From Chloroflexota bacterium (GTDB taxonomy: Bacteria > Chloroflexota > Anaerolineae > Aggregatilineales > Ch27), in assembly GCA_019873685.1 (NCBI GenBank), contig JAIOAT010000023.1, forward strand, positions 1 to 48,610: a DNA stretch of 48,610 nucleotides. The letters run 5' to 3'. A program made the translations under genes and the position numbers. Below are positions 1 through 48,610 of the stretch, piece after piece. The first letter of the stretch is position 1. Each line of letters begins with the position of its first letter. A model generated the notes under the pieces. That model searched no databases. It was not told the origin of the DNA and saw only the letters and a program-made list of their open reading frames with translations.

Positions 1-456
1 AACGGTCTGGGTGGCCTCCACGGTCAGATTGATCTGGTTGGCAATCTGGGCGATCAGGGGTGTCAGGATACGGTAGGGATAAACGATCTGCACCCGGACG
101 GTCGCGCCGGCCCCCATTAGATATGGCGGAGCGAAGATGTTGACTGTCGCCGTGTCCCAGTTCAGGACGCCGCCGACCGCGTTGCGCGCCCGCCACTCGG
201 CATTGTTGGGGTCGCTGCAGTCCCGGCCTGCGGTGGGGTCGCTATCCGCCGCGGTGCGGCACAGCGGATTGATGGAAAGGAACAGCGCTGCTTCGCCGGC
301 GCTGTCTTCCAGTGCCACATAGATGAAATAGAGTCGTCCCAGGTCGAGCAAGCCCGACAGGATGAGCAGGATGATAATGGCGGTGAGCGAAAACTCAACC
401 AGACTCTGGCCGTGCTGCCCCTCATGCAGGGCTTTTCTCAGGCTGCGCTTGAGCAT
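1..456 (-). CDS. TadE-like pilus/secretion protein, C-terminus cut by window edge
   Basis: The first 152 codons of this gene lie in the window and the rest runs off the left edge. The ATG (454-456) follows GGGAGGATATCT, a good ribosome-binding site. The protein opens with a short basic stretch and then GQSLVEFSLTAIIILLILSGL, which is a TadE-type signature: a glycine and glutamate just before one membrane helix, at about residues 14-36. After this comes an exported domain with Cys residues. TadE-like proteins are pseudopilins or secreted partners of Flp/Tad systems, processed at the membrane. The gene lies 83 bases downstream of a TadG-like gene on the same strand, so the two probably share a transcript. 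Its substrate and assembly partners cannot be named because no tad ATPase or secretin gene is in view. Confidence 0.75.
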   Translation of the reverse strand, partial: MLKRSLRKALHEGQHGQSLVEFSLTAIIILLILSGLLDLGRLYFIYVALEDSAGEAALFLSINPLCRTAADSDPTAGRDCSDPNNAEWRARNAVGGVLNWDTATVNIFAPPYLMGAGATVRVQIVYPYRILTPLIAQIANQINLTVEATQTV

Positions 457-479
457 AGATATCCTCCCGTAAAGACCCG

Positions 480-512
480 GCTGGCAGGGGAAGGGGTGCT
501 CCCCCTGCCAGC
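480..512 (-). other. GC-rich hairpin between TadG-like and TadE-like genes
   Basis: A perfect 11-bp inverted repeat, GCTGGCAGGGG at 480-490 against its complement at 502-512, with an 11-base loop, fills most of the 83-base gap between the TadG-like stop and the TadE-like start. On the minus strand it is followed by CGGGTCTTTACGG, so there is no clear U-run. It looks more like an intra-operon stability or attenuation element than a full terminator. Confidence 0.5.
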
Positions 513-539
513 GGGTATATTGGTGTCGGGCCAGCCGCC

Positions 540-1829
540 TTATTCCTCCAGCTGGATGGAGGGCGGCAAGGGCGGCAGGAGTGACGGGTCGTAGTGAATC
601 TCGTTATCGCTGCCGGAGATCGAGACGGTGTCGGCGATGATCGCGCCGCGCCCGAACGAGCGCGAGTTCGAGAAGGCAACGTGGGCCCTGGGGGCGTAGA
701 TGACGCCCTGCCAGACGGTGCTGGTGCTGCTATAGGTGATGCTGACATTGCTGTTCTTGTTGCAGCCGCCCCCATCAACAGCGGTGAACATCAACAGGCC
801 GCCCACCGGCGTTGGCTGCGAGCCGGGCGTCGAATAGGCGGGGTGGGCAGTCAGGTTGGTGTTGGCGCTGATGTTGATGCTGCCTTCGGAGACGATGGTG
901 ATCGTAGCAGTGTGGGTGCCGCTGCCCAGGATTTGCAGGTTGCCTTCCGAATAGATCAGACCGCCCTGGGCAAAGCGCGTGCGTTCCGCCGCACGGTTCA
1001 GGTTGATCGAATGGTTGCCAGTGCCCGGGAAGTACCATAGCATCCCATCAGCCTGCGCTTTCTGGAAGTACAGGCCGCCGGGCCGGTAATCCTCGATGTG
1101 GTAGAACTCCGGCACTTCGAACCGTTCAGAAAGCCGGTTTGGGTTGTTGGTGGATGGGGTGAGGACCATGTTGTTGGCGTTGTAGTTGCACATGTAGTCG
1201 ATGTAGCCCTGCAGATCGTGATCCGACCCCTGCGACTGGACTTCACCATTGCAGCGCATGTTGCCAAAGATGTCATTATCCGAGACGGTGACGGAGCAGG
1301 GATTCTGGCAGCTGCAGCCGCGTGAGTTGATGCCCATGATCGCGCCGCCGTCGTTGGCCGCGTCCCAACCGGGGATGCAGTGCCCCAGCGCATAGGTGCT
1401 CACGGCCAGGTCGCCACCGTAGACCAGATGGATGAAGTAGGAGGGAATCTCATCGGTGATGATGACTTCGGCGAAGCTGGTTTGCGGCGCCGATGAGGGG
1501 ACCGTCCGGCTGGGCGGGTTGTTGACGGTGACCGTCGTCGTGCCGTCGTTGGTGAAGCCATTTTCCATGGCGGCGGCCAGCCCGGCGGTGACCGGATTAC
1601 CGCCGGTGCACAGGGCATAGGTAGCGGCCATCACTGCCGCGTCAGAGGCGTTCTGGGCGTCGCGCTCCAGGAAGAACAGCCGCCCGCCGTCAATGGCCAG
1701 CCCCAGCACGGCCAGCAGGGCGATCATACCGAAAGCCATCAGGATGATCACCTGGCCGGACTGGGCGCGCCGCCCGGAGAGCGACAGGCGTCGGATAAGG
1801 GAATGGATAAAGCCTTCTTTGCGGTTCAT
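540..1829 (-). CDS. TadG-like secreted protein with N-terminal pilin-type helix (429 aa)
   Basis: I chose the ATG at 1827-1829 because GAGGTAAGAC precedes it and the conserved part begins there; a longer open frame runs upstream without a good start. The N-terminus is basic, then GQVIILMAFGMIALLAVLGL forms a membrane helix (about residues 24-45). It is followed by AIDGGRLFFLERDAQNASDA, typical of the TadG/Flp-pilus TadE/G-like domain. Residues 100-429 are rich in Asn, Ser, Thr and Gly, look like a repetitive beta-rich exported domain, and carry several Cys (an SCSCQNPC stretch). Such proteins are anchored by the helix and face outside the cell. It shares short motifs with the protein at 2888-4237, so the two are probably paralogs. 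Exact role unknown. Confidence 0.75.
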   Translation of the reverse strand: MNRKEGFIHSLIRRLSLSGRRAQSGQVIILMAFGMIALLAVLGLAIDGGRLFFLERDAQNASDAAVMAATYALCTGGNPVTAGLAAAMENGFTNDGTTTVTVNNPPSRTVPSSAPQTSFAEVIITDEIPSYFIHLVYGGDLAVSTYALGHCIPGWDAANDGGAIMGINSRGCSCQNPCSVTVSDNDIFGNMRCNGEVQSQGSDHDLQGYIDYMCNYNANNMVLTPSTNNPNRLSERFEVPEFYHIEDYRPGGLYFQKAQADGMLWYFPGTGNHSINLNRAAERTRFAQGGLIYSEGNLQILGSGTHTATITIVSEGSINISANTNLTAHPAYSTPGSQPTPVGGLLMFTAVDGGGCNKNSNVSITYSSTSTVWQGVIYAPRAHVAFSNSRSFGRGAIIADTVSISGSDNEIHYDPSLLPPLPPSIQLEE

Positions 1830-1902
1830 CTGTCTTACCTCGCCTTTGCTGCAACTGCTCAGGGTTGTCTGCATCGATGTCCTTGAGGGAGTTCTCTCCA
1901 AT

Positions 1903-2883
1903 TTACGGGATTTCAATAACGGCCAGTTCAAAGAGCGTTTCCGGCTCTCTGCCGGGTTGGATCAGGGTCAGGGTGCCATTGCTGGCGCGGGCGATCACGC
2001 AGTCTTCGCAGGTCAGCAGCGCCGGGGTAGCGGTGCTGCGTGTGCCTTCACGGTTGTACAGGTAAATCAGGTTGGCCCGCTCCCTGGTGACGCGGGCGTA
2101 GTCAAACAGGTAGCGAACCGGGACGCCGCTGTACGTGCCGCTGGCGACGGTGACCGTCTGGTAAGCGCCTGCACTGCCGTAAACGCCCAGCAGGCCGGTC
2201 AGGTCAGACCAGCTCCACAGGCCCCCGCGCTGGAAGTAGCCTGCCAGATTCACCTGATCAGGCCGGGCCGGGACGGCTACCGTCAGGACATTGCGGATGT
2301 CAGCAGCCCGCGCCGCCTGGATGCTGGCCAGTTCCTGGATCACGTTGAAGGCCCGCCCGTAAGGCGGCACGACGGCCAGCGTATTCTGCGGCGTGGCGGC
2401 GATCAGGTAGTCCATGAAGTCGTCGGCGCCTCGCAGAATGTAGACCGCCTGCCGCCCGGCACGGGTGACCAGCAGCAGCCGCTCGGCTTCCGCATTCAGC
2501 CGGACGTAGCGCAGCAGGTAGGCCAGCGGGACGCCGCGGTAAGTAGTGCCCTCCACGTCCCGGCTGATCAGCTGGCCCGCCGTCCCGTAGACGCCCAGCA
2601 GGTTCACGATGTCATCCCAGCGCCAGTAGCCGCCGTTGGCCATCTCACCGCTGAGGGCGACGGTCAGCCCGTCCTGCGGCAGGCGCAGGGGCGGGCTGCT
2701 GGGCCGGGTGGGCGAGGGAGTCACGCCGGGGATGAGTCCCTGGGGCGTCGCGGTAGCCTGGGCGGCGGCGCTCTGGCGGGCGCTAAAATCGCTCAGGCCA
2801 GTCACAAAGCCGAATAACGCCAGCACCAGCGCCGCGCCGATCACAATAGCAAAGGGGAGATAGCTTCTCAGGTTGGTGAACAT
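1903..2883 (-). CDS. Membrane-anchored protein with two tandem repeat domains (SUOX-like fold possible)
   Basis: The protein has 326 aa from the ATG at 2881-2883; an ATG at 2898 would add five residues and overlap the upstream stop. An N-terminal membrane helix (about 9-30) is followed by a Pro/Thr/Ser-rich linker (40-70) and two copies of one module. In each copy a W-x-W-x-D motif (WRWDDIVNLLGVYG near 87-100, WSWSDLTGLLGVYG near 223-236) is followed about 16-20 residues later by a Y-x-GVP-x-x-YL motif (residues 115-124 and 251-259). The 'GVPL..LL' pattern recalls molybdopterin-binding SUOX-fold domains, but I see no cofactor-binding cysteine at the expected place, so catalysis is doubtful. 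A CxxC pair sits at about 292-295. It lies next to TadG-like genes and is likely surface exposed. Function unknown. Confidence 0.65.
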   Translation of the reverse strand: MFTNLRSYLPFAIVIGAALVLALFGFVTGLSDFSARQSAAAQATATPQGLIPGVTPSPTRPSSPPLRLPQDGLTVALSGEMANGGYWRWDDIVNLLGVYGTAGQLISRDVEGTTYRGVPLAYLLRYVRLNAEAERLLLVTRAGRQAVYILRGADDFMDYLIAATPQNTLAVVPPYGRAFNVIQELASIQAARAADIRNVLTVAVPARPDQVNLAGYFQRGGLWSWSDLTGLLGVYGSAGAYQTVTVASGTYSGVPVRYLFDYARVTRERANLIYLYNREGTRSTATPALLTCEDCVIARASNGTLTLIQPGREPETLFELAVIEIP

Positions 2884-2887
2884 AGGC

Positions 2888-4237
2888 TCACTCACCATCT
2901 CCTGCGGAGAGCCGGGCGACCCGCACAATGCCCTGCGGCGCGTCAACCAGCGCCACCGGCCCCGGCGCGGGCGGACAATACGCGGGCTGGCGGCGGATGA
3001 TGCCTCCAGCACTGGTAACCATCAGCCGCTGACCCAGCACCGCGCCCTCCAGCACCGCCTCTCCGCTGATATCGATCCTGACGCCGCCAGCCGGGGCCAG
3101 GATCAAGCCGGAGAGCTGATCGGCGTTTTCAGCTACGGTGATGACCTCTTCCCCATCTGCGCCGCTGAAGAACAGCACGCCGGCGGTGTGGGGGGCAAGA
3201 TCAGCGATTAGGCCCGGCGCAAGGATGATCCGATCGGAAGTCGCCAGCGTCAGCCGCCAGGGCGCACCATCGCTCCGGGGCGGCAGGCTCTCCAGCTGAA
3301 TCGGCCCATCAGTCACATACAGGCCGTTGCCCTCAATGGCGATGGCGCTGCCGTCGATGCCGCCGGGCAGGTTATGCGCCTCACCGCGGGCCTCCGCTGC
3401 CCGCCACAGGAACCCGCCGGGCTGGAAGTCCTGCAGCCGGTAAAGGTATGGCGACAGGGCGTCATCCCCGCTCACCGGGCTGAGGTCCTGCGCAGGCTCC
3501 ACCCCTTCCCAGACCAGGCTGGTTTCTGTACCGATGGTCACGGGGAAGGCCGGGTCCAGGCGGATGGGCGTTTCCCCGCCGCGGAGGGTCAGCCCGCCAT
3601 TGCTGTGGATGCCGCCGCTGATCGTGAGGCCGGAGCCAACAATCGAGACCGGGCTGGGAGCCGTGCCGGAAGCCAGTCCATACAGGGCATAGGTGCTGCA
3701 CCAGGCGGTTTCATCCCAGATGGCAGCGGCCTCCGCCCGGATGCTGGTGCTCTTGAGACCGATCAGCCGGATCATCAGCGTATCCTGCGGGTAATACACC
3801 TCAACGCGCAGTCCATACAACGCCGCGCAGGGTACCGCGCCGGTAGCGCCGACCTGCCAGGGCAGGCCCGTCTCCGGATTGGCCAGATCAATCAGGGCGC
3901 CGGTAGCATCCCGGCTCAGGTAGTATGCCTGCACGTTTAGCCCCCGCGTCGTTTCCGGCACCTGGTTCAGGTCGGCGTAGAGCGAAATCTGCTCCCGGAT
4001 CAGGTGGTCGGAGGTCTGGCCGCATACAAAGCCGGGGGTGAGCAGAAGCTCCTGCAGGCTACCTGCCCCGGCCAGCGCGGACGCCTCCGCCGCCTTCTGG
4101 GCCAGATACCGGTTCCAGGCAGCGATCCGGCCATCGACAACCGCGAGCAGGATGACCACCAGGCCCGCCAGGGCTAGGATCGCCAGTCCGGCGATCCGCC
4201 ATTTTGAGCCTGTGAGTCGCTGCCGACTGAACACCAT
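2888..4237 (-). CDS. TadG-like/pilus-associated exported protein (449 aa)
   Basis: The ATG at 4235-4237 has GAGAGG upstream. A basic N-terminus leads into a helix (IAGLAILALAGLVVILLAVV, about 16-36), then residues resembling the TadE/G-like start (a Lys-Ala-Ala-Glu-Ala run near residues 46-53). The rest is a long beta-rich exported domain with Gly-rich runs such as SGLTISGGIHSNGGLTLRGG. Motifs shared with the protein at 540-1829 include D-[FY]-x-PGG, a Leu/Pro-Gly-Gly turn and [LV]I[LY]AP, all in the same order, which suggests an ancient duplication. The stop overlaps a possible upstream start of the next gene, so the two are co-transcribed. I cannot assign a precise role. Confidence 0.65.
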   Translation of the reverse strand: MVFSRQRLTGSKWRIAGLAILALAGLVVILLAVVDGRIAAWNRYLAQKAAEASALAGAGSLQELLLTPGFVCGQTSDHLIREQISLYADLNQVPETTRGLNVQAYYLSRDATGALIDLANPETGLPWQVGATGAVPCAALYGLRVEVYYPQDTLMIRLIGLKSTSIRAEAAAIWDETAWCSTYALYGLASGTAPSPVSIVGSGLTISGGIHSNGGLTLRGGETPIRLDPAFPVTIGTETSLVWEGVEPAQDLSPVSGDDALSPYLYRLQDFQPGGFLWRAAEARGEAHNLPGGIDGSAIAIEGNGLYVTDGPIQLESLPPRSDGAPWRLTLATSDRIILAPGLIADLAPHTAGVLFFSGADGEEVITVAENADQLSGLILAPAGGVRIDISGEAVLEGAVLGQRLMVTSAGGIIRRQPAYCPPAPGPVALVDAPQGIVRVARLSAGDGE

Positions 4238-4532
4238 TGCCTCTCGTTCTGGCTGTTGGCCCGGTAACACTGGCGACGACCACACGCAGATGGCCGTCCA
4301 CACGACCACGTCACATCTGCTTCGCCAAAGGCGCCATGCTCTCTGCTATGCAATGGTATTCGTTAACAGAATACGCAGGACGGTACGGCAGGAGCAATGG
4401 TACCTTTGTTCAGCCTCAGCCTCATCATAACGGAATCACAAAGACGCGGGGTAAAACTTGGTAAAAAATCCCGCTTTTGGTCAATGATGCCCCGGCCGAA
4501 GGCTGGCGGTAGCTTATGAACGGGAGAAGCAC
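4238..4532. promoter_or_regulatory. 295-base gap upstream of the Tad-like genes with direct and inverted repeats
   Basis: No gene is supported here. On the minus strand there is a direct repeat TTTTACC-N3-TTTTACC (plus-strand GGTAAAA at 4450-4456 and 4460-4466), with a 10-base period. It lies upstream of the Tad-like operon and just past the OmpR-type regulator gene. OmpR-family regulators commonly bind direct repeats with a 10-11-base period, so this is a candidate site. A perfect inverted repeat GTATTC-N7-GAATAC lies at 4356-4374. No convincing -35/-10 pair could be fixed. Confidence 0.3.
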
Positions 4533-5228
4533 CTACTCGCCGACGATGTATCCGCGCCCATGGACGTTGCGCACGTAACGCGGTTCGTCCGGATCGCTCT
4601 CGATCTTGGCCCGCAGATTGCGCATATGCACATGGACCAGCTTGGGGTTGCCGGTGCCCGGCGGGTACTCCCACACGTTTTCCAGCAACTCGGCGGTGGA
4701 AACTGGCTGCCCGGCGTGCAGCATCAGGTAGTGCATCAGGCGGTGCTCAACGGCGCTGAGCTGGATGCGCGTCTGCCCGATCAGGAGTTCGGGGCGGGTG
4801 ATGTGCAGGGCCATTTCACCCACGACAACGTAATCCGCGTGGACATCCAGAGCGCCGCCCGGCGCCCGGCGTAGCAGGGCGCGCAGGCGGGCGGGCAACT
4901 CGATCACTTCGAACGGTTTGCTCAGGAAGTCGTCCCCGCCTGCGTCCAGCGCCTCAGCAATGTCGGTGGGGCGGTTCTTGGCCGTCAGGAACAGGATCGG
5001 GATGCGCGCCAGGAAGGGGTCAGCCCGCAGGCGGCGGCACACTTCCACGCCGTCCATCTCCGGCATGATGATATCCAGCACAATCACATCCGGGCGTTCC
5101 TGCCGGACGAGCTCCAGCGCGTCGCGCCCGCTCTGGGCCGTAGTGACGGTGAACCCGGCCCCTTCCAGCACCCGGCGCACCGCCCGCAGCACCTGTGGAT
5201 CATCGTCAACAGCCAGCACGGTCGGCAT
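4533..5228 (-). CDS. OmpR/PhoB-family response regulator (231 aa)
   Basis: The ATG at 5226-5228 is preceded by GGGGGAGGG at ideal spacing, so it is preferred over an in-frame GTG seven codons upstream. Residues 1-120 form a receiver domain: acidic pocket Asp9/Asp10, phosphoacceptor Asp52 in VIVLDIIMPEMDG, Thr82 in FLTAK and Lys104 in LSKPF. Residues about 135-231 form the winged-helix DNA-binding domain; a stretch near the C-terminus, VHVHMRNLRAKIE followed by a RYVRNVHGRGY-like segment, is characteristic. On phosphorylation it should bind DNA as a dimer. The gene lies 54 bases downstream of the sensor kinase, so they form a two-component pair, and the Tad-like genes downstream are plausible targets. 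The signal sensed is unknown. Confidence 0.93.
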   Translation of the reverse strand: MPTVLAVDDDPQVLRAVRRVLEGAGFTVTTAQSGRDALELVRQERPDVIVLDIIMPEMDGVEVCRRLRADPFLARIPILFLTAKNRPTDIAEALDAGGDDFLSKPFEVIELPARLRALLRRAPGGALDVHADYVVVGEMALHITRPELLIGQTRIQLSAVEHRLMHYLMLHAGQPVSTAELLENVWEYPPGTGNPKLVHVHMRNLRAKIESDPDEPRYVRNVHGRGYIVGE

Positions 5229-5282
5229 ATCCGGATACCCTCCCCCCACGTTCCGACGTTACCCGGCAGGATCAGCCGGCCG

Positions 5283-7058
5283 TCAGTTGGCGGGCGGGGC
5301 GCTGATCGGCAGTTTGACGGTGAAACGCGCGCCCGCTCCGGCCTGACTTTCGACTTTCATTATACCCCCGTGCCGCTGGACGACATCGTGGCAGATGGCC
5401 AGGCCCAGGCCCGTGCCATGCGGCTTGGTGGTGAAGAACGGCGTGAAGATGTGCGGCAGGTCTTCCGCCCGGATGCCCACGCCGTTGTCTTCAATGGTGA
5501 CTTCGACCATCTGCTCGGCCCGGTTGTAAGTGGTGCTGACCCGGATCTGGCCGCCGGGAATGCCGCGGACGGCATCGCGGGCGTTCAGCAGCAGGTTGAT
5601 CCAGACGACATCCTCCAGGTGCCGACCGCTGGCGGTGACCGGCGGCAGGTCCGGTTCCAGCTCGATCACCAGCCGGCTGACATATGGCTCGACCTGTGTC
5701 CTGACGAGGGCGATAGCATTCTGCACGGAAGCGTTGACATCGGTCTCGCCCATGTCCAGCGGCAGGGAGCGGGTCAGGTTGAGCATTTGCTCAACGATAG
5801 TGCCGGCGCGGTAGGCCGCTTCTTTGATCGCCTGCACGGACTCGCGCAGTTCATCATCCAGATCGGGGCGGCTGAGCAGCAGATGCACCTCGGCGACGAT
5901 GCTGGTCAGCGGGTTGTTGATCTGGTGGGCAACGCCCGCGGCAGTCTCACCTGCGGCGGCCAGCCGGGCGCTGCGGGCCAGTTGTTCGTGCGCCTGCGCC
6001 AGCGCCGCCTGGGAGCGTTCCAGCGAATTGAGCATCGTGTTGATGGAGTTGGCCAGGTCCGCCAGTTCATCCCGGCCTTCCACGACCACGCGGGTGGAGA
6101 TGTCGCCGCGCTGGCCGATGTCGCGGATCCGGTTGGTCAGGCGCAGCAACCGGCCCAGCACCGCCCGATCCAGCAGCACCAGGCTGCCCAGCGTGGCCGG
6201 CAGGCTGAAGATCAGGATGACGGCCAGCTGGGCGATGATGACTGCTTGCCCCTGGCGATAGATTTCGCGGGTTTGTTCCACCTGTAGAATGAGGATCGGC
6301 GTGCCGTGAAGATCGGCCAGCAGGGCATAGCTGGCGATGCGGCGCTCATCCAGGGTGCGGACGATGAGCGGGTTGGCGCTGGAGAGTTGTTCGCGGGCGG
6401 CGACGAAATCCGGCGGCAGGCGCGGATCGTAGTATGGCTGGAGGCGGATCGGCAGGCGCGTGATGGCGGCCAGATGCTGAATTTCCTGGCTGTCCAGGTA
6501 GCGGCCCCAGATCAGGGTGCCAACCGGGGGAAGGTTGCTGTCCCCGGCTGCAACCGGTGTTGCCAGGATCATCAGCGGCCCTTCCGGCAGCATCAGGTAG
6601 CCGCTCTGGATCGCCTGGCTGTCCGTGTGGGTAAGCAGGGTGGAATCGATACGCAGGTATTCCAGCAGGGCGCGGGGAGCTTCTGTCAGCTGGCGGTTGT
6701 AGCGGTCGTAGCCACCGGCGTAGCGCACCTGGCCGCTGGAGTCCGCCACGACGATCACGCTGAGGTCGCGGGCTGCAAAGACGCCGGCGCTGAACGCCTC
6801 AGCAGATGTCTCGTTGTCATCCGCCGTGAGGAAGCGGTAGAGGGTTTCCTGCCAGGCCCGGTCCGTGGCCAGGGGGCGCAGGGTAGCAAAGCTATCGGCC
6901 AGCGCGTTGAGGGCGCGCTGCATGTTCTGTCGGGCGGTTTCTTCCTCCAGCGCCACAAAGTTGTTCAGCAGGAGGGTTTGCGCGGTGGCATACAGCGCCA
7001 GCATCAGGCTGAAGAACAACAGGCCGATGATCAGCACCACCTTGCGCCGGAGGGTCAT
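5283..7058 (-). CDS. Membrane sensor histidine kinase with CHASE4-like sensor, HAMP and kinase core
   Basis: This 591-aa protein has a first membrane helix (about 7-29), a large extracytoplasmic region (about 30-268) resembling CHASE4-type sensors, a second helix (about 271-297), a HAMP linker (about 300-350), then dimerisation and ATPase domains. The phosphoacceptor is His378 in the H-box AAGVAHQINNPLTS. This variant is typical of NtrB/AtoS-like kinases, not PhoR-like ones. N-box (NLLLNARDAV), G1 (EDNGVGI) and G2 (GTGLGLAI) motifs are all present, so the enzyme should be active. GGAAAGG precedes the ATG. It lies directly upstream of the response regulator at 4533-5228, its likely partner. 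Confidence 0.92.
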   Translation of the reverse strand: MTLRRKVVLIIGLLFFSLMLALYATAQTLLLNNFVALEEETARQNMQRALNALADSFATLRPLATDRAWQETLYRFLTADDNETSAEAFSAGVFAARDLSVIVVADSSGQVRYAGGYDRYNRQLTEAPRALLEYLRIDSTLLTHTDSQAIQSGYLMLPEGPLMILATPVAAGDSNLPPVGTLIWGRYLDSQEIQHLAAITRLPIRLQPYYDPRLPPDFVAAREQLSSANPLIVRTLDERRIASYALLADLHGTPILILQVEQTREIYRQGQAVIIAQLAVILIFSLPATLGSLVLLDRAVLGRLLRLTNRIRDIGQRGDISTRVVVEGRDELADLANSINTMLNSLERSQAALAQAHEQLARSARLAAAGETAAGVAHQINNPLTSIVAEVHLLLSRPDLDDELRESVQAIKEAAYRAGTIVEQMLNLTRSLPLDMGETDVNASVQNAIALVRTQVEPYVSRLVIELEPDLPPVTASGRHLEDVVWINLLLNARDAVRGIPGGQIRVSTTYNRAEQMVEVTIEDNGVGIRAEDLPHIFTPFFTTKPHGTGLGLAICHDVVQRHGGIMKVESQAGAGARFTVKLPISAPPAN

Positions 7059-7105
7059 GCGCGCGCCCTTTCCCTGTGACCGGCAGTTAGCCTCTTCCGG
7101 GTTGG

Positions 7106-7131
7106 CGGCGGGCCTGACGCCCTGCCCGCCG
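7106..7131 (-). terminator. Hairpin immediately after glpK, terminator-like but without a U-run
   Basis: CGGCGGGC at 7106-7113 pairs perfectly with GCCCGCCG at 7124-7131 (8 bp, 10-base loop) and abuts the glpK stop codon (7132-7134). The following minus-strand sequence is CCAACCCGG, so it lacks the U-tract of a canonical intrinsic terminator. It separates glpK from the two-component genes. Confidence 0.4.
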
Positions 7132-8637
7132 TCACTCTACCCAGCCGAAAGTGCGGGTGACCGCCTTCTTCCACTGCGCGTAAAGCACTGTGCTGGCCTG
7201 GCTGCCCGGCGTTGGCTCCCAGACTTTGTCCACGCCCCAGTTCTGGCGCATCTCGTCTGTGCTCTGCCAGAAGCCGACCGCCAGCCCGGCGGCATAGGCC
7301 GCGCCGAGGGCGGTGGTTTCCGCCACGCGGGGGCGCACCACCGGCACGCCCAGTACATCCGCCTGGAACTGCATCAGCAGGTCGTTGAAGACCATGCCGC
7401 CATCAACTTTGAGGGCCTTGAGGCTGACGCCAGAGTCGGCTTTCATGGCGTCCAACACCTCACGGGTCTGGTAGGCGGTGGCTTCCAGCACGGCGCGGGC
7501 AAAGTGACCGCGGTTGACATAGCGGGTCAGACCGACGATCACGCCGCGCGCGTCGGAACGCCAGTAGGGGGCGAACAGGCCGGAGAAAGCCGGGACGAAG
7601 TAGATGCCGCCGTTGTCGTCGACGGTGCGGGCCAGGGCTTCGATCTCCGGCGCGCTGTCGATCATCTTCAGGTTGTCACGTAGCCATTGCACCAGCGCCC
7701 CGGTGATGGCGATGGAGCCTTCCAGCGCGTAGACGGCCGGCTGTTTGCCGAACTTGTAGCAGACAGTGGTCAGCAGGCCGTTGCGCGAATGGACGATCTC
7801 CGTCCCGGTATTCAGGAGCATGAAGCAGCCGGTGCCATAGGTGTTCTTGGCTTCACCCACGTCAAAGCAGGTCTGGCCGACGGTGGCCGCCTGCTGATCA
7901 CCCAGGTCGCCAGCGACGCGGATGCTGCCCCGGAAGGGGCCGGATGGCCGGGTGTGGCCGTAAATCTCTGAGGAGGAGCGGATCTGTGGCAACATGCTCA
8001 TCGGCACGCCCATGATCGCGCAAATCTCCGGGTCCCAGTCCAGCGTTTGCAGGTTCATCAGCATGGTACGGCTGGCGTTGGTCACGTCGGTGACATGCGC
8101 GCCGCCCTCAGGGCCGCCGGTCAGGTTCCAGATCAGCCAGGTGTCGATGTTGCCAAAGAGCGCGTCGCCACGCTCGGCGGCCTCCCGCAGACCGGGCACA
8201 TTGTCGAGCATCCAGCGGATCTTGGGGCCGGAGAAATAGGTCGCCAGCGGCAGCCCTACCCGCTCCCGGAAGCGATCCTGCCCACCCTCGCTGGCCAGCG
8301 CTTCGCACAGTTTGTCAGTGCGCGTATCCTGCCAGACGATGGCGTTGGCGTAGGGCCGGCCAGTGTGCCGATCCCAGATGACGGTCGTCTCCCGCTGGTT
8401 AGTGATGCCAACGGCGGCGATGTCTTCCGGTTCGGCCCCGGCCTTGCGCATAGCTTCCCTGATGACCTCCTGCGTGTTCGTCCAGATTTGCAGCGGGTCA
8501 TGCTCCACCCAGCCAGGGGCGGGGTAGATCTGCCGGTGCTCAAGCTGGTGGACGGCCACCGATTCGCCGCTGTGATTGAAGATCATGCAGCGGGTGCTGG
8601 TCGTCCCCTGGTCGATGGCAGCGACATACCTGGGCAT
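7132..8637 (-). CDS. glpK: Glycerol kinase
   Basis: This cytoplasmic enzyme phosphorylates glycerol with ATP to sn-glycerol 3-phosphate, for glycerol uptake or lipid synthesis. The 501 aa match the usual length. The N-terminal FGGY-kinase domain starts with [17 protein letters not shown] (phosphate-binding loop). [16 protein letters not shown] and WQDTR give the glycerol-site region, and the C-terminal domain holds [13 protein letters not shown] and [12 protein letters not shown], classic signatures of this family. The ATG follows GAGGAGAGAACT. No glpF transporter or glpD dehydrogenase is adjacent, so it may act alone or with genes elsewhere. Specificity for glycerol over other FGGY sugars is well supported by these motifs. 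Confidence 0.95.
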
Positions 8638-8658
8638 AGTTCTCTCCTCGCTTCATAT

Positions 8659-8677
8659 GGCCCCGCCCGCGGGGGCC
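8659..8677. other. Short GC hairpin between the PLP enzyme gene and glpK
   Basis: GGCCCC at 8659-8664 pairs with GGGGCC at 8672-8677, in the 85-base gap between the PLP-enzyme start/stop boundary and glpK. There is no U-run, so it is only a weak candidate for transcript processing or termination. Confidence 0.25.
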
Positions 8678-8722
8678 GTTCAGGCGCACATGATGTAACT
8701 GGCAACAGGCGGCGCAACATCC

Positions 8723-9724
8723 TCACTCCCGCAGCAGATCGGCGCTGCGGGCCAGCAGGCCGGGTAGCCCGCCTGTATGCCAGAACAGGATCGTCTCCTC
8801 CGGGTGGAAGATCCCGGCGCGGATCAGACTGACCAGCTGGGCAAAGGCCCGGCCTGTGTAGACCGGGTCGAGCACGATGCCTTCCGTCTGCGCCAGCAGA
8901 CGGATGCCCTCGCGCTCGGCGGCGGTGATGACGCCATAGGCGTGCGGGCCGCAGGCGTCATAGAAGATGAAATCGGTGTCTGTGAAGTTCAGCCTGAGGC
9001 TCAGGTATTCCGCTGTCGCCGCCGCCAGGGCGCGGACAGTCCCGCCGATGTCCGGGATGGCGAAGTTGTTCATGCCGATCACCGCTGCGCCCAGATCAAG
9101 CGCCTTAACGCCGACCAGGACGCCGGCGTGCGTCCCGCCGGAACCGGCCACCAGGACGATCCGGTCGACGCGCTCGCCCTGCACGGCCAGCTGCCCGGCC
9201 AGTTCCTCGACGGCGGCGACATAGCCCGTTGCGCCGACCGGCACTGAGCCGCCGGTCGGGATGACATATGGCCTGCCGCCCCCGGCGGCAACCTCCGCCA
9301 CGACTTCAGCCATGACCTCCTCGCGCGGGCGGCCGCCCGTCCAGCGCACTTCCGCGCCGAGCAGATCGTCCAGCAACAGGTTGCCGTCCCAGCGATCGCG
9401 GGGCAGCGGTTCCCCGGAGAGCACGAGCACGCAGCGCAGGCCATAGCGGGCGGCAGCGGCAGCCGTCTGGCGGCAGTGGTTGGATTGCGGGCCGCCGGGC
9501 GTGATCAGCGTATCCGCGCCGCGGGCCAGCGCGTCGCCAAGCAGGAATTCCAGCTTGCGGGTCTTGTTGCCGCCGGAAGCCAGGCCGGTCTGGTCATCGC
9601 GCTTGATCAGCAGGCGTGGGCAACCGGGCAGGGCGTGGCGCAGGCGGGGCAGATCATGGATCGGCGTGGGCAGGAAGGCCAGCGGCACGCGCGGCAGGTG
9701 GGCGGTCAGCGGCTGATGGGCCAT
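8723..9724 (-). CDS. PLP-dependent D-cysteine desulfhydrase/ACC deaminase family enzyme
   Basis: The 333-aa protein is a fold-type II PLP enzyme. The Schiff-base lysine is Lys54 in SGGNKTRKLEFLLGDAL. TPGGPQSNHCRQTAAAAA follows, the serine/asparagine/histidine motif that holds substrate and ring in this family. A Gly-rich phosphate cup (VAGSGGTHAGVLVG) and a C-terminal WHTGGLPGL complete the pattern. Family members release ammonia from D-cysteine (giving sulfide and pyruvate) or from 1-aminocyclopropane-1-carboxylate (giving 2-oxobutyrate), and some act on L-cysteate or other D-amino acids. Sequence alone does not separate these, although D-cysteine desulfhydrase is the more usual activity in bacteria without plant association. 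It follows GGGAG upstream of the ATG. Confidence 0.85.
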   Translation of the reverse strand: MAHQPLTAHLPRVPLAFLPTPIHDLPRLRHALPGCPRLLIKRDDQTGLASGGNKTRKLEFLLGDALARGADTLITPGGPQSNHCRQTAAAAARYGLRCVLVLSGEPLPRDRWDGNLLLDDLLGAEVRWTGGRPREEVMAEVVAEVAAGGGRPYVIPTGGSVPVGATGYVAAVEELAGQLAVQGERVDRIVLVAGSGGTHAGVLVGVKALDLGAAVIGMNNFAIPDIGGTVRALAAATAEYLSLRLNFTDTDFIFYDACGPHAYGVITAAEREGIRLLAQTEGIVLDPVYTGRAFAQLVSLIRAGIFHPEETILFWHTGGLPGLLARSADLLRE

Positions 9725-9807
9725 GGCGGGGCATCTCCCGTCAGGTGGAGGGCGTCACGGCTCCATTGTATGGCGAATGCGCCGGCAGGGGTAGGCGGGA
9801 AGGAAGC

Positions 9808-10596
9808 CTACAGAATCCGGCGCAGCATCTCCGCCACGCTGCGGTAGACCGGCGAATCGTCGCTCAGATCGACCAGTGGCCGCCCACTGAACTCCAGCTC
9901 GCTCAGCCCGGCGTCATAGGGCACCGCGCCCAGGAAGGGTATGCCCAGGCTGTCGATCTGCGCCTGCAACGGGGCAGGGATCGTCTCGCCGCGCAGGCCG
10001 TTGACGATCAGGTAGCTATGCTCGATGTGGATGTCCATCTCGCGCTGGAAGGCGGCGATGCGCCCGGCGGCGACCAGGCCGCGCTGGGTGGGATCGGTGA
10101 CGATCAGCAGAATCTGCACGTCGCGGGTGGTGCGGCGGCTGAGATGCTCCATCCCGGCCTCGTTGTCGATGACCACGTAGCGGTAATGGCGGCTGATCCC
10201 GTCGATGACCTCGCGCAGGTTGTGGTTGACGGCGCAATAACAGCCGGGGCCTTCCGGGCGGCCCATGGCGATCAGGTCGACACGGTCGCCTTCCGCCAGC
10301 GCGGAACGGATTTCGCGGTCCAGGTAGTCGCGTTTGTTCAGGCCGCCGGGCAACGCGCCCATGGCCGCGCCGCCAGCCGTCAGCGATTCCTTAACCTGCG
10401 CGAGCATGTCCTCGCGGATATCGCCCACCGTCCATTCCAGCGGCAGGCCAAGCACCATGTTGAGGTTGCTGGAAGGGTCGGCGTCGATAGCCAGGATGGG
10501 GCCGGGCTGACTCTGGGCCAGGTACTTGATCACCATCCCGGCGATGGTGGTCTTGCCGACTCCGCCTTTGCCAGCGAGTGCGATGGTGGTGGTCAT
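9808..10596 (-). CDS. cooC: CooC-type nickel-insertion ATPase (first copy)
   Basis: This 262-aa MinD/ParA-like P-loop ATPase starts with ALAGKGGVGKTTIAG (deviant Walker A with signature lysine), has DADPSSNLN, and carries a CxC motif (Cys119-Tyr-Cys121). In CooC the CxC pair lies at the dimer interface and binds nickel. CooC/AcsF proteins use ATP to load nickel into the C-cluster of CO dehydrogenase or the A-cluster of acetyl-CoA synthase. AGGAG lies eight bases before the ATG. The gene sits at the downstream end of the acs gene run, next to a second copy; this copy is slightly longer. Which of the two serves CODH and which serves ACS cannot be told from the sequence. Confidence 0.88.
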   Translation of the reverse strand: MTTTIALAGKGGVGKTTIAGMVIKYLAQSQPGPILAIDADPSSNLNMVLGLPLEWTVGDIREDMLAQVKESLTAGGAAMGALPGGLNKRDYLDREIRSALAEGDRVDLIAMGRPEGPGCYCAVNHNLREVIDGISRHYRYVVIDNEAGMEHLSRRTTRDVQILLIVTDPTQRGLVAAGRIAAFQREMDIHIEHSYLIVNGLRGETIPAPLQAQIDSLGIPFLGAVPYDAGLSELEFSGRPLVDLSDDSPVYRSVAEMLRRIL

Positions 10597-10676
10597 GGTT
10601 GGCTACTCCTGAGGGCCATGGATAGCGACAGGGTATGCGACGTTGCAGTGACTATACCACGCGCCGGGCAGGACGG

Positions 10677-11447
10677 TCACCCGCGACTCAGCCGGTCGGC
10701 CATTTCCGCCGCCGCTGCGCGCAGGGCGGGGACGTGGTCGTACACGGCCACACCCAGTCGGTCGGCTTCCTGCACGGCCAGGTCAGCGGGCAGCATCCCC
10801 AGTAGCGGGATACCGGGCGTTTCGGCGGCGACAAACGCCCGCTCGTCGTCATCCCGTACCTTGTTGGCGACCAGCCACAGCCGTCGCAGGCCAATGTCGT
10901 TGGCCAGTTTCTTGATCTGCGCGGCGGTGCCCAGGCTGCGCCGGGTCGGTTCCACGACGATGATCATGGCGTCAACGAAGTCCACGGTTGCCCGGCCCAG
11001 GTGCTCTACACCGGCGTACATGTCCAGGATCAGCACATCATCCTGGCGGAAGAGCAGGTGCGTGAACAGCGTCTTGAGCATGGCGCTTTCCGGGCAGATG
11101 CAGCCTGAGCCGCCCGTGTCGACTGATCCCATCTCCAGCAGGCGTACGCCGCGATGGACGACGCTGAAGCGCTCCGGCAGGTCATCCACGCGTGGGTTGA
11201 GCGTAAAGAATCCGCCGATCGTGCCCGGTTTGGCGCCGGTACGTTCCTCGATCAGGTCATCCATTTCGGCGATCGGGCGCAACCGGGCGCGTAACTCCGG
11301 CGGGAACCCCAGCGCCCCGGCCAGGCACGGCGCGGGGTCGGCGTCAACGGCCAGGACATCACGCCCGGCGTCGGCGTAAGCCTGGGCCAGCAGGGCGGCC
11401 AGGGTGGTCTTGCCCACGCCGCCTTTGCCGCTGATGGCGAGTTTCAT
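10677..11447 (-). CDS. cooC: CooC-type nickel-insertion ATPase (second copy)
   Basis: This 256-aa protein is a second MinD-like ATPase of the CooC/AcsF family. It has AISGKGGVGKTTLAALLAQAY, DADPAPCLAGALG and a nickel-binding CxC (Cys116-Ile-Cys118). Compared with the copy at 9808-10596 it has a longer segment before the CxC (GAKPGTIGGFFTLNPRVDDL), the more typical CooC layout. The start follows GGAGGCGTACCACA. It lies 25 bases downstream of corA and 80 bases upstream of the other copy, so the three are probably one transcript with the acs genes. A division of labour between CODH and ACS maturation is known for cooC/acsF pairs in acetogens and is inferred here. Confidence 0.88.
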   Translation of the reverse strand: MKLAISGKGGVGKTTLAALLAQAYADAGRDVLAVDADPAPCLAGALGFPPELRARLRPIAEMDDLIEERTGAKPGTIGGFFTLNPRVDDLPERFSVVHRGVRLLEMGSVDTGGSGCICPESAMLKTLFTHLLFRQDDVLILDMYAGVEHLGRATVDFVDAMIIVVEPTRRSLGTAAQIKKLANDIGLRRLWLVANKVRDDDERAFVAAETPGIPLLGMLPADLAVQEADRLGVAVYDHVPALRAAAAEMADRLSRG

Positions 11448-11472
11448 TGTGGTACGCCTCCTGCGCTGTCCA

Positions 11473-12402
11473 TTAGAACCAGTCCCTTCGCCAGAAGATG
11501 ATTGCCACCGCTGCGCATAGCACTACCGAAACAAGCAATACAATGGTGAAATCGTATGCCTCATGGACGAGTGGCAGGTTGACGTTCATCCCGTAGAAGC
11601 TGGCGATCATCGTCGGAATGGCCATCACAATGGTCACGGATGCCAGGAACTTCATTACCTGGTTCAGGTTGTTGGAGATGATAGACGCGAACGCATCCAT
11701 CATCTGGCTGAGAATATTGCTGGCGATTCCCACCATCTGAATCGCCTGCTTGTTCTCGGTCAGGACGTCCTCCAGCAGGTCCTCGTCCTCCGGATATGAA
11801 TGGAAGATCCGGCTGCGCTGCAGGCGTTCCATCATCAACTCATTCGATTTTAGGGCGGTCTCGAAAAGCACCAGACTCTTCTGGTACTTGAGCAGTTCCA
11901 GGACCTCTTTGTTCCGCAACGACTGCTGAAGACTGTCCTCCAGCTTGTCAACGGTCTTATTGATTTCGTGCAGGTACAGCAGGTAGCGGTTGGCAGTGTT
12001 CAGCAGCAGTTGCAGCACAAAACGGTAACGCTTGCCAGTCGAAATTACTCTCCGCCCGTTGGTCAATTCCTTGAGAATACGGTTCTCAGTCTTGCAGACG
12101 GTGACGGCATATTGCTCGGTCAGGATGATCCCCAGGGGGATGGTGACATAGGGAATGTCGGCGTCCTTCTCCTGATAGTAGGGGACGCGCAGAATGATCA
12201 GCGTGGTGTCGCCCTCCTTCTCCACCCGGGCCAGCTCGTCAATGTCCAGTGGATCGGTGATGTAATCCTGGGAGATTCCCAGCGCCTGGCTGAGCTGGGT
12301 GATCTCCGCCGGCGTAGGATCGATCACGTTAATCCAGCTACCGCCCGTGAATTCAGTGAATGTCTCCAGACCCTTCTCTGTGCTCTTGAGGATAGTGATC
12401 AC
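11473..12402 (-). CDS. corA: CorA-family divalent metal transporter
   Basis: I chose the GTG at 12400-12402 because AAGGAGG lies eight bases upstream. A longer frame starts upstream of 12578 but would overlap the neighbouring gene and carries non-homologous residues. The 309-aa protein has a large cytoplasmic N-terminal domain, a long coiled helix, and two C-terminal membrane helices. The pore signature GMN (in SFYGMNVNLPL) lies between them and the C-terminus ends WRRDWF. CorA proteins form pentamers that import Mg2+, and also Co2+ and Ni2+. Placed among CODH/ACS maturation genes, metal supply to nickel and cobalt enzymes is an attractive inference but not shown; the protein may simply import magnesium. 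Confidence 0.9.
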   Translation of the reverse strand: MITILKSTEKGLETFTEFTGGSWINVIDPTPAEITQLSQALGISQDYITDPLDIDELARVEKEGDTTLIILRVPYYQEKDADIPYVTIPLGIILTEQYAVTVCKTENRILKELTNGRRVISTGKRYRFVLQLLLNTANRYLLYLHEINKTVDKLEDSLQQSLRNKEVLELLKYQKSLVLFETALKSNELMMERLQRSRIFHSYPEDEDLLEDVLTENKQAIQMVGIASNILSQMMDAFASIISNNLNQVMKFLASVTIVMAIPTMIASFYGMNVNLPLVHEAYDFTIVLLVSVVLCAAVAIIFWRRDWF

Positions 12403-12500
12403 ACTCGATACCTCCTTGTCTCCTGCAAAGTCCAAAGGCATACCCAGCTTACAGCGGAATATCGCTGTGTCTAGCCCCAAAAAGCCGGGCATAGCACAAC

Positions 12501-12533
12501 AGACACCCGATGTCTGGCGAGCAACGGGTGTCT
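12501..12533 (-). terminator. Hairpin between metVF and corA, possible end of the acs transcript
   Basis: AGACACCCG at 12501-12509 pairs perfectly with CGGGTGTCT at 12525-12533 (9 bp, 15-base loop) in the 175-base gap after metVF. On the minus strand the next bases are GTTGTGCTATGCCCGGC and then a TTTTT run, about 17 bases past the stem, so termination would be weak or partial. It may set a step-down in expression before corA and cooC. Confidence 0.4.
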
Positions 12534-12577
12534 GAACTGTTTCATCAGGTTGCAGTGCAGCAGCGAGCCTGTGGCCG

Positions 12578-14065
12578 CTACCGCGCCGATGCAGCCTGTG
12601 TATCCTGTTCCTGAGTGAGGACGAAGTCCGGCGGCAGCAGCCCGGCCTCGCGCACAATGCGCGGCACGATCTCCTCCCACCCCACGGCCATCAGATGGAT
12701 GCCATGGACGCCTTGCTTGCCCTTGATCGCCTCGATCAGCTCCAGTGCGATCTGGACGCCTTCCTCTTCCACGCCATCGCCGGCGGCTTCCAGCCGCTTG
12801 AGCAGGCGCTCCGGGATGACGACGCCGGGCACGTCGTGGTGCATGTACTGGGCCATCTTCAGGCTCTTGAGCGGGGTGATCCCGACCAGGATGTAGACCT
12901 TGTCCAGGATGTTGCGCTGGGCCAGAGCGTTCAGCCAGACCTCAAAGCCGTCCGGGTCGTAGACCAGGTTGGTCTGGAAGAACTGCGCCCCGGCGTTAAC
13001 CTTCTTGTGCTCCCGCAGGGCCTGGAAGCGCGGCTCCGAGGCGAAGGGCGCCGCCGCTGCGCCCAGGAAGAATTGCGGCGGATTCTTGATCTGGCGGCCA
13101 TCCAGGTAGATGCCCTCGTCGCGCATCCGCCGCAGAATCCACAGCATCTGCACGGCATCGATGTCAACGACATCCGATCGGCCTACCGGCGCCGGCCCCA
13201 TCCGGGCATGATCGCCGGAGAGGCACAGGATGTTGCGCACGCCCAGCGCACTGGCCCCGATGACTTCCGATTGCAGACCCATCCGCGTCCGGTCGCGGGC
13301 AGCAATCTGCATGACCGGCTCCGCGCCGTGCTGCAGGGCCAGCATACTGCAGGCCAGGCTGGACATGCGCGGTGTGGCCGAAGGGTTGTCGGTGAAGTTG
13401 ACGGCAGCCACATAGGGGCGGATCAGTTCGACGTTGCGGCAGAGCTTGCCGGTGGCTGTGCTCATCGGCGGGGCGACTTCGGCAGTGACCACGAATTCCC
13501 CGGCCCGCAGGCGGCGCTCCAGGTTGGAGACTGGCTCGCTGTAGGCGGGCGGGTGATACTGGTCATCGCCGCCCCACCAGTCTGGCTGGCGCACCGGGCG
13601 GAAGATGGAGTCCCAGGTGACGGCCCGTGTGCCGGGATCGCGGCTGGTCAGGCCACGGGCGACCCGGCCCACCCCCAGCTTGCGGACCTGAGCGACGACA
13701 TCCCCCCAGGTCTCGCCGCCGACCTTGTCCCAATCCAGCGGCGGCAGAACTTCCAGCAGCTTATCTTCACGGCCCATACGGAAGGAGCGGTCGTAGATTT
13801 TGTACCAGATGCAGGGGCGCGTTTCATCCACGTAGCAGTGCTCCGGCGTGGAACCGCCGCAGGGGCCGTTGCGCAACCCCTTGGGGCACTCCATCGGACA
13901 GATGAAGGCCGTCTCCTGTAGCAGGCAGTTGCCGCACATCCGGCACCCGAACAGCGGCCCCTTGACCCAGCGTTCCACCTGGGCCAGCATCCGGCGGCCA
14001 AACGGCTCGCGCTTGAAGGGGTAAAAGGGCGGCTGCCAGCGGCGGCCGGGAGTGAAACCAGGCAT
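12578..14065 (-). CDS. metF: MetV-MetF fusion: methylene-THF reductase with N-terminal Cys-rich MetV domain
   Basis: This 495-aa protein joins two parts usually encoded separately in acetogens. Residues about 1-170 look like MetV: a Cys-rich zinc/iron-sulfur-binding segment with C41, C44, C47, C56, C60, C69, C77 and C85 (CRMCGNC...ICPMECPKG...CGG). Residues about 178-495 are the MetF TIM barrel: FVVTAEVAPPMS (with catalytic-type Glu196), VNFTDNPSATPRMS, MQIAARDR and CLSGDHA flavin-site motifs, and GITPLKS near the end. The reductase converts methylene-THF to methyl-THF in the methyl branch. The MetV part is proposed to pass electrons from ferredoxin or another partner to MetF flavin. The ATG follows AGGAGGCGTACC. 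It is encoded between acsE and corA; partner proteins such as RnfC2 are not in view. Confidence 0.88.
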   Translation of the reverse strand: MPGFTPGRRWQPPFYPFKREPFGRRMLAQVERWVKGPLFGCRMCGNCLLQETAFICPMECPKGLRNGPCGGSTPEHCYVDETRPCIWYKIYDRSFRMGREDKLLEVLPPLDWDKVGGETWGDVVAQVRKLGVGRVARGLTSRDPGTRAVTWDSIFRPVRQPDWWGGDDQYHPPAYSEPVSNLERRLRAGEFVVTAEVAPPMSTATGKLCRNVELIRPYVAAVNFTDNPSATPRMSSLACSMLALQHGAEPVMQIAARDRTRMGLQSEVIGASALGVRNILCLSGDHARMGPAPVGRSDVVDIDAVQMLWILRRMRDEGIYLDGRQIKNPPQFFLGAAAAPFASEPRFQALREHKKVNAGAQFFQTNLVYDPDGFEVWLNALAQRNILDKVYILVGITPLKSLKMAQYMHHDVPGVVIPERLLKRLEAAGDGVEEEGVQIALELIEAIKGKQGVHGIHLMAVGWEEIVPRIVREAGLLPPDFVLTQEQDTQAASAR

Positions 14066-14093
14066 GGTACGCCTCCTGTTCCGGCTGTGGCAG

Positions 14094-15029
14094 CTAGGCG
14101 GTGGTCGCCTGCTGCAAGTACGAGTCGGCGTAGATCACCTTGTTGAGCAGGATCTGCACCGTCTTCCAGATGGCGACCTGTTCAGGATCGCTCATGTCGA
14201 CATCGTCAACAGTTAACTCTTCCCCGGCAGCGACGCGGTCGTGCAGGGTCAGGTACAGGCGACCCACCGGCGTGCTGGCGTCGCGCTGTTCAACGATCCG
14301 GATCGCTTCCTTGAGCGCTTCGTCCAGCGGGTCGGCGATCATCATCTTCAGGCCAACGCCCATCAGCATCACGCAGTAGACGCGGTTGATCAGCGGCCGG
14401 TTCTCCCGCGGGACGGCGTTCGACACATTCGACAGCCCGACCGAGATCGGCGGTGGCGGGTCCCAGGCGAACTGCAGGGTGCGGATGGCCTCGATCAGCT
14501 CCGGGCAGTATTCCTGGCAACCGGAGACGGTCAGCACCAGCGGGTCGATGATCAGATCAGAGATGGGGAAGTCGATCTCCAGAGCGCGGGGGATCAGCTT
14601 CTCTAGGGCGATGTTAACCCGTTCATCGGCGCTGACCGGGATGCCGCTCTTGCCCATCGTCAACGCGATCAGGCGCGTATTATACCGCTTGGCGACCAGC
14701 GGCACCTTCTCCAGCCGTTCTTCCTCCGCCGAGGTGGAGTTGATGATCGGCTGGGCCTTGGTGACCTTCTTCAACCCGGCCTCGATCCCCTCCAGGTTGG
14801 TGCTGTCAAAGCTGAGGGGGACATCGACGACTGCTTCAACCGTTTCGACGATCCAGGGGAAGACTTCGGTGCCGTCCTTCTTGCGCGGGCCGAGGTTGAG
14901 GTCCAGGGCCTGCGCCCCGGCTTCGACCTGCTGGACGGCCAGCTCCTGGAAAAAGCGGGCATCCTTGGCGGCCAGCGCATCTTTGACGCGCTGGGAGATG
15001 ATGTGGATGTTCTCACCGATGATATACAT
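14094..15029 (-). CDS. acsE: Methyl-THF:corrinoid/iron-sulfur protein methyltransferase
   Basis: AcsE moves the methyl group of methyl-THF onto the cobalt of the AcsCD corrinoid protein. The 311-aa protein is a pterin-binding TIM barrel of the MetH-like family. It starts MYIIGENIHIISQRVKDAL and contains GAQALDLNLGPRKKDG, VPLSFDSTNLEGIE and PIINSTSAEEERLE, all characteristic of the methyltransferase. The ATG at 15027-15029 is chosen because AAAGGAACAGCC precedes it. An alternative ATG five codons upstream overlaps the stop of the acsV gene as ATGA, so the two genes are translationally close. Its position directly after acsV and before metVF matches a methyl-to-carbonyl branch hand-off. Confidence 0.93.
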   Translation of the reverse strand: MYIIGENIHIISQRVKDALAAKDARFFQELAVQQVEAGAQALDLNLGPRKKDGTEVFPWIVETVEAVVDVPLSFDSTNLEGIEAGLKKVTKAQPIINSTSAEEERLEKVPLVAKRYNTRLIALTMGKSGIPVSADERVNIALEKLIPRALEIDFPISDLIIDPLVLTVSGCQEYCPELIEAIRTLQFAWDPPPPISVGLSNVSNAVPRENRPLINRVYCVMLMGVGLKMMIADPLDEALKEAIRIVEQRDASTPVGRLYLTLHDRVAAGEELTVDDVDMSDPEQVAIWKTVQILLNKVIYADSYLQQATTA

Positions 15030-15040
15030 GGCTGTTCCTT

Positions 15041-16942
15041 TCATGTCGCCCTGGCTGCCTGCACCGTGGGGAAGCGCGAGAGATCGGTATGGGGCAGGAA
15101 CAGCGCGGAGGTGAACGCTTCGTAAAAGCGGTTATCCGCGGAAAGCTCGATATACGTCAGGCGGCTGGCAATGGCCCGCACCCGTTCACGGGCGGCGCGG
15201 TCCAGCAGGGCCAGGTACGCGCCGCGCACGGCGGTATTGCCCAGGAAGCTGAAGCGTTCCCAGGGGATATCTGGCAGCAGGCCGATCTCAACCGCCTTTT
15301 CTACATTGATATACTGGCCAAAGGAACCGCCAACCAGCACCCGGTCAACGTCAGCCAGCGGCATGCCGATGCTATCCGCCAGCACGCTGAACCCGGCGTA
15401 AATGGCGGCTTTGGCCCGCAGCAGGTTGTCAATGTCTACCGCTGTGATGACAATGTCGCTGCCGGTGGCCGATTCCGCTGCCCAGGCGACCACGTATTCC
15501 GGGCCGTGATCGCCGACGCGGACGCGGGGCGTGGGCAGTGTGGTGTTGATGTGCCCGCCTTTGTCAACGACGCCGGTCAGGAACATCTCCGCCAGCAGGC
15601 TGATCAGGCCGCTGCCGCACAGCCCGCGCGGCGGGACGCCGCCGATCACGCGGAAGGTCGGCTCGTAGGTTGCTCCGTTGATCCAGACTTCTTCGATCGC
15701 GCCGCGGGTGGCGCGCATACCGTGCAGCACCCCCGCGCCCTCAAAAGCCGGGCCGGCGGAGCAGGCGCAGGTCAGCAGCCACTCGCGGTTGCCCAGCACG
15801 GTCTCGCCGTTGGTCCCGATGTCGATGAACAGCGTGGCGGCTTCGGCGTCGTCCAGACCGGAGGAAAGGACGCCGGCGGTGATATCCGCGCCGACGTAGC
15901 TGGCCACGCCCGGTAGGCAGTCTACCGCCGCCGCCGGGTGAATCGGCAACCCGATGTCGCGCCCGGTTAGCGGGGGTACATGGTTGACGGCCGTCACGAA
16001 TGGCATCAGGCGGATGCTTTCCGCCGGGATGCCCAGCAGCAGGTGGATCATGGTGCTGTTGCCCGCGAAGGTAGCCTTGACCACCTCGGAGGGGCTGACT
16101 CCGACGCGGGCGCAGGCGGCTTCCAGCAGGGCGGTGATCGTCTCCAGCACCAGTTGTTGCAGTTCCTGCCCGCCGTTGTTCTTGCTGGCGTAAATGATGC
16201 GCGAGATCACATCCTCACCACGGGCGATCTGGCCGTTGTACTCGGCAACCTGGGCGGCCACCCGGCCGGTCAGCAGGTCAACCAGCCACAGGGTGACCGT
16301 CGTCGTGCCGATATCGATCGCCGCGCCCCACAGCGGAGCTTCCACCGGGGTGTGCCCGGAGCGCAGATCGATCAGCCGGGCCTCCGCCGGGCCGTCCTCT
16401 ACTACCGCGGTGACCTGCCATTCGCCCTCGCGCAGGATGCGCCCCAGCCGCCGCAGCAGATCCAGATCAAGGCGGGTGACGGCCAGGCCGCTTTCCTGGC
16501 GGATGGCTGTCTGCAGGCGGCTCCAGTCATCGGTCTGGTCATCCAGGCTGGGGGGTGGCAGGGTCAGGTTCAGGCGGCGGATGGTCTGGTCACGGATGGG
16601 GTCGTAGCCGGGCGGCGCCACCACCTCGCGGGCGGTGCGGTCAGTGGTCAGGCGGCGCTCGATGCTTTCCTGAGGCGGGACGGCGACGGTTACGTCGCCC
16701 TCGACGACCGTCTGGCAGGCCAGCGCCCAGCCCGCGGCGACATCATCGGCGCTCAGGCGCAGGCTGCTGCGGCGGCGGGCGCTGCCGGCAATGATCCGGA
16801 CAGCGCAGCGCCCGCAGCGGCCCTGCCCGCCGCAGGGCTGCATCAGGTTCAACCCGGCCAGACGCGCCGCTTCGGAGAGCAGCGTACCCGTCGGGACGCG
16901 CACCGGTTCCAGCGCGGCATCGAAGGTGACAAGATGGGTCAT
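15041..16942 (-). CDS. acsV: Corrinoid-protein reductive activator (ferredoxin plus ASKHA ATPase domain)
   Basis: The 633-aa protein reactivates the cobalt of the corrinoid iron-sulfur protein when Co(I) is accidentally oxidised. The N-terminus is a [2Fe-2S] ferredoxin domain with C37, C43, C46 and C76 (QPCGGQGRCGRC). The remainder is the DUF4445/ASKHA-type ATP-binding region, with AAIDIGTTTVTLWLVDL and FIDIGTNGETVLGN phosphate loops and LVGGSFGQYINVEKAVEIGLLP near the C-terminus. ATP hydrolysis drives the unfavourable low-potential reduction. Such proteins are known as RACE, or AcsV in acetogens. It lies between acsC and acsE with close spacing, so its target is AcsCD. The ATG follows AAGGA. 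Confidence 0.92.
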   Translation of the reverse strand: MTHLVTFDAALEPVRVPTGTLLSEAARLAGLNLMQPCGGQGRCGRCAVRIIAGSARRRSSLRLSADDVAAGWALACQTVVEGDVTVAVPPQESIERRLTTDRTAREVVAPPGYDPIRDQTIRRLNLTLPPPSLDDQTDDWSRLQTAIRQESGLAVTRLDLDLLRRLGRILREGEWQVTAVVEDGPAEARLIDLRSGHTPVEAPLWGAAIDIGTTTVTLWLVDLLTGRVAAQVAEYNGQIARGEDVISRIIYASKNNGGQELQQLVLETITALLEAACARVGVSPSEVVKATFAGNSTMIHLLLGIPAESIRLMPFVTAVNHVPPLTGRDIGLPIHPAAAVDCLPGVASYVGADITAGVLSSGLDDAEAATLFIDIGTNGETVLGNREWLLTCACSAGPAFEGAGVLHGMRATRGAIEEVWINGATYEPTFRVIGGVPPRGLCGSGLISLLAEMFLTGVVDKGGHINTTLPTPRVRVGDHGPEYVVAWAAESATGSDIVITAVDIDNLLRAKAAIYAGFSVLADSIGMPLADVDRVLVGGSFGQYINVEKAVEIGLLPDIPWERFSFLGNTAVRGAYLALLDRAARERVRAIASRLTYIELSADNRFYEAFTSALFLPHTDLSRFPTVQAARAT

Positions 16943-16982
16943 TGGCGACGTTGTCCTTGCTGTGAATTCCCATCCGATCGGG

Positions 16983-17020
16983 GCGGGGGCTGCGCTTCAG
17001 ACCAGCAGGCGCACCCCCGC
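16983..17020 (-). other. Strong hairpin between acsC and acsV
   Basis: GCGGGGG-C-TGCGC at 16983-16995 pairs with GCGCA-CCCCCGC at 17009-17020: 12 bp with a single bulged C and a 13-base loop. It fills much of the 84-base gap just after the acsC stop (17027). There is no U-run next to it. It may block 3' decay of the upstream mRNA or lower readthrough into acsV, so CFeSP and ACS/CODH would exceed the activator. Confidence 0.45.
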
Positions 17021-17026
17021 GCTCGG

Positions 17027-18364
17027 CTAAAGCGCCTGCTTCATGAAGGCGGGCAGGTCCACCGCTTCCCGTGGGCCGACGCGGATCTCCCAGCCCGGCA
17101 GTTCCTCCTCCAGTTCGCCGGAGAGCACGGCCACATGGCCGGGCAGGACGAGGCGCTTGCGACTGACTTTATCAGCGACGTTGAAACCTTTGACCGCCTT
17201 GGCGATGCGCTCGGCGTCGAACTTGCCCGCTGCCCAGGCGGTCAGGACGCTCATCCCTTCCGCGTCGGTGACCAGCAACCAGGCAGGCAACCCGCTGCTT
17301 TCCACTTCGTTGGCTACACTGAAGTACGTGATGCTGAAGTTGGTGGTGACGAGTACAGGGTCTTCCGGCGAAGGATTGTTGATCTCGTACAGCGCCGGCT
17401 GCACCTGGATCGGCTTCTGCGGGTCGGTGTAGATGTTCTCCCGCAGCACCAGTAGCGGATAGACCGTCTCCGGGGCAAAGGAGTCCAGGACAACGAAGCC
17501 CGCGTACTTGGCGATAGCCTGGGCGGCCATGACTGCCTGACCGCCGGGCGCGTCGTTCCCGGCGAAGGCGATGATCGGGAAGCCCAGCGGGCGGAAGTTT
17601 TGCTTGAGCGCCAGGCGGCGAATCTGGGTCTGGCGGATCAGGGCGGCGCCCAGGCTGCGCGCACCGTGATCAAGCACCAGGTCCTTGACGCCTGTTTCCT
17701 TGATCTTTTCGGTCAATTCAGCCAGTTCATCCAGCGAATTGCCCAGCACGGCCAGCGGTGCGTTGTGCTGGCGGGCCAGCTCAGCCATCGCCTGCCAGTT
17801 GGCAGCGTCTGCGCCGCAGATCAGCGGGCTTTCGCCGTCGATGGCCCGCAGACCGGCAGCCATCACCGCAGGATCGCGGCTGATCAGGATCAGCGGGCGG
17901 GCGCTGGCGGCGCGCACGGCGCTGATGGCGCTGGCGAAGGCGCCGGGGTCGCCGCTGGTCGCCTCCACCGCAAAGCCGTCCAGGCTCAGCGCCATGCCCA
18001 CATAGTTGACCCGGTAGCTATCGGCAGCGGCGACCTGCGCCCGGATGTCCTCGGCGGGGTCGGTGTCGCGCACGCGGATGAACAGGCCAGGCTTGTTGAA
18101 GAACTTCTTCTCGTGGCGGAAGAGCACGGTTTCATTGCCAACTTTGATCTCATGGCCATCCGCCTGCAGCGTCACCAGGCGGATGGGCGGCTCAGCGGCC
18201 TCGGAGAGCTGGGCTTTGGCCTCCTCGCTGACGTGCGGGCAGGAGGAGAGTTCGGCCTGTTTGGCCGCCAGCTTCATGGCAAAGGCGAGACAGGTCGGAT
18301 ACCCGCAGTCCTTGCAGTTGGTCTGCGGCAAAAGCTTGTAGATTTGAATGCCTGAGAGTGCCAT
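17027..18364 (-). CDS. acsC: Corrinoid/iron-sulfur protein large subunit
   Basis: AcsC carries a [4Fe-4S] cluster and, with AcsD, the corrinoid that shuttles methyl groups from AcsE to AcsB. The 445 aa are near the family length. The N-terminal cluster motif is NCKDCGYPTCLAF, with Cys17, Cys20, Cys25 and a fourth at Cys42 (SSCPH). The central TIM-barrel region and a C-terminal corrinoid-contact domain follow, ending in a stretch of the type seen in the large subunit (WAAGKFDAERIAKAVKGF). The ATG follows GAGGAGAATAGCGCA. It is 19 bases downstream of acsD, as usual in carbonyl-branch clusters. The CFeSP is cytoplasmic. No odd residues were noticed in the cluster motif. Confidence 0.94.
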   Translation of the reverse strand: MALSGIQIYKLLPQTNCKDCGYPTCLAFAMKLAAKQAELSSCPHVSEEAKAQLSEAAEPPIRLVTLQADGHEIKVGNETVLFRHEKKFFNKPGLFIRVRDTDPAEDIRAQVAAADSYRVNYVGMALSLDGFAVEATSGDPGAFASAISAVRAASARPLILISRDPAVMAAGLRAIDGESPLICGADAANWQAMAELARQHNAPLAVLGNSLDELAELTEKIKETGVKDLVLDHGARSLGAALIRQTQIRRLALKQNFRPLGFPIIAFAGNDAPGGQAVMAAQAIAKYAGFVVLDSFAPETVYPLLVLRENIYTDPQKPIQVQPALYEINNPSPEDPVLVTTNFSITYFSVANEVESSGLPAWLLVTDAEGMSVLTAWAAGKFDAERIAKAVKGFNVADKVSRKRLVLPGHVAVLSGELEEELPGWEIRVGPREAVDLPAFMKQAL

Positions 18365-18383
18365 TGCGCTATTCTCCTCGCCT

Positions 18384-19358
18384 TCAAGCGGTGACCGGCG
18401 CCGTCATCAGGTCGTCGATAGCCGCACGCACACGGCGTACGCTCTCCGGGTGGCGCAGGACGACGATATCCGCGCCAGATTCCAGCAGGGTGACGGCGGT
18501 TAGCGTCTCCCAGGTGATGGCCCGTTCCCGCCAGTTGCCCCATTCGGCAGGCACGCCCTGGCCGACCTTGGCCTCTTTGGCCTTCCAGGCTTCAAAGCCG
18601 GGGGTGACGATCATGGGGAACTGGGTCATGGCGTCGCCCTGCAGGGCTGCCAGCCGTAGACGCTCCATGACCGAGTAGCCATACTCAATCCCGTAGCCGA
18701 GCGCGCCGGTTGTGGGGTCCATCAGGATGCGATCCAGCGGCAGGCCCATGTCGCTGATCAGGATGTTGAGCTGCTTGGCCAGGTTGACATCCATCGGCGT
18801 GCGAGCGGTGACCAGGTGGTCGTTGGCCAGCGCAGCGGCGACGATGGTGCGGTAGTTCTTATCCTCACAGATGCCCAGGGCCAGGCGCTCGCCTTTGGTC
18901 GCCTCCGCCACGGCCAGCAGCAGCGTATTATCGGCCTCAGCCTGGCCGGGGCCAAAGACGATCAGCGGCAGGCCGCTGGCTGCCAGCACCGCCTTCGCCG
19001 CCGCGACAGCAGCCGCCGGGGTGGTCGGCTGACCATCCGCGCCGGTCAGGCTCAGGGCCAGCACCAGCAGGTCAGCGCCAGCGGCTTCAGCGGCCTTTGC
19101 CCAGCTTGCCGGATCGCTGGCGGCTTCACCCCATTCTTCCAGCAGCAGAGGCGACCAGTCATCGGGGCGGCGATCCTTGATCTCCAGCGCGATGACCGGA
19201 CGGTACGGCATTTCCGCTTCAAAGTGCATATAGGGCAGGGCTTTTTCCCCGCCGACGGTGACCGTCCTGGCCCGCGTGCCGCCTTCGGCGGGGGTGGCGC
19301 CGAGGGTGATGGTGCGGACAGCGCCGGGCCATTTGTCCTTGGGAATGTCTACAGGCAT
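18384..19358 (-). CDS. acsD: Corrinoid/iron-sulfur protein small subunit
   Basis: The 324-aa subunit pairs with AcsC to bind the corrinoid between two TIM barrels. The ATG at 19356-19358 follows AGAGGAGTGATCCT and begins MPVDIPKDKWPGAVRT, typical of AcsD. An in-frame start 42 bases upstream lies inside the CBS gene and is not used. Further signatures are MPYRPVIALEIKDR, DMGLPLDRILMDPTTGALGYGIEYGY (split here as DMGLPLDRILMDPTTG and the following Tyr-rich turn) and WGNWRERAITWE. The gene starts only four bases after the CBS-domain gene stop, so it is tightly co-transcribed with it. Confidence 0.93.
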   Translation of the reverse strand: MPVDIPKDKWPGAVRTITLGATPAEGGTRARTVTVGGEKALPYMHFEAEMPYRPVIALEIKDRRPDDWSPLLLEEWGEAASDPASWAKAAEAAGADLLVLALSLTGADGQPTTPAAAVAAAKAVLAASGLPLIVFGPGQAEADNTLLLAVAEATKGERLALGICEDKNYRTIVAAALANDHLVTARTPMDVNLAKQLNILISDMGLPLDRILMDPTTGALGYGIEYGYSVMERLRLAALQGDAMTQFPMIVTPGFEAWKAKEAKVGQGVPAEWGNWRERAITWETLTAVTLLESGADIVVLRHPESVRRVRAAIDDLMTAPVTA

Positions 19359-19362
19359 AGGA

Positions 19363-19869
19363 TCACTCCTCTGAAGGATGGGAGCGGCGGCGGGCAGCAT
19401 CCCGTCGCTGCTTGAATGAATCGAGCGGCGGCTGACGATCCCTCCGGATGCCGAGATCGCTCAGTTCGTCGTCGTCCTGAGCGCAGAGATGGCGCAGGAA
19501 ATGGGTATAGGTCAACATCGCTGCTGGATACGCGATGCCGCCAGCGTGATGCATCAGGAAGACGGCGCGAACGCCGCGATCCCGCATAATCTGGGCTGCG
19601 GCGGCCAGCGGGATATCCGGCGGTACCTGGGGCACGCCGTCGGTCATGATCGCTTCGGCGGTCAGCGAGCGGCAATCATCGCGCGTGTAAGCACGCACCA
19701 GATCATCGCGGCTGACCACGCCGACGGCGTGCCCGTCATGATCGAGGACAACAATGGCTTCCAGGTCCTGCTCCAGCATCAAGCGAGCCAGGTCGACGAT
19801 GGGCGTCGCCGGCGTACACGTCTTGACGCCCACCGTCATCAAATCGCGAACCAGCACACGTTCGGTCAT
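19363..19869 (-). CDS. Tandem CBS-domain protein embedded in the acs operon
   Basis: The 168-aa protein has two CBS motifs: residues about 1-62 (VRDLMTVGVKTCTPATPIVD, with GHAVGVVSRDDLV) and about 68-130 (AEAIMTDGVPQVPPDIPLAA, then DRGVRAVFLMHHAGG). CBS pairs bind adenosine nucleotides or SAM and act as energy or ligand sensors. No catalytic or DNA-binding domain is attached; residues 131-168 are a charged tail ending in an Arg-rich segment. Its place between acsB and acsD, four bases from acsD, suggests a role tied to acetyl-CoA synthase or the CFeSP, perhaps as a nucleotide-dependent regulator. That role is inferred only from position. The start has a distant GGAG. Confidence 0.8.
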   Translation of the reverse strand: MTERVLVRDLMTVGVKTCTPATPIVDLARLMLEQDLEAIVVLDHDGHAVGVVSRDDLVRAYTRDDCRSLTAEAIMTDGVPQVPPDIPLAAAAQIMRDRGVRAVFLMHHAGGIAYPAAMLTYTHFLRHLCAQDDDELSDLGIRRDRQPPLDSFKQRRDAARRRSHPSEE

Positions 19870-19896
19870 CCGTGTCAGCTTCTCCGGGTGTGCGCT

Positions 19897-22188
19897 TTAA
19901 AAGATCGGGGCCATGACCAGAGCCGGATGGTTGTGCTCCTCCAGCCAGGCCAGCAGTTCATCGACCGTTGTCACATGGCGCTCGTCGGCGATCTTGGCGA
20001 TCAGGTCCGGATCGCCTTCGCGCTCCGCGGCGGCCTGTAATTCTTCGGCCATCGTTTCCTTCAGGACGCTGCTCATCCAGACGACACGCTTCAGCCCGCC
20101 ATCGGCGGAGATGAACTTGGGGCTGACCAGGTAGTACTTGCCCACGCCCATCACGCCCGGCGTCTGCAGCCCGCCGCCCGCCATACCGGCCAGCGTGCTG
20201 AAGGTCATGCCCGCCGGGGTCATGCTGGGGTCTTCCCGGCTGACGACCATCACGCCGTTGGCCTCCGGGATGAGCATCACGATGCACTCAAAGCAGCCGC
20301 AGGCTGTCATCGGGTTCTCCATGATCGAATACATGGAGACTTCCTGAACAGCGCCATGCGACCCGATCTTGGCGTAGGCATTGGTGCCTTCCCAGTACCC
20401 CTTGACCGGATCAAGCACCTTGCCCAGCTTGATAGGCTGGTTGGGGCCGGTGGGATTGATGCTGTAGGAGGCTTTGCAGTCCAGCCAGTTGTACGCGCCG
20501 CACAGCCCCAGCCGTTCCGGGCTGACGATACAAACATGATCCGGGGCAAAGGACTGACATAGTGTGCACGAGTAAAATTCCTCAACCCGGTCATCGGTCA
20601 GGTCGGCCAGGCGCTTGTTGCGGTAGTCATAGGCTTCGCGGGCCTTGGCCAGCCATTTCTGTAGCGGCTCCGGATCGGTAAGGATCGTCACCTGCACTTT
20701 GTCGACGATGGCGCCGAAGTCAGCGTGGAAGCGGGCGTGCAGGATTTTGCCAAAGTGCTCCAGGTTGAAGCCCTTGTCAGCGGCGGTCTTGGAGATGCGG
20801 ATCCAGGCGATATCGCGCTGGCCGATGTGCTGGATGCCCGACGCGCCGTTGATGAAGTAGTGGATCTGTCGCTCCAGGACGGGTTCGAAGTCCTCCTGCA
20901 TCTGCCGCCCGGCGACCTCCACCACGATGCCCATGTCCATGTGGCCCTGCTCTTCGATGTGGTCGAAGGTGGGGCCGATAATCTCGATCCGGCCATCGAC
21001 CACCTCGTCCAGCCTGGCCATGCGCAGGTATTCGAAGCAGCGGGAATGCTTGCCGCCGAATTCCACGCGCATATCCGCCCGGCGCACGACCTCCCCTTCA
21101 AAGGCTGAGCCGTAGGGCACCGGCACGGGCACATCGGCCACCTGAATCTTGACGCCGCGCACCTCGATGCACTTCTGCACCAGCCGTTCGGCACGCTCCA
21201 GGTCGTTCTTGCCCTCGATCTCGTTGAAGGGCATGCTGACCACGTGCTCGTAGGTGGTTACGCCGGTTGGCAGGATCTCCGGGATGACGGTATCAGCGAT
21301 GACAGGAAAGCCGAAGTTGATCGCGCCCGCTGCCGCCGCATACTTGAGATCGTCGACTTCGCCCAGCGCCAGCACGAAAGCGAAGACGCGCTCCTTGTTG
21401 TAGAGCAGGATTTCGCGCGCCTGACCGCCTTTTAGCCCGCCGAAGGTCAGGGCCGAGCGCACGGCAAAGCCCAGGGCGTAGATGGCGCTGATCGTGTCTG
21501 TACCGAAGGGGACGGTGTAGGTGTCGTAGCCCAGTTCCACGCCTTCCTCGATCAGCTGGTGGATGATGCTACGCCCGTTGACATTGCCGGAGAGGAAGCA
21601 GAGGATATTGCGGCGTTGCAGCTCGCGCACGATCTTGACGGCCACCTCATTCGACTTGGCTGCTCCAACGATCGCGGCAAAACCGGGCATACGCCCGTCC
21701 ACCAGCTGGATGCCCCACGAGCGCAGCTGGATATCGTCGATCGGGCCGTTCAGGTGGCCGGCCAGGTCGCCGGTGCCGACCAGGTGATCGTCTGGGCTGG
21801 TGAAAGCCGTACCTCCCGCCAGGTGAAAACCGGGCATACGCTCCGGCTGGAGGCCGTAGGCGAAGCGGATGGCTTCGATGGCTTCCGCGGCAAGCAGGGT
21901 GGCCATGCCGCTATCCAGTGTTTCCCCCAGGTAAGGAGTCCAGTGGCGGGAGGAGGGCAAAGGATGCAACAACTGGCGAGCATGGGCCAGCACCGGTTGC
22001 AGCCCACCGAGCGTTTCCACCGCCTGGCCGGTCATGCCGTAGATCAGCGGCAGGTAGTAAGCCGTGTTGGGGAAGGCCACCGGCGTATCCGGACCTTTTT
22101 CCGCCAGCGCTCGCTCCAGCATGGCTTCCGCTTCGGAGACGAGCAGGTTAGCGCCGCGAATGGCGCGGGTAGCAATATAGCGAGACAT
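19897..22188 (-). CDS. acsB: Acetyl-CoA synthase, bacterial type with N-terminal CODH-contact domain
   Basis: AcsB condenses CO, the methyl group of the CFeSP and CoA into acetyl-CoA at the A-cluster, a [4Fe-4S]-Ni-Ni centre. The 763 aa include the N-terminal helical domain (about 1-300) that bacterial enzymes use to bind CODH; archaeal CdhC lacks this. A-cluster ligands are in place: Cys541, Cys544, Cys553, Cys563 (CTLCQSFAPDHVC, then GLCGAYNWLDC) and the Cys630-Gly-Cys632 bridge in ACGCFEC that holds the distal nickel. The ATG follows AAGGAGGGGGTT, which overlaps the acsA stop region. It lies ten bases after the CODH gene, consistent with an ACS/CODH complex. Confidence 0.96.
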   Translation of the reverse strand: MSRYIATRAIRGANLLVSEAEAMLERALAEKGPDTPVAFPNTAYYLPLIYGMTGQAVETLGGLQPVLAHARQLLHPLPSSRHWTPYLGETLDSGMATLLAAEAIEAIRFAYGLQPERMPGFHLAGGTAFTSPDDHLVGTGDLAGHLNGPIDDIQLRSWGIQLVDGRMPGFAAIVGAAKSNEVAVKIVRELQRRNILCFLSGNVNGRSIIHQLIEEGVELGYDTYTVPFGTDTISAIYALGFAVRSALTFGGLKGGQAREILLYNKERVFAFVLALGEVDDLKYAAAAGAINFGFPVIADTVIPEILPTGVTTYEHVVSMPFNEIEGKNDLERAERLVQKCIEVRGVKIQVADVPVPVPYGSAFEGEVVRRADMRVEFGGKHSRCFEYLRMARLDEVVDGRIEIIGPTFDHIEEQGHMDMGIVVEVAGRQMQEDFEPVLERQIHYFINGASGIQHIGQRDIAWIRISKTAADKGFNLEHFGKILHARFHADFGAIVDKVQVTILTDPEPLQKWLAKAREAYDYRNKRLADLTDDRVEEFYSCTLCQSFAPDHVCIVSPERLGLCGAYNWLDCKASYSINPTGPNQPIKLGKVLDPVKGYWEGTNAYAKIGSHGAVQEVSMYSIMENPMTACGCFECIVMLIPEANGVMVVSREDPSMTPAGMTFSTLAGMAGGGLQTPGVMGVGKYYLVSPKFISADGGLKRVVWMSSVLKETMAEELQAAAEREGDPDLIAKIADERHVTTVDELLAWLEEHNHPALVMAPIF

Positions 22189-22198
22189 AACCCCCTCC

Positions 22199-24214
22199 TT
22201 AGCGGTTTGACATGCCGTATAGCGCGGCCTGGCGTTCGGCCAGCGGCAGCTTTTCCAGCTCCAGCATCCGTGCGTCGCCGCTGCGCCCGAAGCGGGTCGG
22301 ATCGTAGGCGGGCAGGCCCAGGGCAGCGCGTTTCTTGTCGATGTGGGCCAGTGTGCGGCGGATCATCTCATCCGGGTCAGGGACAAACTCCAGCTTGCCG
22401 CCGTAGGCTTTCTCCCAGCCCTCGCTGATGTAGCGGGCTACGATGTCGCTGTCGGCGACACGATCAGGCATCCCGCTGACCGGGGACGAGCCGCCGAAGA
22501 TCACATAGGCGCCGGAAGCCACGCAGTAAGTGCCGATGGCCAGGGCCTTCTCGCTCATCCATTCGGGGGCCAGGCCGACCGCCGGAATCTGGTCGATGTC
22601 GTCGCCCAGACCACCCTCCTCGACCATCTGAGTCAGGACGGTGAGGATGCGGCTGTTGTCCACACAGGAACCCATGTGCAGCACGGGCGGGATGCCGACC
22701 GTCTCGCATACTTCCCGCAGGCCCGGCCCGACCTGATCCAATCCGGCTTCTCCAAGCAACAGGCCAAGCTTGGCGCTGGCAATCGCCCCGCAGCCGGTCT
22801 GCACGATCAGCACGTCCTGCCTGAGCAATTCCCTGACGACCTTGGTATGGAGGTAATCCTGTGAGCTGCGCGGGTTGTTGCAGCCGACGATGGCCGCCAC
22901 GCCGCGGATACGCCCGGTCATGATCGCGTCGTTCAGCGGGCGGAAGGAGGCGCGGTAGGTGCCGCCCAGCATGTAGTTGATGTACTCATGCGAGAAGCCG
23001 GGGATCAGGTCCTCGCGGACATCAGGGATGTGGGTTTCGCCGCGATTCTTGAAGTTGTCGATGGCGGCTTTGAGAATCTGCTTGGCAACAGTCAGCGCTT
23101 TGTGTTCGTCAAACTCGATGTGCAGGGCGCCCTTGATCTGCACCTTAGGCGAGGTGGTGATGATCCTGGTGTGGAAGTTCTGCGCCAGCCCGACCAGGGC
23201 CTGCATGATGCACTGCACATCGACCACCATGGCTTCCACCGCGCCGGTCAGGATAGCCAATTCCTGGTGCAGGAAGTTGCCAGCGGCGGGGATGCCCTGG
23301 CGCATCAGGATTTCATTGGCGGTGCAGCAGATGCCGGAGAGGTTGACGCCGTTGGCCCCAGCTGCCCGCGCGTAGGCGATGATCTCCGGGTCCTGTGAGG
23401 CGGCGACAATCATCTCGCTGAGGCTGGGTTCATGGCCATGCACTACCACGTTGACCATATCCTTTTTGAGCACGCCCAGGTTCGCCTGGCCCAGCAGCGG
23501 GGCGGGGGTGCCAAAGAGGATGTCCGAGATATCGGTCGCCATCATGCTGCCGCCCCAACCGTCGGCTAGCGCCGTGCGGATGGCATGTTCAAGGATGTGT
23601 TCTGCATTCTGGTCATCGCCGATATGGGTGCGGTGCAGCGCCTCGACGACTTCACGATCGATCCCGCGCGGGACTACCCCGCGCTTCTTCCAGAGTTGCT
23701 GGCGCTTTTCCGGCGCGCGGATGATCGGCGCCACCTGACCATGTTGCTGGCCGAACTGGGAAATGTACAGTTCCGCCAGGTCTTTGGCGATGTCCTGGGG
23801 CGAGCGATTCTCGGTGTAGATGTGGTAGTGGGCAGCGACGGTACGCAGCTTGGCCACATCACGGATGGCATAGCCTTCCGCTTCATTGTTGGCGACGGCT
23901 TTGAGCAGGAAGGCCATATCGCGCCCATGGTCGGAGTGGGCAGCGGCGCCGGCGGCGATTGCTCTGGTCAGATTGCGGGCCTGGATGGTGTCGATAGTCG
24001 CGCCGCAGACGCCGGTCTGACCATCTTTGGTCAGGCGGCAGGGACCCATTCCGCACATCTTGCAGCACATTCCCGCTGAACCGATGTTGCAGGGAGCCAT
24101 GTCATCGGCGCGGCTGAAGGCCGTGCCAAGCCCCAGTTGCTCGGCGCGGATCAGCATCTGCTGTGCGGCGGGATCAATGGAATGTTCCTCGGGGCTGCGT
24201 TTGTCTTTGGCCAT
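22199..24214 (-). CDS. acsA: Ni-Fe carbon monoxide dehydrogenase catalytic subunit
   Basis: This 671-aa enzyme interconverts CO2 and CO using ferredoxin electrons; here it supplies CO to AcsB. D- and B-cluster cysteines are at residues 42, 50, 51, 54, 59 and 70 (APCNIGSAGMCCKMCGMGPC...GVCGA). The C-cluster ligands are recognisable: His in VVHGHEPSLSEM, Cys in SGICCTANE, and later Cys in VGCNNPRSSQ, QTGCGAIAS and MGSCVDNSR, so the enzyme should be functional. It is also called CooS/CdhA-like, and the adjacent acsB makes it AcsA. GGGGACACTGACC precedes the ATG. The upstream HMA-like gene ends 12 bases before it. Confidence 0.96.
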   Translation of the reverse strand: MAKDKRSPEEHSIDPAAQQMLIRAEQLGLGTAFSRADDMAPCNIGSAGMCCKMCGMGPCRLTKDGQTGVCGATIDTIQARNLTRAIAAGAAAHSDHGRDMAFLLKAVANNEAEGYAIRDVAKLRTVAAHYHIYTENRSPQDIAKDLAELYISQFGQQHGQVAPIIRAPEKRQQLWKKRGVVPRGIDREVVEALHRTHIGDDQNAEHILEHAIRTALADGWGGSMMATDISDILFGTPAPLLGQANLGVLKKDMVNVVVHGHEPSLSEMIVAASQDPEIIAYARAAGANGVNLSGICCTANEILMRQGIPAAGNFLHQELAILTGAVEAMVVDVQCIMQALVGLAQNFHTRIITTSPKVQIKGALHIEFDEHKALTVAKQILKAAIDNFKNRGETHIPDVREDLIPGFSHEYINYMLGGTYRASFRPLNDAIMTGRIRGVAAIVGCNNPRSSQDYLHTKVVRELLRQDVLIVQTGCGAIASAKLGLLLGEAGLDQVGPGLREVCETVGIPPVLHMGSCVDNSRILTVLTQMVEEGGLGDDIDQIPAVGLAPEWMSEKALAIGTYCVASGAYVIFGGSSPVSGMPDRVADSDIVARYISEGWEKAYGGKLEFVPDPDEMIRRTLAHIDKKRAALGLPAYDPTRFGRSGDARMLELEKLPLAERQAALYGMSNR

Positions 24215-24226
24215 GGTCAGTGTCCC

Positions 24227-24622
24227 CTATTCCTCTTCGTTTGTCCGGCGAACGACCCCGATACCCGGGCACGGCCAGAGAGGACGTGCTGGCTTGGGGG
24301 TTTGCTGGGCAAAGCCGACTACCCTGTGGGTCTGCTGGTAGGCGGCAGTGTGGCGGAAGAACGCCGTGTCATCGTCGCGCCCGTAAGGGGCCTGGTCAAG
24401 CTCCGCGGGAATTTCGGGCGCCTGCAGGTAGCCGGCCTCTTCCAGCGCGGCGGTGATCGCCGCCTCTGTCACTGCTTCCGGGTCGTAGTCCACTTCAACC
24501 AGTTGAAAGCAACTGCTGGCGTACACGCGGCGGATGCCGGGGAGCGCCAGCAGAATGCGTCGCACTTCGGTGACATGGTGGTCACCATACATGGCGGGCA
24601 GGGAAAGGGTCAGTTGGGTCAT
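24227..24622 (-). CDS. Small HMA-like protein without the metal-binding CxxC, first gene of the acs operon
   Basis: The 131-aa protein starts MTQLTLSLPAMYGDHHV and folds like a heavy-metal-associated domain over residues 1-70 (beta-alpha-beta pattern, VRRILLALPGIRRVYASS, EVDYDPEAVTEAAITAALEEAGY). Where HMA domains carry M-x-C-x-x-C it has Met-Tyr-Gly-Asp-His-His, so both cysteines are lost and two histidines stand there. Residues 80-131 are a charged tail with one Cys near the end (LWPCPG). The start at 24620-24622 lacks a strong ribosome-binding site; an ATG 66 bases upstream is possible but adds non-domain residues. As leader gene of the CODH/ACS operon it may handle nickel or be a structural partner. 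Function not known. Confidence 0.7.
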   Translation of the reverse strand: MTQLTLSLPAMYGDHHVTEVRRILLALPGIRRVYASSCFQLVEVDYDPEAVTEAAITAALEEAGYLQAPEIPAELDQAPYGRDDDTAFFRHTAAYQQTHRVVGFAQQTPKPARPLWPCPGIGVVRRTNEEE

Positions 24623-25070
24623 TGGCGCTTGCTTTCTGTACTCGTTTGGCGGTCGATATTCCTGGTGGAAAGCGGGCAGACCGGTCATGACGGGTCGCCC
24701 CGGCGCTGAGGCTGCAAGACGATAACAACAGACGGCGGTCTGGCTGCGGTGGAGGGGGCGGTGAACCGTCGGGTGGCACTGAGTTTGTGGTTTTTTATAT
24801 GTTCCTTTTTTTTGACAGGGAATGTCAAGTGAAAAATATCACGTCAAAATCGGCCTGAAATGGTGTCTGAAACAGGCCGCGCCGGGGAGGCTTCAGCCGG
24901 GAAATCAGGGCACGGATGCGGCTGGTGAGCTTGTTTATCGCGCTAGAGCAGCTCATTTCATAAGAATATATTATCTAAAGTATAGGCAATGATTAAATTA
25001 AATTATGCTTTAGTTTATGCAATTTACCCATATATACTCACTGAGAGGGCGATTCTGGCACAAATAGCTA
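24623..25070. promoter_or_regulatory. Acs-side half of the divergent promoter region, with two inverted repeats
   Basis: No gene is supported. TTGACA-N5-TGTCAA (24812-24828) is a perfect 6-bp inverted repeat, and GTGA-N6-TCAC (24829-24842) directly follows it. The second has the core of a CRP-type site. On the minus strand TTGACA (24828-24823) could serve as a -35 box with TATAAA/CATATA at about 24801-24794, but the spacer is 19-23 bases, so the exact promoter is uncertain. The remaining acs leader is about 170 bases to the HMA-like start. From about 24950 the sequence becomes very AT-rich. Confidence 0.4.
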
Positions 25071-25087
25071 TTGTGCAATATGTACAA
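25071..25087. promoter_or_regulatory. Imperfect TTGT-N9-ACAA palindrome (secondary CRP-like site)
   Basis: TTGTGCAATATGTACAA is symmetric except at one pair. It lies 40 bases (centre to centre) upstream of the perfect CRP-type site, on the same side of the DNA helix within four turns. It may be a second, weaker site for the same regulator. Confidence 0.35.
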
Positions 25088-25110
25088 AATTGCATCAAAA
25101 AAGGCGTAAT

Positions 25111-25153
25111 TTGTGAATGAGTTCACAATCCTGTACCTTTTCACTCCTATAAT
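25111..25153 (+). promoter_or_regulatory. CRP/FNR-type class II promoter for the hdr-mvh operon
   Basis: TTGTGAA-TGAG-TTCACAA (25111-25128) is a perfect palindrome containing TGTGA-N6-TCACA, the CRP-family consensus. A consensus -10 box TATAAT lies at 25148-25153. With transcription starting near 25160, the palindrome centre falls at about -40.5, the class II activator position where the protein replaces the -35 element; indeed no good -35 hexamer is present. The region is AT-rich against a GC-rich genome. The sensed ligand cannot be told; a cAMP, redox or gas-sensing CRP/FNR family protein encoded elsewhere would be expected. The transcript would have a leader of about 315 bases before hdrC. 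Confidence 0.65.
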
Positions 25154-25474
25154 GAAAATGAATGTGTCAGCCATTGTGATGTGTGTGGACCGTTTCACAG
25201 GTGTCGGGACAGGAGTCTCTCCTGCTCATCGCTTCGTCGCCGCTGCCATCGTTCCCCTCGCTGCGGTTTGCCGTTACGTAGGCCCGGTTCTGACAGGCTA
25301 ACTGAATACCGGCTTCATCATCCTCCCGTTGCCGCCCCTGCCCGGTGATTACCATAGCTCTGGGGTCTGCGTTTTCGTTCCGGGCGTAACCCGGTCGGTG
25401 TTGCAGACGGGTGCTGCCCATGGTCTTCCGGCCCCCGGGCAGGGAATAGCCGGGAAACAAAAGGAGGCTGCCAC
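25154..25474 (+). promoter_or_regulatory. Long 5' leader of the hdr-mvh transcript, several small hairpins
   Basis: No coding sequence is supported in these 321 bases. CAGGAG-TCT-CTCCTG at 25210-25224 is a perfect 6-bp hairpin. CTGCCC (25414-25419) pairs with GGGCAG (25437-25442), just upstream of the hdrC ribosome-binding site AAAAGGAGG (25459-25467). I recognise no known riboswitch: there is no B12 box or other core motif. The leader may fold and regulate translation, but this is unproven. Confidence 0.35.
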
Positions 25475-26044
25475 ATGCCCGAAGGACCCAACGGCAGGAC
25501 GTTTTACCAGCGTGTGGTGCAAGCTACGCCAGGGGGGAAGAGCCTGGCGCAGTGCCTGCAGTGCGGTTCCTGTGGCGGATCGTGTCCGTCCGGCCCGGAC
25601 ATGGATCATTCCCCCCGCCAGTTGTTCGCCATGATCATGGCCGGGATGGAAGACGAGGTGCTCAGCAGCAATACGCCCTGGCACTGCGTCTCCTGTTACT
25701 ACTGCACTGTGCGTTGCCCCCAGCAAATTCCCATTACTGACCTGATGTATACGCTCAAACAGATGGCTATTGCGCGCGGCAAATACCGGGAAAGCGGCCA
25801 TGTCGATTTTTCCAACAGCTTCATCGGCATGGTAGAACGCTTTGGGCGCAGTTTTGAGCTTGGTCTGGCCACGCGCTACCACCTGACCCATAACCCCTTG
25901 AAGATGGTCAGCAAGGGTACGCTGGGCTTGCAGATGATGGTTAAGGGGCGGCTCAGCCCGTTGCCGGAATCCATCCGCAATATGCCGCAGCTCACGGCCA
26001 TCCTCACCGAGGCCAAGCGCATTGCCGCGCAGCAGGAGGTGTGA
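25475..26044 (+). CDS. hdrC: Heterodisulfide reductase subunit C-like iron-sulfur protein
   Basis: HdrC passes electrons between HdrA and HdrB. The 189-aa protein carries two [4Fe-4S] motifs: Cys27, Cys30, Cys33, Cys37 (CLQCGSCGGSCP) and Cys71, Cys74, Cys77, Cys81 (CVSCYYCTVRCP). A C-terminal helical part (LKMVSKGTLGLQMMVKGRL) follows, usual for HdrC that contacts HdrB. AAAAGGAGGCTGCCAC precedes the ATG. It is the first gene of the hdr-mvh operon; its stop is one base before the hdrB start. In bacteria the substrate of HdrBC is not the methanogen heterodisulfide CoM-S-S-CoB, so the true acceptor is unknown. Confidence 0.93.
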   Translation: MPEGPNGRTFYQRVVQATPGGKSLAQCLQCGSCGGSCPSGPDMDHSPRQLFAMIMAGMEDEVLSSNTPWHCVSCYYCTVRCPQQIPITDLMYTLKQMAIARGKYRESGHVDFSNSFIGMVERFGRSFELGLATRYHLTHNPLKMVSKGTLGLQMMVKGRLSPLPESIRNMPQLTAILTEAKRIAAQQEV

Positions 26045-26045
26045 G

Positions 26046-27011
26046 GTGACAGCGCCGAATGGACAGTATGCCTACTACCCCGGCTGTTCGCTGAAGGCTT
26101 CGGCGAGCGCCTACGAACGCTCGGCCATGGCCGTCCTCGAACGGCTGGAACTGCGTTTTGTGGAGATCGACGACTGGAACTGCTGCGGCGCGACCGAGTA
26201 CTTCAGTCTGAACAGGCTGCCGGCCTACAGCCTGGTGGCCCGCAACCTGGCGCTGGCCGCCGCCCAGCCGACCCATGAGCTGGTCGCTCCCTGCAGCGCC
26301 TGCTACCTCAACCTGCGCAAGACCGACGATCATATGCGCCAGGAGCCGAAGCTCAAGGAGCAGGTGAACCGGGCGCTGGCGGCGGGCGGGCTGCATTACG
26401 AGCCGGGGACGCTGCGCGTCCGCCACCTGCTGGATGTCATCATCGATGACGTCGGCTACGAGGCGATTGCCGCCAAAGTCACCCGTCCGTTGGCCGGGCT
26501 GCGCGTGGCGCCTTACTACGGCTGCCTGGTGGTTCGCCCGTTCGAAAGCGACGATCCTGAGTATCCGACGCATATGGATCGCCTGCTGGAAGTGCTGGGC
26601 GCGACGGTGGTGGACTTCCCGATGAAGGCTCACTGCTGTGGCGGGCACATGACCCAGATCAGCGAGGATACCGCCTTTGAGTTGATCCGGCGCATCCTGC
26701 ACAACGCTGCCGCTTACCAGGCTGACGTGATCGTCACCGTCTGCCCGATGTGCCAGCTCAACCTGGACGCCTACCAGGGCAATGTCAACCGCCGGTTCGG
26801 GACGGCCTTTAACCTGCCGGTTCTCTATTTCACCCAGATGATGGGCCTGGCCTTTGGCCTGCAGCCGGAGGCGCTGGGCATTGGCAGCGAACTCGTGCCG
26901 GCGCAGGCTGCGCTGAACAAGATCGGTCAGGTGCCAGCGGAGACGCCCAGGCACACGCCCAAGCGACGCGACAAAGACGCCCTGCCGATGCCGTCGCGGC
27001 AGCGTCGCTAA
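26046..27011 (+). CDS. hdrB: Heterodisulfide reductase subunit B-like protein with two CCG domains
   Basis: The GTG at 26046 follows AGGAGG-TGTGAG and gives a 321-aa protein; a longer in-frame ATG upstream has no good site. Two CCG domains bind the unusual non-cubane [4Fe-4S] clusters: Cys14, Cys46-Cys47, Cys83, Cys86 (WNCCGATEY, PCSACY) and Cys160, Cys197-Cys198, Cys233, Cys236 (HCCGGHM, CPMCQ). In methanogens this is the site of heterodisulfide cleavage; in bacteria the acceptor is unknown. All cluster ligands are kept, so it should be active. The C-terminal tail (about 300-321) is Lys/Arg-rich and family-atypical. Operon neighbours are hdrC and hdrA. Confidence 0.93.
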   Translation: MTAPNGQYAYYPGCSLKASASAYERSAMAVLERLELRFVEIDDWNCCGATEYFSLNRLPAYSLVARNLALAAAQPTHELVAPCSACYLNLRKTDDHMRQEPKLKEQVNRALAAGGLHYEPGTLRVRHLLDVIIDDVGYEAIAAKVTRPLAGLRVAPYYGCLVVRPFESDDPEYPTHMDRLLEVLGATVVDFPMKAHCCGGHMTQISEDTAFELIRRILHNAAAYQADVIVTVCPMCQLNLDAYQGNVNRRFGTAFNLPVLYFTQMMGLAFGLQPEALGIGSELVPAQAALNKIGQVPAETPRHTPKRRDKDALPMPSRQRR

Positions 27012-27037
27012 GGTAGGGGTGGAAAGGACGTAAAACC

Positions 27038-29068
27038 ATGACTGAAGAGCGTGTTGGCGTTTACGTCTGCCACTGCGGCCATAACATCGCCGGGACGGTG
27101 GACGTGGAAGCGGTCGCTCAGTGGGCGCAGACGTTGCCCTATGTGGCGGTCGCCCGCGATTACAGGTTTATGTGCTCCAGCCTGGGCCAGGAGCTGATCG
27201 AAAAAGATATCAAAGAGCTGGGGTTGACGCGGGTAGTGGTAGCGGCCTGTTCCCCCCATATGCATGAGCCGACCTTCCGGGGGGTCTCGGCCCGCGCTGG
27301 CCTGAACCCTTACCTGATGGAGATGGCCAACATCCGCGAGCATGCCAGCTGGGTGCACCGCGACGACATGGCTGCGGCGACCGATAAGGCCAAGGCGCTG
27401 GTGGCCGGGGCTGTCCGGCGCGCCCTGGAACTGAAGCCGCTGGAGCCGTTCAAGGCGGCGATCAAGGAGACGACGCTGGTGGTCGGCGGTGGCATCGCCG
27501 GGATCACTGCGGCGCTGGAGATCGCCAACGCTGGTTACCCGGTGGTGATGGTTGAGCGGGAACCTAGCATCGGCGGGCATATGGCCCAGCTGGACAAAAC
27601 CTTCCCCACGCTGGACTGCTCCGCCTGCATCCTGACGCCCAAGATGTTTGATGTCGGCACCCATCCCAACATCACCCTGCTGACCTACAGCGAGGTGGAG
27701 CAGGTCGATGGCTATGTCGGCAATTTCACCGTCCGCGTGCGCAAGAAGGCCCGCAAGATCAACACTGATGTGTGCACCGGCTGCGGGGATTGCTGGTCGC
27801 GCTGCCCGGCCAAGGTGGTGGATGAGGTCTTTGAGGCCGGGCTGGGCTACCGCACGGCGGTCTACCGACCCTTCCCTCAGGCCGTGCCCAAGTACCCGGT
27901 GATCGATGTTGAAAGTTGTATTTACTTCCAGAAGGGCACCTGCCGGGCCTGCGAGAAGTTCTGCCCGACCGGGGCGATCAGCTTTGACCAGGAAGATGAA
28001 GTCATTGTGCTCAGCGTGGGCAACATCGTCCTGGCCACCGGCTACAAGACGTTCGACCCGCGCCAGATCCCGCAGTACGGCTACGGGCGGCTGGCGAATG
28101 TCTTCACCAGCATGGAGTTCGAGCGGATGGTCAACGCAGCCGGCCCCACCGGCGGCAAGGTCGTCCTGCGCGATGGCGTGACCACGCCCAAGAGCGTGGG
28201 CATCATCCACTGCGTGGGCAGCCGCGATCATCGCTTCAATCGCTACTGCTCGGCTACCTGCTGCATGGCCGCGCTCAAATTCTCCCACCTGGTTAAGGAA
28301 CGCACCAACGCCGAGGTGTACCAGTTCTATATCGACATGCGCGCCAGCTTCAAGGACTACGAGGAATTCTACGTGCGCATTCTGGATGAAGGCGCGCATA
28401 TGGTGCGCGGGCGCGTGGCCGAGGTGACCGACGCGGCCCGTCAGCCGGGCGAAGAAGGCAAGCTGATCATCCAGGTGGAAGACACCCTGATCGGTCGGCA
28501 GCGGCGCATCCCCGTGGATATGGTGATCCTGATGGTAGGCATGGAGCCGCAGGAGGACGCGGTGGAGATCTCCCATCTGTTCGGGATCGGCTGTTCCACC
28601 GCGGGCTTCTTCACCGAGCGGCATCCCAAGCTGGACCCCGTGGCGACCATGACCGATGGCATCTTCATCTGTGGGGCCTGCCAGGGGCCAAAGGACATCC
28701 CGGAGAGCGTCGGGCAGGGCGCGGCGACAGCAGCCCGTGTCCTCAGCCTGATCGGCCAGAAGGAAGTGGAAATCGAGCCGATCCGCGCCCAGATCGACGA
28801 ATCGCGCTGCTCCGGTTGCCGGGTGTGCAACACCATGTGCCCCTACAGCGCGATCGACTACATCGAGGAACTGGGCGTCAGCCGCGTGAATCCGGCGCTC
28901 TGCAAGGGCTGTGGTACGTGCGTGGCGGCCTGCCCCAGCCAGGTGATCACCGGCCAGCACTTTACGTATGAGGCGATCATGGCCCAGATCGAGGGGCTGC
29001 TCTACGATGTGCGCAGCGGAAACGGCCATAAGACTGTCGCCGAGCCGCAACCGGTTGAGGTGGCCTAG
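27038..29068 (+). CDS. hdrA: Heterodisulfide reductase subunit A, flavin-based bifurcating core
   Basis: HdrA is the FAD protein where hydrogenase electrons are split between ferredoxin and HdrBC. The 676-aa protein has an N-terminal domain with Cys11/Cys13, a thioredoxin-reductase-like FAD fold (VVGGGIAGITAALE at about 148-161), Cys194 and Cys197, and an inserted ferredoxin with C246/C249/C252/C256 and C294/C302/C305/C309. The C-terminal ferredoxin has C591/C594/C597/C601 and C622/C625/C628/C632 (CKGCGTCVAACP). Size and cluster content match methanogen-type HdrA with the inserted ferredoxin domain. The ATG follows AAAGGACGTAAAACC. It lies between hdrB and mvhD, as in HdrABC-MvhADG complexes. 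Bifurcation is inferred from the family. Confidence 0.94.
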   Translation: MTEERVGVYVCHCGHNIAGTVDVEAVAQWAQTLPYVAVARDYRFMCSSLGQELIEKDIKELGLTRVVVAACSPHMHEPTFRGVSARAGLNPYLMEMANIREHASWVHRDDMAAATDKAKALVAGAVRRALELKPLEPFKAAIKETTLVVGGGIAGITAALEIANAGYPVVMVEREPSIGGHMAQLDKTFPTLDCSACILTPKMFDVGTHPNITLLTYSEVEQVDGYVGNFTVRVRKKARKINTDVCTGCGDCWSRCPAKVVDEVFEAGLGYRTAVYRPFPQAVPKYPVIDVESCIYFQKGTCRACEKFCPTGAISFDQEDEVIVLSVGNIVLATGYKTFDPRQIPQYGYGRLANVFTSMEFERMVNAAGPTGGKVVLRDGVTTPKSVGIIHCVGSRDHRFNRYCSATCCMAALKFSHLVKERTNAEVYQFYIDMRASFKDYEEFYVRILDEGAHMVRGRVAEVTDAARQPGEEGKLIIQVEDTLIGRQRRIPVDMVILMVGMEPQEDAVEISHLFGIGCSTAGFFTERHPKLDPVATMTDGIFICGACQGPKDIPESVGQGAATAARVLSLIGQKEVEIEPIRAQIDESRCSGCRVCNTMCPYSAIDYIEELGVSRVNPALCKGCGTCVAACPSQVITGQHFTYEAIMAQIEGLLYDVRSGNGHKTVAEPQPVEVA

Positions 29069-29080
29069 GAGGGTGATGGT

Positions 29081-29587
29081 ATGAGCAAGACGAACTTCAG
29101 TGAACTCAATCCCGCCTGGGGCGATCGGCAGCCGATCCTGGTCGGCTTCCTGTGCAACTGGTGCTCCTACCGGGCGGCGGACCTGGCCGGGACCAGTCGT
29201 CTGGGTTACCCCGCCACGCTGCGCGACATCCGCATCATGTGCACCGGTCGGCTGGACCCGGCGTTTGTGCTCAAGGCGCTGCGGGAAGGGGCGGACGGCG
29301 TGCTGGTGATGGGCTGCCATCCCGGTCAGTGCCACTACCAGGAGGGCAACTACAAGGCCATGCGCCGGATTGCCCTGTTGCGGCGCACGCTGGCCCAACT
29401 TGGCGTCCACCCGGATCGCGTCCAGCTGGCCTGGGCGTCAGCGGCGCAGGGCACCATCTTCACCGAGAAAGTGGCGGCGATGACAGACGTGGTGGGCCGG
29501 CTGGGACCGCTGGAATGGCGCGACACGATTGAAGACCCCGCGCCGCAGATGAAGGTGCTATCGCTTGAGGAGGTCGCACATGGCTAG
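29081..29587 (+). CDS. mvhD: MvhD/FlpD-type [2Fe-2S] electron carrier linking hydrogenase to HdrA
   Basis: The 168-aa protein has the MvhD domain: Cys25, Cys28 (LCNWCSYRAAD), Cys54 (RIMCTGRLDP), Cys79 and Cys84 (GCHPGQCHYQEGNYKA). These motifs bind a [2Fe-2S] cluster that connects the hydrogenase to HdrA. GGAGGGTGATGGT precedes the ATG. The stop overlaps the start of mvhG by eight bases, so the two are translationally coupled. No fused methyl-viologen or FrhB-like domain is attached. Its position between hdrA and mvhG matches the canonical order hdrA-mvhD-mvhG-mvhA. Confidence 0.94.
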   Translation: MSKTNFSELNPAWGDRQPILVGFLCNWCSYRAADLAGTSRLGYPATLRDIRIMCTGRLDPAFVLKALREGADGVLVMGCHPGQCHYQEGNYKAMRRIALLRRTLAQLGVHPDRVQLAWASAAQGTIFTEKVAAMTDVVGRLGPLEWRDTIEDPAPQMKVLSLEEVAHG

Positions 29588-30617
29588 TACGAATGGCAAA
29601 CCCAAGCTGGCCCTGTACTGGGCGTCCTCCTGTGGAGGTTGCGAGATCGCCGTGCTGGCCATCCATGAGAAGCTGCTGGAGGTAGCCGAGGCCTTTGATG
29701 TGGTCTTCTGGCCGTGCGCGATGGACTTCAAGCAGGCGGAGGTGGAGGCGATGGCCGACGGCGAGATCGACGTTTGCCTGTTCAACGGCGCGATCCGCAA
29801 CGACCATAACGCTCATATGGCCCATCTGCTGCGCCAGAAGAGCAAGGTGCTGGTAGCCTTTGGCAGCTGCGCCAACGAGGGATGCATGCCCGGCCTGGCC
29901 AACTTCACCGACCGCGAGCATATCCTGCGCTTCATCTATCAGGAGTCGCCCAGCACCGATAACCCGCAGGGCGTCAGACCGCAACTCCGGACGGAAGTGC
30001 CGGAAGGCACGCTGGAGCTGCCGGACTTCTGGAATACGGTCAAGACGCTCGATCAGGTGGTGCCGGTCGACTACTATCTGCCCGGCTGCCCGCCGGAGGC
30101 CAAGTGGGTTGCGGCGGCGGTGGACGCCATCGTGACCAACAAGCTGCCCCCGCCCGGCTCAGTGATCGGCATGGATGTGGCTGTCTGCGATGAGTGCCCG
30201 CGCAAGCGCGATGTCAAGAAAATCACCCGCTTCTACCGGCCGTATGAAATCGTCCCCGATCCGGAGATCTGCCTGCTGGAACAGGGGTTGTTCTGCGCCG
30301 GGATCGCCACACGGGCGGGCTGCGGGGCACTGTGCCCGTCGGTCAACATGGGCTGCCGGGGCTGCTATGGCCCGGTCGAGGGCGTTGAGGACATCGGCGC
30401 GCGGCTGATCAGCGCCATTGGCTCGATTATTGAGGCCAAGACGCCGGAGGAGATCGACGCCGTGCTGGATACGTTGCCCGACCCGGCGGGGTACTTCTAC
30501 CGCTTCAGCCTGGCGCGTTCCTTCCTGCGGCGGACACGGATGGGCCAGCAGGATGGGCGCCGGGTCGCCGAGCCGATCGCGGAAGTCCCGCGCCTTGAAC
30601 CTGAACTGGCGGACTAG
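29580..30617 (+). CDS. mvhG: Group 3c-like [NiFe] hydrogenase small subunit
   Basis: The ATG at 29580-29582 follows GAGGAGGTCGCAC; a 15-base upstream ATG lacks a site and is not preferred. The 345-aa subunit holds three iron-sulfur clusters that move electrons from the active site to MvhD. Proximal cluster motif: YWASSCGGCEIAVL (Cys18, Cys21). Further cysteines lie in FGSCANEGCMPG, YLPGCPPE, and a C-terminal run CDECPRKRD / GCGALCPSVNMGCRGCYGP. There is no twin-arginine signal or membrane anchor, so the enzyme is cytoplasmic, as in non-F420-reducing Mvh hydrogenases. It overlaps mvhD and precedes mvhA by ten bases. Confidence 0.93.
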   Translation: MASTNGKPKLALYWASSCGGCEIAVLAIHEKLLEVAEAFDVVFWPCAMDFKQAEVEAMADGEIDVCLFNGAIRNDHNAHMAHLLRQKSKVLVAFGSCANEGCMPGLANFTDREHILRFIYQESPSTDNPQGVRPQLRTEVPEGTLELPDFWNTVKTLDQVVPVDYYLPGCPPEAKWVAAAVDAIVTNKLPPPGSVIGMDVAVCDECPRKRDVKKITRFYRPYEIVPDPEICLLEQGLFCAGIATRAGCGALCPSVNMGCRGCYGPVEGVEDIGARLISAIGSIIEAKTPEEIDAVLDTLPDPAGYFYRFSLARSFLRRTRMGQQDGRRVAEPIAEVPRLEPELAD

Positions 30618-30627
30618 GAGGCCGACG

Positions 30628-32094
30628 ATGAAACAGATCACCATTGACCCCATCACCCGCCTGGAAGGGCACGGCAAGATCGAGGTCTTCCTGGATGACG
30701 CCGGGGAAGTCGCCAATACTTACTTCCAGGTGCCGGAGCTGCGCGGCTTCGAGGTGTTCTGCTTGGGGCGCCCGGCGGAAGAGATGCCCCGGCTGACCAA
30801 CCGCATCTGCGGCGTCTGCCCGGAAGCGCATCACATGGCGGCGGCCAAGGCGCTCGACGCACTCTACCATGTCGATCCACCGCCCGCCGGCAAGAAGCTG
30901 CGCGAGTTGTTCTACTCGGCCTTCTATGTCACCGACCACACCACGCACTTCTATGCCCTGGGCGGGCCGGATTTCGTCGTCGGGCCGGATGCGCCTGCTG
31001 CTCAGCGCAACATCCTGGGGGTGATCGCCGCTGCAGGCAAGGAAGCCGGCCTGCGCGTGATCAACACGCGCAAGAAGAATCATGAGGTGATCAAGATCAT
31101 CGGCGGGCGGGCCATCCACCCCGTGGCGGCCCTGCCCGGCGGCATGAGCAAGGCCATCAACGAAGCCGAGCGCCAGTTCATCGAGCAGGTGGCGCGGGAA
31201 AACGTGGAGTTCGCCCTGTGGTCGCTGGAGCTGTTCGACCAGATCGTGCTCAAGAACAGCGGCTATGTCGACCTGATCGTCAGCGACGCCTTCACCCAGA
31301 AGACCTACTACATGGGCCTGCTGGACGAGAACAACCACGTCAACTTCTACGATGGCATGATCGCTGTGGTCGATCCTGAGGGCAAGATGTTCGCCCGCTT
31401 TGAGCCGCGCGATTACACCAAGCACATCGCCGAGCATGTCGAACCGTACAGCTACCTCAAGTACCCGTACCTGAAGAACGTGGGCTGGAAGGGCTTTGTT
31501 GACGGCAAAGACTCCGGCATGTACGCCTGCACGCCGCTCAGCCGCCTGAATGTCGCCGATGGCATGGCTACCCCTAAGGCTCAGGAGGCCTACGAGAAGT
31601 TCTACACGACGTTGGGCGGCAAGCCGGTACACCACACCCTGGCGACTCACTGGGCGCGCTTGGTTGAGCTACTCTATGCCGCCGAACGGATGCTGGAACT
31701 GGCAACTGACCCGGAGATCACCAGCCCGAACGTGCGCAAGATTCCGACGGAAAAGCCAGATGTTGGCATCGGCACGGTAGAGGCCCCGCGCGGGACGCTG
31801 ACGCATCACTACGAGACCGACGAGAAAGGCATTCTGACCCGCGTCAACCTGATCGTTGGCACCACCAATAACCACGCGCCCATCACCTACAGCATCAAGA
31901 AGGCGGCCAAAGCCATGATCCGGGGCGGGGTGGTCAATGACGGTATTCTCAACCGCATCGAGATGGCCTTCCGCAGCTATGACCCGTGCCTGAGCTGCGC
32001 CACGCATTCCCTGCCGGGGCAGATGCCGCTGGAGGTGCTCGTCTACGATTCGTCCGGCGCGCTGGTGGAACGCCGCGCACAGTATGTCGACTGA
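30628..32094 (+). CDS. mvhA: Group 3c-like [NiFe] hydrogenase large subunit
   Basis: I chose the ATG at 30628-30630 (TAGGAGGCCGACG upstream); the frame runs open upstream through mvhG, but those residues are antiphase to that gene and not homologous. The 488-aa subunit contains the nickel-iron site: N-terminal RICGVCPEAHH (Cys61, Cys64) and C-terminal DPCLSCATH (Cys454, Cys457, His460). The last 28 residues after His460 look like the C-terminal extension removed during maturation, and a matching protease gene follows directly. It oxidises H2 and delivers electrons through MvhG and MvhD to HdrA. Belongs with the Mvh family, not the respiratory type. Confidence 0.95.
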   Translation: MKQITIDPITRLEGHGKIEVFLDDAGEVANTYFQVPELRGFEVFCLGRPAEEMPRLTNRICGVCPEAHHMAAAKALDALYHVDPPPAGKKLRELFYSAFYVTDHTTHFYALGGPDFVVGPDAPAAQRNILGVIAAAGKEAGLRVINTRKKNHEVIKIIGGRAIHPVAALPGGMSKAINEAERQFIEQVARENVEFALWSLELFDQIVLKNSGYVDLIVSDAFTQKTYYMGLLDENNHVNFYDGMIAVVDPEGKMFARFEPRDYTKHIAEHVEPYSYLKYPYLKNVGWKGFVDGKDSGMYACTPLSRLNVADGMATPKAQEAYEKFYTTLGGKPVHHTLATHWARLVELLYAAERMLELATDPEITSPNVRKIPTEKPDVGIGTVEAPRGTLTHHYETDEKGILTRVNLIVGTTNNHAPITYSIKKAAKAMIRGGVVNDGILNRIEMAFRSYDPCLSCATHSLPGQMPLEVLVYDSSGALVERRAQYVD

Positions 32095-32650
32095 TCGCTG
32101 CCCGGACGCCGCCGCGCCAGCGGCAGGCGTCCGGGTGATCGGGCTGGGCAATCCGATCCTGACCGATGACGGCGTCGGCATCTACGTGGCCCGGCTGGTG
32201 CGGCGGTTGCTGCCGGCCGGGGTGAACGTGGAGGTGGTCGAACTGGCAACGGGCGGGCTGGGGCTGATGGAGGCCATGATCGGCTGCGAGCGGGTGATTC
32301 TGATCGACGCGATCTGGTCGCCGGAAGAAGCGCCGGGGCAGGTGTTACGCTTCACGGCGGAAGCCCTGCCGGAGACGCTGAACAGCGCCGCCGCCCACGA
32401 CATCGACCTGCCCGGCGCACTGGCAGCGGGGCGGCGGCTGGGCGTGCCGCTGCCGACCGATGACGCCATCCAGATTGTGGCGGTGACGGCGCGGGAAGTG
32501 TTGACCTTCGGCGAGCGTCCCACACCACCGGTGCTGGCTGCCATCCCCCCGGCGGCGGCAACCGTGCTGGAAGCGCTGGGCTACCCGCCGGACGCTGTCC
32601 CCCCGGTACTGAACGAGTCGATGCTGGGAGGCTACGATGATATCGCCTGA
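32084..32650 (+). CDS. [NiFe] hydrogenase maturation protease (HyaD/HycI family)
   Basis: The 188-aa protein cleaves the C-terminal extension of the nickel-loaded large subunit. It opens after a short Ala-rich lead with VRVIGLGNPILTDDGVGI, where the Asp and Gly-Asn-Pro bind the nickel at the cleavage site, and has DAIWSPEEAPGQVLRF, with the second acidic ligand, and the family AAAHDIDLPGALA segment. The start overlaps the mvhA stop by 11 bases, so it is coupled to its substrate. The C-terminal 30 residues (PPDAVPPVLNESMLGG) extend beyond the core. It is the only maturation gene in view; hypA-F must lie elsewhere. Confidence 0.9.
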   Translation: MSTDRCPDAAAPAAGVRVIGLGNPILTDDGVGIYVARLVRRLLPAGVNVEVVELATGGLGLMEAMIGCERVILIDAIWSPEEAPGQVLRFTAEALPETLNSAAAHDIDLPGALAAGRRLGVPLPTDDAIQIVAVTAREVLTFGERPTPPVLAAIPPAAATVLEALGYPPDAVPPVLNESMLGGYDDIA

Positions 32651-33089
32651 GATTCTGCGCCGGTATCCTTTCTTTGCTGGACTTGATGACGCCTTTCTCA
32701 CCGCGCTGGCTATGATCAGCGACGAGGTGGTCCTGGCCGACGGGGTGTGGCTGTTCCATGAGGAAGACAGCGCTGACGCCTTCTACCTGGTGTTGCGCGG
32801 GACGATTCAGCTGCGGGCGCGGTTGCCGCGCAATGCCTACGCCGACCTGGATCAACTGGTGGAGGGGGATATCGTTGGCTGGTCGGCCATCTGCAGGCCG
32901 GCGGTGTACACGCTGGGCGCCTACACGCCCACAGGCGCGCGGCTGATCCGCTTTGAGGGCGCCGCGATGCGCAAGTTGATGGAAGAGCGGCCCGAAATGG
33001 GCTATGTACTGATGTGCCGGGTGGCCCAGGAGATCGGTAACCGCCTGGCCGACCTGCGCAATCGCTTTGTCAGCATTGCTACGCCCTGA
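32637..33089 (+). CDS. Cyclic-nucleotide-binding-domain protein without DNA-binding domain
   Basis: The 150-aa protein is a single cNMP-binding-like beta-barrel: LRRYPFFAGLDDAFLTAL, then FHEEDSADAFYLVLRGTIQL and EGDIVGWSAICRPAVYTLGAYT, then a C-terminal helix (MGYVLMCRVAQEIGNRLADL). The phosphate-binding cassette is degenerate: canonical Gly-Glu-x-x and the Arg are not at the usual places, so the ligand may not be cAMP. A CRP/FNR protein would continue with a helix-turn-helix; here a stop is followed by a terminator, so there is none. GGGAGGCTACG precedes the ATG, overlapping the protease gene by 14 bases. It may sense a ligand for the hydrogenase complex. Not recognised as a named gene. Confidence 0.75.
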   Translation: MISPEILRRYPFFAGLDDAFLTALAMISDEVVLADGVWLFHEEDSADAFYLVLRGTIQLRARLPRNAYADLDQLVEGDIVGWSAICRPAVYTLGAYTPTGARLIRFEGAAMRKLMEERPEMGYVLMCRVAQEIGNRLADLRNRFVSIATP

Positions 33090-33112
33090 ACATCCTTACT
33101 GCCAGAGCAGCA

Positions 33113-33148
33113 CGGAGGCCAGCGGCAAGGGCTGGCCTCCGGTATTTT
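33113..33148 (+). terminator. Intrinsic terminator-like hairpin closing the hdr-mvh operon
   Basis: CGGAGGCCAGC (33113-33123) pairs perfectly with GCTGGCCTCCG (33131-33141), an 11-bp GC-rich stem with a 7-base loop, followed by GTATTTT. It starts 24 bases after the cNMP-domain gene stop. This is the best terminator in the window. Confidence 0.75.
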
Positions 33149-33181
33149 CCGGCAGGGGGCAAGTGTTCAGCCGCCAAGCAG

Positions 33182-33237
33182 GTGCAGAGCTGCACTGGCG
33201 ATAGCCCGCGCCAGGGATTCAGGATGTGTGCTATGAT
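33182..33237 (+). promoter_or_regulatory. Possible extended -10 promoter of the EEP-family gene, with a nearby palindrome
   Basis: TATGAT (33232-33237) with TG two bases upstream makes an extended -10 element, which can work without a strong -35. GTGCAG-AG-CTGCAC (33182-33195) is an inverted repeat a little further upstream. Only sequence resemblance supports this. Confidence 0.3.
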
Positions 33238-33290
33238 CTGCTGCGAGAATAGCTACCCGATCTACAATGCGAGTGGATTGTGAGTTTCCC

Positions 33291-34310
33291 ATGATAAGAG
33301 CTTTTCTCGGTACTCCGGTTCGCCAATATCGGTTGTGGCGCACCGCCAAAGCGGCTGTCCGCGCAGGCATCATCGCTTACGGTATCCTCTTTGTGTTGTA
33401 TCTTCTGGCCCGGCTGACCGTCGGCGAACGCTGGAATCTGGTTGCTTTCGCGAATAATCTGCTGCCCTGGCTATGCTGGATTGGCATGGCGCTGACGATT
33501 GTTGGCCTGTTGTACCGCGATCGATGGCTGCTGATCAGCCTGCAGCTTCCAGCCTTCGTGGTATTTGGGATTGCCTACGGAGGGCAGTTCCTGCCAAATT
33601 CGCCATCACCTCAGCGTGACGCGCCAACGCTCACTGTGGCCTTCTACAATGTCTGTGGCTGACTGGCCGACATGCTCCGCGTGGCGGAGGTGGTTTCTAC
33701 ATTCGATACAGACCTCGTCGGCCTGGGAGAGTATGAGTACAGCCAGGCCGGTCAGTTGCACCGGCGACTTACAGAGGCTTACCCTTACCGCGCGATCTAT
33801 CCTTACGCGACCGATGTCGCTCTATTCAGCCGCTACCCTATTCTGGAAAAGCGCCTTATTCGTTCTCCTGAGTTGCGCAGTCCTCTCCTGCGGGCGGTGG
33901 TGGATATTCAGGGGGGAGCCGTTACCGTCTATGTCGTGCACCTGATCTCACCGACCCTGTTCGGTTTGCCATGGCAGTACGAGGATGCGGCACGGAACCA
34001 GGAGTCGGCTCTGGTGCGCGATCTTCTGGCCAGAGAAAGCGGCCCCTTGCTGGTGCTCTGTGACTGCAACTTCACCGATCAGAGTGACGCCTACCAGTCT
34101 TTCGATACGCTGCTGACCGACGCCTTCCGGGAAGCTGGCTGCGGAATGGGCTTCACGTATCCCAATGAACAGCGGTTCCTGCCGCCACTTGTGCGCATCG
34201 ATTACATCTGGCACAACGATCACTTCTCTACCCTCGAAGCCTATCCGCTTAATGATTCGGGTACATCGGATCATCGCCCGATCGTTGCTCGTCTGGCTAT
34301 CACCCAGTAG
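33291..34310 (+). pseudogene. Endonuclease/exonuclease/phosphatase family membrane protein, interrupted by in-frame TGA
   Basis: The frame is open from 33291 (an ATG at 33267 is also possible) to 34310, except for one TGA at 33660-33662. The upstream part has three hydrophobic segments (about residues 25-45, 55-80 and 86-104) and reaches LTVAFYNVCG at the break. The downstream part carries the metal/catalytic motifs of the EEP fold: GLGEYEYS, LLVLCDCNFTDQSDAY, RIDYIWHND and SDHRPIVARL. The product would be a membrane-anchored phosphatase/nuclease-like enzyme facing outside. All catalytic motifs look intact apart from the TGA, so the change may be recent, or a sequencing error. The codon could once have been TGG (Trp). 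An ATG at 33672 could restart the catalytic part without its anchor. Confidence 0.7.
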
Positions 34311-34462
34311 CCACGACTCATCGGAACGGCCTGAACTCATTAGTACTCTCGGGAATCATAGTCCTCGATTACCATTGCCTCATTGTAGAAAATACGTTAA
34401 GCTATTCGTGAAAGTTAATCCACAGTGATGCTGTTTGTTCAGTATTCACTCTGGAGGCCGAC

Positions 34463-34699
34463 GTGCAGCAGTGTCAACACAAGGGTTGCCTGGCGGAAGG
34501 CACCCATCCCATCTATCACAATGGAACGGCAAGCCCTGACGGTTGGCTTTGCGATGTTCATGTCACCCAGCAGGGATACTGCAGCGCGTGTGGCCGCTTT
34601 GTCGCCAATGACGATCGCCATCGGACAACGTGGGCTTTCTTTGGCCTGTGCCGGACCTGCTGGCAGCAGCGCATGCAAACCAGCCCGTCTCCCCAGTAA
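34463..34699 (+). CDS. Small Cys-rich zinc-finger-like protein
   Basis: The 78-aa protein starts at GTG (34463-34465) with CTGGAGGCCGAC just upstream. Cysteines and histidines are arranged as likely zinc knuckles: Cys4-x4-Cys9, Cys30-x2-His33, Cys40-x2-Cys43 and Cys63-x2-Cys66. This gives at least two zinc sites. The size and pattern recall small B-box-like or zinc-ribbon accessory proteins, but I cannot name a family. It follows the EEP gene by about 150 bases and converges on the DUF4012 gene 12 bases beyond its stop. Real coding is likely because of the spaced Cys pairs and the good start site. Confidence 0.6.
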   Translation: MQQCQHKGCLAEGTHPIYHNGTASPDGWLCDVHVTQQGYCSACGRFVANDDRHRTTWAFFGLCRTCWQQRMQTSPSPQ

Positions 34700-34711
34700 C
34701 GACTTTTCCTG

Positions 34712-36739
34712 CTATTCCAGTCTGTAGACTACTTCAATCCACTGGTCTGTCACCAGACTGGCGCGGAACTCCAGGACTTTCTGCGCAATCTCATAGGTGG
34801 CTGCTGCTTCCGGCGAGGTGCTGACCAGTTTGGCGCCGGCGGGCAAGCTGATCTGCACTGTAAGCGGGTCAGCGCGGGTGCCGGGTTGCTTCTGCACCAG
34901 CAGCCGGTAACGCCGATAGCCGCCGAACGCTTCAACTACTGGCGGCGTGGCATAGGATAGGCTGAAGCTCTCGGTCGTGTTGTAGGCTACGAGCGTCAGT
35001 GCAACAAAATCGGTGAGAGCGCCGGTGGTTTCCGACTCCGGCGTGTTCCACAGATCGTCACTATTGAGCAAGGTGCTGCCTGCCGGGGTGAAAACCTGCA
35101 GCAGGTTGAAGTAATCCAGGCGACCGTAGTGCGCCGGATTGACGGCCGGATCGCGTTCGGCGACGGACGCTGAGTAATCGTAGACCAGCGTCAGATTACC
35201 CACCGCAGTGCCATCAGGCTGAAGATCGACGTCGTAGATAATCTGCCGGCTGATGGAACTGTTGGACTTGTTGCCCAGGTTGGCGTCCACCACCATCAGG
35301 TAGTCATGGCCGGCAGCGGCCTGCTGTGTCCCGCCCCACCCCAGCGCCTGGACAGCGCGGTTGAGCTGGTCATCCGTGAAATAGAACATGATATGTTTTT
35401 CCTGCAGGGCGCGCAGAGCTGCGCTAATCAGGGCCGGGCCGCGTTCCCGACCAATGGTTTGCCAGTCGGCCATGATCTGGCGGTAGAGCGCTGCCAGAAA
35501 CTGTTTATGCTGGAGTAAGCGCTCTTCGTCGTCCTGCCCTGCCCGTATGGCATAGACAACCTGTCGGAACGTTTCAGGTGTGACTTCTTCTTCATATTCG
35601 GCTACCGTAACGCTACCCAGCCCCTCTAACAGGTACTCAAACCCTGTGATGTCAATTGCGATCACGCCATCCACTGGCGCGTTTTCGTTGCCTCCTGCGT
35701 TGTAGTACCAGGCGGCCATGGCAGCGGTAGCGGGGAAGTCGGCATACCAGCTGCCATCCCAGGCGGCGTAGATCGGATCATCAAACTGAAACCACCATTC
35801 CGGAATGCTGATTTCATCGGCCATCGATGCGGGCGGTGGTGTAGGGCTGGCCGGCGTGGTGGGATAGTAGGCGTAATCCACCACACGCCCATCGTGAACC
35901 TGCATCCATCCATATGTGCTGAGGTAGCCGCCAGACGGGCGGATTTCGTCGTTGTTCTGGGCCAGGACCAAGTAGATCTGGTCTTCGTCCAACCCCAGTG
36001 CTCTGGTGAGCAGGTTGGGAGCATCCAGCAATACCTCATTGATTGTGCTGAGCTGGTTCAAATAGGTTGCAGCCTGCTGGGCCTGTATCAGGGTATCCGC
36101 TGGCAGGGTATCCAGGACGAGTGAACCGAGGCCATCCTGGGCAGTTGCCAGGTGCTGCTGCGCACTTTCGAAACGCTGGCGACCCAGCCGGAGAAGGTCG
36201 ACAATGCGTTCGCCCGAGGAAATCTGCAGCGTCACGCTCTCGTCCGGGCTGCTTGATGCCAGGAAGAATAGCACCGGTTCCAGACCGGCCAGGATGTCAT
36301 CAGCGGCCAGGCTTAACTCGCTGGCCGAATCGAGCAGCAGAAAAGTCGAAGCCTGGCCCGGATCCAGGGTTGCGATCGGACGCAGGATGGCGGTTTGTCG
36401 CTGGGCAGTCGTGAGGGCGCCGTGGAAGTCGGTGACGGCAAGGCGTAGTCGTTGGAAGTCGGTCAGGGTGAGTTCTGTGTCCGATACAGCGTTGATCGAC
36501 TTCACGATGCGGGCGAGCGTGGCCCACGAAGACTGGATACGGTTTTGTGCGTCGGTGATCAGAATCAGGACAACAATCACGATAATGGCAATTGTTGCCA
36601 GCGTGGCGATCAGCAACGTCGGGCGGTTGGCGCGGGTCAACATATGGCGGGCGCGACGCAAGAATGACCGGCGGTGGTGCCTGCTCTTGGGGCGGTGCGA
36701 TCCAGCGCGATCACCTGGAGGCAACGGAGTCTGGGACAT
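34712..36739 (-). CDS. DUF4012 membrane-anchored protein (675 aa)
   Basis: A basic N-terminus (rich in Arg and His) is followed by one membrane helix (LLIATLATIAIIVIVVLILI, about 42-61). A long extracellular part follows. It includes the DUF4012 region with IYLVLAQNNDEIRPSGGYLSTYG (split motif: YLVLAQNN and IRPSGGYLS), then a beta-rich C-terminal region (VGNLTLVYDYSASV, YRLLVQKQPG). DUF4012 proteins are common in Gram-positive-type and Chloroflexota genomes, often near polysaccharide genes; their function is unknown. The gene here is next to a capsule cluster, which fits that trend. A consensus TATAAT lies at 36849-36844, about 105 bases upstream of the start. Confidence 0.85.
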   Translation of the reverse strand: MSQTPLPPGDRAGSHRPKSRHHRRSFLRRARHMLTRANRPTLLIATLATIAIIVIVVLILITDAQNRIQSSWATLARIVKSINAVSDTELTLTDFQRLRLAVTDFHGALTTAQRQTAILRPIATLDPGQASTFLLLDSASELSLAADDILAGLEPVLFFLASSSPDESVTLQISSGERIVDLLRLGRQRFESAQQHLATAQDGLGSLVLDTLPADTLIQAQQAATYLNQLSTINEVLLDAPNLLTRALGLDEDQIYLVLAQNNDEIRPSGGYLSTYGWMQVHDGRVVDYAYYPTTPASPTPPPASMADEISIPEWWFQFDDPIYAAWDGSWYADFPATAAMAAWYYNAGGNENAPVDGVIAIDITGFEYLLEGLGSVTVAEYEEEVTPETFRQVVYAIRAGQDDEERLLQHKQFLAALYRQIMADWQTIGRERGPALISAALRALQEKHIMFYFTDDQLNRAVQALGWGGTQQAAAGHDYLMVVDANLGNKSNSSISRQIIYDVDLQPDGTAVGNLTLVYDYSASVAERDPAVNPAHYGRLDYFNLLQVFTPAGSTLLNSDDLWNTPESETTGALTDFVALTLVAYNTTESFSLSYATPPVVEAFGGYRRYRLLVQKQPGTRADPLTVQISLPAGAKLVSTSPEAAATYEIAQKVLEFRASLVTDQWIEVVYRLE

Positions 36740-37116
36740 GGCTGACCCTCAGGGTAGGCAGGGCGCAGAGCAGGGAGGCAGACGAGGAGGGAAGCGCGCC
36801 TTGCGGTCCATTGGCTTTGCGAGCTTAGCGGTTGCTGATGTCCATTATAGGGGATGTAGAGCCAATCGCGATACTGTGCTAGAGTGATTGCAGTCTTTAA
36901 CTGATAGCTGTGGATCGCCTGCGTTTGTCCAAGCGCAACAACTGTCAGGATCACCGACCGGGGCAGGCGCTGTAGCTCCTCCGGGTGACGCAGGGCGTTG
37001 CGAAGCGTCTGCGATGGAGGTCATTTTCTAAACTCGGCGGGATGCTGCTGGTGACCGCCGGCCTAGCCAAGATGCTGGTGGACAGCACCCGGTGACAGGG
37101 GTTACGGGAGGGTGTC
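36740..37116. promoter_or_regulatory. Divergent non-coding gap between the DUF4012 gene and the Cys-rich gene
   Basis: No gene is supported in these 377 bases. On the minus strand TATAAT at 36849-36844 is a likely -10 box for the DUF4012 gene, with no clear -35. CGGCGG (37035-37040) pairs with CCGCCG (37055-37060), a 6-bp hairpin ahead of the plus-strand gene whose ribosome-binding site is GGGAGGG. Nothing else recognisable. Confidence 0.35.
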
Positions 37117-37662
37117 ATGGAGGAAAGTCCAAAGTGCCAGATGTTCTGCGTGAAGCCAATGGCTGAGGGCACGGTCCGGTATATCCCGAAATCGCCCATC
37201 ATTGCCCTGAAAGTGATGCTGCATCGCAGCCTGAGCCTGGAACAAAAGCGGGCGATCAAGAAGTTCGTCGATTCCGTGCGGCAGCGGATCACACGCCGGA
37301 GGCAGCCTGTAGCCAAACAGGAGATGACGCCTGCACCTGGCCTTCTCAAGCCGGGCGACCTGGTGCGCGTGCGATCGGAAGCTGAGATTCTGGCGACGCT
37401 GGGGGCGTTCCGATCGCTCAAGGGACTGGCCTTCATGCCGGAGATGGCCCAATATTGCGGCACGACGCAGCGTGTGTTTAAGTTGCTCAACCGTTTCTTT
37501 GACGAGCGTGATTACCAGATCCGCCGGGCGAAGGGGATCATCCTGTTGGAGGGTGTGATGTGCCAGGGCACGGCGCTCTACGGCCCGTGCGACCGGTCAT
37601 GCTTCTACTTCTGGCGGGAGGAGTGGCTGGAGAAAATCGATGGCGAGGCCGAAGGTGCATAA
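37117..37662 (+). CDS. Conserved Cys-rich protein of polysaccharide clusters (181 aa, function unknown)
   Basis: GGGAGGGTGTC precedes the ATG. The protein has LLKPGDLVRVRSEAEILATL, then GLAFMPEMAQYCGTTQRVFK, and a C-terminal IILLEGVMCQGTALYGPCDR with CFYFWREEWL. This pattern of 'KpGd.VrVrs..EI..TL', 'F.peM..yCG' and a Cys-containing end with W-[RK]-E-x-W-L is one I associate with conserved hypothetical proteins found near sulfotransferases and exopolysaccharide genes. Several Cys may bind metal. It converges on the GNAT-like gene 15 bases past its stop, and may belong with that cluster. No biochemical role is known to me. Confidence 0.7.
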   Translation: MEESPKCQMFCVKPMAEGTVRYIPKSPIIALKVMLHRSLSLEQKRAIKKFVDSVRQRITRRRQPVAKQEMTPAPGLLKPGDLVRVRSEAEILATLGAFRSLKGLAFMPEMAQYCGTTQRVFKLLNRFFDERDYQIRRAKGIILLEGVMCQGTALYGPCDRSCFYFWREEWLEKIDGEAEGA

Positions 37663-37677
37663 GCCAGGGAGTTCGGT

Positions 37678-38628
37678 TCAGTCCTCAGGCTCGTCGGTGT
37701 CAGGCGGGGCGGTCTCAGCCAGGGCAGGGGGCACGGGCTGCTGTTCCAGAGGAAGTCTGCCCTGCAGGTAGAAGCGGATCATGCCCTCGGCCTTGGCGAG
37801 GAAGGTGTTGTCCGGGCGCTTATCCAGCAGGCGTTTGATCAGAGTGTGACTGTAGCGGTTGAAGCACGGCGCCAGCAGAGGATTGAAGACAACCCGCTGG
37901 CGCAGGGGCTTGACTGTATAGCCCATGCGCAATTTGAACGTATCCACTTCCAGCGGTGCATCCAGAGAATGCAACCCATAGAATACCCGCTTGATCCCCG
38001 AACGGGTCATCGCTTCATGAGTGACCACGTAGGCAAGGGCATTGTTGGCCCCATAGTGCAGGTACTCTGTCGCGCTCTGCTGGTAAAGCAGGGTGTAACA
38101 ATCATCGCAGGTGACGGCCAGTATCGCCGCTACCAGGCGGCCCCGCAGCAGTGCCCCCCACGCCTCAAAGCCAGGTAATCCTTCCGCGCTGCGGCACATA
38201 TTCGCCCACCAGTCAGCGGTCTCTGCGCCAGTCCGTCCCTGGCGCTGTAACGTCTGGGCGCGTAGTTCCCACCCTTCTGTGGCCAGCCGTTCCAGGTCAA
38301 TTGGCTCGACGCTGACATTGCGCAGCCCCTTACGGACGGCGGTCCGCGCCCGGCGGGGCAGGGTGGCCATAGTGTATGGGCCGTTTTCGTGAACAGCGTG
38401 GTAGCTGTAGGCTCCTAGCGAGGCGGTGAGAGGCGTGGAAAAGCGCAGGCCGATCGCCATCTGGCTCAGCAGGAATTGTGCCAGCTCACGCCTGTCGGGT
38501 TCGATCACCCAGTGGTAGGGAAAGGCCTGGTAGACCCGCGGTCCCTGGTCGAACCAGTAGCTGCTCGCGGTGCGAATCACGCGGTGGCCCTGCCGCCGGA
38601 GCCATTCAGCCATCGTGTCGGGGTTCAA
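37678..38628 (-). CDS. GNAT/FemAB-like acyl- or aminoacyl-transferase at the end of the capsule operon
   Basis: A TTG at 38626-38628 has GGAAAGG nine bases upstream, and an ATG at 38613 is the alternative. The 316-aa protein looks like the FemAB/CelD-like GNAT superfamily: RRARTAVRKGLRNVSVEPID, then LLRGRLVAAILAVTCDDCYTLLYQQSATEY and an ALAYVVTHEAMTRSG-type helix, with GLHSLDAPLEVDTFKLRMG near the end. Such proteins add amino acids or acyl groups to cell-wall or polysaccharide precursors. It is the last gene of the minus-strand operon. The C-terminal tail (about 295-316) is Pro/Glu-rich. Donor and acceptor unknown. Confidence 0.7.
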   Translation of the reverse strand: MNPDTMAEWLRRQGHRVIRTASSYWFDQGPRVYQAFPYHWVIEPDRRELAQFLLSQMAIGLRFSTPLTASLGAYSYHAVHENGPYTMATLPRRARTAVRKGLRNVSVEPIDLERLATEGWELRAQTLQRQGRTGAETADWWANMCRSAEGLPGFEAWGALLRGRLVAAILAVTCDDCYTLLYQQSATEYLHYGANNALAYVVTHEAMTRSGIKRVFYGLHSLDAPLEVDTFKLRMGYTVKPLRQRVVFNPLLAPCFNRYSHTLIKRLLDKRPDNTFLAKAEGMIRFYLQGRLPLEQQPVPPALAETAPPDTDEPED

Positions 38629-38657
38629 GGGTCATTGCCTTTCCAGCTGGAAGGGAC

Positions 38658-39884
38658 TTATCGTCGTTCCGCTGCACGTTCGAGCAATGAAGCAAATCGC
38701 TGCGCGGCCTGTCGGTGCGAATGGTGCTGCTCTGCGTAGGAGCGGCCCGCATCGGCCATCTGCTGGCGCAGGTCAGGCGATGCTTCCAGGGTCAGGATTG
38801 CCTCAACAAGCTTGCCAGGCTCTGCCGGGGGGATACAGAGGCCTGCTCCAGCCTGCGTGATGAGATTCCAGACATCGCTGCCTTCATCAACCATGGCGAT
38901 GATCGGACGCCCACTGGCCAGGTAAGAGAACGTCTTTGAGGGAAGGGATCGACCGCTAACCTGAGGTTGGAGGCTGACGAGCGAGATGTCTGCCGTGGCC
39001 AGTACTTCGGGAACCCGTTCACGCGGCTGGAAGGGGATGAACTGCACGTTGTTAAGGCGCATCGCTTCAGCCATAGTCACGAGCGATTCACGGCCGGCGC
39101 CGTCCCCGACCAGTACGAAACGGATGTGGGAATGATCAGCCAGAGTATGTGCCGCCTGCAGGACATGCTCCAGCCCTTGAGATAACCCGATGTTACCCGC
39201 GTAGAGCACGACAAAGGAATCATCCAGGCCATTCTCTGCTGAAAATGTGTTCCTGCGCGGCAGGGGCCGAATGAAGTCCGTGTCGATCCAATCGTAGATC
39301 AGAACCAGTTTCTGCTCAGGAACACCCATTGCCAGCAGCGCAGGTTTGAAGGATATAGACAAAATGCGCACGTATCGCGCTTGCTGGAGGCAAAACCGTT
39401 CCAGAGCTGCTACAGCCCAGGCGACAATCCTGTGGCGAAATACACCGAGTTCTACACCAACTTCTGGGTAGACATCATGTACCGAAAACACAGCTGGTTT
39501 TCGCCGCAACGCCGCGAGAACTGCCATTGGCGTGGCTGTAATCAGGGCAGGGTTAGCGACCAGAATCACGTCGTATCGCTTGCGCAGGCCGGCCCATGTA
39601 GCACCAATCTGGTAGGCAAGAAACTGTAACAATCGGCGTCCAAGCCGGGAGCGATCCATGGAGGGTATTCGTACTCTGACGACATGCACGCCATTTTCGT
39701 TGCTTTGCTGAAGCCAACCATGTCTGAACTCAGGCCTAACCTGTCCGGTTGGATAATGCGGCACGGCTGCGATTACTGTGACATTGTGACCGAGCCGAGC
39801 CATTTCCTCGCACAGCATGGTGAAAAGCGGCGCACTGGGTCCACCATCCGGGGCATAGAAGATCACAACGACCAAGATATCCAT
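38658..39884 (-). CDS. Glycosyltransferase family 4 (WbuB-like)
   Basis: The 408-aa protein has the GT-B fold. The N-terminal half begins ILVVVIFYAPDGGPSA and holds VFSVHDVYPEVGVELG. The C-terminal half has VVLYAGNIGLSQGLEHVLQAA, a nucleotide-sugar-binding segment, and FVLVGDGAGRESL. The closing motif PSKTFSYLASGRPIIA resembles the WbuB-type PSK-x-x-[ES]YLA-x-G-x-P. Here a Ser stands where a Glu is common, so the catalytic pair is a little unusual. GGAGATCAGCATAG precedes the ATG. It would add one sugar to the repeat unit on the cytoplasmic face. Linkage and sugar are unknown. Confidence 0.85.
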   Translation of the reverse strand: MDILVVVIFYAPDGGPSAPLFTMLCEEMARLGHNVTVIAAVPHYPTGQVRPEFRHGWLQQSNENGVHVVRVRIPSMDRSRLGRRLLQFLAYQIGATWAGLRKRYDVILVANPALITATPMAVLAALRRKPAVFSVHDVYPEVGVELGVFRHRIVAWAVAALERFCLQQARYVRILSISFKPALLAMGVPEQKLVLIYDWIDTDFIRPLPRRNTFSAENGLDDSFVVLYAGNIGLSQGLEHVLQAAHTLADHSHIRFVLVGDGAGRESLVTMAEAMRLNNVQFIPFQPRERVPEVLATADISLVSLQPQVSGRSLPSKTFSYLASGRPIIAMVDEGSDVWNLITQAGAGLCIPPAEPGKLVEAILTLEASPDLRQQMADAGRSYAEQHHSHRQAAQRFASLLERAAERR

Positions 39885-39902
39885 CTATGCTGATCTCCAG
39901 AT

Positions 39903-40883
39903 TCAGCGCCCCAGGTTCAGTTTTGCCCTGACCTGATCCTCAATCCATGCGTAAGTGCGGGCAAGCCCTTCTTCCAGAGAAATCTCTGGAACCCAGTTCA
40001 GAACCTGACGCAGACGGGTATTGTCTGAGTTCCGGCCACGGACGCCCTGCGGGCCGGGCACGTGTTTCTTCACAATCTTAACCTGGGCAATATCAGCTAT
40101 CATGTCCGCCAGTTCATTGATACTGATTAGCCGATCTTGACCGAGGTTGAGAGGCTCGTGGTAATCAGACCGCATAAGCTTGAAGATTCCAGTGAGGCAG
40201 TCATCGATGTAGCAGAAAGATCGTGTCTGCTCCCCGTCTCCCCAGATCTCGATCTCATTGTTACCTGTCAGCTTGGCGATAGCGATCTTGCGACATAGCG
40301 CAGCAGGGGCTTTCTCTCTGCCACCCTCCCAGGTTCCCAGCGGGCCAAAGATGTTATGAAAGCGCACGATACGTGTTTCAAGTCCATATTCCCGTCTATA
40401 GTGCTGGCAGAGCTGCTCCGTGATCAGCTTCTCCCATCCATAAGCTTCCTGAGGCTGCGCGGGATAGGCATCTTCTTCTTTGAGGGGGGTGACGTTGGTG
40501 TCGGTCTGTTTGTATTCTGGGTAGATGCAAGCTGACGAGGTGAACAGGTAGCGCTGCACACCGTTGATGCGGGCTGCCTCCAGCGTGTGGAAGTTGATCA
40601 GCGTGTTGTTGTGCAGAATCTGCGCATGATGGGCAGAGATGAAACCCATGCCCCCCATATCGGCCGCCAGGCCATAGACCTCCTCAACACCCCGTGTTGC
40701 CTGCAAGGAGTTGTCCCAGCGTCGAAGGTCAAGAATCTCAAACTCGTCGGCGTCAGTGGCGCTGAATTCCGGATACTTGAGGTCAACGCCGCGAACCCAA
40801 TAGCCACGCGCCTTGAGATAAGTAACAAGATGATGGCCGATGAAACCGCCCGCGCCGGTGACAAGGACTCGAGTGGATCGCAT
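39903..40883 (-). CDS. GDP-mannose 3,5-epimerase-like NAD-dependent sugar epimerase
   Basis: The 326-aa short-chain dehydrogenase/epimerase has an NAD-binding VLVTGAGGFIGHHLV. GLAADMGGMGFIS, SSACIYPEY and YGWEK (Tyr-x3-Lys) form the active site, and GREKAPAALCRK holds the lysine of the GME family. These match GDP-mannose 3,5-epimerase better than plain UDP-glucose epimerase: the AADMGGMGFI and SSACIYP strings are typical. In plants the product is GDP-L-galactose/gulose; in bacterial capsule clusters related enzymes make GDP-linked sugars. GAGAGGAAAGTGAGTC precedes the ATG. It lies between two glycosyltransferases, so its product is likely a donor for them. Exact substrate uncertain. Confidence 0.82.
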   Translation of the reverse strand: MRSTRVLVTGAGGFIGHHLVTYLKARGYWVRGVDLKYPEFSATDADEFEILDLRRWDNSLQATRGVEEVYGLAADMGGMGFISAHHAQILHNNTLINFHTLEAARINGVQRYLFTSSACIYPEYKQTDTNVTPLKEEDAYPAQPQEAYGWEKLITEQLCQHYRREYGLETRIVRFHNIFGPLGTWEGGREKAPAALCRKIAIAKLTGNNEIEIWGDGEQTRSFCYIDDCLTGIFKLMRSDYHEPLNLGQDRLISINELADMIADIAQVKIVKKHVPGPQGVRGRNSDNTRLRQVLNWVPEISLEEGLARTYAWIEDQVRAKLNLGR

Positions 40884-40886
40884 GAC

Positions 40887-42101
40887 TCACTTTCCTCTCT
40901 GACGTGAGGCCCCGGTAGAACCTCCATCTTTTATGATAGACACATATTTGTCCAGAAGTTGGCTGGCCACAATTGGAACATCAAAAACCTCGCGAGCCAA
41001 CTTCTGACCACGCTGGCCCATTTCCCTTAACTGAGCGGGCCTGGAAAGAAGTTCTATTGCTGCCTGTTGAAATTCTTCTCTAGTGCTAGCCACTACTAGA
41101 CCTGCACCAGCCGCCTGAGCCCATCGTCCAACTGGCACTCCTTCGGAGACCAGGATTGGAATACCTGTCGCCATGGCTTCTAAGGCGGCAATGCCGAAAT
41201 TCTCCGTAACCTCCGAGGGCATCAATAACAGCTCAGCATCACTCAGAGCAGAAATGACCTCATCCTTTGTTAAGAGACCTGTGAAATGTAGCTTGTCGTG
41301 ACACCCAAGGCTTTGCGCTTGTCCCTGGAGTTGATACATCAAACCCTCTTCGTCTGGGCCTACGATAACGAGATGTATGTCGCGTCCAAGCGATTGCGCT
41401 GCTCCTAGGACATCTACCGCAATATCAGGGCGTTTAATTCTTGTTATCCTTCCAAGGAACATGATGATCTCAGCATTATTGGAGATGTTGAATCTCTTCC
41501 GCAGGTCTCCCTTTGTCCGGCGCGCGCTGAACGATGAGGCACGAATGGGATTGGGTACTACAAAGATCGGCGACCGAAACATGAGTCTTGCGACTGCTTC
41601 GGCCTCGCTGGGATCAGTACAGTGAATCGCTGCTGCCTGGTCCACGAATCGACGGGCGATTAGCTCAAGGTAGATTCTCTTCTTCAATCGTTTCTTTGCC
41701 AGAGCCCATGGGAATAGTTGTCCGTGAGTAGAAATCACATAGGGTACCTGAGCGCGAATGCAGGCTCTGGCTGCTGGGATCAAAGGGTATCCCCACGGGG
41801 CAGCAATAACGACCAAATCGAACTCCGAAATACGGGATCTGACAGCCTTGGCCAATGTTGCAGAGTAAAAGAAGGAAAGACCACCGAGAGCTAGGGGGAA
41901 ATACCATACAGTCACGCCGTCCACATTTGCCGGCATCTTTAATGGTACATCTAGGGAGCTAGACCCGTTTGCATTGGTGGTAAACACAGTGACCTGGGCA
42001 CCTAATTCGGCAAGGCCTTCACATGTGTCAGAGAAACACTGGACGGGTCCTCCATAGATATAGGCTGGTTTGTAGTACGGGCAGATATATAAGATATTCA
42101 T
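40887..42101 (-). CDS. Glycosyltransferase family 4 (404 aa)
   Basis: The GT-B protein begins MNILYICPYYKPAYIYGGPV, has VPYVISTHGQLFPWAL (HG motif of GT4), and MFLGRITRIKRPDIAVD for the nucleotide-sugar side. LLMPSEVTENFGIAALEAMA supplies the Glu-x7-Glu pair that is typical of retaining enzymes, so it should be active. The gene is in the AT-richer part of the cluster. Only a weak GGAGAG precedes the start, and it stops four bases before the epimerase start. It adds a sugar to the lipid-linked repeat unit; which one is unknown. Confidence 0.88.
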   Translation of the reverse strand: MNILYICPYYKPAYIYGGPVQCFSDTCEGLAELGAQVTVFTTNANGSSSLDVPLKMPANVDGVTVWYFPLALGGLSFFYSATLAKAVRSRISEFDLVVIAAPWGYPLIPAARACIRAQVPYVISTHGQLFPWALAKKRLKKRIYLELIARRFVDQAAAIHCTDPSEAEAVARLMFRSPIFVVPNPIRASSFSARRTKGDLRKRFNISNNAEIIMFLGRITRIKRPDIAVDVLGAAQSLGRDIHLVIVGPDEEGLMYQLQGQAQSLGCHDKLHFTGLLTKDEVISALSDAELLLMPSEVTENFGIAALEAMATGIPILVSEGVPVGRWAQAAGAGLVVASTREEFQQAAIELLSRPAQLREMGQRGQKLAREVFDVPIVASQLLDKYVSIIKDGGSTGASRQRGK

Positions 42102-42143
42102 CTTTTTAGCCAGACTCTCCCCCCAACTACGCCTCGTGCTTCA

Positions 42144-43274
42144 TCAAGATTTTAGCCAAGGGGGAATAGGCTTATTGCCTCCAGTCGTTGAGGCATCAAT
42201 TACTGCCAACAGATAATCTGCAGCGGATTCACCGCTGATACACTTCGACCATTCTCTGATTCTGTCGCTGACTGCAGGTTCCTTTTTGCCCTGCGAAATA
42301 CGCCGAGCCAGTATAGAGCGAAGCGCTGCTACATCGCCGCAAGGGAAGACTTCGCCTCGTTCGCCTCCATTGAGTAGATCAGCGGCCCCGCATCGATCGC
42401 TGCACACTACTGGTACACCGCACATAAGGGCCTCATTCACAACCGCACCCCACCCATCCCATCTGCTGGGGAGAACAAGTAAATCGCTTCTGGAGACTAG
42501 GTCTATTACTTGTGGGTTTGGAAGACTGCCATAGAAGTGAATAGAGGCCGAAAGGTCAAGTCTTGCGCTCAGGTCTGCAAATCTTTTTCTACGGTCTTGG
42601 TCATCTACTACATGTAGTCGCCAGTCTGTTTCGCCTATGCCATGAAGTGCATGCAGAAGAATATCTAGACCTTTGCGGTATAGGTCATGACCAACAAAGA
42701 CTAAATCGAAACACCGACTAGATGTCTCTACGCCAATCGGCTGATTAACGGAGGGTGTTTCAACAAAGTAAGCAAATGGGAATATCTTCTCAGCCGGGTA
42801 GCCACTCTTCTTGTACCAGTCAGTGCTCATTTGGCCAATCCCAAGAACAAAACTGACTCTGTCCGCGAATCGTAGGGCATCATACTTACCCCTCAAGAGT
42901 CGCAAGACCCCCTTTATTCCCCCTGTTCGAAAAGCTTCAGACTGGATTCCGGTAAAATTCGCCAAGCGAAGGCTCTGGCGGAAGGCCTTGCGTATTATGG
43001 GATATCGCCCTCTGGTGCCTGAGAAGATATGGACAGTACAGGAGGGATCCATCGCCAATAGCTGCGTTATTGTGTTTGCGGTGGGCTTGAGTATGATGCG
43101 TGTTTGCCCATAGTCTGGCCTAAACCAGCCCTTCTCGGATTCCAGTGCCCGCAGCTCTTCCACCACAACCAACGTGACATTAACCCTGCCGCTGCTCGCA
43201 AGATTTCTTAGCAGCGCTGATTGATGAATGCTGAAACACTCCTGCCAGAACACTAGATTCTTGATCTGTCTCAA
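42144..43274 (-). CDS. Glycosyltransferase family 4 (376 aa), TTG start
   Basis: The start codon is TTG at 43272-43274, overlapping the stop of the ligase-like gene (TTTGA) with AAAGGAG upstream; the next Met is far inside. It is a GT-B protein with FDLVFVGHDLYRKGLDILLHAL and LPSRWDGWGAVVNEALMCG, where Asp-x7-Glu replaces the usual Glu-x7-Glu. The N-terminal half is less conserved (VLGIGQMSTDWYKKSGYP suits donor-side contacts). Low GC compared with the flanks. It is presumed to build the repeat unit on the inner membrane face; the sugar is unknown. Confidence 0.82.
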   Translation of the reverse strand: MRQIKNLVFWQECFSIHQSALLRNLASSGRVNVTLVVVEELRALESEKGWFRPDYGQTRIILKPTANTITQLLAMDPSCTVHIFSGTRGRYPIIRKAFRQSLRLANFTGIQSEAFRTGGIKGVLRLLRGKYDALRFADRVSFVLGIGQMSTDWYKKSGYPAEKIFPFAYFVETPSVNQPIGVETSSRCFDLVFVGHDLYRKGLDILLHALHGIGETDWRLHVVDDQDRRKRFADLSARLDLSASIHFYGSLPNPQVIDLVSRSDLLVLPSRWDGWGAVVNEALMCGVPVVCSDRCGAADLLNGGERGEVFPCGDVAALRSILARRISQGKKEPAVSDRIREWSKCISGESAADYLLAVIDASTTGGNKPIPPWLKS

Positions 43275-44527
43275 ACCTCTTCTCCTTTGAACAGCAGTAG
43301 GGATGCAAAAAACCAGAAAGAGAGAGTTGGAAAACTTCCAACTGACAGAAGCCAGGCTTCAAACCCGGCATTGACCAAACCAGCCAAGACTATGGCCGTC
43401 AGTAACAGCATCGAACTGTCCGCTAATGGGCTTTCTGTGGTGATCTCACGCCAGCATGCTTTGAGGATCGGTGCCAAGAGGGCAGTGAGCATTATTGCAC
43501 TGCCTATCAGGCCCAGTTCTTCCAGTGCTCCGAGGTAGCTATTACCCTTTTCGATAGTATATGTGCCAGTGCTGAACACCAATCCTCCAGCGGTGGCGTC
43601 AGTGTCTGCAACCCCCAGTCCTGTTCCAAGGAAAGGCCTATCCAAGAGACGGTTCCATGTATTTGTCCAGACTTCAAAACGGCCACTGCCTGGAATGACC
43701 GCTTCACCTCTGGTGACGAAACGGATTATGAGATTATCGTCAGGGTTACCAATGAACATCACCAAGACCGCAAGTCCCATTATTACCACGATAGCTACAC
43801 GCGATGGCCACTTCCTGTGCCCGAATACCAGAGCAAACAAAGAGACGATGCCAGCCGCTGTACCTGCTCTGGATTGAGAGGCAAGTAATTGGACGACAGC
43901 GACCAGAAGGATGAGTATTACCCCAATCTTGGTCGGTCCCATTCTGTGTTTACCAGCCTCAAACCAGAGAATGGGGAGAAAGAACACACCGTAGATCAGA
44001 CCAACGCTGTTCGGATTAAGGAACCAGCCACGAAATCTATCGCCCAAGAATGCTTCGCCAGAGAAGAGGCCATCACTGGCCAAAGATGAACCTGGCCTAA
44101 GGAAGTACCAGAAGCAGTTGGACAAGACGATCGCTACTGCAAAGTACAAATATATACGTAGTATATGTTCTTTAGGTTTTGTATCAGGATATAGTAGTTG
44201 AAGCGTGGGCGGTACAACTAACAGGAATCCGGCTAACAAGAGCAAAGATATACTCTTTAGAAAAGATACTGTCGGATAGTATGACAAGAATGAGGTTACC
44301 ATCGTGTAGAGTGCAAGCAGCCCCATACCTACGGCTACCGGGTTCCTTCCGAGACGCTTTCGTCGGATGACATGTGCAGATAGGAATGCCACAAGAGGCA
44401 AGTACAGCCAGCGCGCCAGACCAAAGACTGCAACTGGAAACTGGGACATAAGCCATATGCTTGGACCTGCAGTTAGCAGTACATCGTAAGCACGTGCCCC
44501 TTTTCGGATATGCGACAACGCTGACAT
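43271..44527 (-). CDS. O-antigen ligase/Wzy-like polymerase membrane protein
   Basis: The 418-aa protein has about ten hydrophobic segments spread over the whole length. A periplasmic-type loop, ERFVTRGEAVIPGSGRFEVW then TNTWNRLLDRPFLGTGLG, is where Wzy-C/ligase family proteins carry their active loop (SGR-x-x-x-W and GxGxG). It joins or polymerises repeat units on the outer side of the membrane. GAGGGATCA precedes the ATG. It lies between a glycosyltransferase and a hexapeptide acetyltransferase gene. A Wzy-type polymerase fits better than a lipid A ligase, because no lipopolysaccharide genes are nearby. Confidence 0.82.
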   Translation of the reverse strand: MSALSHIRKGARAYDVLLTAGPSIWLMSQFPVAVFGLARWLYLPLVAFLSAHVIRRKRLGRNPVAVGMGLLALYTMVTSFLSYYPTVSFLKSISLLLLAGFLLVVPPTLQLLYPDTKPKEHILRIYLYFAVAIVLSNCFWYFLRPGSSLASDGLFSGEAFLGDRFRGWFLNPNSVGLIYGVFFLPILWFEAGKHRMGPTKIGVILILLVAVVQLLASQSRAGTAAGIVSLFALVFGHRKWPSRVAIVVIMGLAVLVMFIGNPDDNLIIRFVTRGEAVIPGSGRFEVWTNTWNRLLDRPFLGTGLGVADTDATAGGLVFSTGTYTIEKGNSYLGALEELGLIGSAIMLTALLAPILKACWREITTESPLADSSMLLLTAIVLAGLVNAGFEAWLLSVGSFPTLSFWFFASLLLFKGEEV

Positions 44528-44557
44528 TGATCCCTCGCTATCTGTCAGGTTACCGGC

Positions 44558-45052
44558 TCAGGACAATTTGCGAATAAACTTCGCAGGGACACCCGCAACG
44601 AGGCTGTTGTCTTCGACATCTTCGCGAACTAAGCTTCCTGCGCCTATCACACAACCTCGGCCGATGTGCACGCCACCAAGAATCGTTGAATGAGCGCCTA
44701 TCCAGGTTCCATCACCAATGATGATGTCACAGGATTCTCCCTCTCCCGCTCGATGTACTGTGCCTCCAATCTTGTGAGTGCCAGTGATGATCAGACACCG
44801 CGGGGCAATATCTACGTTCCGTCCGATTTGCACAAATGCATTGCCTCCTATGATCAATGTTTCGTGGCCAATAAATGAGTTGTCGCCAATTGATAACGAT
44901 CTCAGTTTGATTTTCACTGAACTCACAACCCGCACATTGGTCCCGATGTCAAAGCCCCGGAGACGGAGCAAGAATGCTTTGAACCCATAGAGCCGGGTAT
45001 CGGGCAGGAGAGAGAATAGAAGCTGGACCAGGAAGGACACCACCGACGTCAT
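44558..45052 (-). CDS. Hexapeptide-repeat acetyltransferase
   Basis: The 164-aa protein is a left-handed beta-helix (LbH) transferase. It contains repeated [LIV]-G-x4 turns: LSIGDNSFIG, IGRNVDIAPRC, IIGDGTWIGAHS, VHIGRGCVIGAGS. It ends AGVPAKFIRK, a common C-terminus of this family. The N-terminus has a hydrophobic LVQLLFSLL stretch and a WcaF-like LRLRGFDIG start. It acetylates a sugar of the repeat unit. The ATG overlaps the flippase stop as ATGA, so translation is coupled. The acceptor sugar is unknown. Confidence 0.88.
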   Translation of the reverse strand: MTSVVSFLVQLLFSLLPDTRLYGFKAFLLRLRGFDIGTNVRVVSSVKIKLRSLSIGDNSFIGHETLIIGGNAFVQIGRNVDIAPRCLIITGTHKIGGTVHRAGEGESCDIIIGDGTWIGAHSTILGGVHIGRGCVIGAGSLVREDVEDNSLVAGVPAKFIRKLS

Positions 45053-46452
45053 TTCGCAAATCGCCTTCTTAGGTAGATGGCATAGGGGATCAACATTACG
45101 AGAGTCGACACCGCAAATTGGCTCCAGACAACACCGGGCAATCCCACTGAACCGGCCAGCAAGACCTTCGCAAACGTGGCGAAGGTTGCCGTCAGAAGAG
45201 CATATACGATTTGAAAGCCTATCTTTCCTATTGCGTTAAGAAAAAGAGATATAGCGGCAATTACTGCTGAAAGCGTTGTCCACGCCCCCAAGCCAATCAT
45301 GAGAGGCAGCGAAAATGGGACCCTTGAACCAGTCCATATCTGGAGGATTTGTTCACCAAAAACAATCATAGCCAGTGAGAAAACGGAGCAGACCACAACC
45401 ATTGCTAAGATGACCTTCACGAGCGTGTCTTTTGCCCATGAATCATCTCCACGTGCGCTGGCCTCTCCGTAGGCGGGCCACAGTGGGGACAAGAGCATGT
45501 ACAGCACACTGTACGCAATGACGAATAGTCTGGATGGAACTGCAAAGTCAGTGACTGCTTCAGGCCCCAGAACCCTGGCTATGATAATGTTATCAGCAGA
45601 GTAGGTGATGGCGTTGGTCATCTGCAGTATTAGGAAAAGGAAACCAACTGCCAGGATTTGTCTGGCAATCGGGGAATCCAGGTCTCTCCACCTCGGACGA
45701 AGCCATGGACGCAGAAAGCCAAATAAGTGGATCCCATTTAGCAGGTTACCTAAAGCAGAGGCTCCAGTGATCACCAGTACTAGCCACGGCAACCCTGCTT
45801 GGAGATGAACTGCCAAGACAAGCCCAGCCAGCCCAAACAGGTTGGAGATTGCCTGCCATATGCTGCTTAGATATCCTTCTTGATAACTCATCTGAATCCG
45901 GGGAACAATGCTGAGAGGCAAATTCACCAGGAAGCAGGCAATGAATGTGATCAGCGCTGGGCCTGCCTCTTGCTTGGCTATAGAGGAGGACAAGTTGAAG
46001 AATCGGCCCCAGTCAATATTCGGGTAGAACAGAACAAATAGAAAAGTCAAGCCGATGGTAATACAGATTAACATGAAAAAGGCGTTCGAAATGTGTTTCC
46101 TCGCTGCCTCGGCGTCATTCTTGCCATTCGCTTCAGAAACAAGGTTCATTATGACATTACCAATTCCCAGGTCCGCGAAGCCAAGAAACGCAACAATAGA
46201 AGTCACTGTCATCCACAGCCCGTATCGCTCAGTGCCCAGATAACTCAGAGTAATCGGTACAGAGACTAGAACCGTGAGTGTATTAATCGCTTTAGCGAGC
46301 GATGAGGCTGTTGCCGTCCAAAACACTCTTCGGAAACGTTCGTCGGAACGTCCTTCTGGCGTAGAAGTGTCAAACGGTCGCAGGCGTATCACATGAAGGG
46401 TCCGAAACGCGCGTTGCCGTATTAACCTGATTGCCGATATGTCCATACTCAT
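45049..46452 (-). CDS. Polysaccharide flippase (Wzx/MATE-like)
   Basis: The ATG at 46450-46452 is a choice among nearby starts (TTG 46464, ATG 46446), because no strong ribosome-binding site is seen. The 467-aa protein has about 12-14 membrane helices, including VLVSVPITLSYLGTERYGLW and GFADLGIGNVIMNLVSEANG, hallmarks of the polysaccharide transporter family. It moves the lipid-linked repeat unit to the outer face of the membrane. It is one of the lower-GC genes and lies upstream of the acetyltransferase gene, which it overlaps. Assignment to Wzx rests on topology and these motifs. Confidence 0.87.
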   Translation of the reverse strand: MSMDISAIRLIRQRAFRTLHVIRLRPFDTSTPEGRSDERFRRVFWTATASSLAKAINTLTVLVSVPITLSYLGTERYGLWMTVTSIVAFLGFADLGIGNVIMNLVSEANGKNDAEAARKHISNAFFMLICITIGLTFLFVLFYPNIDWGRFFNLSSSIAKQEAGPALITFIACFLVNLPLSIVPRIQMSYQEGYLSSIWQAISNLFGLAGLVLAVHLQAGLPWLVLVITGASALGNLLNGIHLFGFLRPWLRPRWRDLDSPIARQILAVGFLFLILQMTNAITYSADNIIIARVLGPEAVTDFAVPSRLFVIAYSVLYMLLSPLWPAYGEASARGDDSWAKDTLVKVILAMVVVCSVFSLAMIVFGEQILQIWTGSRVPFSLPLMIGLGAWTTLSAVIAAISLFLNAIGKIGFQIVYALLTATFATFAKVLLAGSVGLPGVVWSQFAVSTLVMLIPYAIYLRRRFAK

Positions 46453-46541
46453 TTTTTTGTACAAACTGACACTGTTTACTGTCTTCCAGTATCTTGAGAG
46501 AAGTTCAATGATCGTAAGTTACCCTATTCCTCTCCTTCCCT

Positions 46542-47117
46542 TTATCTGAACGTCCGCACTATCACCCTCACATCATCCCCCAACCTGGCGCGGCGGAAGT
46601 ACTCCGCATCGATCGCCAGCTTTTCCGGCATGATCTCCTGCACATACTTTCGCTCCCAGTCGTCGCCCGCCAATACCGCAGACTCGTTCCGGTACTTGAT
46701 CGATGCCGGGCTGGTGATCCCCGGCCGGTAGTTCAGGATTTCGCGCTGTTCCGGCGTATACAGCGCCACGTAGCGCGGATCCTCCGGGCGCGGACCGACG
46801 AGACTCATCTCTCCCTTGAGCACGTTGAAGAGTTGCGGGAACTCGTCGAGTTTGAACCGCCGCAGCACCCGCCCGACAGATGTAACCCGGTTGTCCTGTG
46901 CCGGTGTGATACCGGGGCCGGTCTTGTCTGCGTCCGTGACCATGGTCCGGAACTTATAGATCCGGAACGGACGTCCGTACTGCCCGACGCGCAGCCCGCG
47001 ATAAAAGACTGGCCCCCGTGAATTCACCTTGATGGCAACCGCGATCACCAGAAACAGCGGTGACAGGATCACCAATCCCATTGCCGAGACCATGACATCG
47101 AATAGCCGCTTGGCCAT
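46542..47117 (-). CDS. Initiating sugar-phosphate transferase (small PglC/WcaJ-like)
   Basis: The ATG at 47115-47117 follows GCAGGATAGAGCT; the frame upstream is out of phase with the aminotransferase gene. The 191-aa monotopic enzyme starts MAKRLFDVMVSAMGLVILSP, one hydrophobic helix. It has GPVFYRGLRVGQYGRPF, YKFRTM, KLDEFPQLFNVLKGEMSLVG and GPRPEDP, the core of phosphoglycosyl transferases with the Asp-Glu catalytic pair (in LDEFPQL). It links a sugar 1-phosphate to undecaprenyl phosphate, the first step of repeat-unit synthesis. Size fits the small PglC-like group. It lies four bases after the aminotransferase stop. The sugar is unknown. Confidence 0.92.
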   Translation of the reverse strand: MAKRLFDVMVSAMGLVILSPLFLVIAVAIKVNSRGPVFYRGLRVGQYGRPFRIYKFRTMVTDADKTGPGITPAQDNRVTSVGRVLRRFKLDEFPQLFNVLKGEMSLVGPRPEDPRYVALYTPEQREILNYRPGITSPASIKYRNESAVLAGDDWERKYVQEIMPEKLAIDAEYFRRARLGDDVRVIVRTFR

Positions 47118-47121
47118 AGCT

Positions 47122-48348
47122 CTATCCTGCAAATTCCTCGGCAATCTCGAGCACAGCTTCGATGACATCGTTGACATCCTGCTCAGACATGTCCGGAAAG
47201 ATCGGCAGCGAAATGACCCGCAGATATTCACGATAGGCAACCGGGAAGTCTTCCGGCTTATACCCGTATTGCTCCCGGTAGTACGGGTGCAGGTGCAGAG
47301 GAATGAAGTGCACACTGGCGCCAATGTTGCGTGCTTTGAGTTTCTCGATGAACGTAGCGCGGTCAATGCGCAGGGCCTCCAGGTTCAGGCGCAGGATGTA
47401 AAGGTGATAGGCGTGTGTGCTATAGGCAGCCGTAGACGGAGTCTCGAGGGCTGCATGCCCGGAGAAAGCGACGTCGTACCGCCGGGCAATGGCTGCCCGA
47501 CGATCGGCCATCGCCAGCACCTTGCGCAATTGCACGATGCCCAGCGCCGCAGCAATATCGGTCATGTTGTACTTAAAGCCGGGCGCAATGATTTCGTAGT
47601 ACCAGGTTCCCTCGCTTGTATAGCGCTTCCAGGCATCTTTGCTGATGCCGTGCAGGCTCATGATCCGGCAGCGTTCGGCCCAGGCAGCATTGTTGGTGGT
47701 CAACATACCGCCCTCGCCGGTTGCCAGCGGCTTGGTGGCATAGAAGCTGAACGCAGTGATATCACCGAAGCTGCCGATCAGCTGTCCTTTGTAGGTGGTG
47801 GGCAGGGCGTGGGCAGCGTCCTGCAGCACAACCAGGCCGTGCTTCTCAGCGATCGCGTGAATCGGATCCATGTCGGCAGCCTGGCCGGCAATATGAACAG
47901 GGATGATGGCTCTTGTATGCTCGTTGATAGCGGTTTCAATAGCCGCGACATCAATGTTGAGCGTTTGTGGATCGATATCGACCAGCCGGGGCCGTGCACC
48001 CAGATAACGAACTACCTCAGCGGTTGCGGCAAACGTATAGGTTGTAGTGACGACTTCGTCACCTTCAGAAATCCCCGCAGCTTCCAGCGCCAAGTGCATG
48101 GCGGCTGTGCCTGAGTTAACAGCGATGGCGTGCTCAACTCCCATAAGCTCCGCGAACATGGCTTCAAATTCACGGACCTTGGGGCCGGTAGTCAACCAGC
48201 CGCTTCGGAGCACACGGGTGACTTCATCGATTTCATCCTGCCCGATTGATGGCCGGGCGAGCGGCAGGAAGTCTTTCCGCTGCGCCGTTACTGGGCGCTT
48301 CGTCTTTCTCGACGTGGCCTTCTTCTGCCTGGCAGCGATGTTGCCCAT
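47122..48348 (-). CDS. DegT/DnrJ/EryC1/StrS-family sugar aminotransferase
   Basis: The ATG at 48346-48348 follows AAAAGG; an in-frame TTG eight codons upstream has no site. The 408-aa PLP enzyme has a basic N-terminus, then LARPSIGQDEIDEV, GWLTTGPKV, VNSGTAAMHLAL, VLQDAAHALP and the Schiff-base lysine in FYATKPLATGEGGML. These are typical of enzymes that make amino sugars from keto-sugar nucleotides (PglE, ArnB, WecE). It is the first complete gene of the capsule operon. With a PglC-like transferase four bases after it, a modified amino sugar as first residue is a fair inference. Its exact substrate is unknown. Confidence 0.92.
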   Translation of the reverse strand: MGNIAARQKKATSRKTKRPVTAQRKDFLPLARPSIGQDEIDEVTRVLRSGWLTTGPKVREFEAMFAELMGVEHAIAVNSGTAAMHLALEAAGISEGDEVVTTTYTFAATAEVVRYLGARPRLVDIDPQTLNIDVAAIETAINEHTRAIIPVHIAGQAADMDPIHAIAEKHGLVVLQDAAHALPTTYKGQLIGSFGDITAFSFYATKPLATGEGGMLTTNNAAWAERCRIMSLHGISKDAWKRYTSEGTWYYEIIAPGFKYNMTDIAAALGIVQLRKVLAMADRRAAIARRYDVAFSGHAALETPSTAAYSTHAYHLYILRLNLEALRIDRATFIEKLKARNIGASVHFIPLHLHPYYREQYGYKPEDFPVAYREYLRVISLPIFPDMSEQDVNDVIEAVLEIAEEFAG

Positions 48349-48451
48349 GAGCTTAACCTTTTCTGGCAATACCTATTTCAACCTGCCGTCTTGCCATGCA
48401 TCACGAATTTGAGAAGCTTTCAGCGTGAATGGCTCCTCTTTGGTGGGCCAT

Positions 48452-48610
48452 CTAGCCATCGACCGAATCGTCTACCCGCACGTCACGCCAGTTCACCGCA
48501 TATGCGTCTCGAATGTAGGTCTTCATGCATCCCAGGCAGCGTCCATTGGCGCTGCTGGTCTGATCCCCGGCCAAAGCCCGTGTATGCCTGGCCAGCTGTG
48601 GGCAATCAGG
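48452..48610 (-). CDS. Partial gene at the right edge, C-terminal 52 residues with a CxxC
   Basis: The frame enters at the right edge and ends at TAG (48452-48454). The visible end reads like coding sequence, with Cys at the third visible residue and a later GRCLGCMKTYIRDAY segment that holds a C-x2-C. It could be the C-terminus of a radical-SAM or other iron-sulfur/zinc protein, but that is not established. Codon use looks like that of its neighbour. It lies about 100 bases upstream of the aminotransferase start and could be co-transcribed. Confidence 0.4.
   Translation of the reverse strand, partial: PDCPQLARHTRALAGDQTSSANGRCLGCMKTYIRDAYAVNWRDVRVDDSVDG

Follow-up and report, generated by a model that had tools for sequence, protein, structure and literature searches.

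A predicted Rex operator before the hdrCBA-mvhDGA operon of an uncultured, Wood-Ljungdahl-carrying Chloroflexota bacterium

Those Rex proteins that have been studied are NADH/NAD+-sensing repressors. Their published consensus operator is TTGTGAA-N4-TTCACAA, with gel shifts in Staphylococcus aureus among the evidence (PMC2883068, PMC6391272, PMC13077300). Rex-like sites have been described before the Ni-CODH/ECH genes of Parageobacillus (PMC13077300), and before cooS-ech1 and hyd-3b of Calderihabitans maritimus (PMC7306483). The palindrome TTGTGA-N6-TCACAA before the sat and apsAB genes of Desulfovibrio was first given to the CRP/FNR-type regulator HcpR (PMC545781), and Rex was later linked to sat control in D. 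vulgaris (Christensen et al., as cited in PMC11451228). Here, we analysed a 48,610-nt stretch of a Chloroflexota genome (hereafter the window), in which a palindrome of this type stands before an hdr-mvh operon and had initially been annotated as the class II site of a CRP-like activator. We found that the palindrome is most likely a Rex operator, at which NAD+-bound Rex would repress hdrCBA-mvhDGA and from which NADH would release it.

All genes of the controlled operon lie on the forward strand. The first is hdrC (25475..26044), encoding a heterodisulfide reductase subunit C-like 4Fe-4S protein whose closest named records are Chloroflexota MAGs. It is followed by hdrB (26022..27011, likely start 26046), the CCG-domain subunit; hdrA (27038..29068), an HdrA2-like flavin subunit scoring 823 bits with NF040770, which is under the cut-off of that model; mvhD of the FlpD family (29081..29587); mvhG and mvhA, the small (29580..30617) and large (30628..32094) [NiFe] hydrogenase subunits; and a hydrogenase maturation protease of the HycI family (32084..32650). 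The last gene (32637..33089) encodes a lone 150-aa protein of the cNMP-binding fold without HTH, which begins MISPEILRRYPFFAGL, has no DNA-binding domain and carries a phosphate cassette that is non-canonical by eye. The initial annotation had placed the regulator outside the window, and indeed no DNA-binding regulator of the CRP kind was recognised within it, this lone cNMP-fold protein being the one qualification. The gene for the 150-aa protein stays near the operon in the relatives G001, G015, G011, G017 and G047, and G047 keeps it though no CRP/FNR regulator was detected there.

Upstream of hdr-mvh and divergent from it lies an operon for CODH/ACS and the Wood-Ljungdahl pathway. In its promoter (24812-24857), TTGACA-N5-TGTCAA adjoins AGTGAAAAATATCACG, inside an extended block that hardly differs in the sister genome G001. 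GTGA-N6-TCAC-like sites were also seen before cooS in G020, G007 and G004. The palindromes of the divergent promoter are neither Rex-like nor clearly CRP-like; the one at 24828-24843 was considered as a Rex site of the CODH operon and rejected as a different kind of site, because it has 5 mismatches to Rex.

The palindrome before hdrC occupies 25111..25128 (TTGTGAATGAGTTCACAA, that is TTGTGAA-TGAG-TTCACAA). Its 7-nt arms are perfectly complementary across 4 nt, as first reported, and a scan of the window found an exact TGTGA-N6-TCACA at this place only. From its centre to the TATAAT at 25148..25153 (forward strand), the predicted -10, which is identical and at equal distance in G001, there are 28 nt; transcription is therefore predicted to start at about 25160, with the centre at about -40.5, in agreement with the distance of roughly 40 bases originally proposed. 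The 18-bp perfect inverted repeat would thus span the -35 region, from about -49 to -32. CRP/FNR-family activators at -41.5 replace the -35 contact, and the layout found here, relative to a start that is predicted only, is the class II one, with TGTGA-N6-TCACA near -41.5 and a weak or absent -35. The initial annotation saw no -35 box. This holds for normally spaced boxes, as a search of 24600-25500 gave no sigma-70 promoter whose spacer measures 16-18 nt, but the right operator arm contains TTCACA (25122..25127, forward strand), a weak -35-like hexamer that matches TTGACA at 5 of 6 bases and stands a non-optimal 20 nt from TATAAT. The missing well-spaced -35 is no less compatible with an activator than with a repressor, which counts against repression by Rex, and the weak -35 leaves room for one more activator. 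The spacing of 28 nt is limited to this genome (G000) and the congeneric G001, other relatives having a variable spacing or no clear -10.

A second near-palindrome had been noted 40 bases upstream. It exists, but as GCACAA-N7-TTGTGC at 25058-25076, centred 52 nt upstream, with arms that point outwards; it is lost in the sister genome, where TTGTGC has become TTGTAC. A third near-match at 25184-25199 (TGTGGACCGTTTCACA) likewise decays there, and both were rejected as additional operators because neither is kept in the sister genome. Between the predicted start and hdrC runs a predicted leader of about 315 nt (25160..25474, forward strand) with the Shine-Dalgarno sequence AAAGGAGG at its end and patches conserved in G001. 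A riboswitch or other RNA leader was rejected here, since Rfam returned no family at gathering score for the leader and, below that score, chance-level matches only.

Compared with the Rex consensus TTGTGAANNNNTTCACAA, 25111..25128 shows 0 mismatches. The genome carries one rex gene (L073:4638-5255; G000:C2, near 70.6 kb), whose 205-aa product combines PF06971 (winged-helix N-domain) with PF02629 CoA_binding (Rossmann NAD(H) domain), scores 271 bits with NF003995 against a cut-off of 126, and matches solved Rex structures at 1e-47 (phmmer). PF06971 is present in 56 of the 61 genomes of the relatives set. The gene's own upstream region has only a half-good site, ATATGAGCTTTTTCACAA, at -45 with 3 mismatches, a point against the Rex reading. 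Of the rex upstream regions of 30 relatives, 12 carry a site with no more than 3 mismatches versus 0.45 expected, and most of them keep the TTCACAA half best; these sites hint at possible autoregulation. Further genomic sites fit Rex logic by the genes that they precede. These are a group-3b-like [NiFe] hydrogenase operon (beta subunit by family; gamma-like gene and protease for maturation recognised in the translation) and a DASS transporter with a succinate dehydrogenase/fumarate reductase-type flavoprotein behind it. An MbhD/NuoJ-like gene has a Rex-like site in three genera (this genome, G020 and G014). Together with the hdr-mvh site, these define a predicted Chloroflexota Rex regulon containing HdrABC-MvhADG.

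To place these sites against chance, we counted them in the whole genome (4.1 Mb, 61% GC, 96.75% complete), with approximate expectations from an i.i.d. base model and intergenic calls from a simple codon-usage gene caller. Exact TGTGA-N6-TCACA sites, of which the initial annotation had proposed a genome-wide search, number 10 against about 1.9 expected; all 10 are intergenic, and a backward control pattern has 0 occurrences. The full 18-mer TTGTGAANNNNTTCACAA is found in 2 exact copies (about 0.003 expected), in 5 with at most 1 mismatch (about 0.14 expected) and in 14 with at most 2 mismatches, 12 of them intergenic. Over the 20 half-sites around the TGTGA core, the outer base is T in 13 (p 0.0004) and the inner base A in 10 (p 0.02), while the inner T typical of E. 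coli CRP is found in 0 of 20, so that the bases outside and inside the core lean to Rex. The palindrome before hdrC, at the -35 position of the hdr-mvh promoter, very probably has a true regulatory function.

Two other loci of this genome stand out. At L008 1501-1539 (G000:C67:3351-3389), two tandem TGTGA-N6-TCACA sites, one of them TGTGACATTTGTCACA and both recurring in G001, lie upstream of genes for an ArsR-type regulator and a multihaem-cytochrome-like protein. At L003/L004 (G000:C24:36458, 37856), a promoter-like stretch of 75 nt that closes with a TTGTGAA palindrome is present in two near-identical copies on the same contig, at a distance of 1.4 kb; one stands before ligA, with glycyl-radical-enzyme-like genes further on.

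Conservation points the same way as the counts. The alignment with relatives that had been suggested as a check bears the palindrome out in the sister genome: the G001 site before hdrC (TTGTGAATGCATTCACAA, 0 mismatches) keeps 14 of 14 arm bases, with 2 of the 4 spacer bases changed. G047 (TTGTGAATAATTTCACGA) and G014, which has two palindromes in tandem (GTGTGAATGAATTCACAG and TTGTGTATAATTTCACAA), show 1 mismatch each. In a survey of 30 genomes, 7 hdrC upstream regions carried a site within 2 mismatches of the consensus, versus 0.06 expected from shuffles; these include the window itself, G001, and also G015 and G017, whose T at the inner position leaves them ambiguous between Rex and CRP. All targets inspected in G001 keep their sites (hdrC, the [NiFe] hydrogenase 3b, MBL-DegV and ligA), and its exact-site list has counterparts of most of the remaining G000 sites.

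The CRP/FNR complement of the genome bears directly on which regulator reads the palindrome. Only two CRP/FNR regulators were found, encoded on C45 and C34, with VETASR and PETLSR at residues 180-185 and hence Val or Pro, not Arg, at position 180; the other four cNMP-fold proteins are without a recognisable CRP HTH, and no CRP/FNR protein with an Arg180-Glu181-Arg185 type helix was found in the 96.75% complete genome. Under the rule of Rodionov et al., a G as third base of the site accompanies Arg180, and a T accompanies Ser or Pro, giving TTGA-type sites (PMC1274295). At E 1e-8 no CRP/FNR HTH was found in G013, G047 or G009, yet G013 holds nine exact palindromes and G047 its TTGTGAATAATTTCACGA upstream of hdrC; G014 has CRP/FNR proteins, none with Arg180. 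Arg180 CRPs (REVVYR and similar) occur in G001, G004, G011, G015, G017 and G034, and in five of these (G001, G004, G015, G017 and G034) an exact TGTGAC-N4-GTCACA lies beside CRP genes. With the caveat that sites within one genome are not independent, symmetric C at position 7 was seen in 3 of 28 exact sites of genomes without Arg180 CRPs versus 15 of 38 of those with them (p 0.012), and A at position 7 in 26 of 56 versus 18 of 76 half-sites (p 0.009). The window site has A at position 7 on both sides. Position 7, A versus C, may thus serve as a simple rule separating Rex from CRP/FNR sites in this order, TGTGA-N6-TCACA being common to both.

In other families, TGTGACAnnTGTCACt-like (CRP/FNR-type) palindromes were seen upstream of hdrC (L025, L029, L034, L024 and L036), which points to a switch of regulator among lineages. 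We put forward, as a tentative idea, that within one Chloroflexota order the same hdr-mvh promoter has been swapped between the NADH-sensing repressor Rex (inner A) and a CRP/FNR-type regulator (inner C) by way of near-identical 16-bp palindromes. If true, one symmetric base pair may choose the redox signal that runs a hydrogenase/bifurcation module. A related alternative for the locus itself is that Rex reads the site here while the hdr-mvh promoter also answers, or ancestrally answered, to an activator of the CRP/FNR type whose palindrome overlaps the site. Such dual or swapped control is suggested by TGTGACAnnTGTCAC-like or mixed sites before hdrC in G004, G034, G009, G015 and G044, by the tandem palindromes of G014, and by the sister genome, which carries Rex as well as Arg180 CRPs. 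We nonetheless regard it as unlikely: no TGTGA-type CRP was found in G000, and the promoter has a single full palindrome, its other near-palindromes being lost in the sister genome.

Sole control by a CRP/FNR-family activator (CRP, HcpR-like or similar), bound at about -41 and recruiting polymerase in the class II manner, corresponds to the initial annotation and is improbable on present evidence. The TGTGA-N6-TCACA core, the centre at about -40.5 and the lack of a normally spaced -35 all suit it, HcpR of Desulfovibrio reads the similar wTGTGAnnnnnnTCACAw (PMC1274295), and several relatives have both CRP/FNR-type palindromes before hdrC and Arg180 CRPs. Against it, VETASR and PETLSR lack the Arg180 that goes with the third-base G (PMC1274295), no CRP HTH is recognisable in the remaining four cNMP-fold proteins, the TGTGAC-N4-GTCACA sites beside the CRP genes of relatives have C and not A at position 7, and the spacing to the -10 is not kept beyond the genus. 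A CRP may be missing from the assembly, because the genome is about 97% complete, and CRP control of the operon is plausible elsewhere, because the sister has Arg180 CRPs and other families have TGTGAC-N4-GTCAC before hdrC. The match to the Rex consensus, the presence of Rex, the failure to find an Arg180 CRP and the retention of sites in relatives without a detected CRP/FNR regulator together indicate that the CRP reading of this palindrome is probably wrong. An HcpR-like factor was set aside as first choice on the same grounds, and CooA was rejected since its site, TGTC-N8-GACA (PMC7306483), differs from the palindrome. That the palindrome arose by chance and has no regulatory role is scarcely credible: mismatch-tolerant palindromes are at chance level in the window (at most 2 mismatches, 11 found versus 14.7 expected), but chance would give the exact 18-mer about 0.003 times in the genome, G001 keeps all 14 arm bases while the spacer differs, and sites are enriched upstream of hdrC across the order.

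The preferred reading, control by Rex, can be put as a sequence of events, in which NADH sensing and repression are carried over from the studied Rex proteins. While NAD+ is dominant, a Rex dimer would sit on 25111-25128 and cover the -35 region, keeping polymerase off hdrCBA-mvhDGA. As NADH builds up, Rex would be released from the operator, and the HdrABC-MvhADG hydrogenase/electron-bifurcating complex would be made together with its maturation protease. Surplus electrons might thereby gain an outlet through H2, ferredoxin and disulfide, beside the divergent Wood-Ljungdahl operon. Since the site spells a Rex operator and not a CRP site, the hdr-mvh genes are probably on at excess reducing power. 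The original proposal of an H2/CO2 module under a CRP-like switch is thus retained in so far as a redox-type switch is placed over an H2 module, and loses its CRP-like, activating part. An account based on CRP activation gives way to one in which an H2-linked electron-bifurcating complex of an uncultured Chloroflexota with the Wood-Ljungdahl pathway is under a putative NADH/NAD+ switch. A limited open-access literature search pairing heterodisulfide reductase with Rex returned no report that we recognised as describing Rex control of HdrABC-MvhADG.

Set beside known systems, the locus resembles the class II promoters of CRP/FNR regulators (E. coli CRP, HcpR) in its TGTGA-N6-TCACA core near -41 and weak -35, and differs from them in that no Arg180 CRP/FNR was found here and that the inner A/T and outer T/A fit Rex. 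The sat/apsAB site of Desulfovibrio presents the same ambiguity between CRP/FNR and Rex, in another phylum and before other target genes. Parageobacillus and Calderihabitans share with this genome predicted Rex sites before C1/H2 clusters, a group 3b hydrogenase included; there, however, the CODH-hydrogenase genes bear the site, whereas here it is the divergent hdr-mvh promoter, with no Rex-type site close to the CODH/ACS operon. Closest are the Rex operators (ROP) and regulons of S. aureus, B. subtilis and Caldicellulosiruptor bescii. Unlike in those systems, the host is a member of the Chloroflexota, the target is HdrABC-MvhADG, and the case is a prediction from sequence; as in them, a single Rex gene goes with the identical 18-bp consensus, and hydrogenases and further redox enzymes are among the targets (PMC2883068, PMC6391272).
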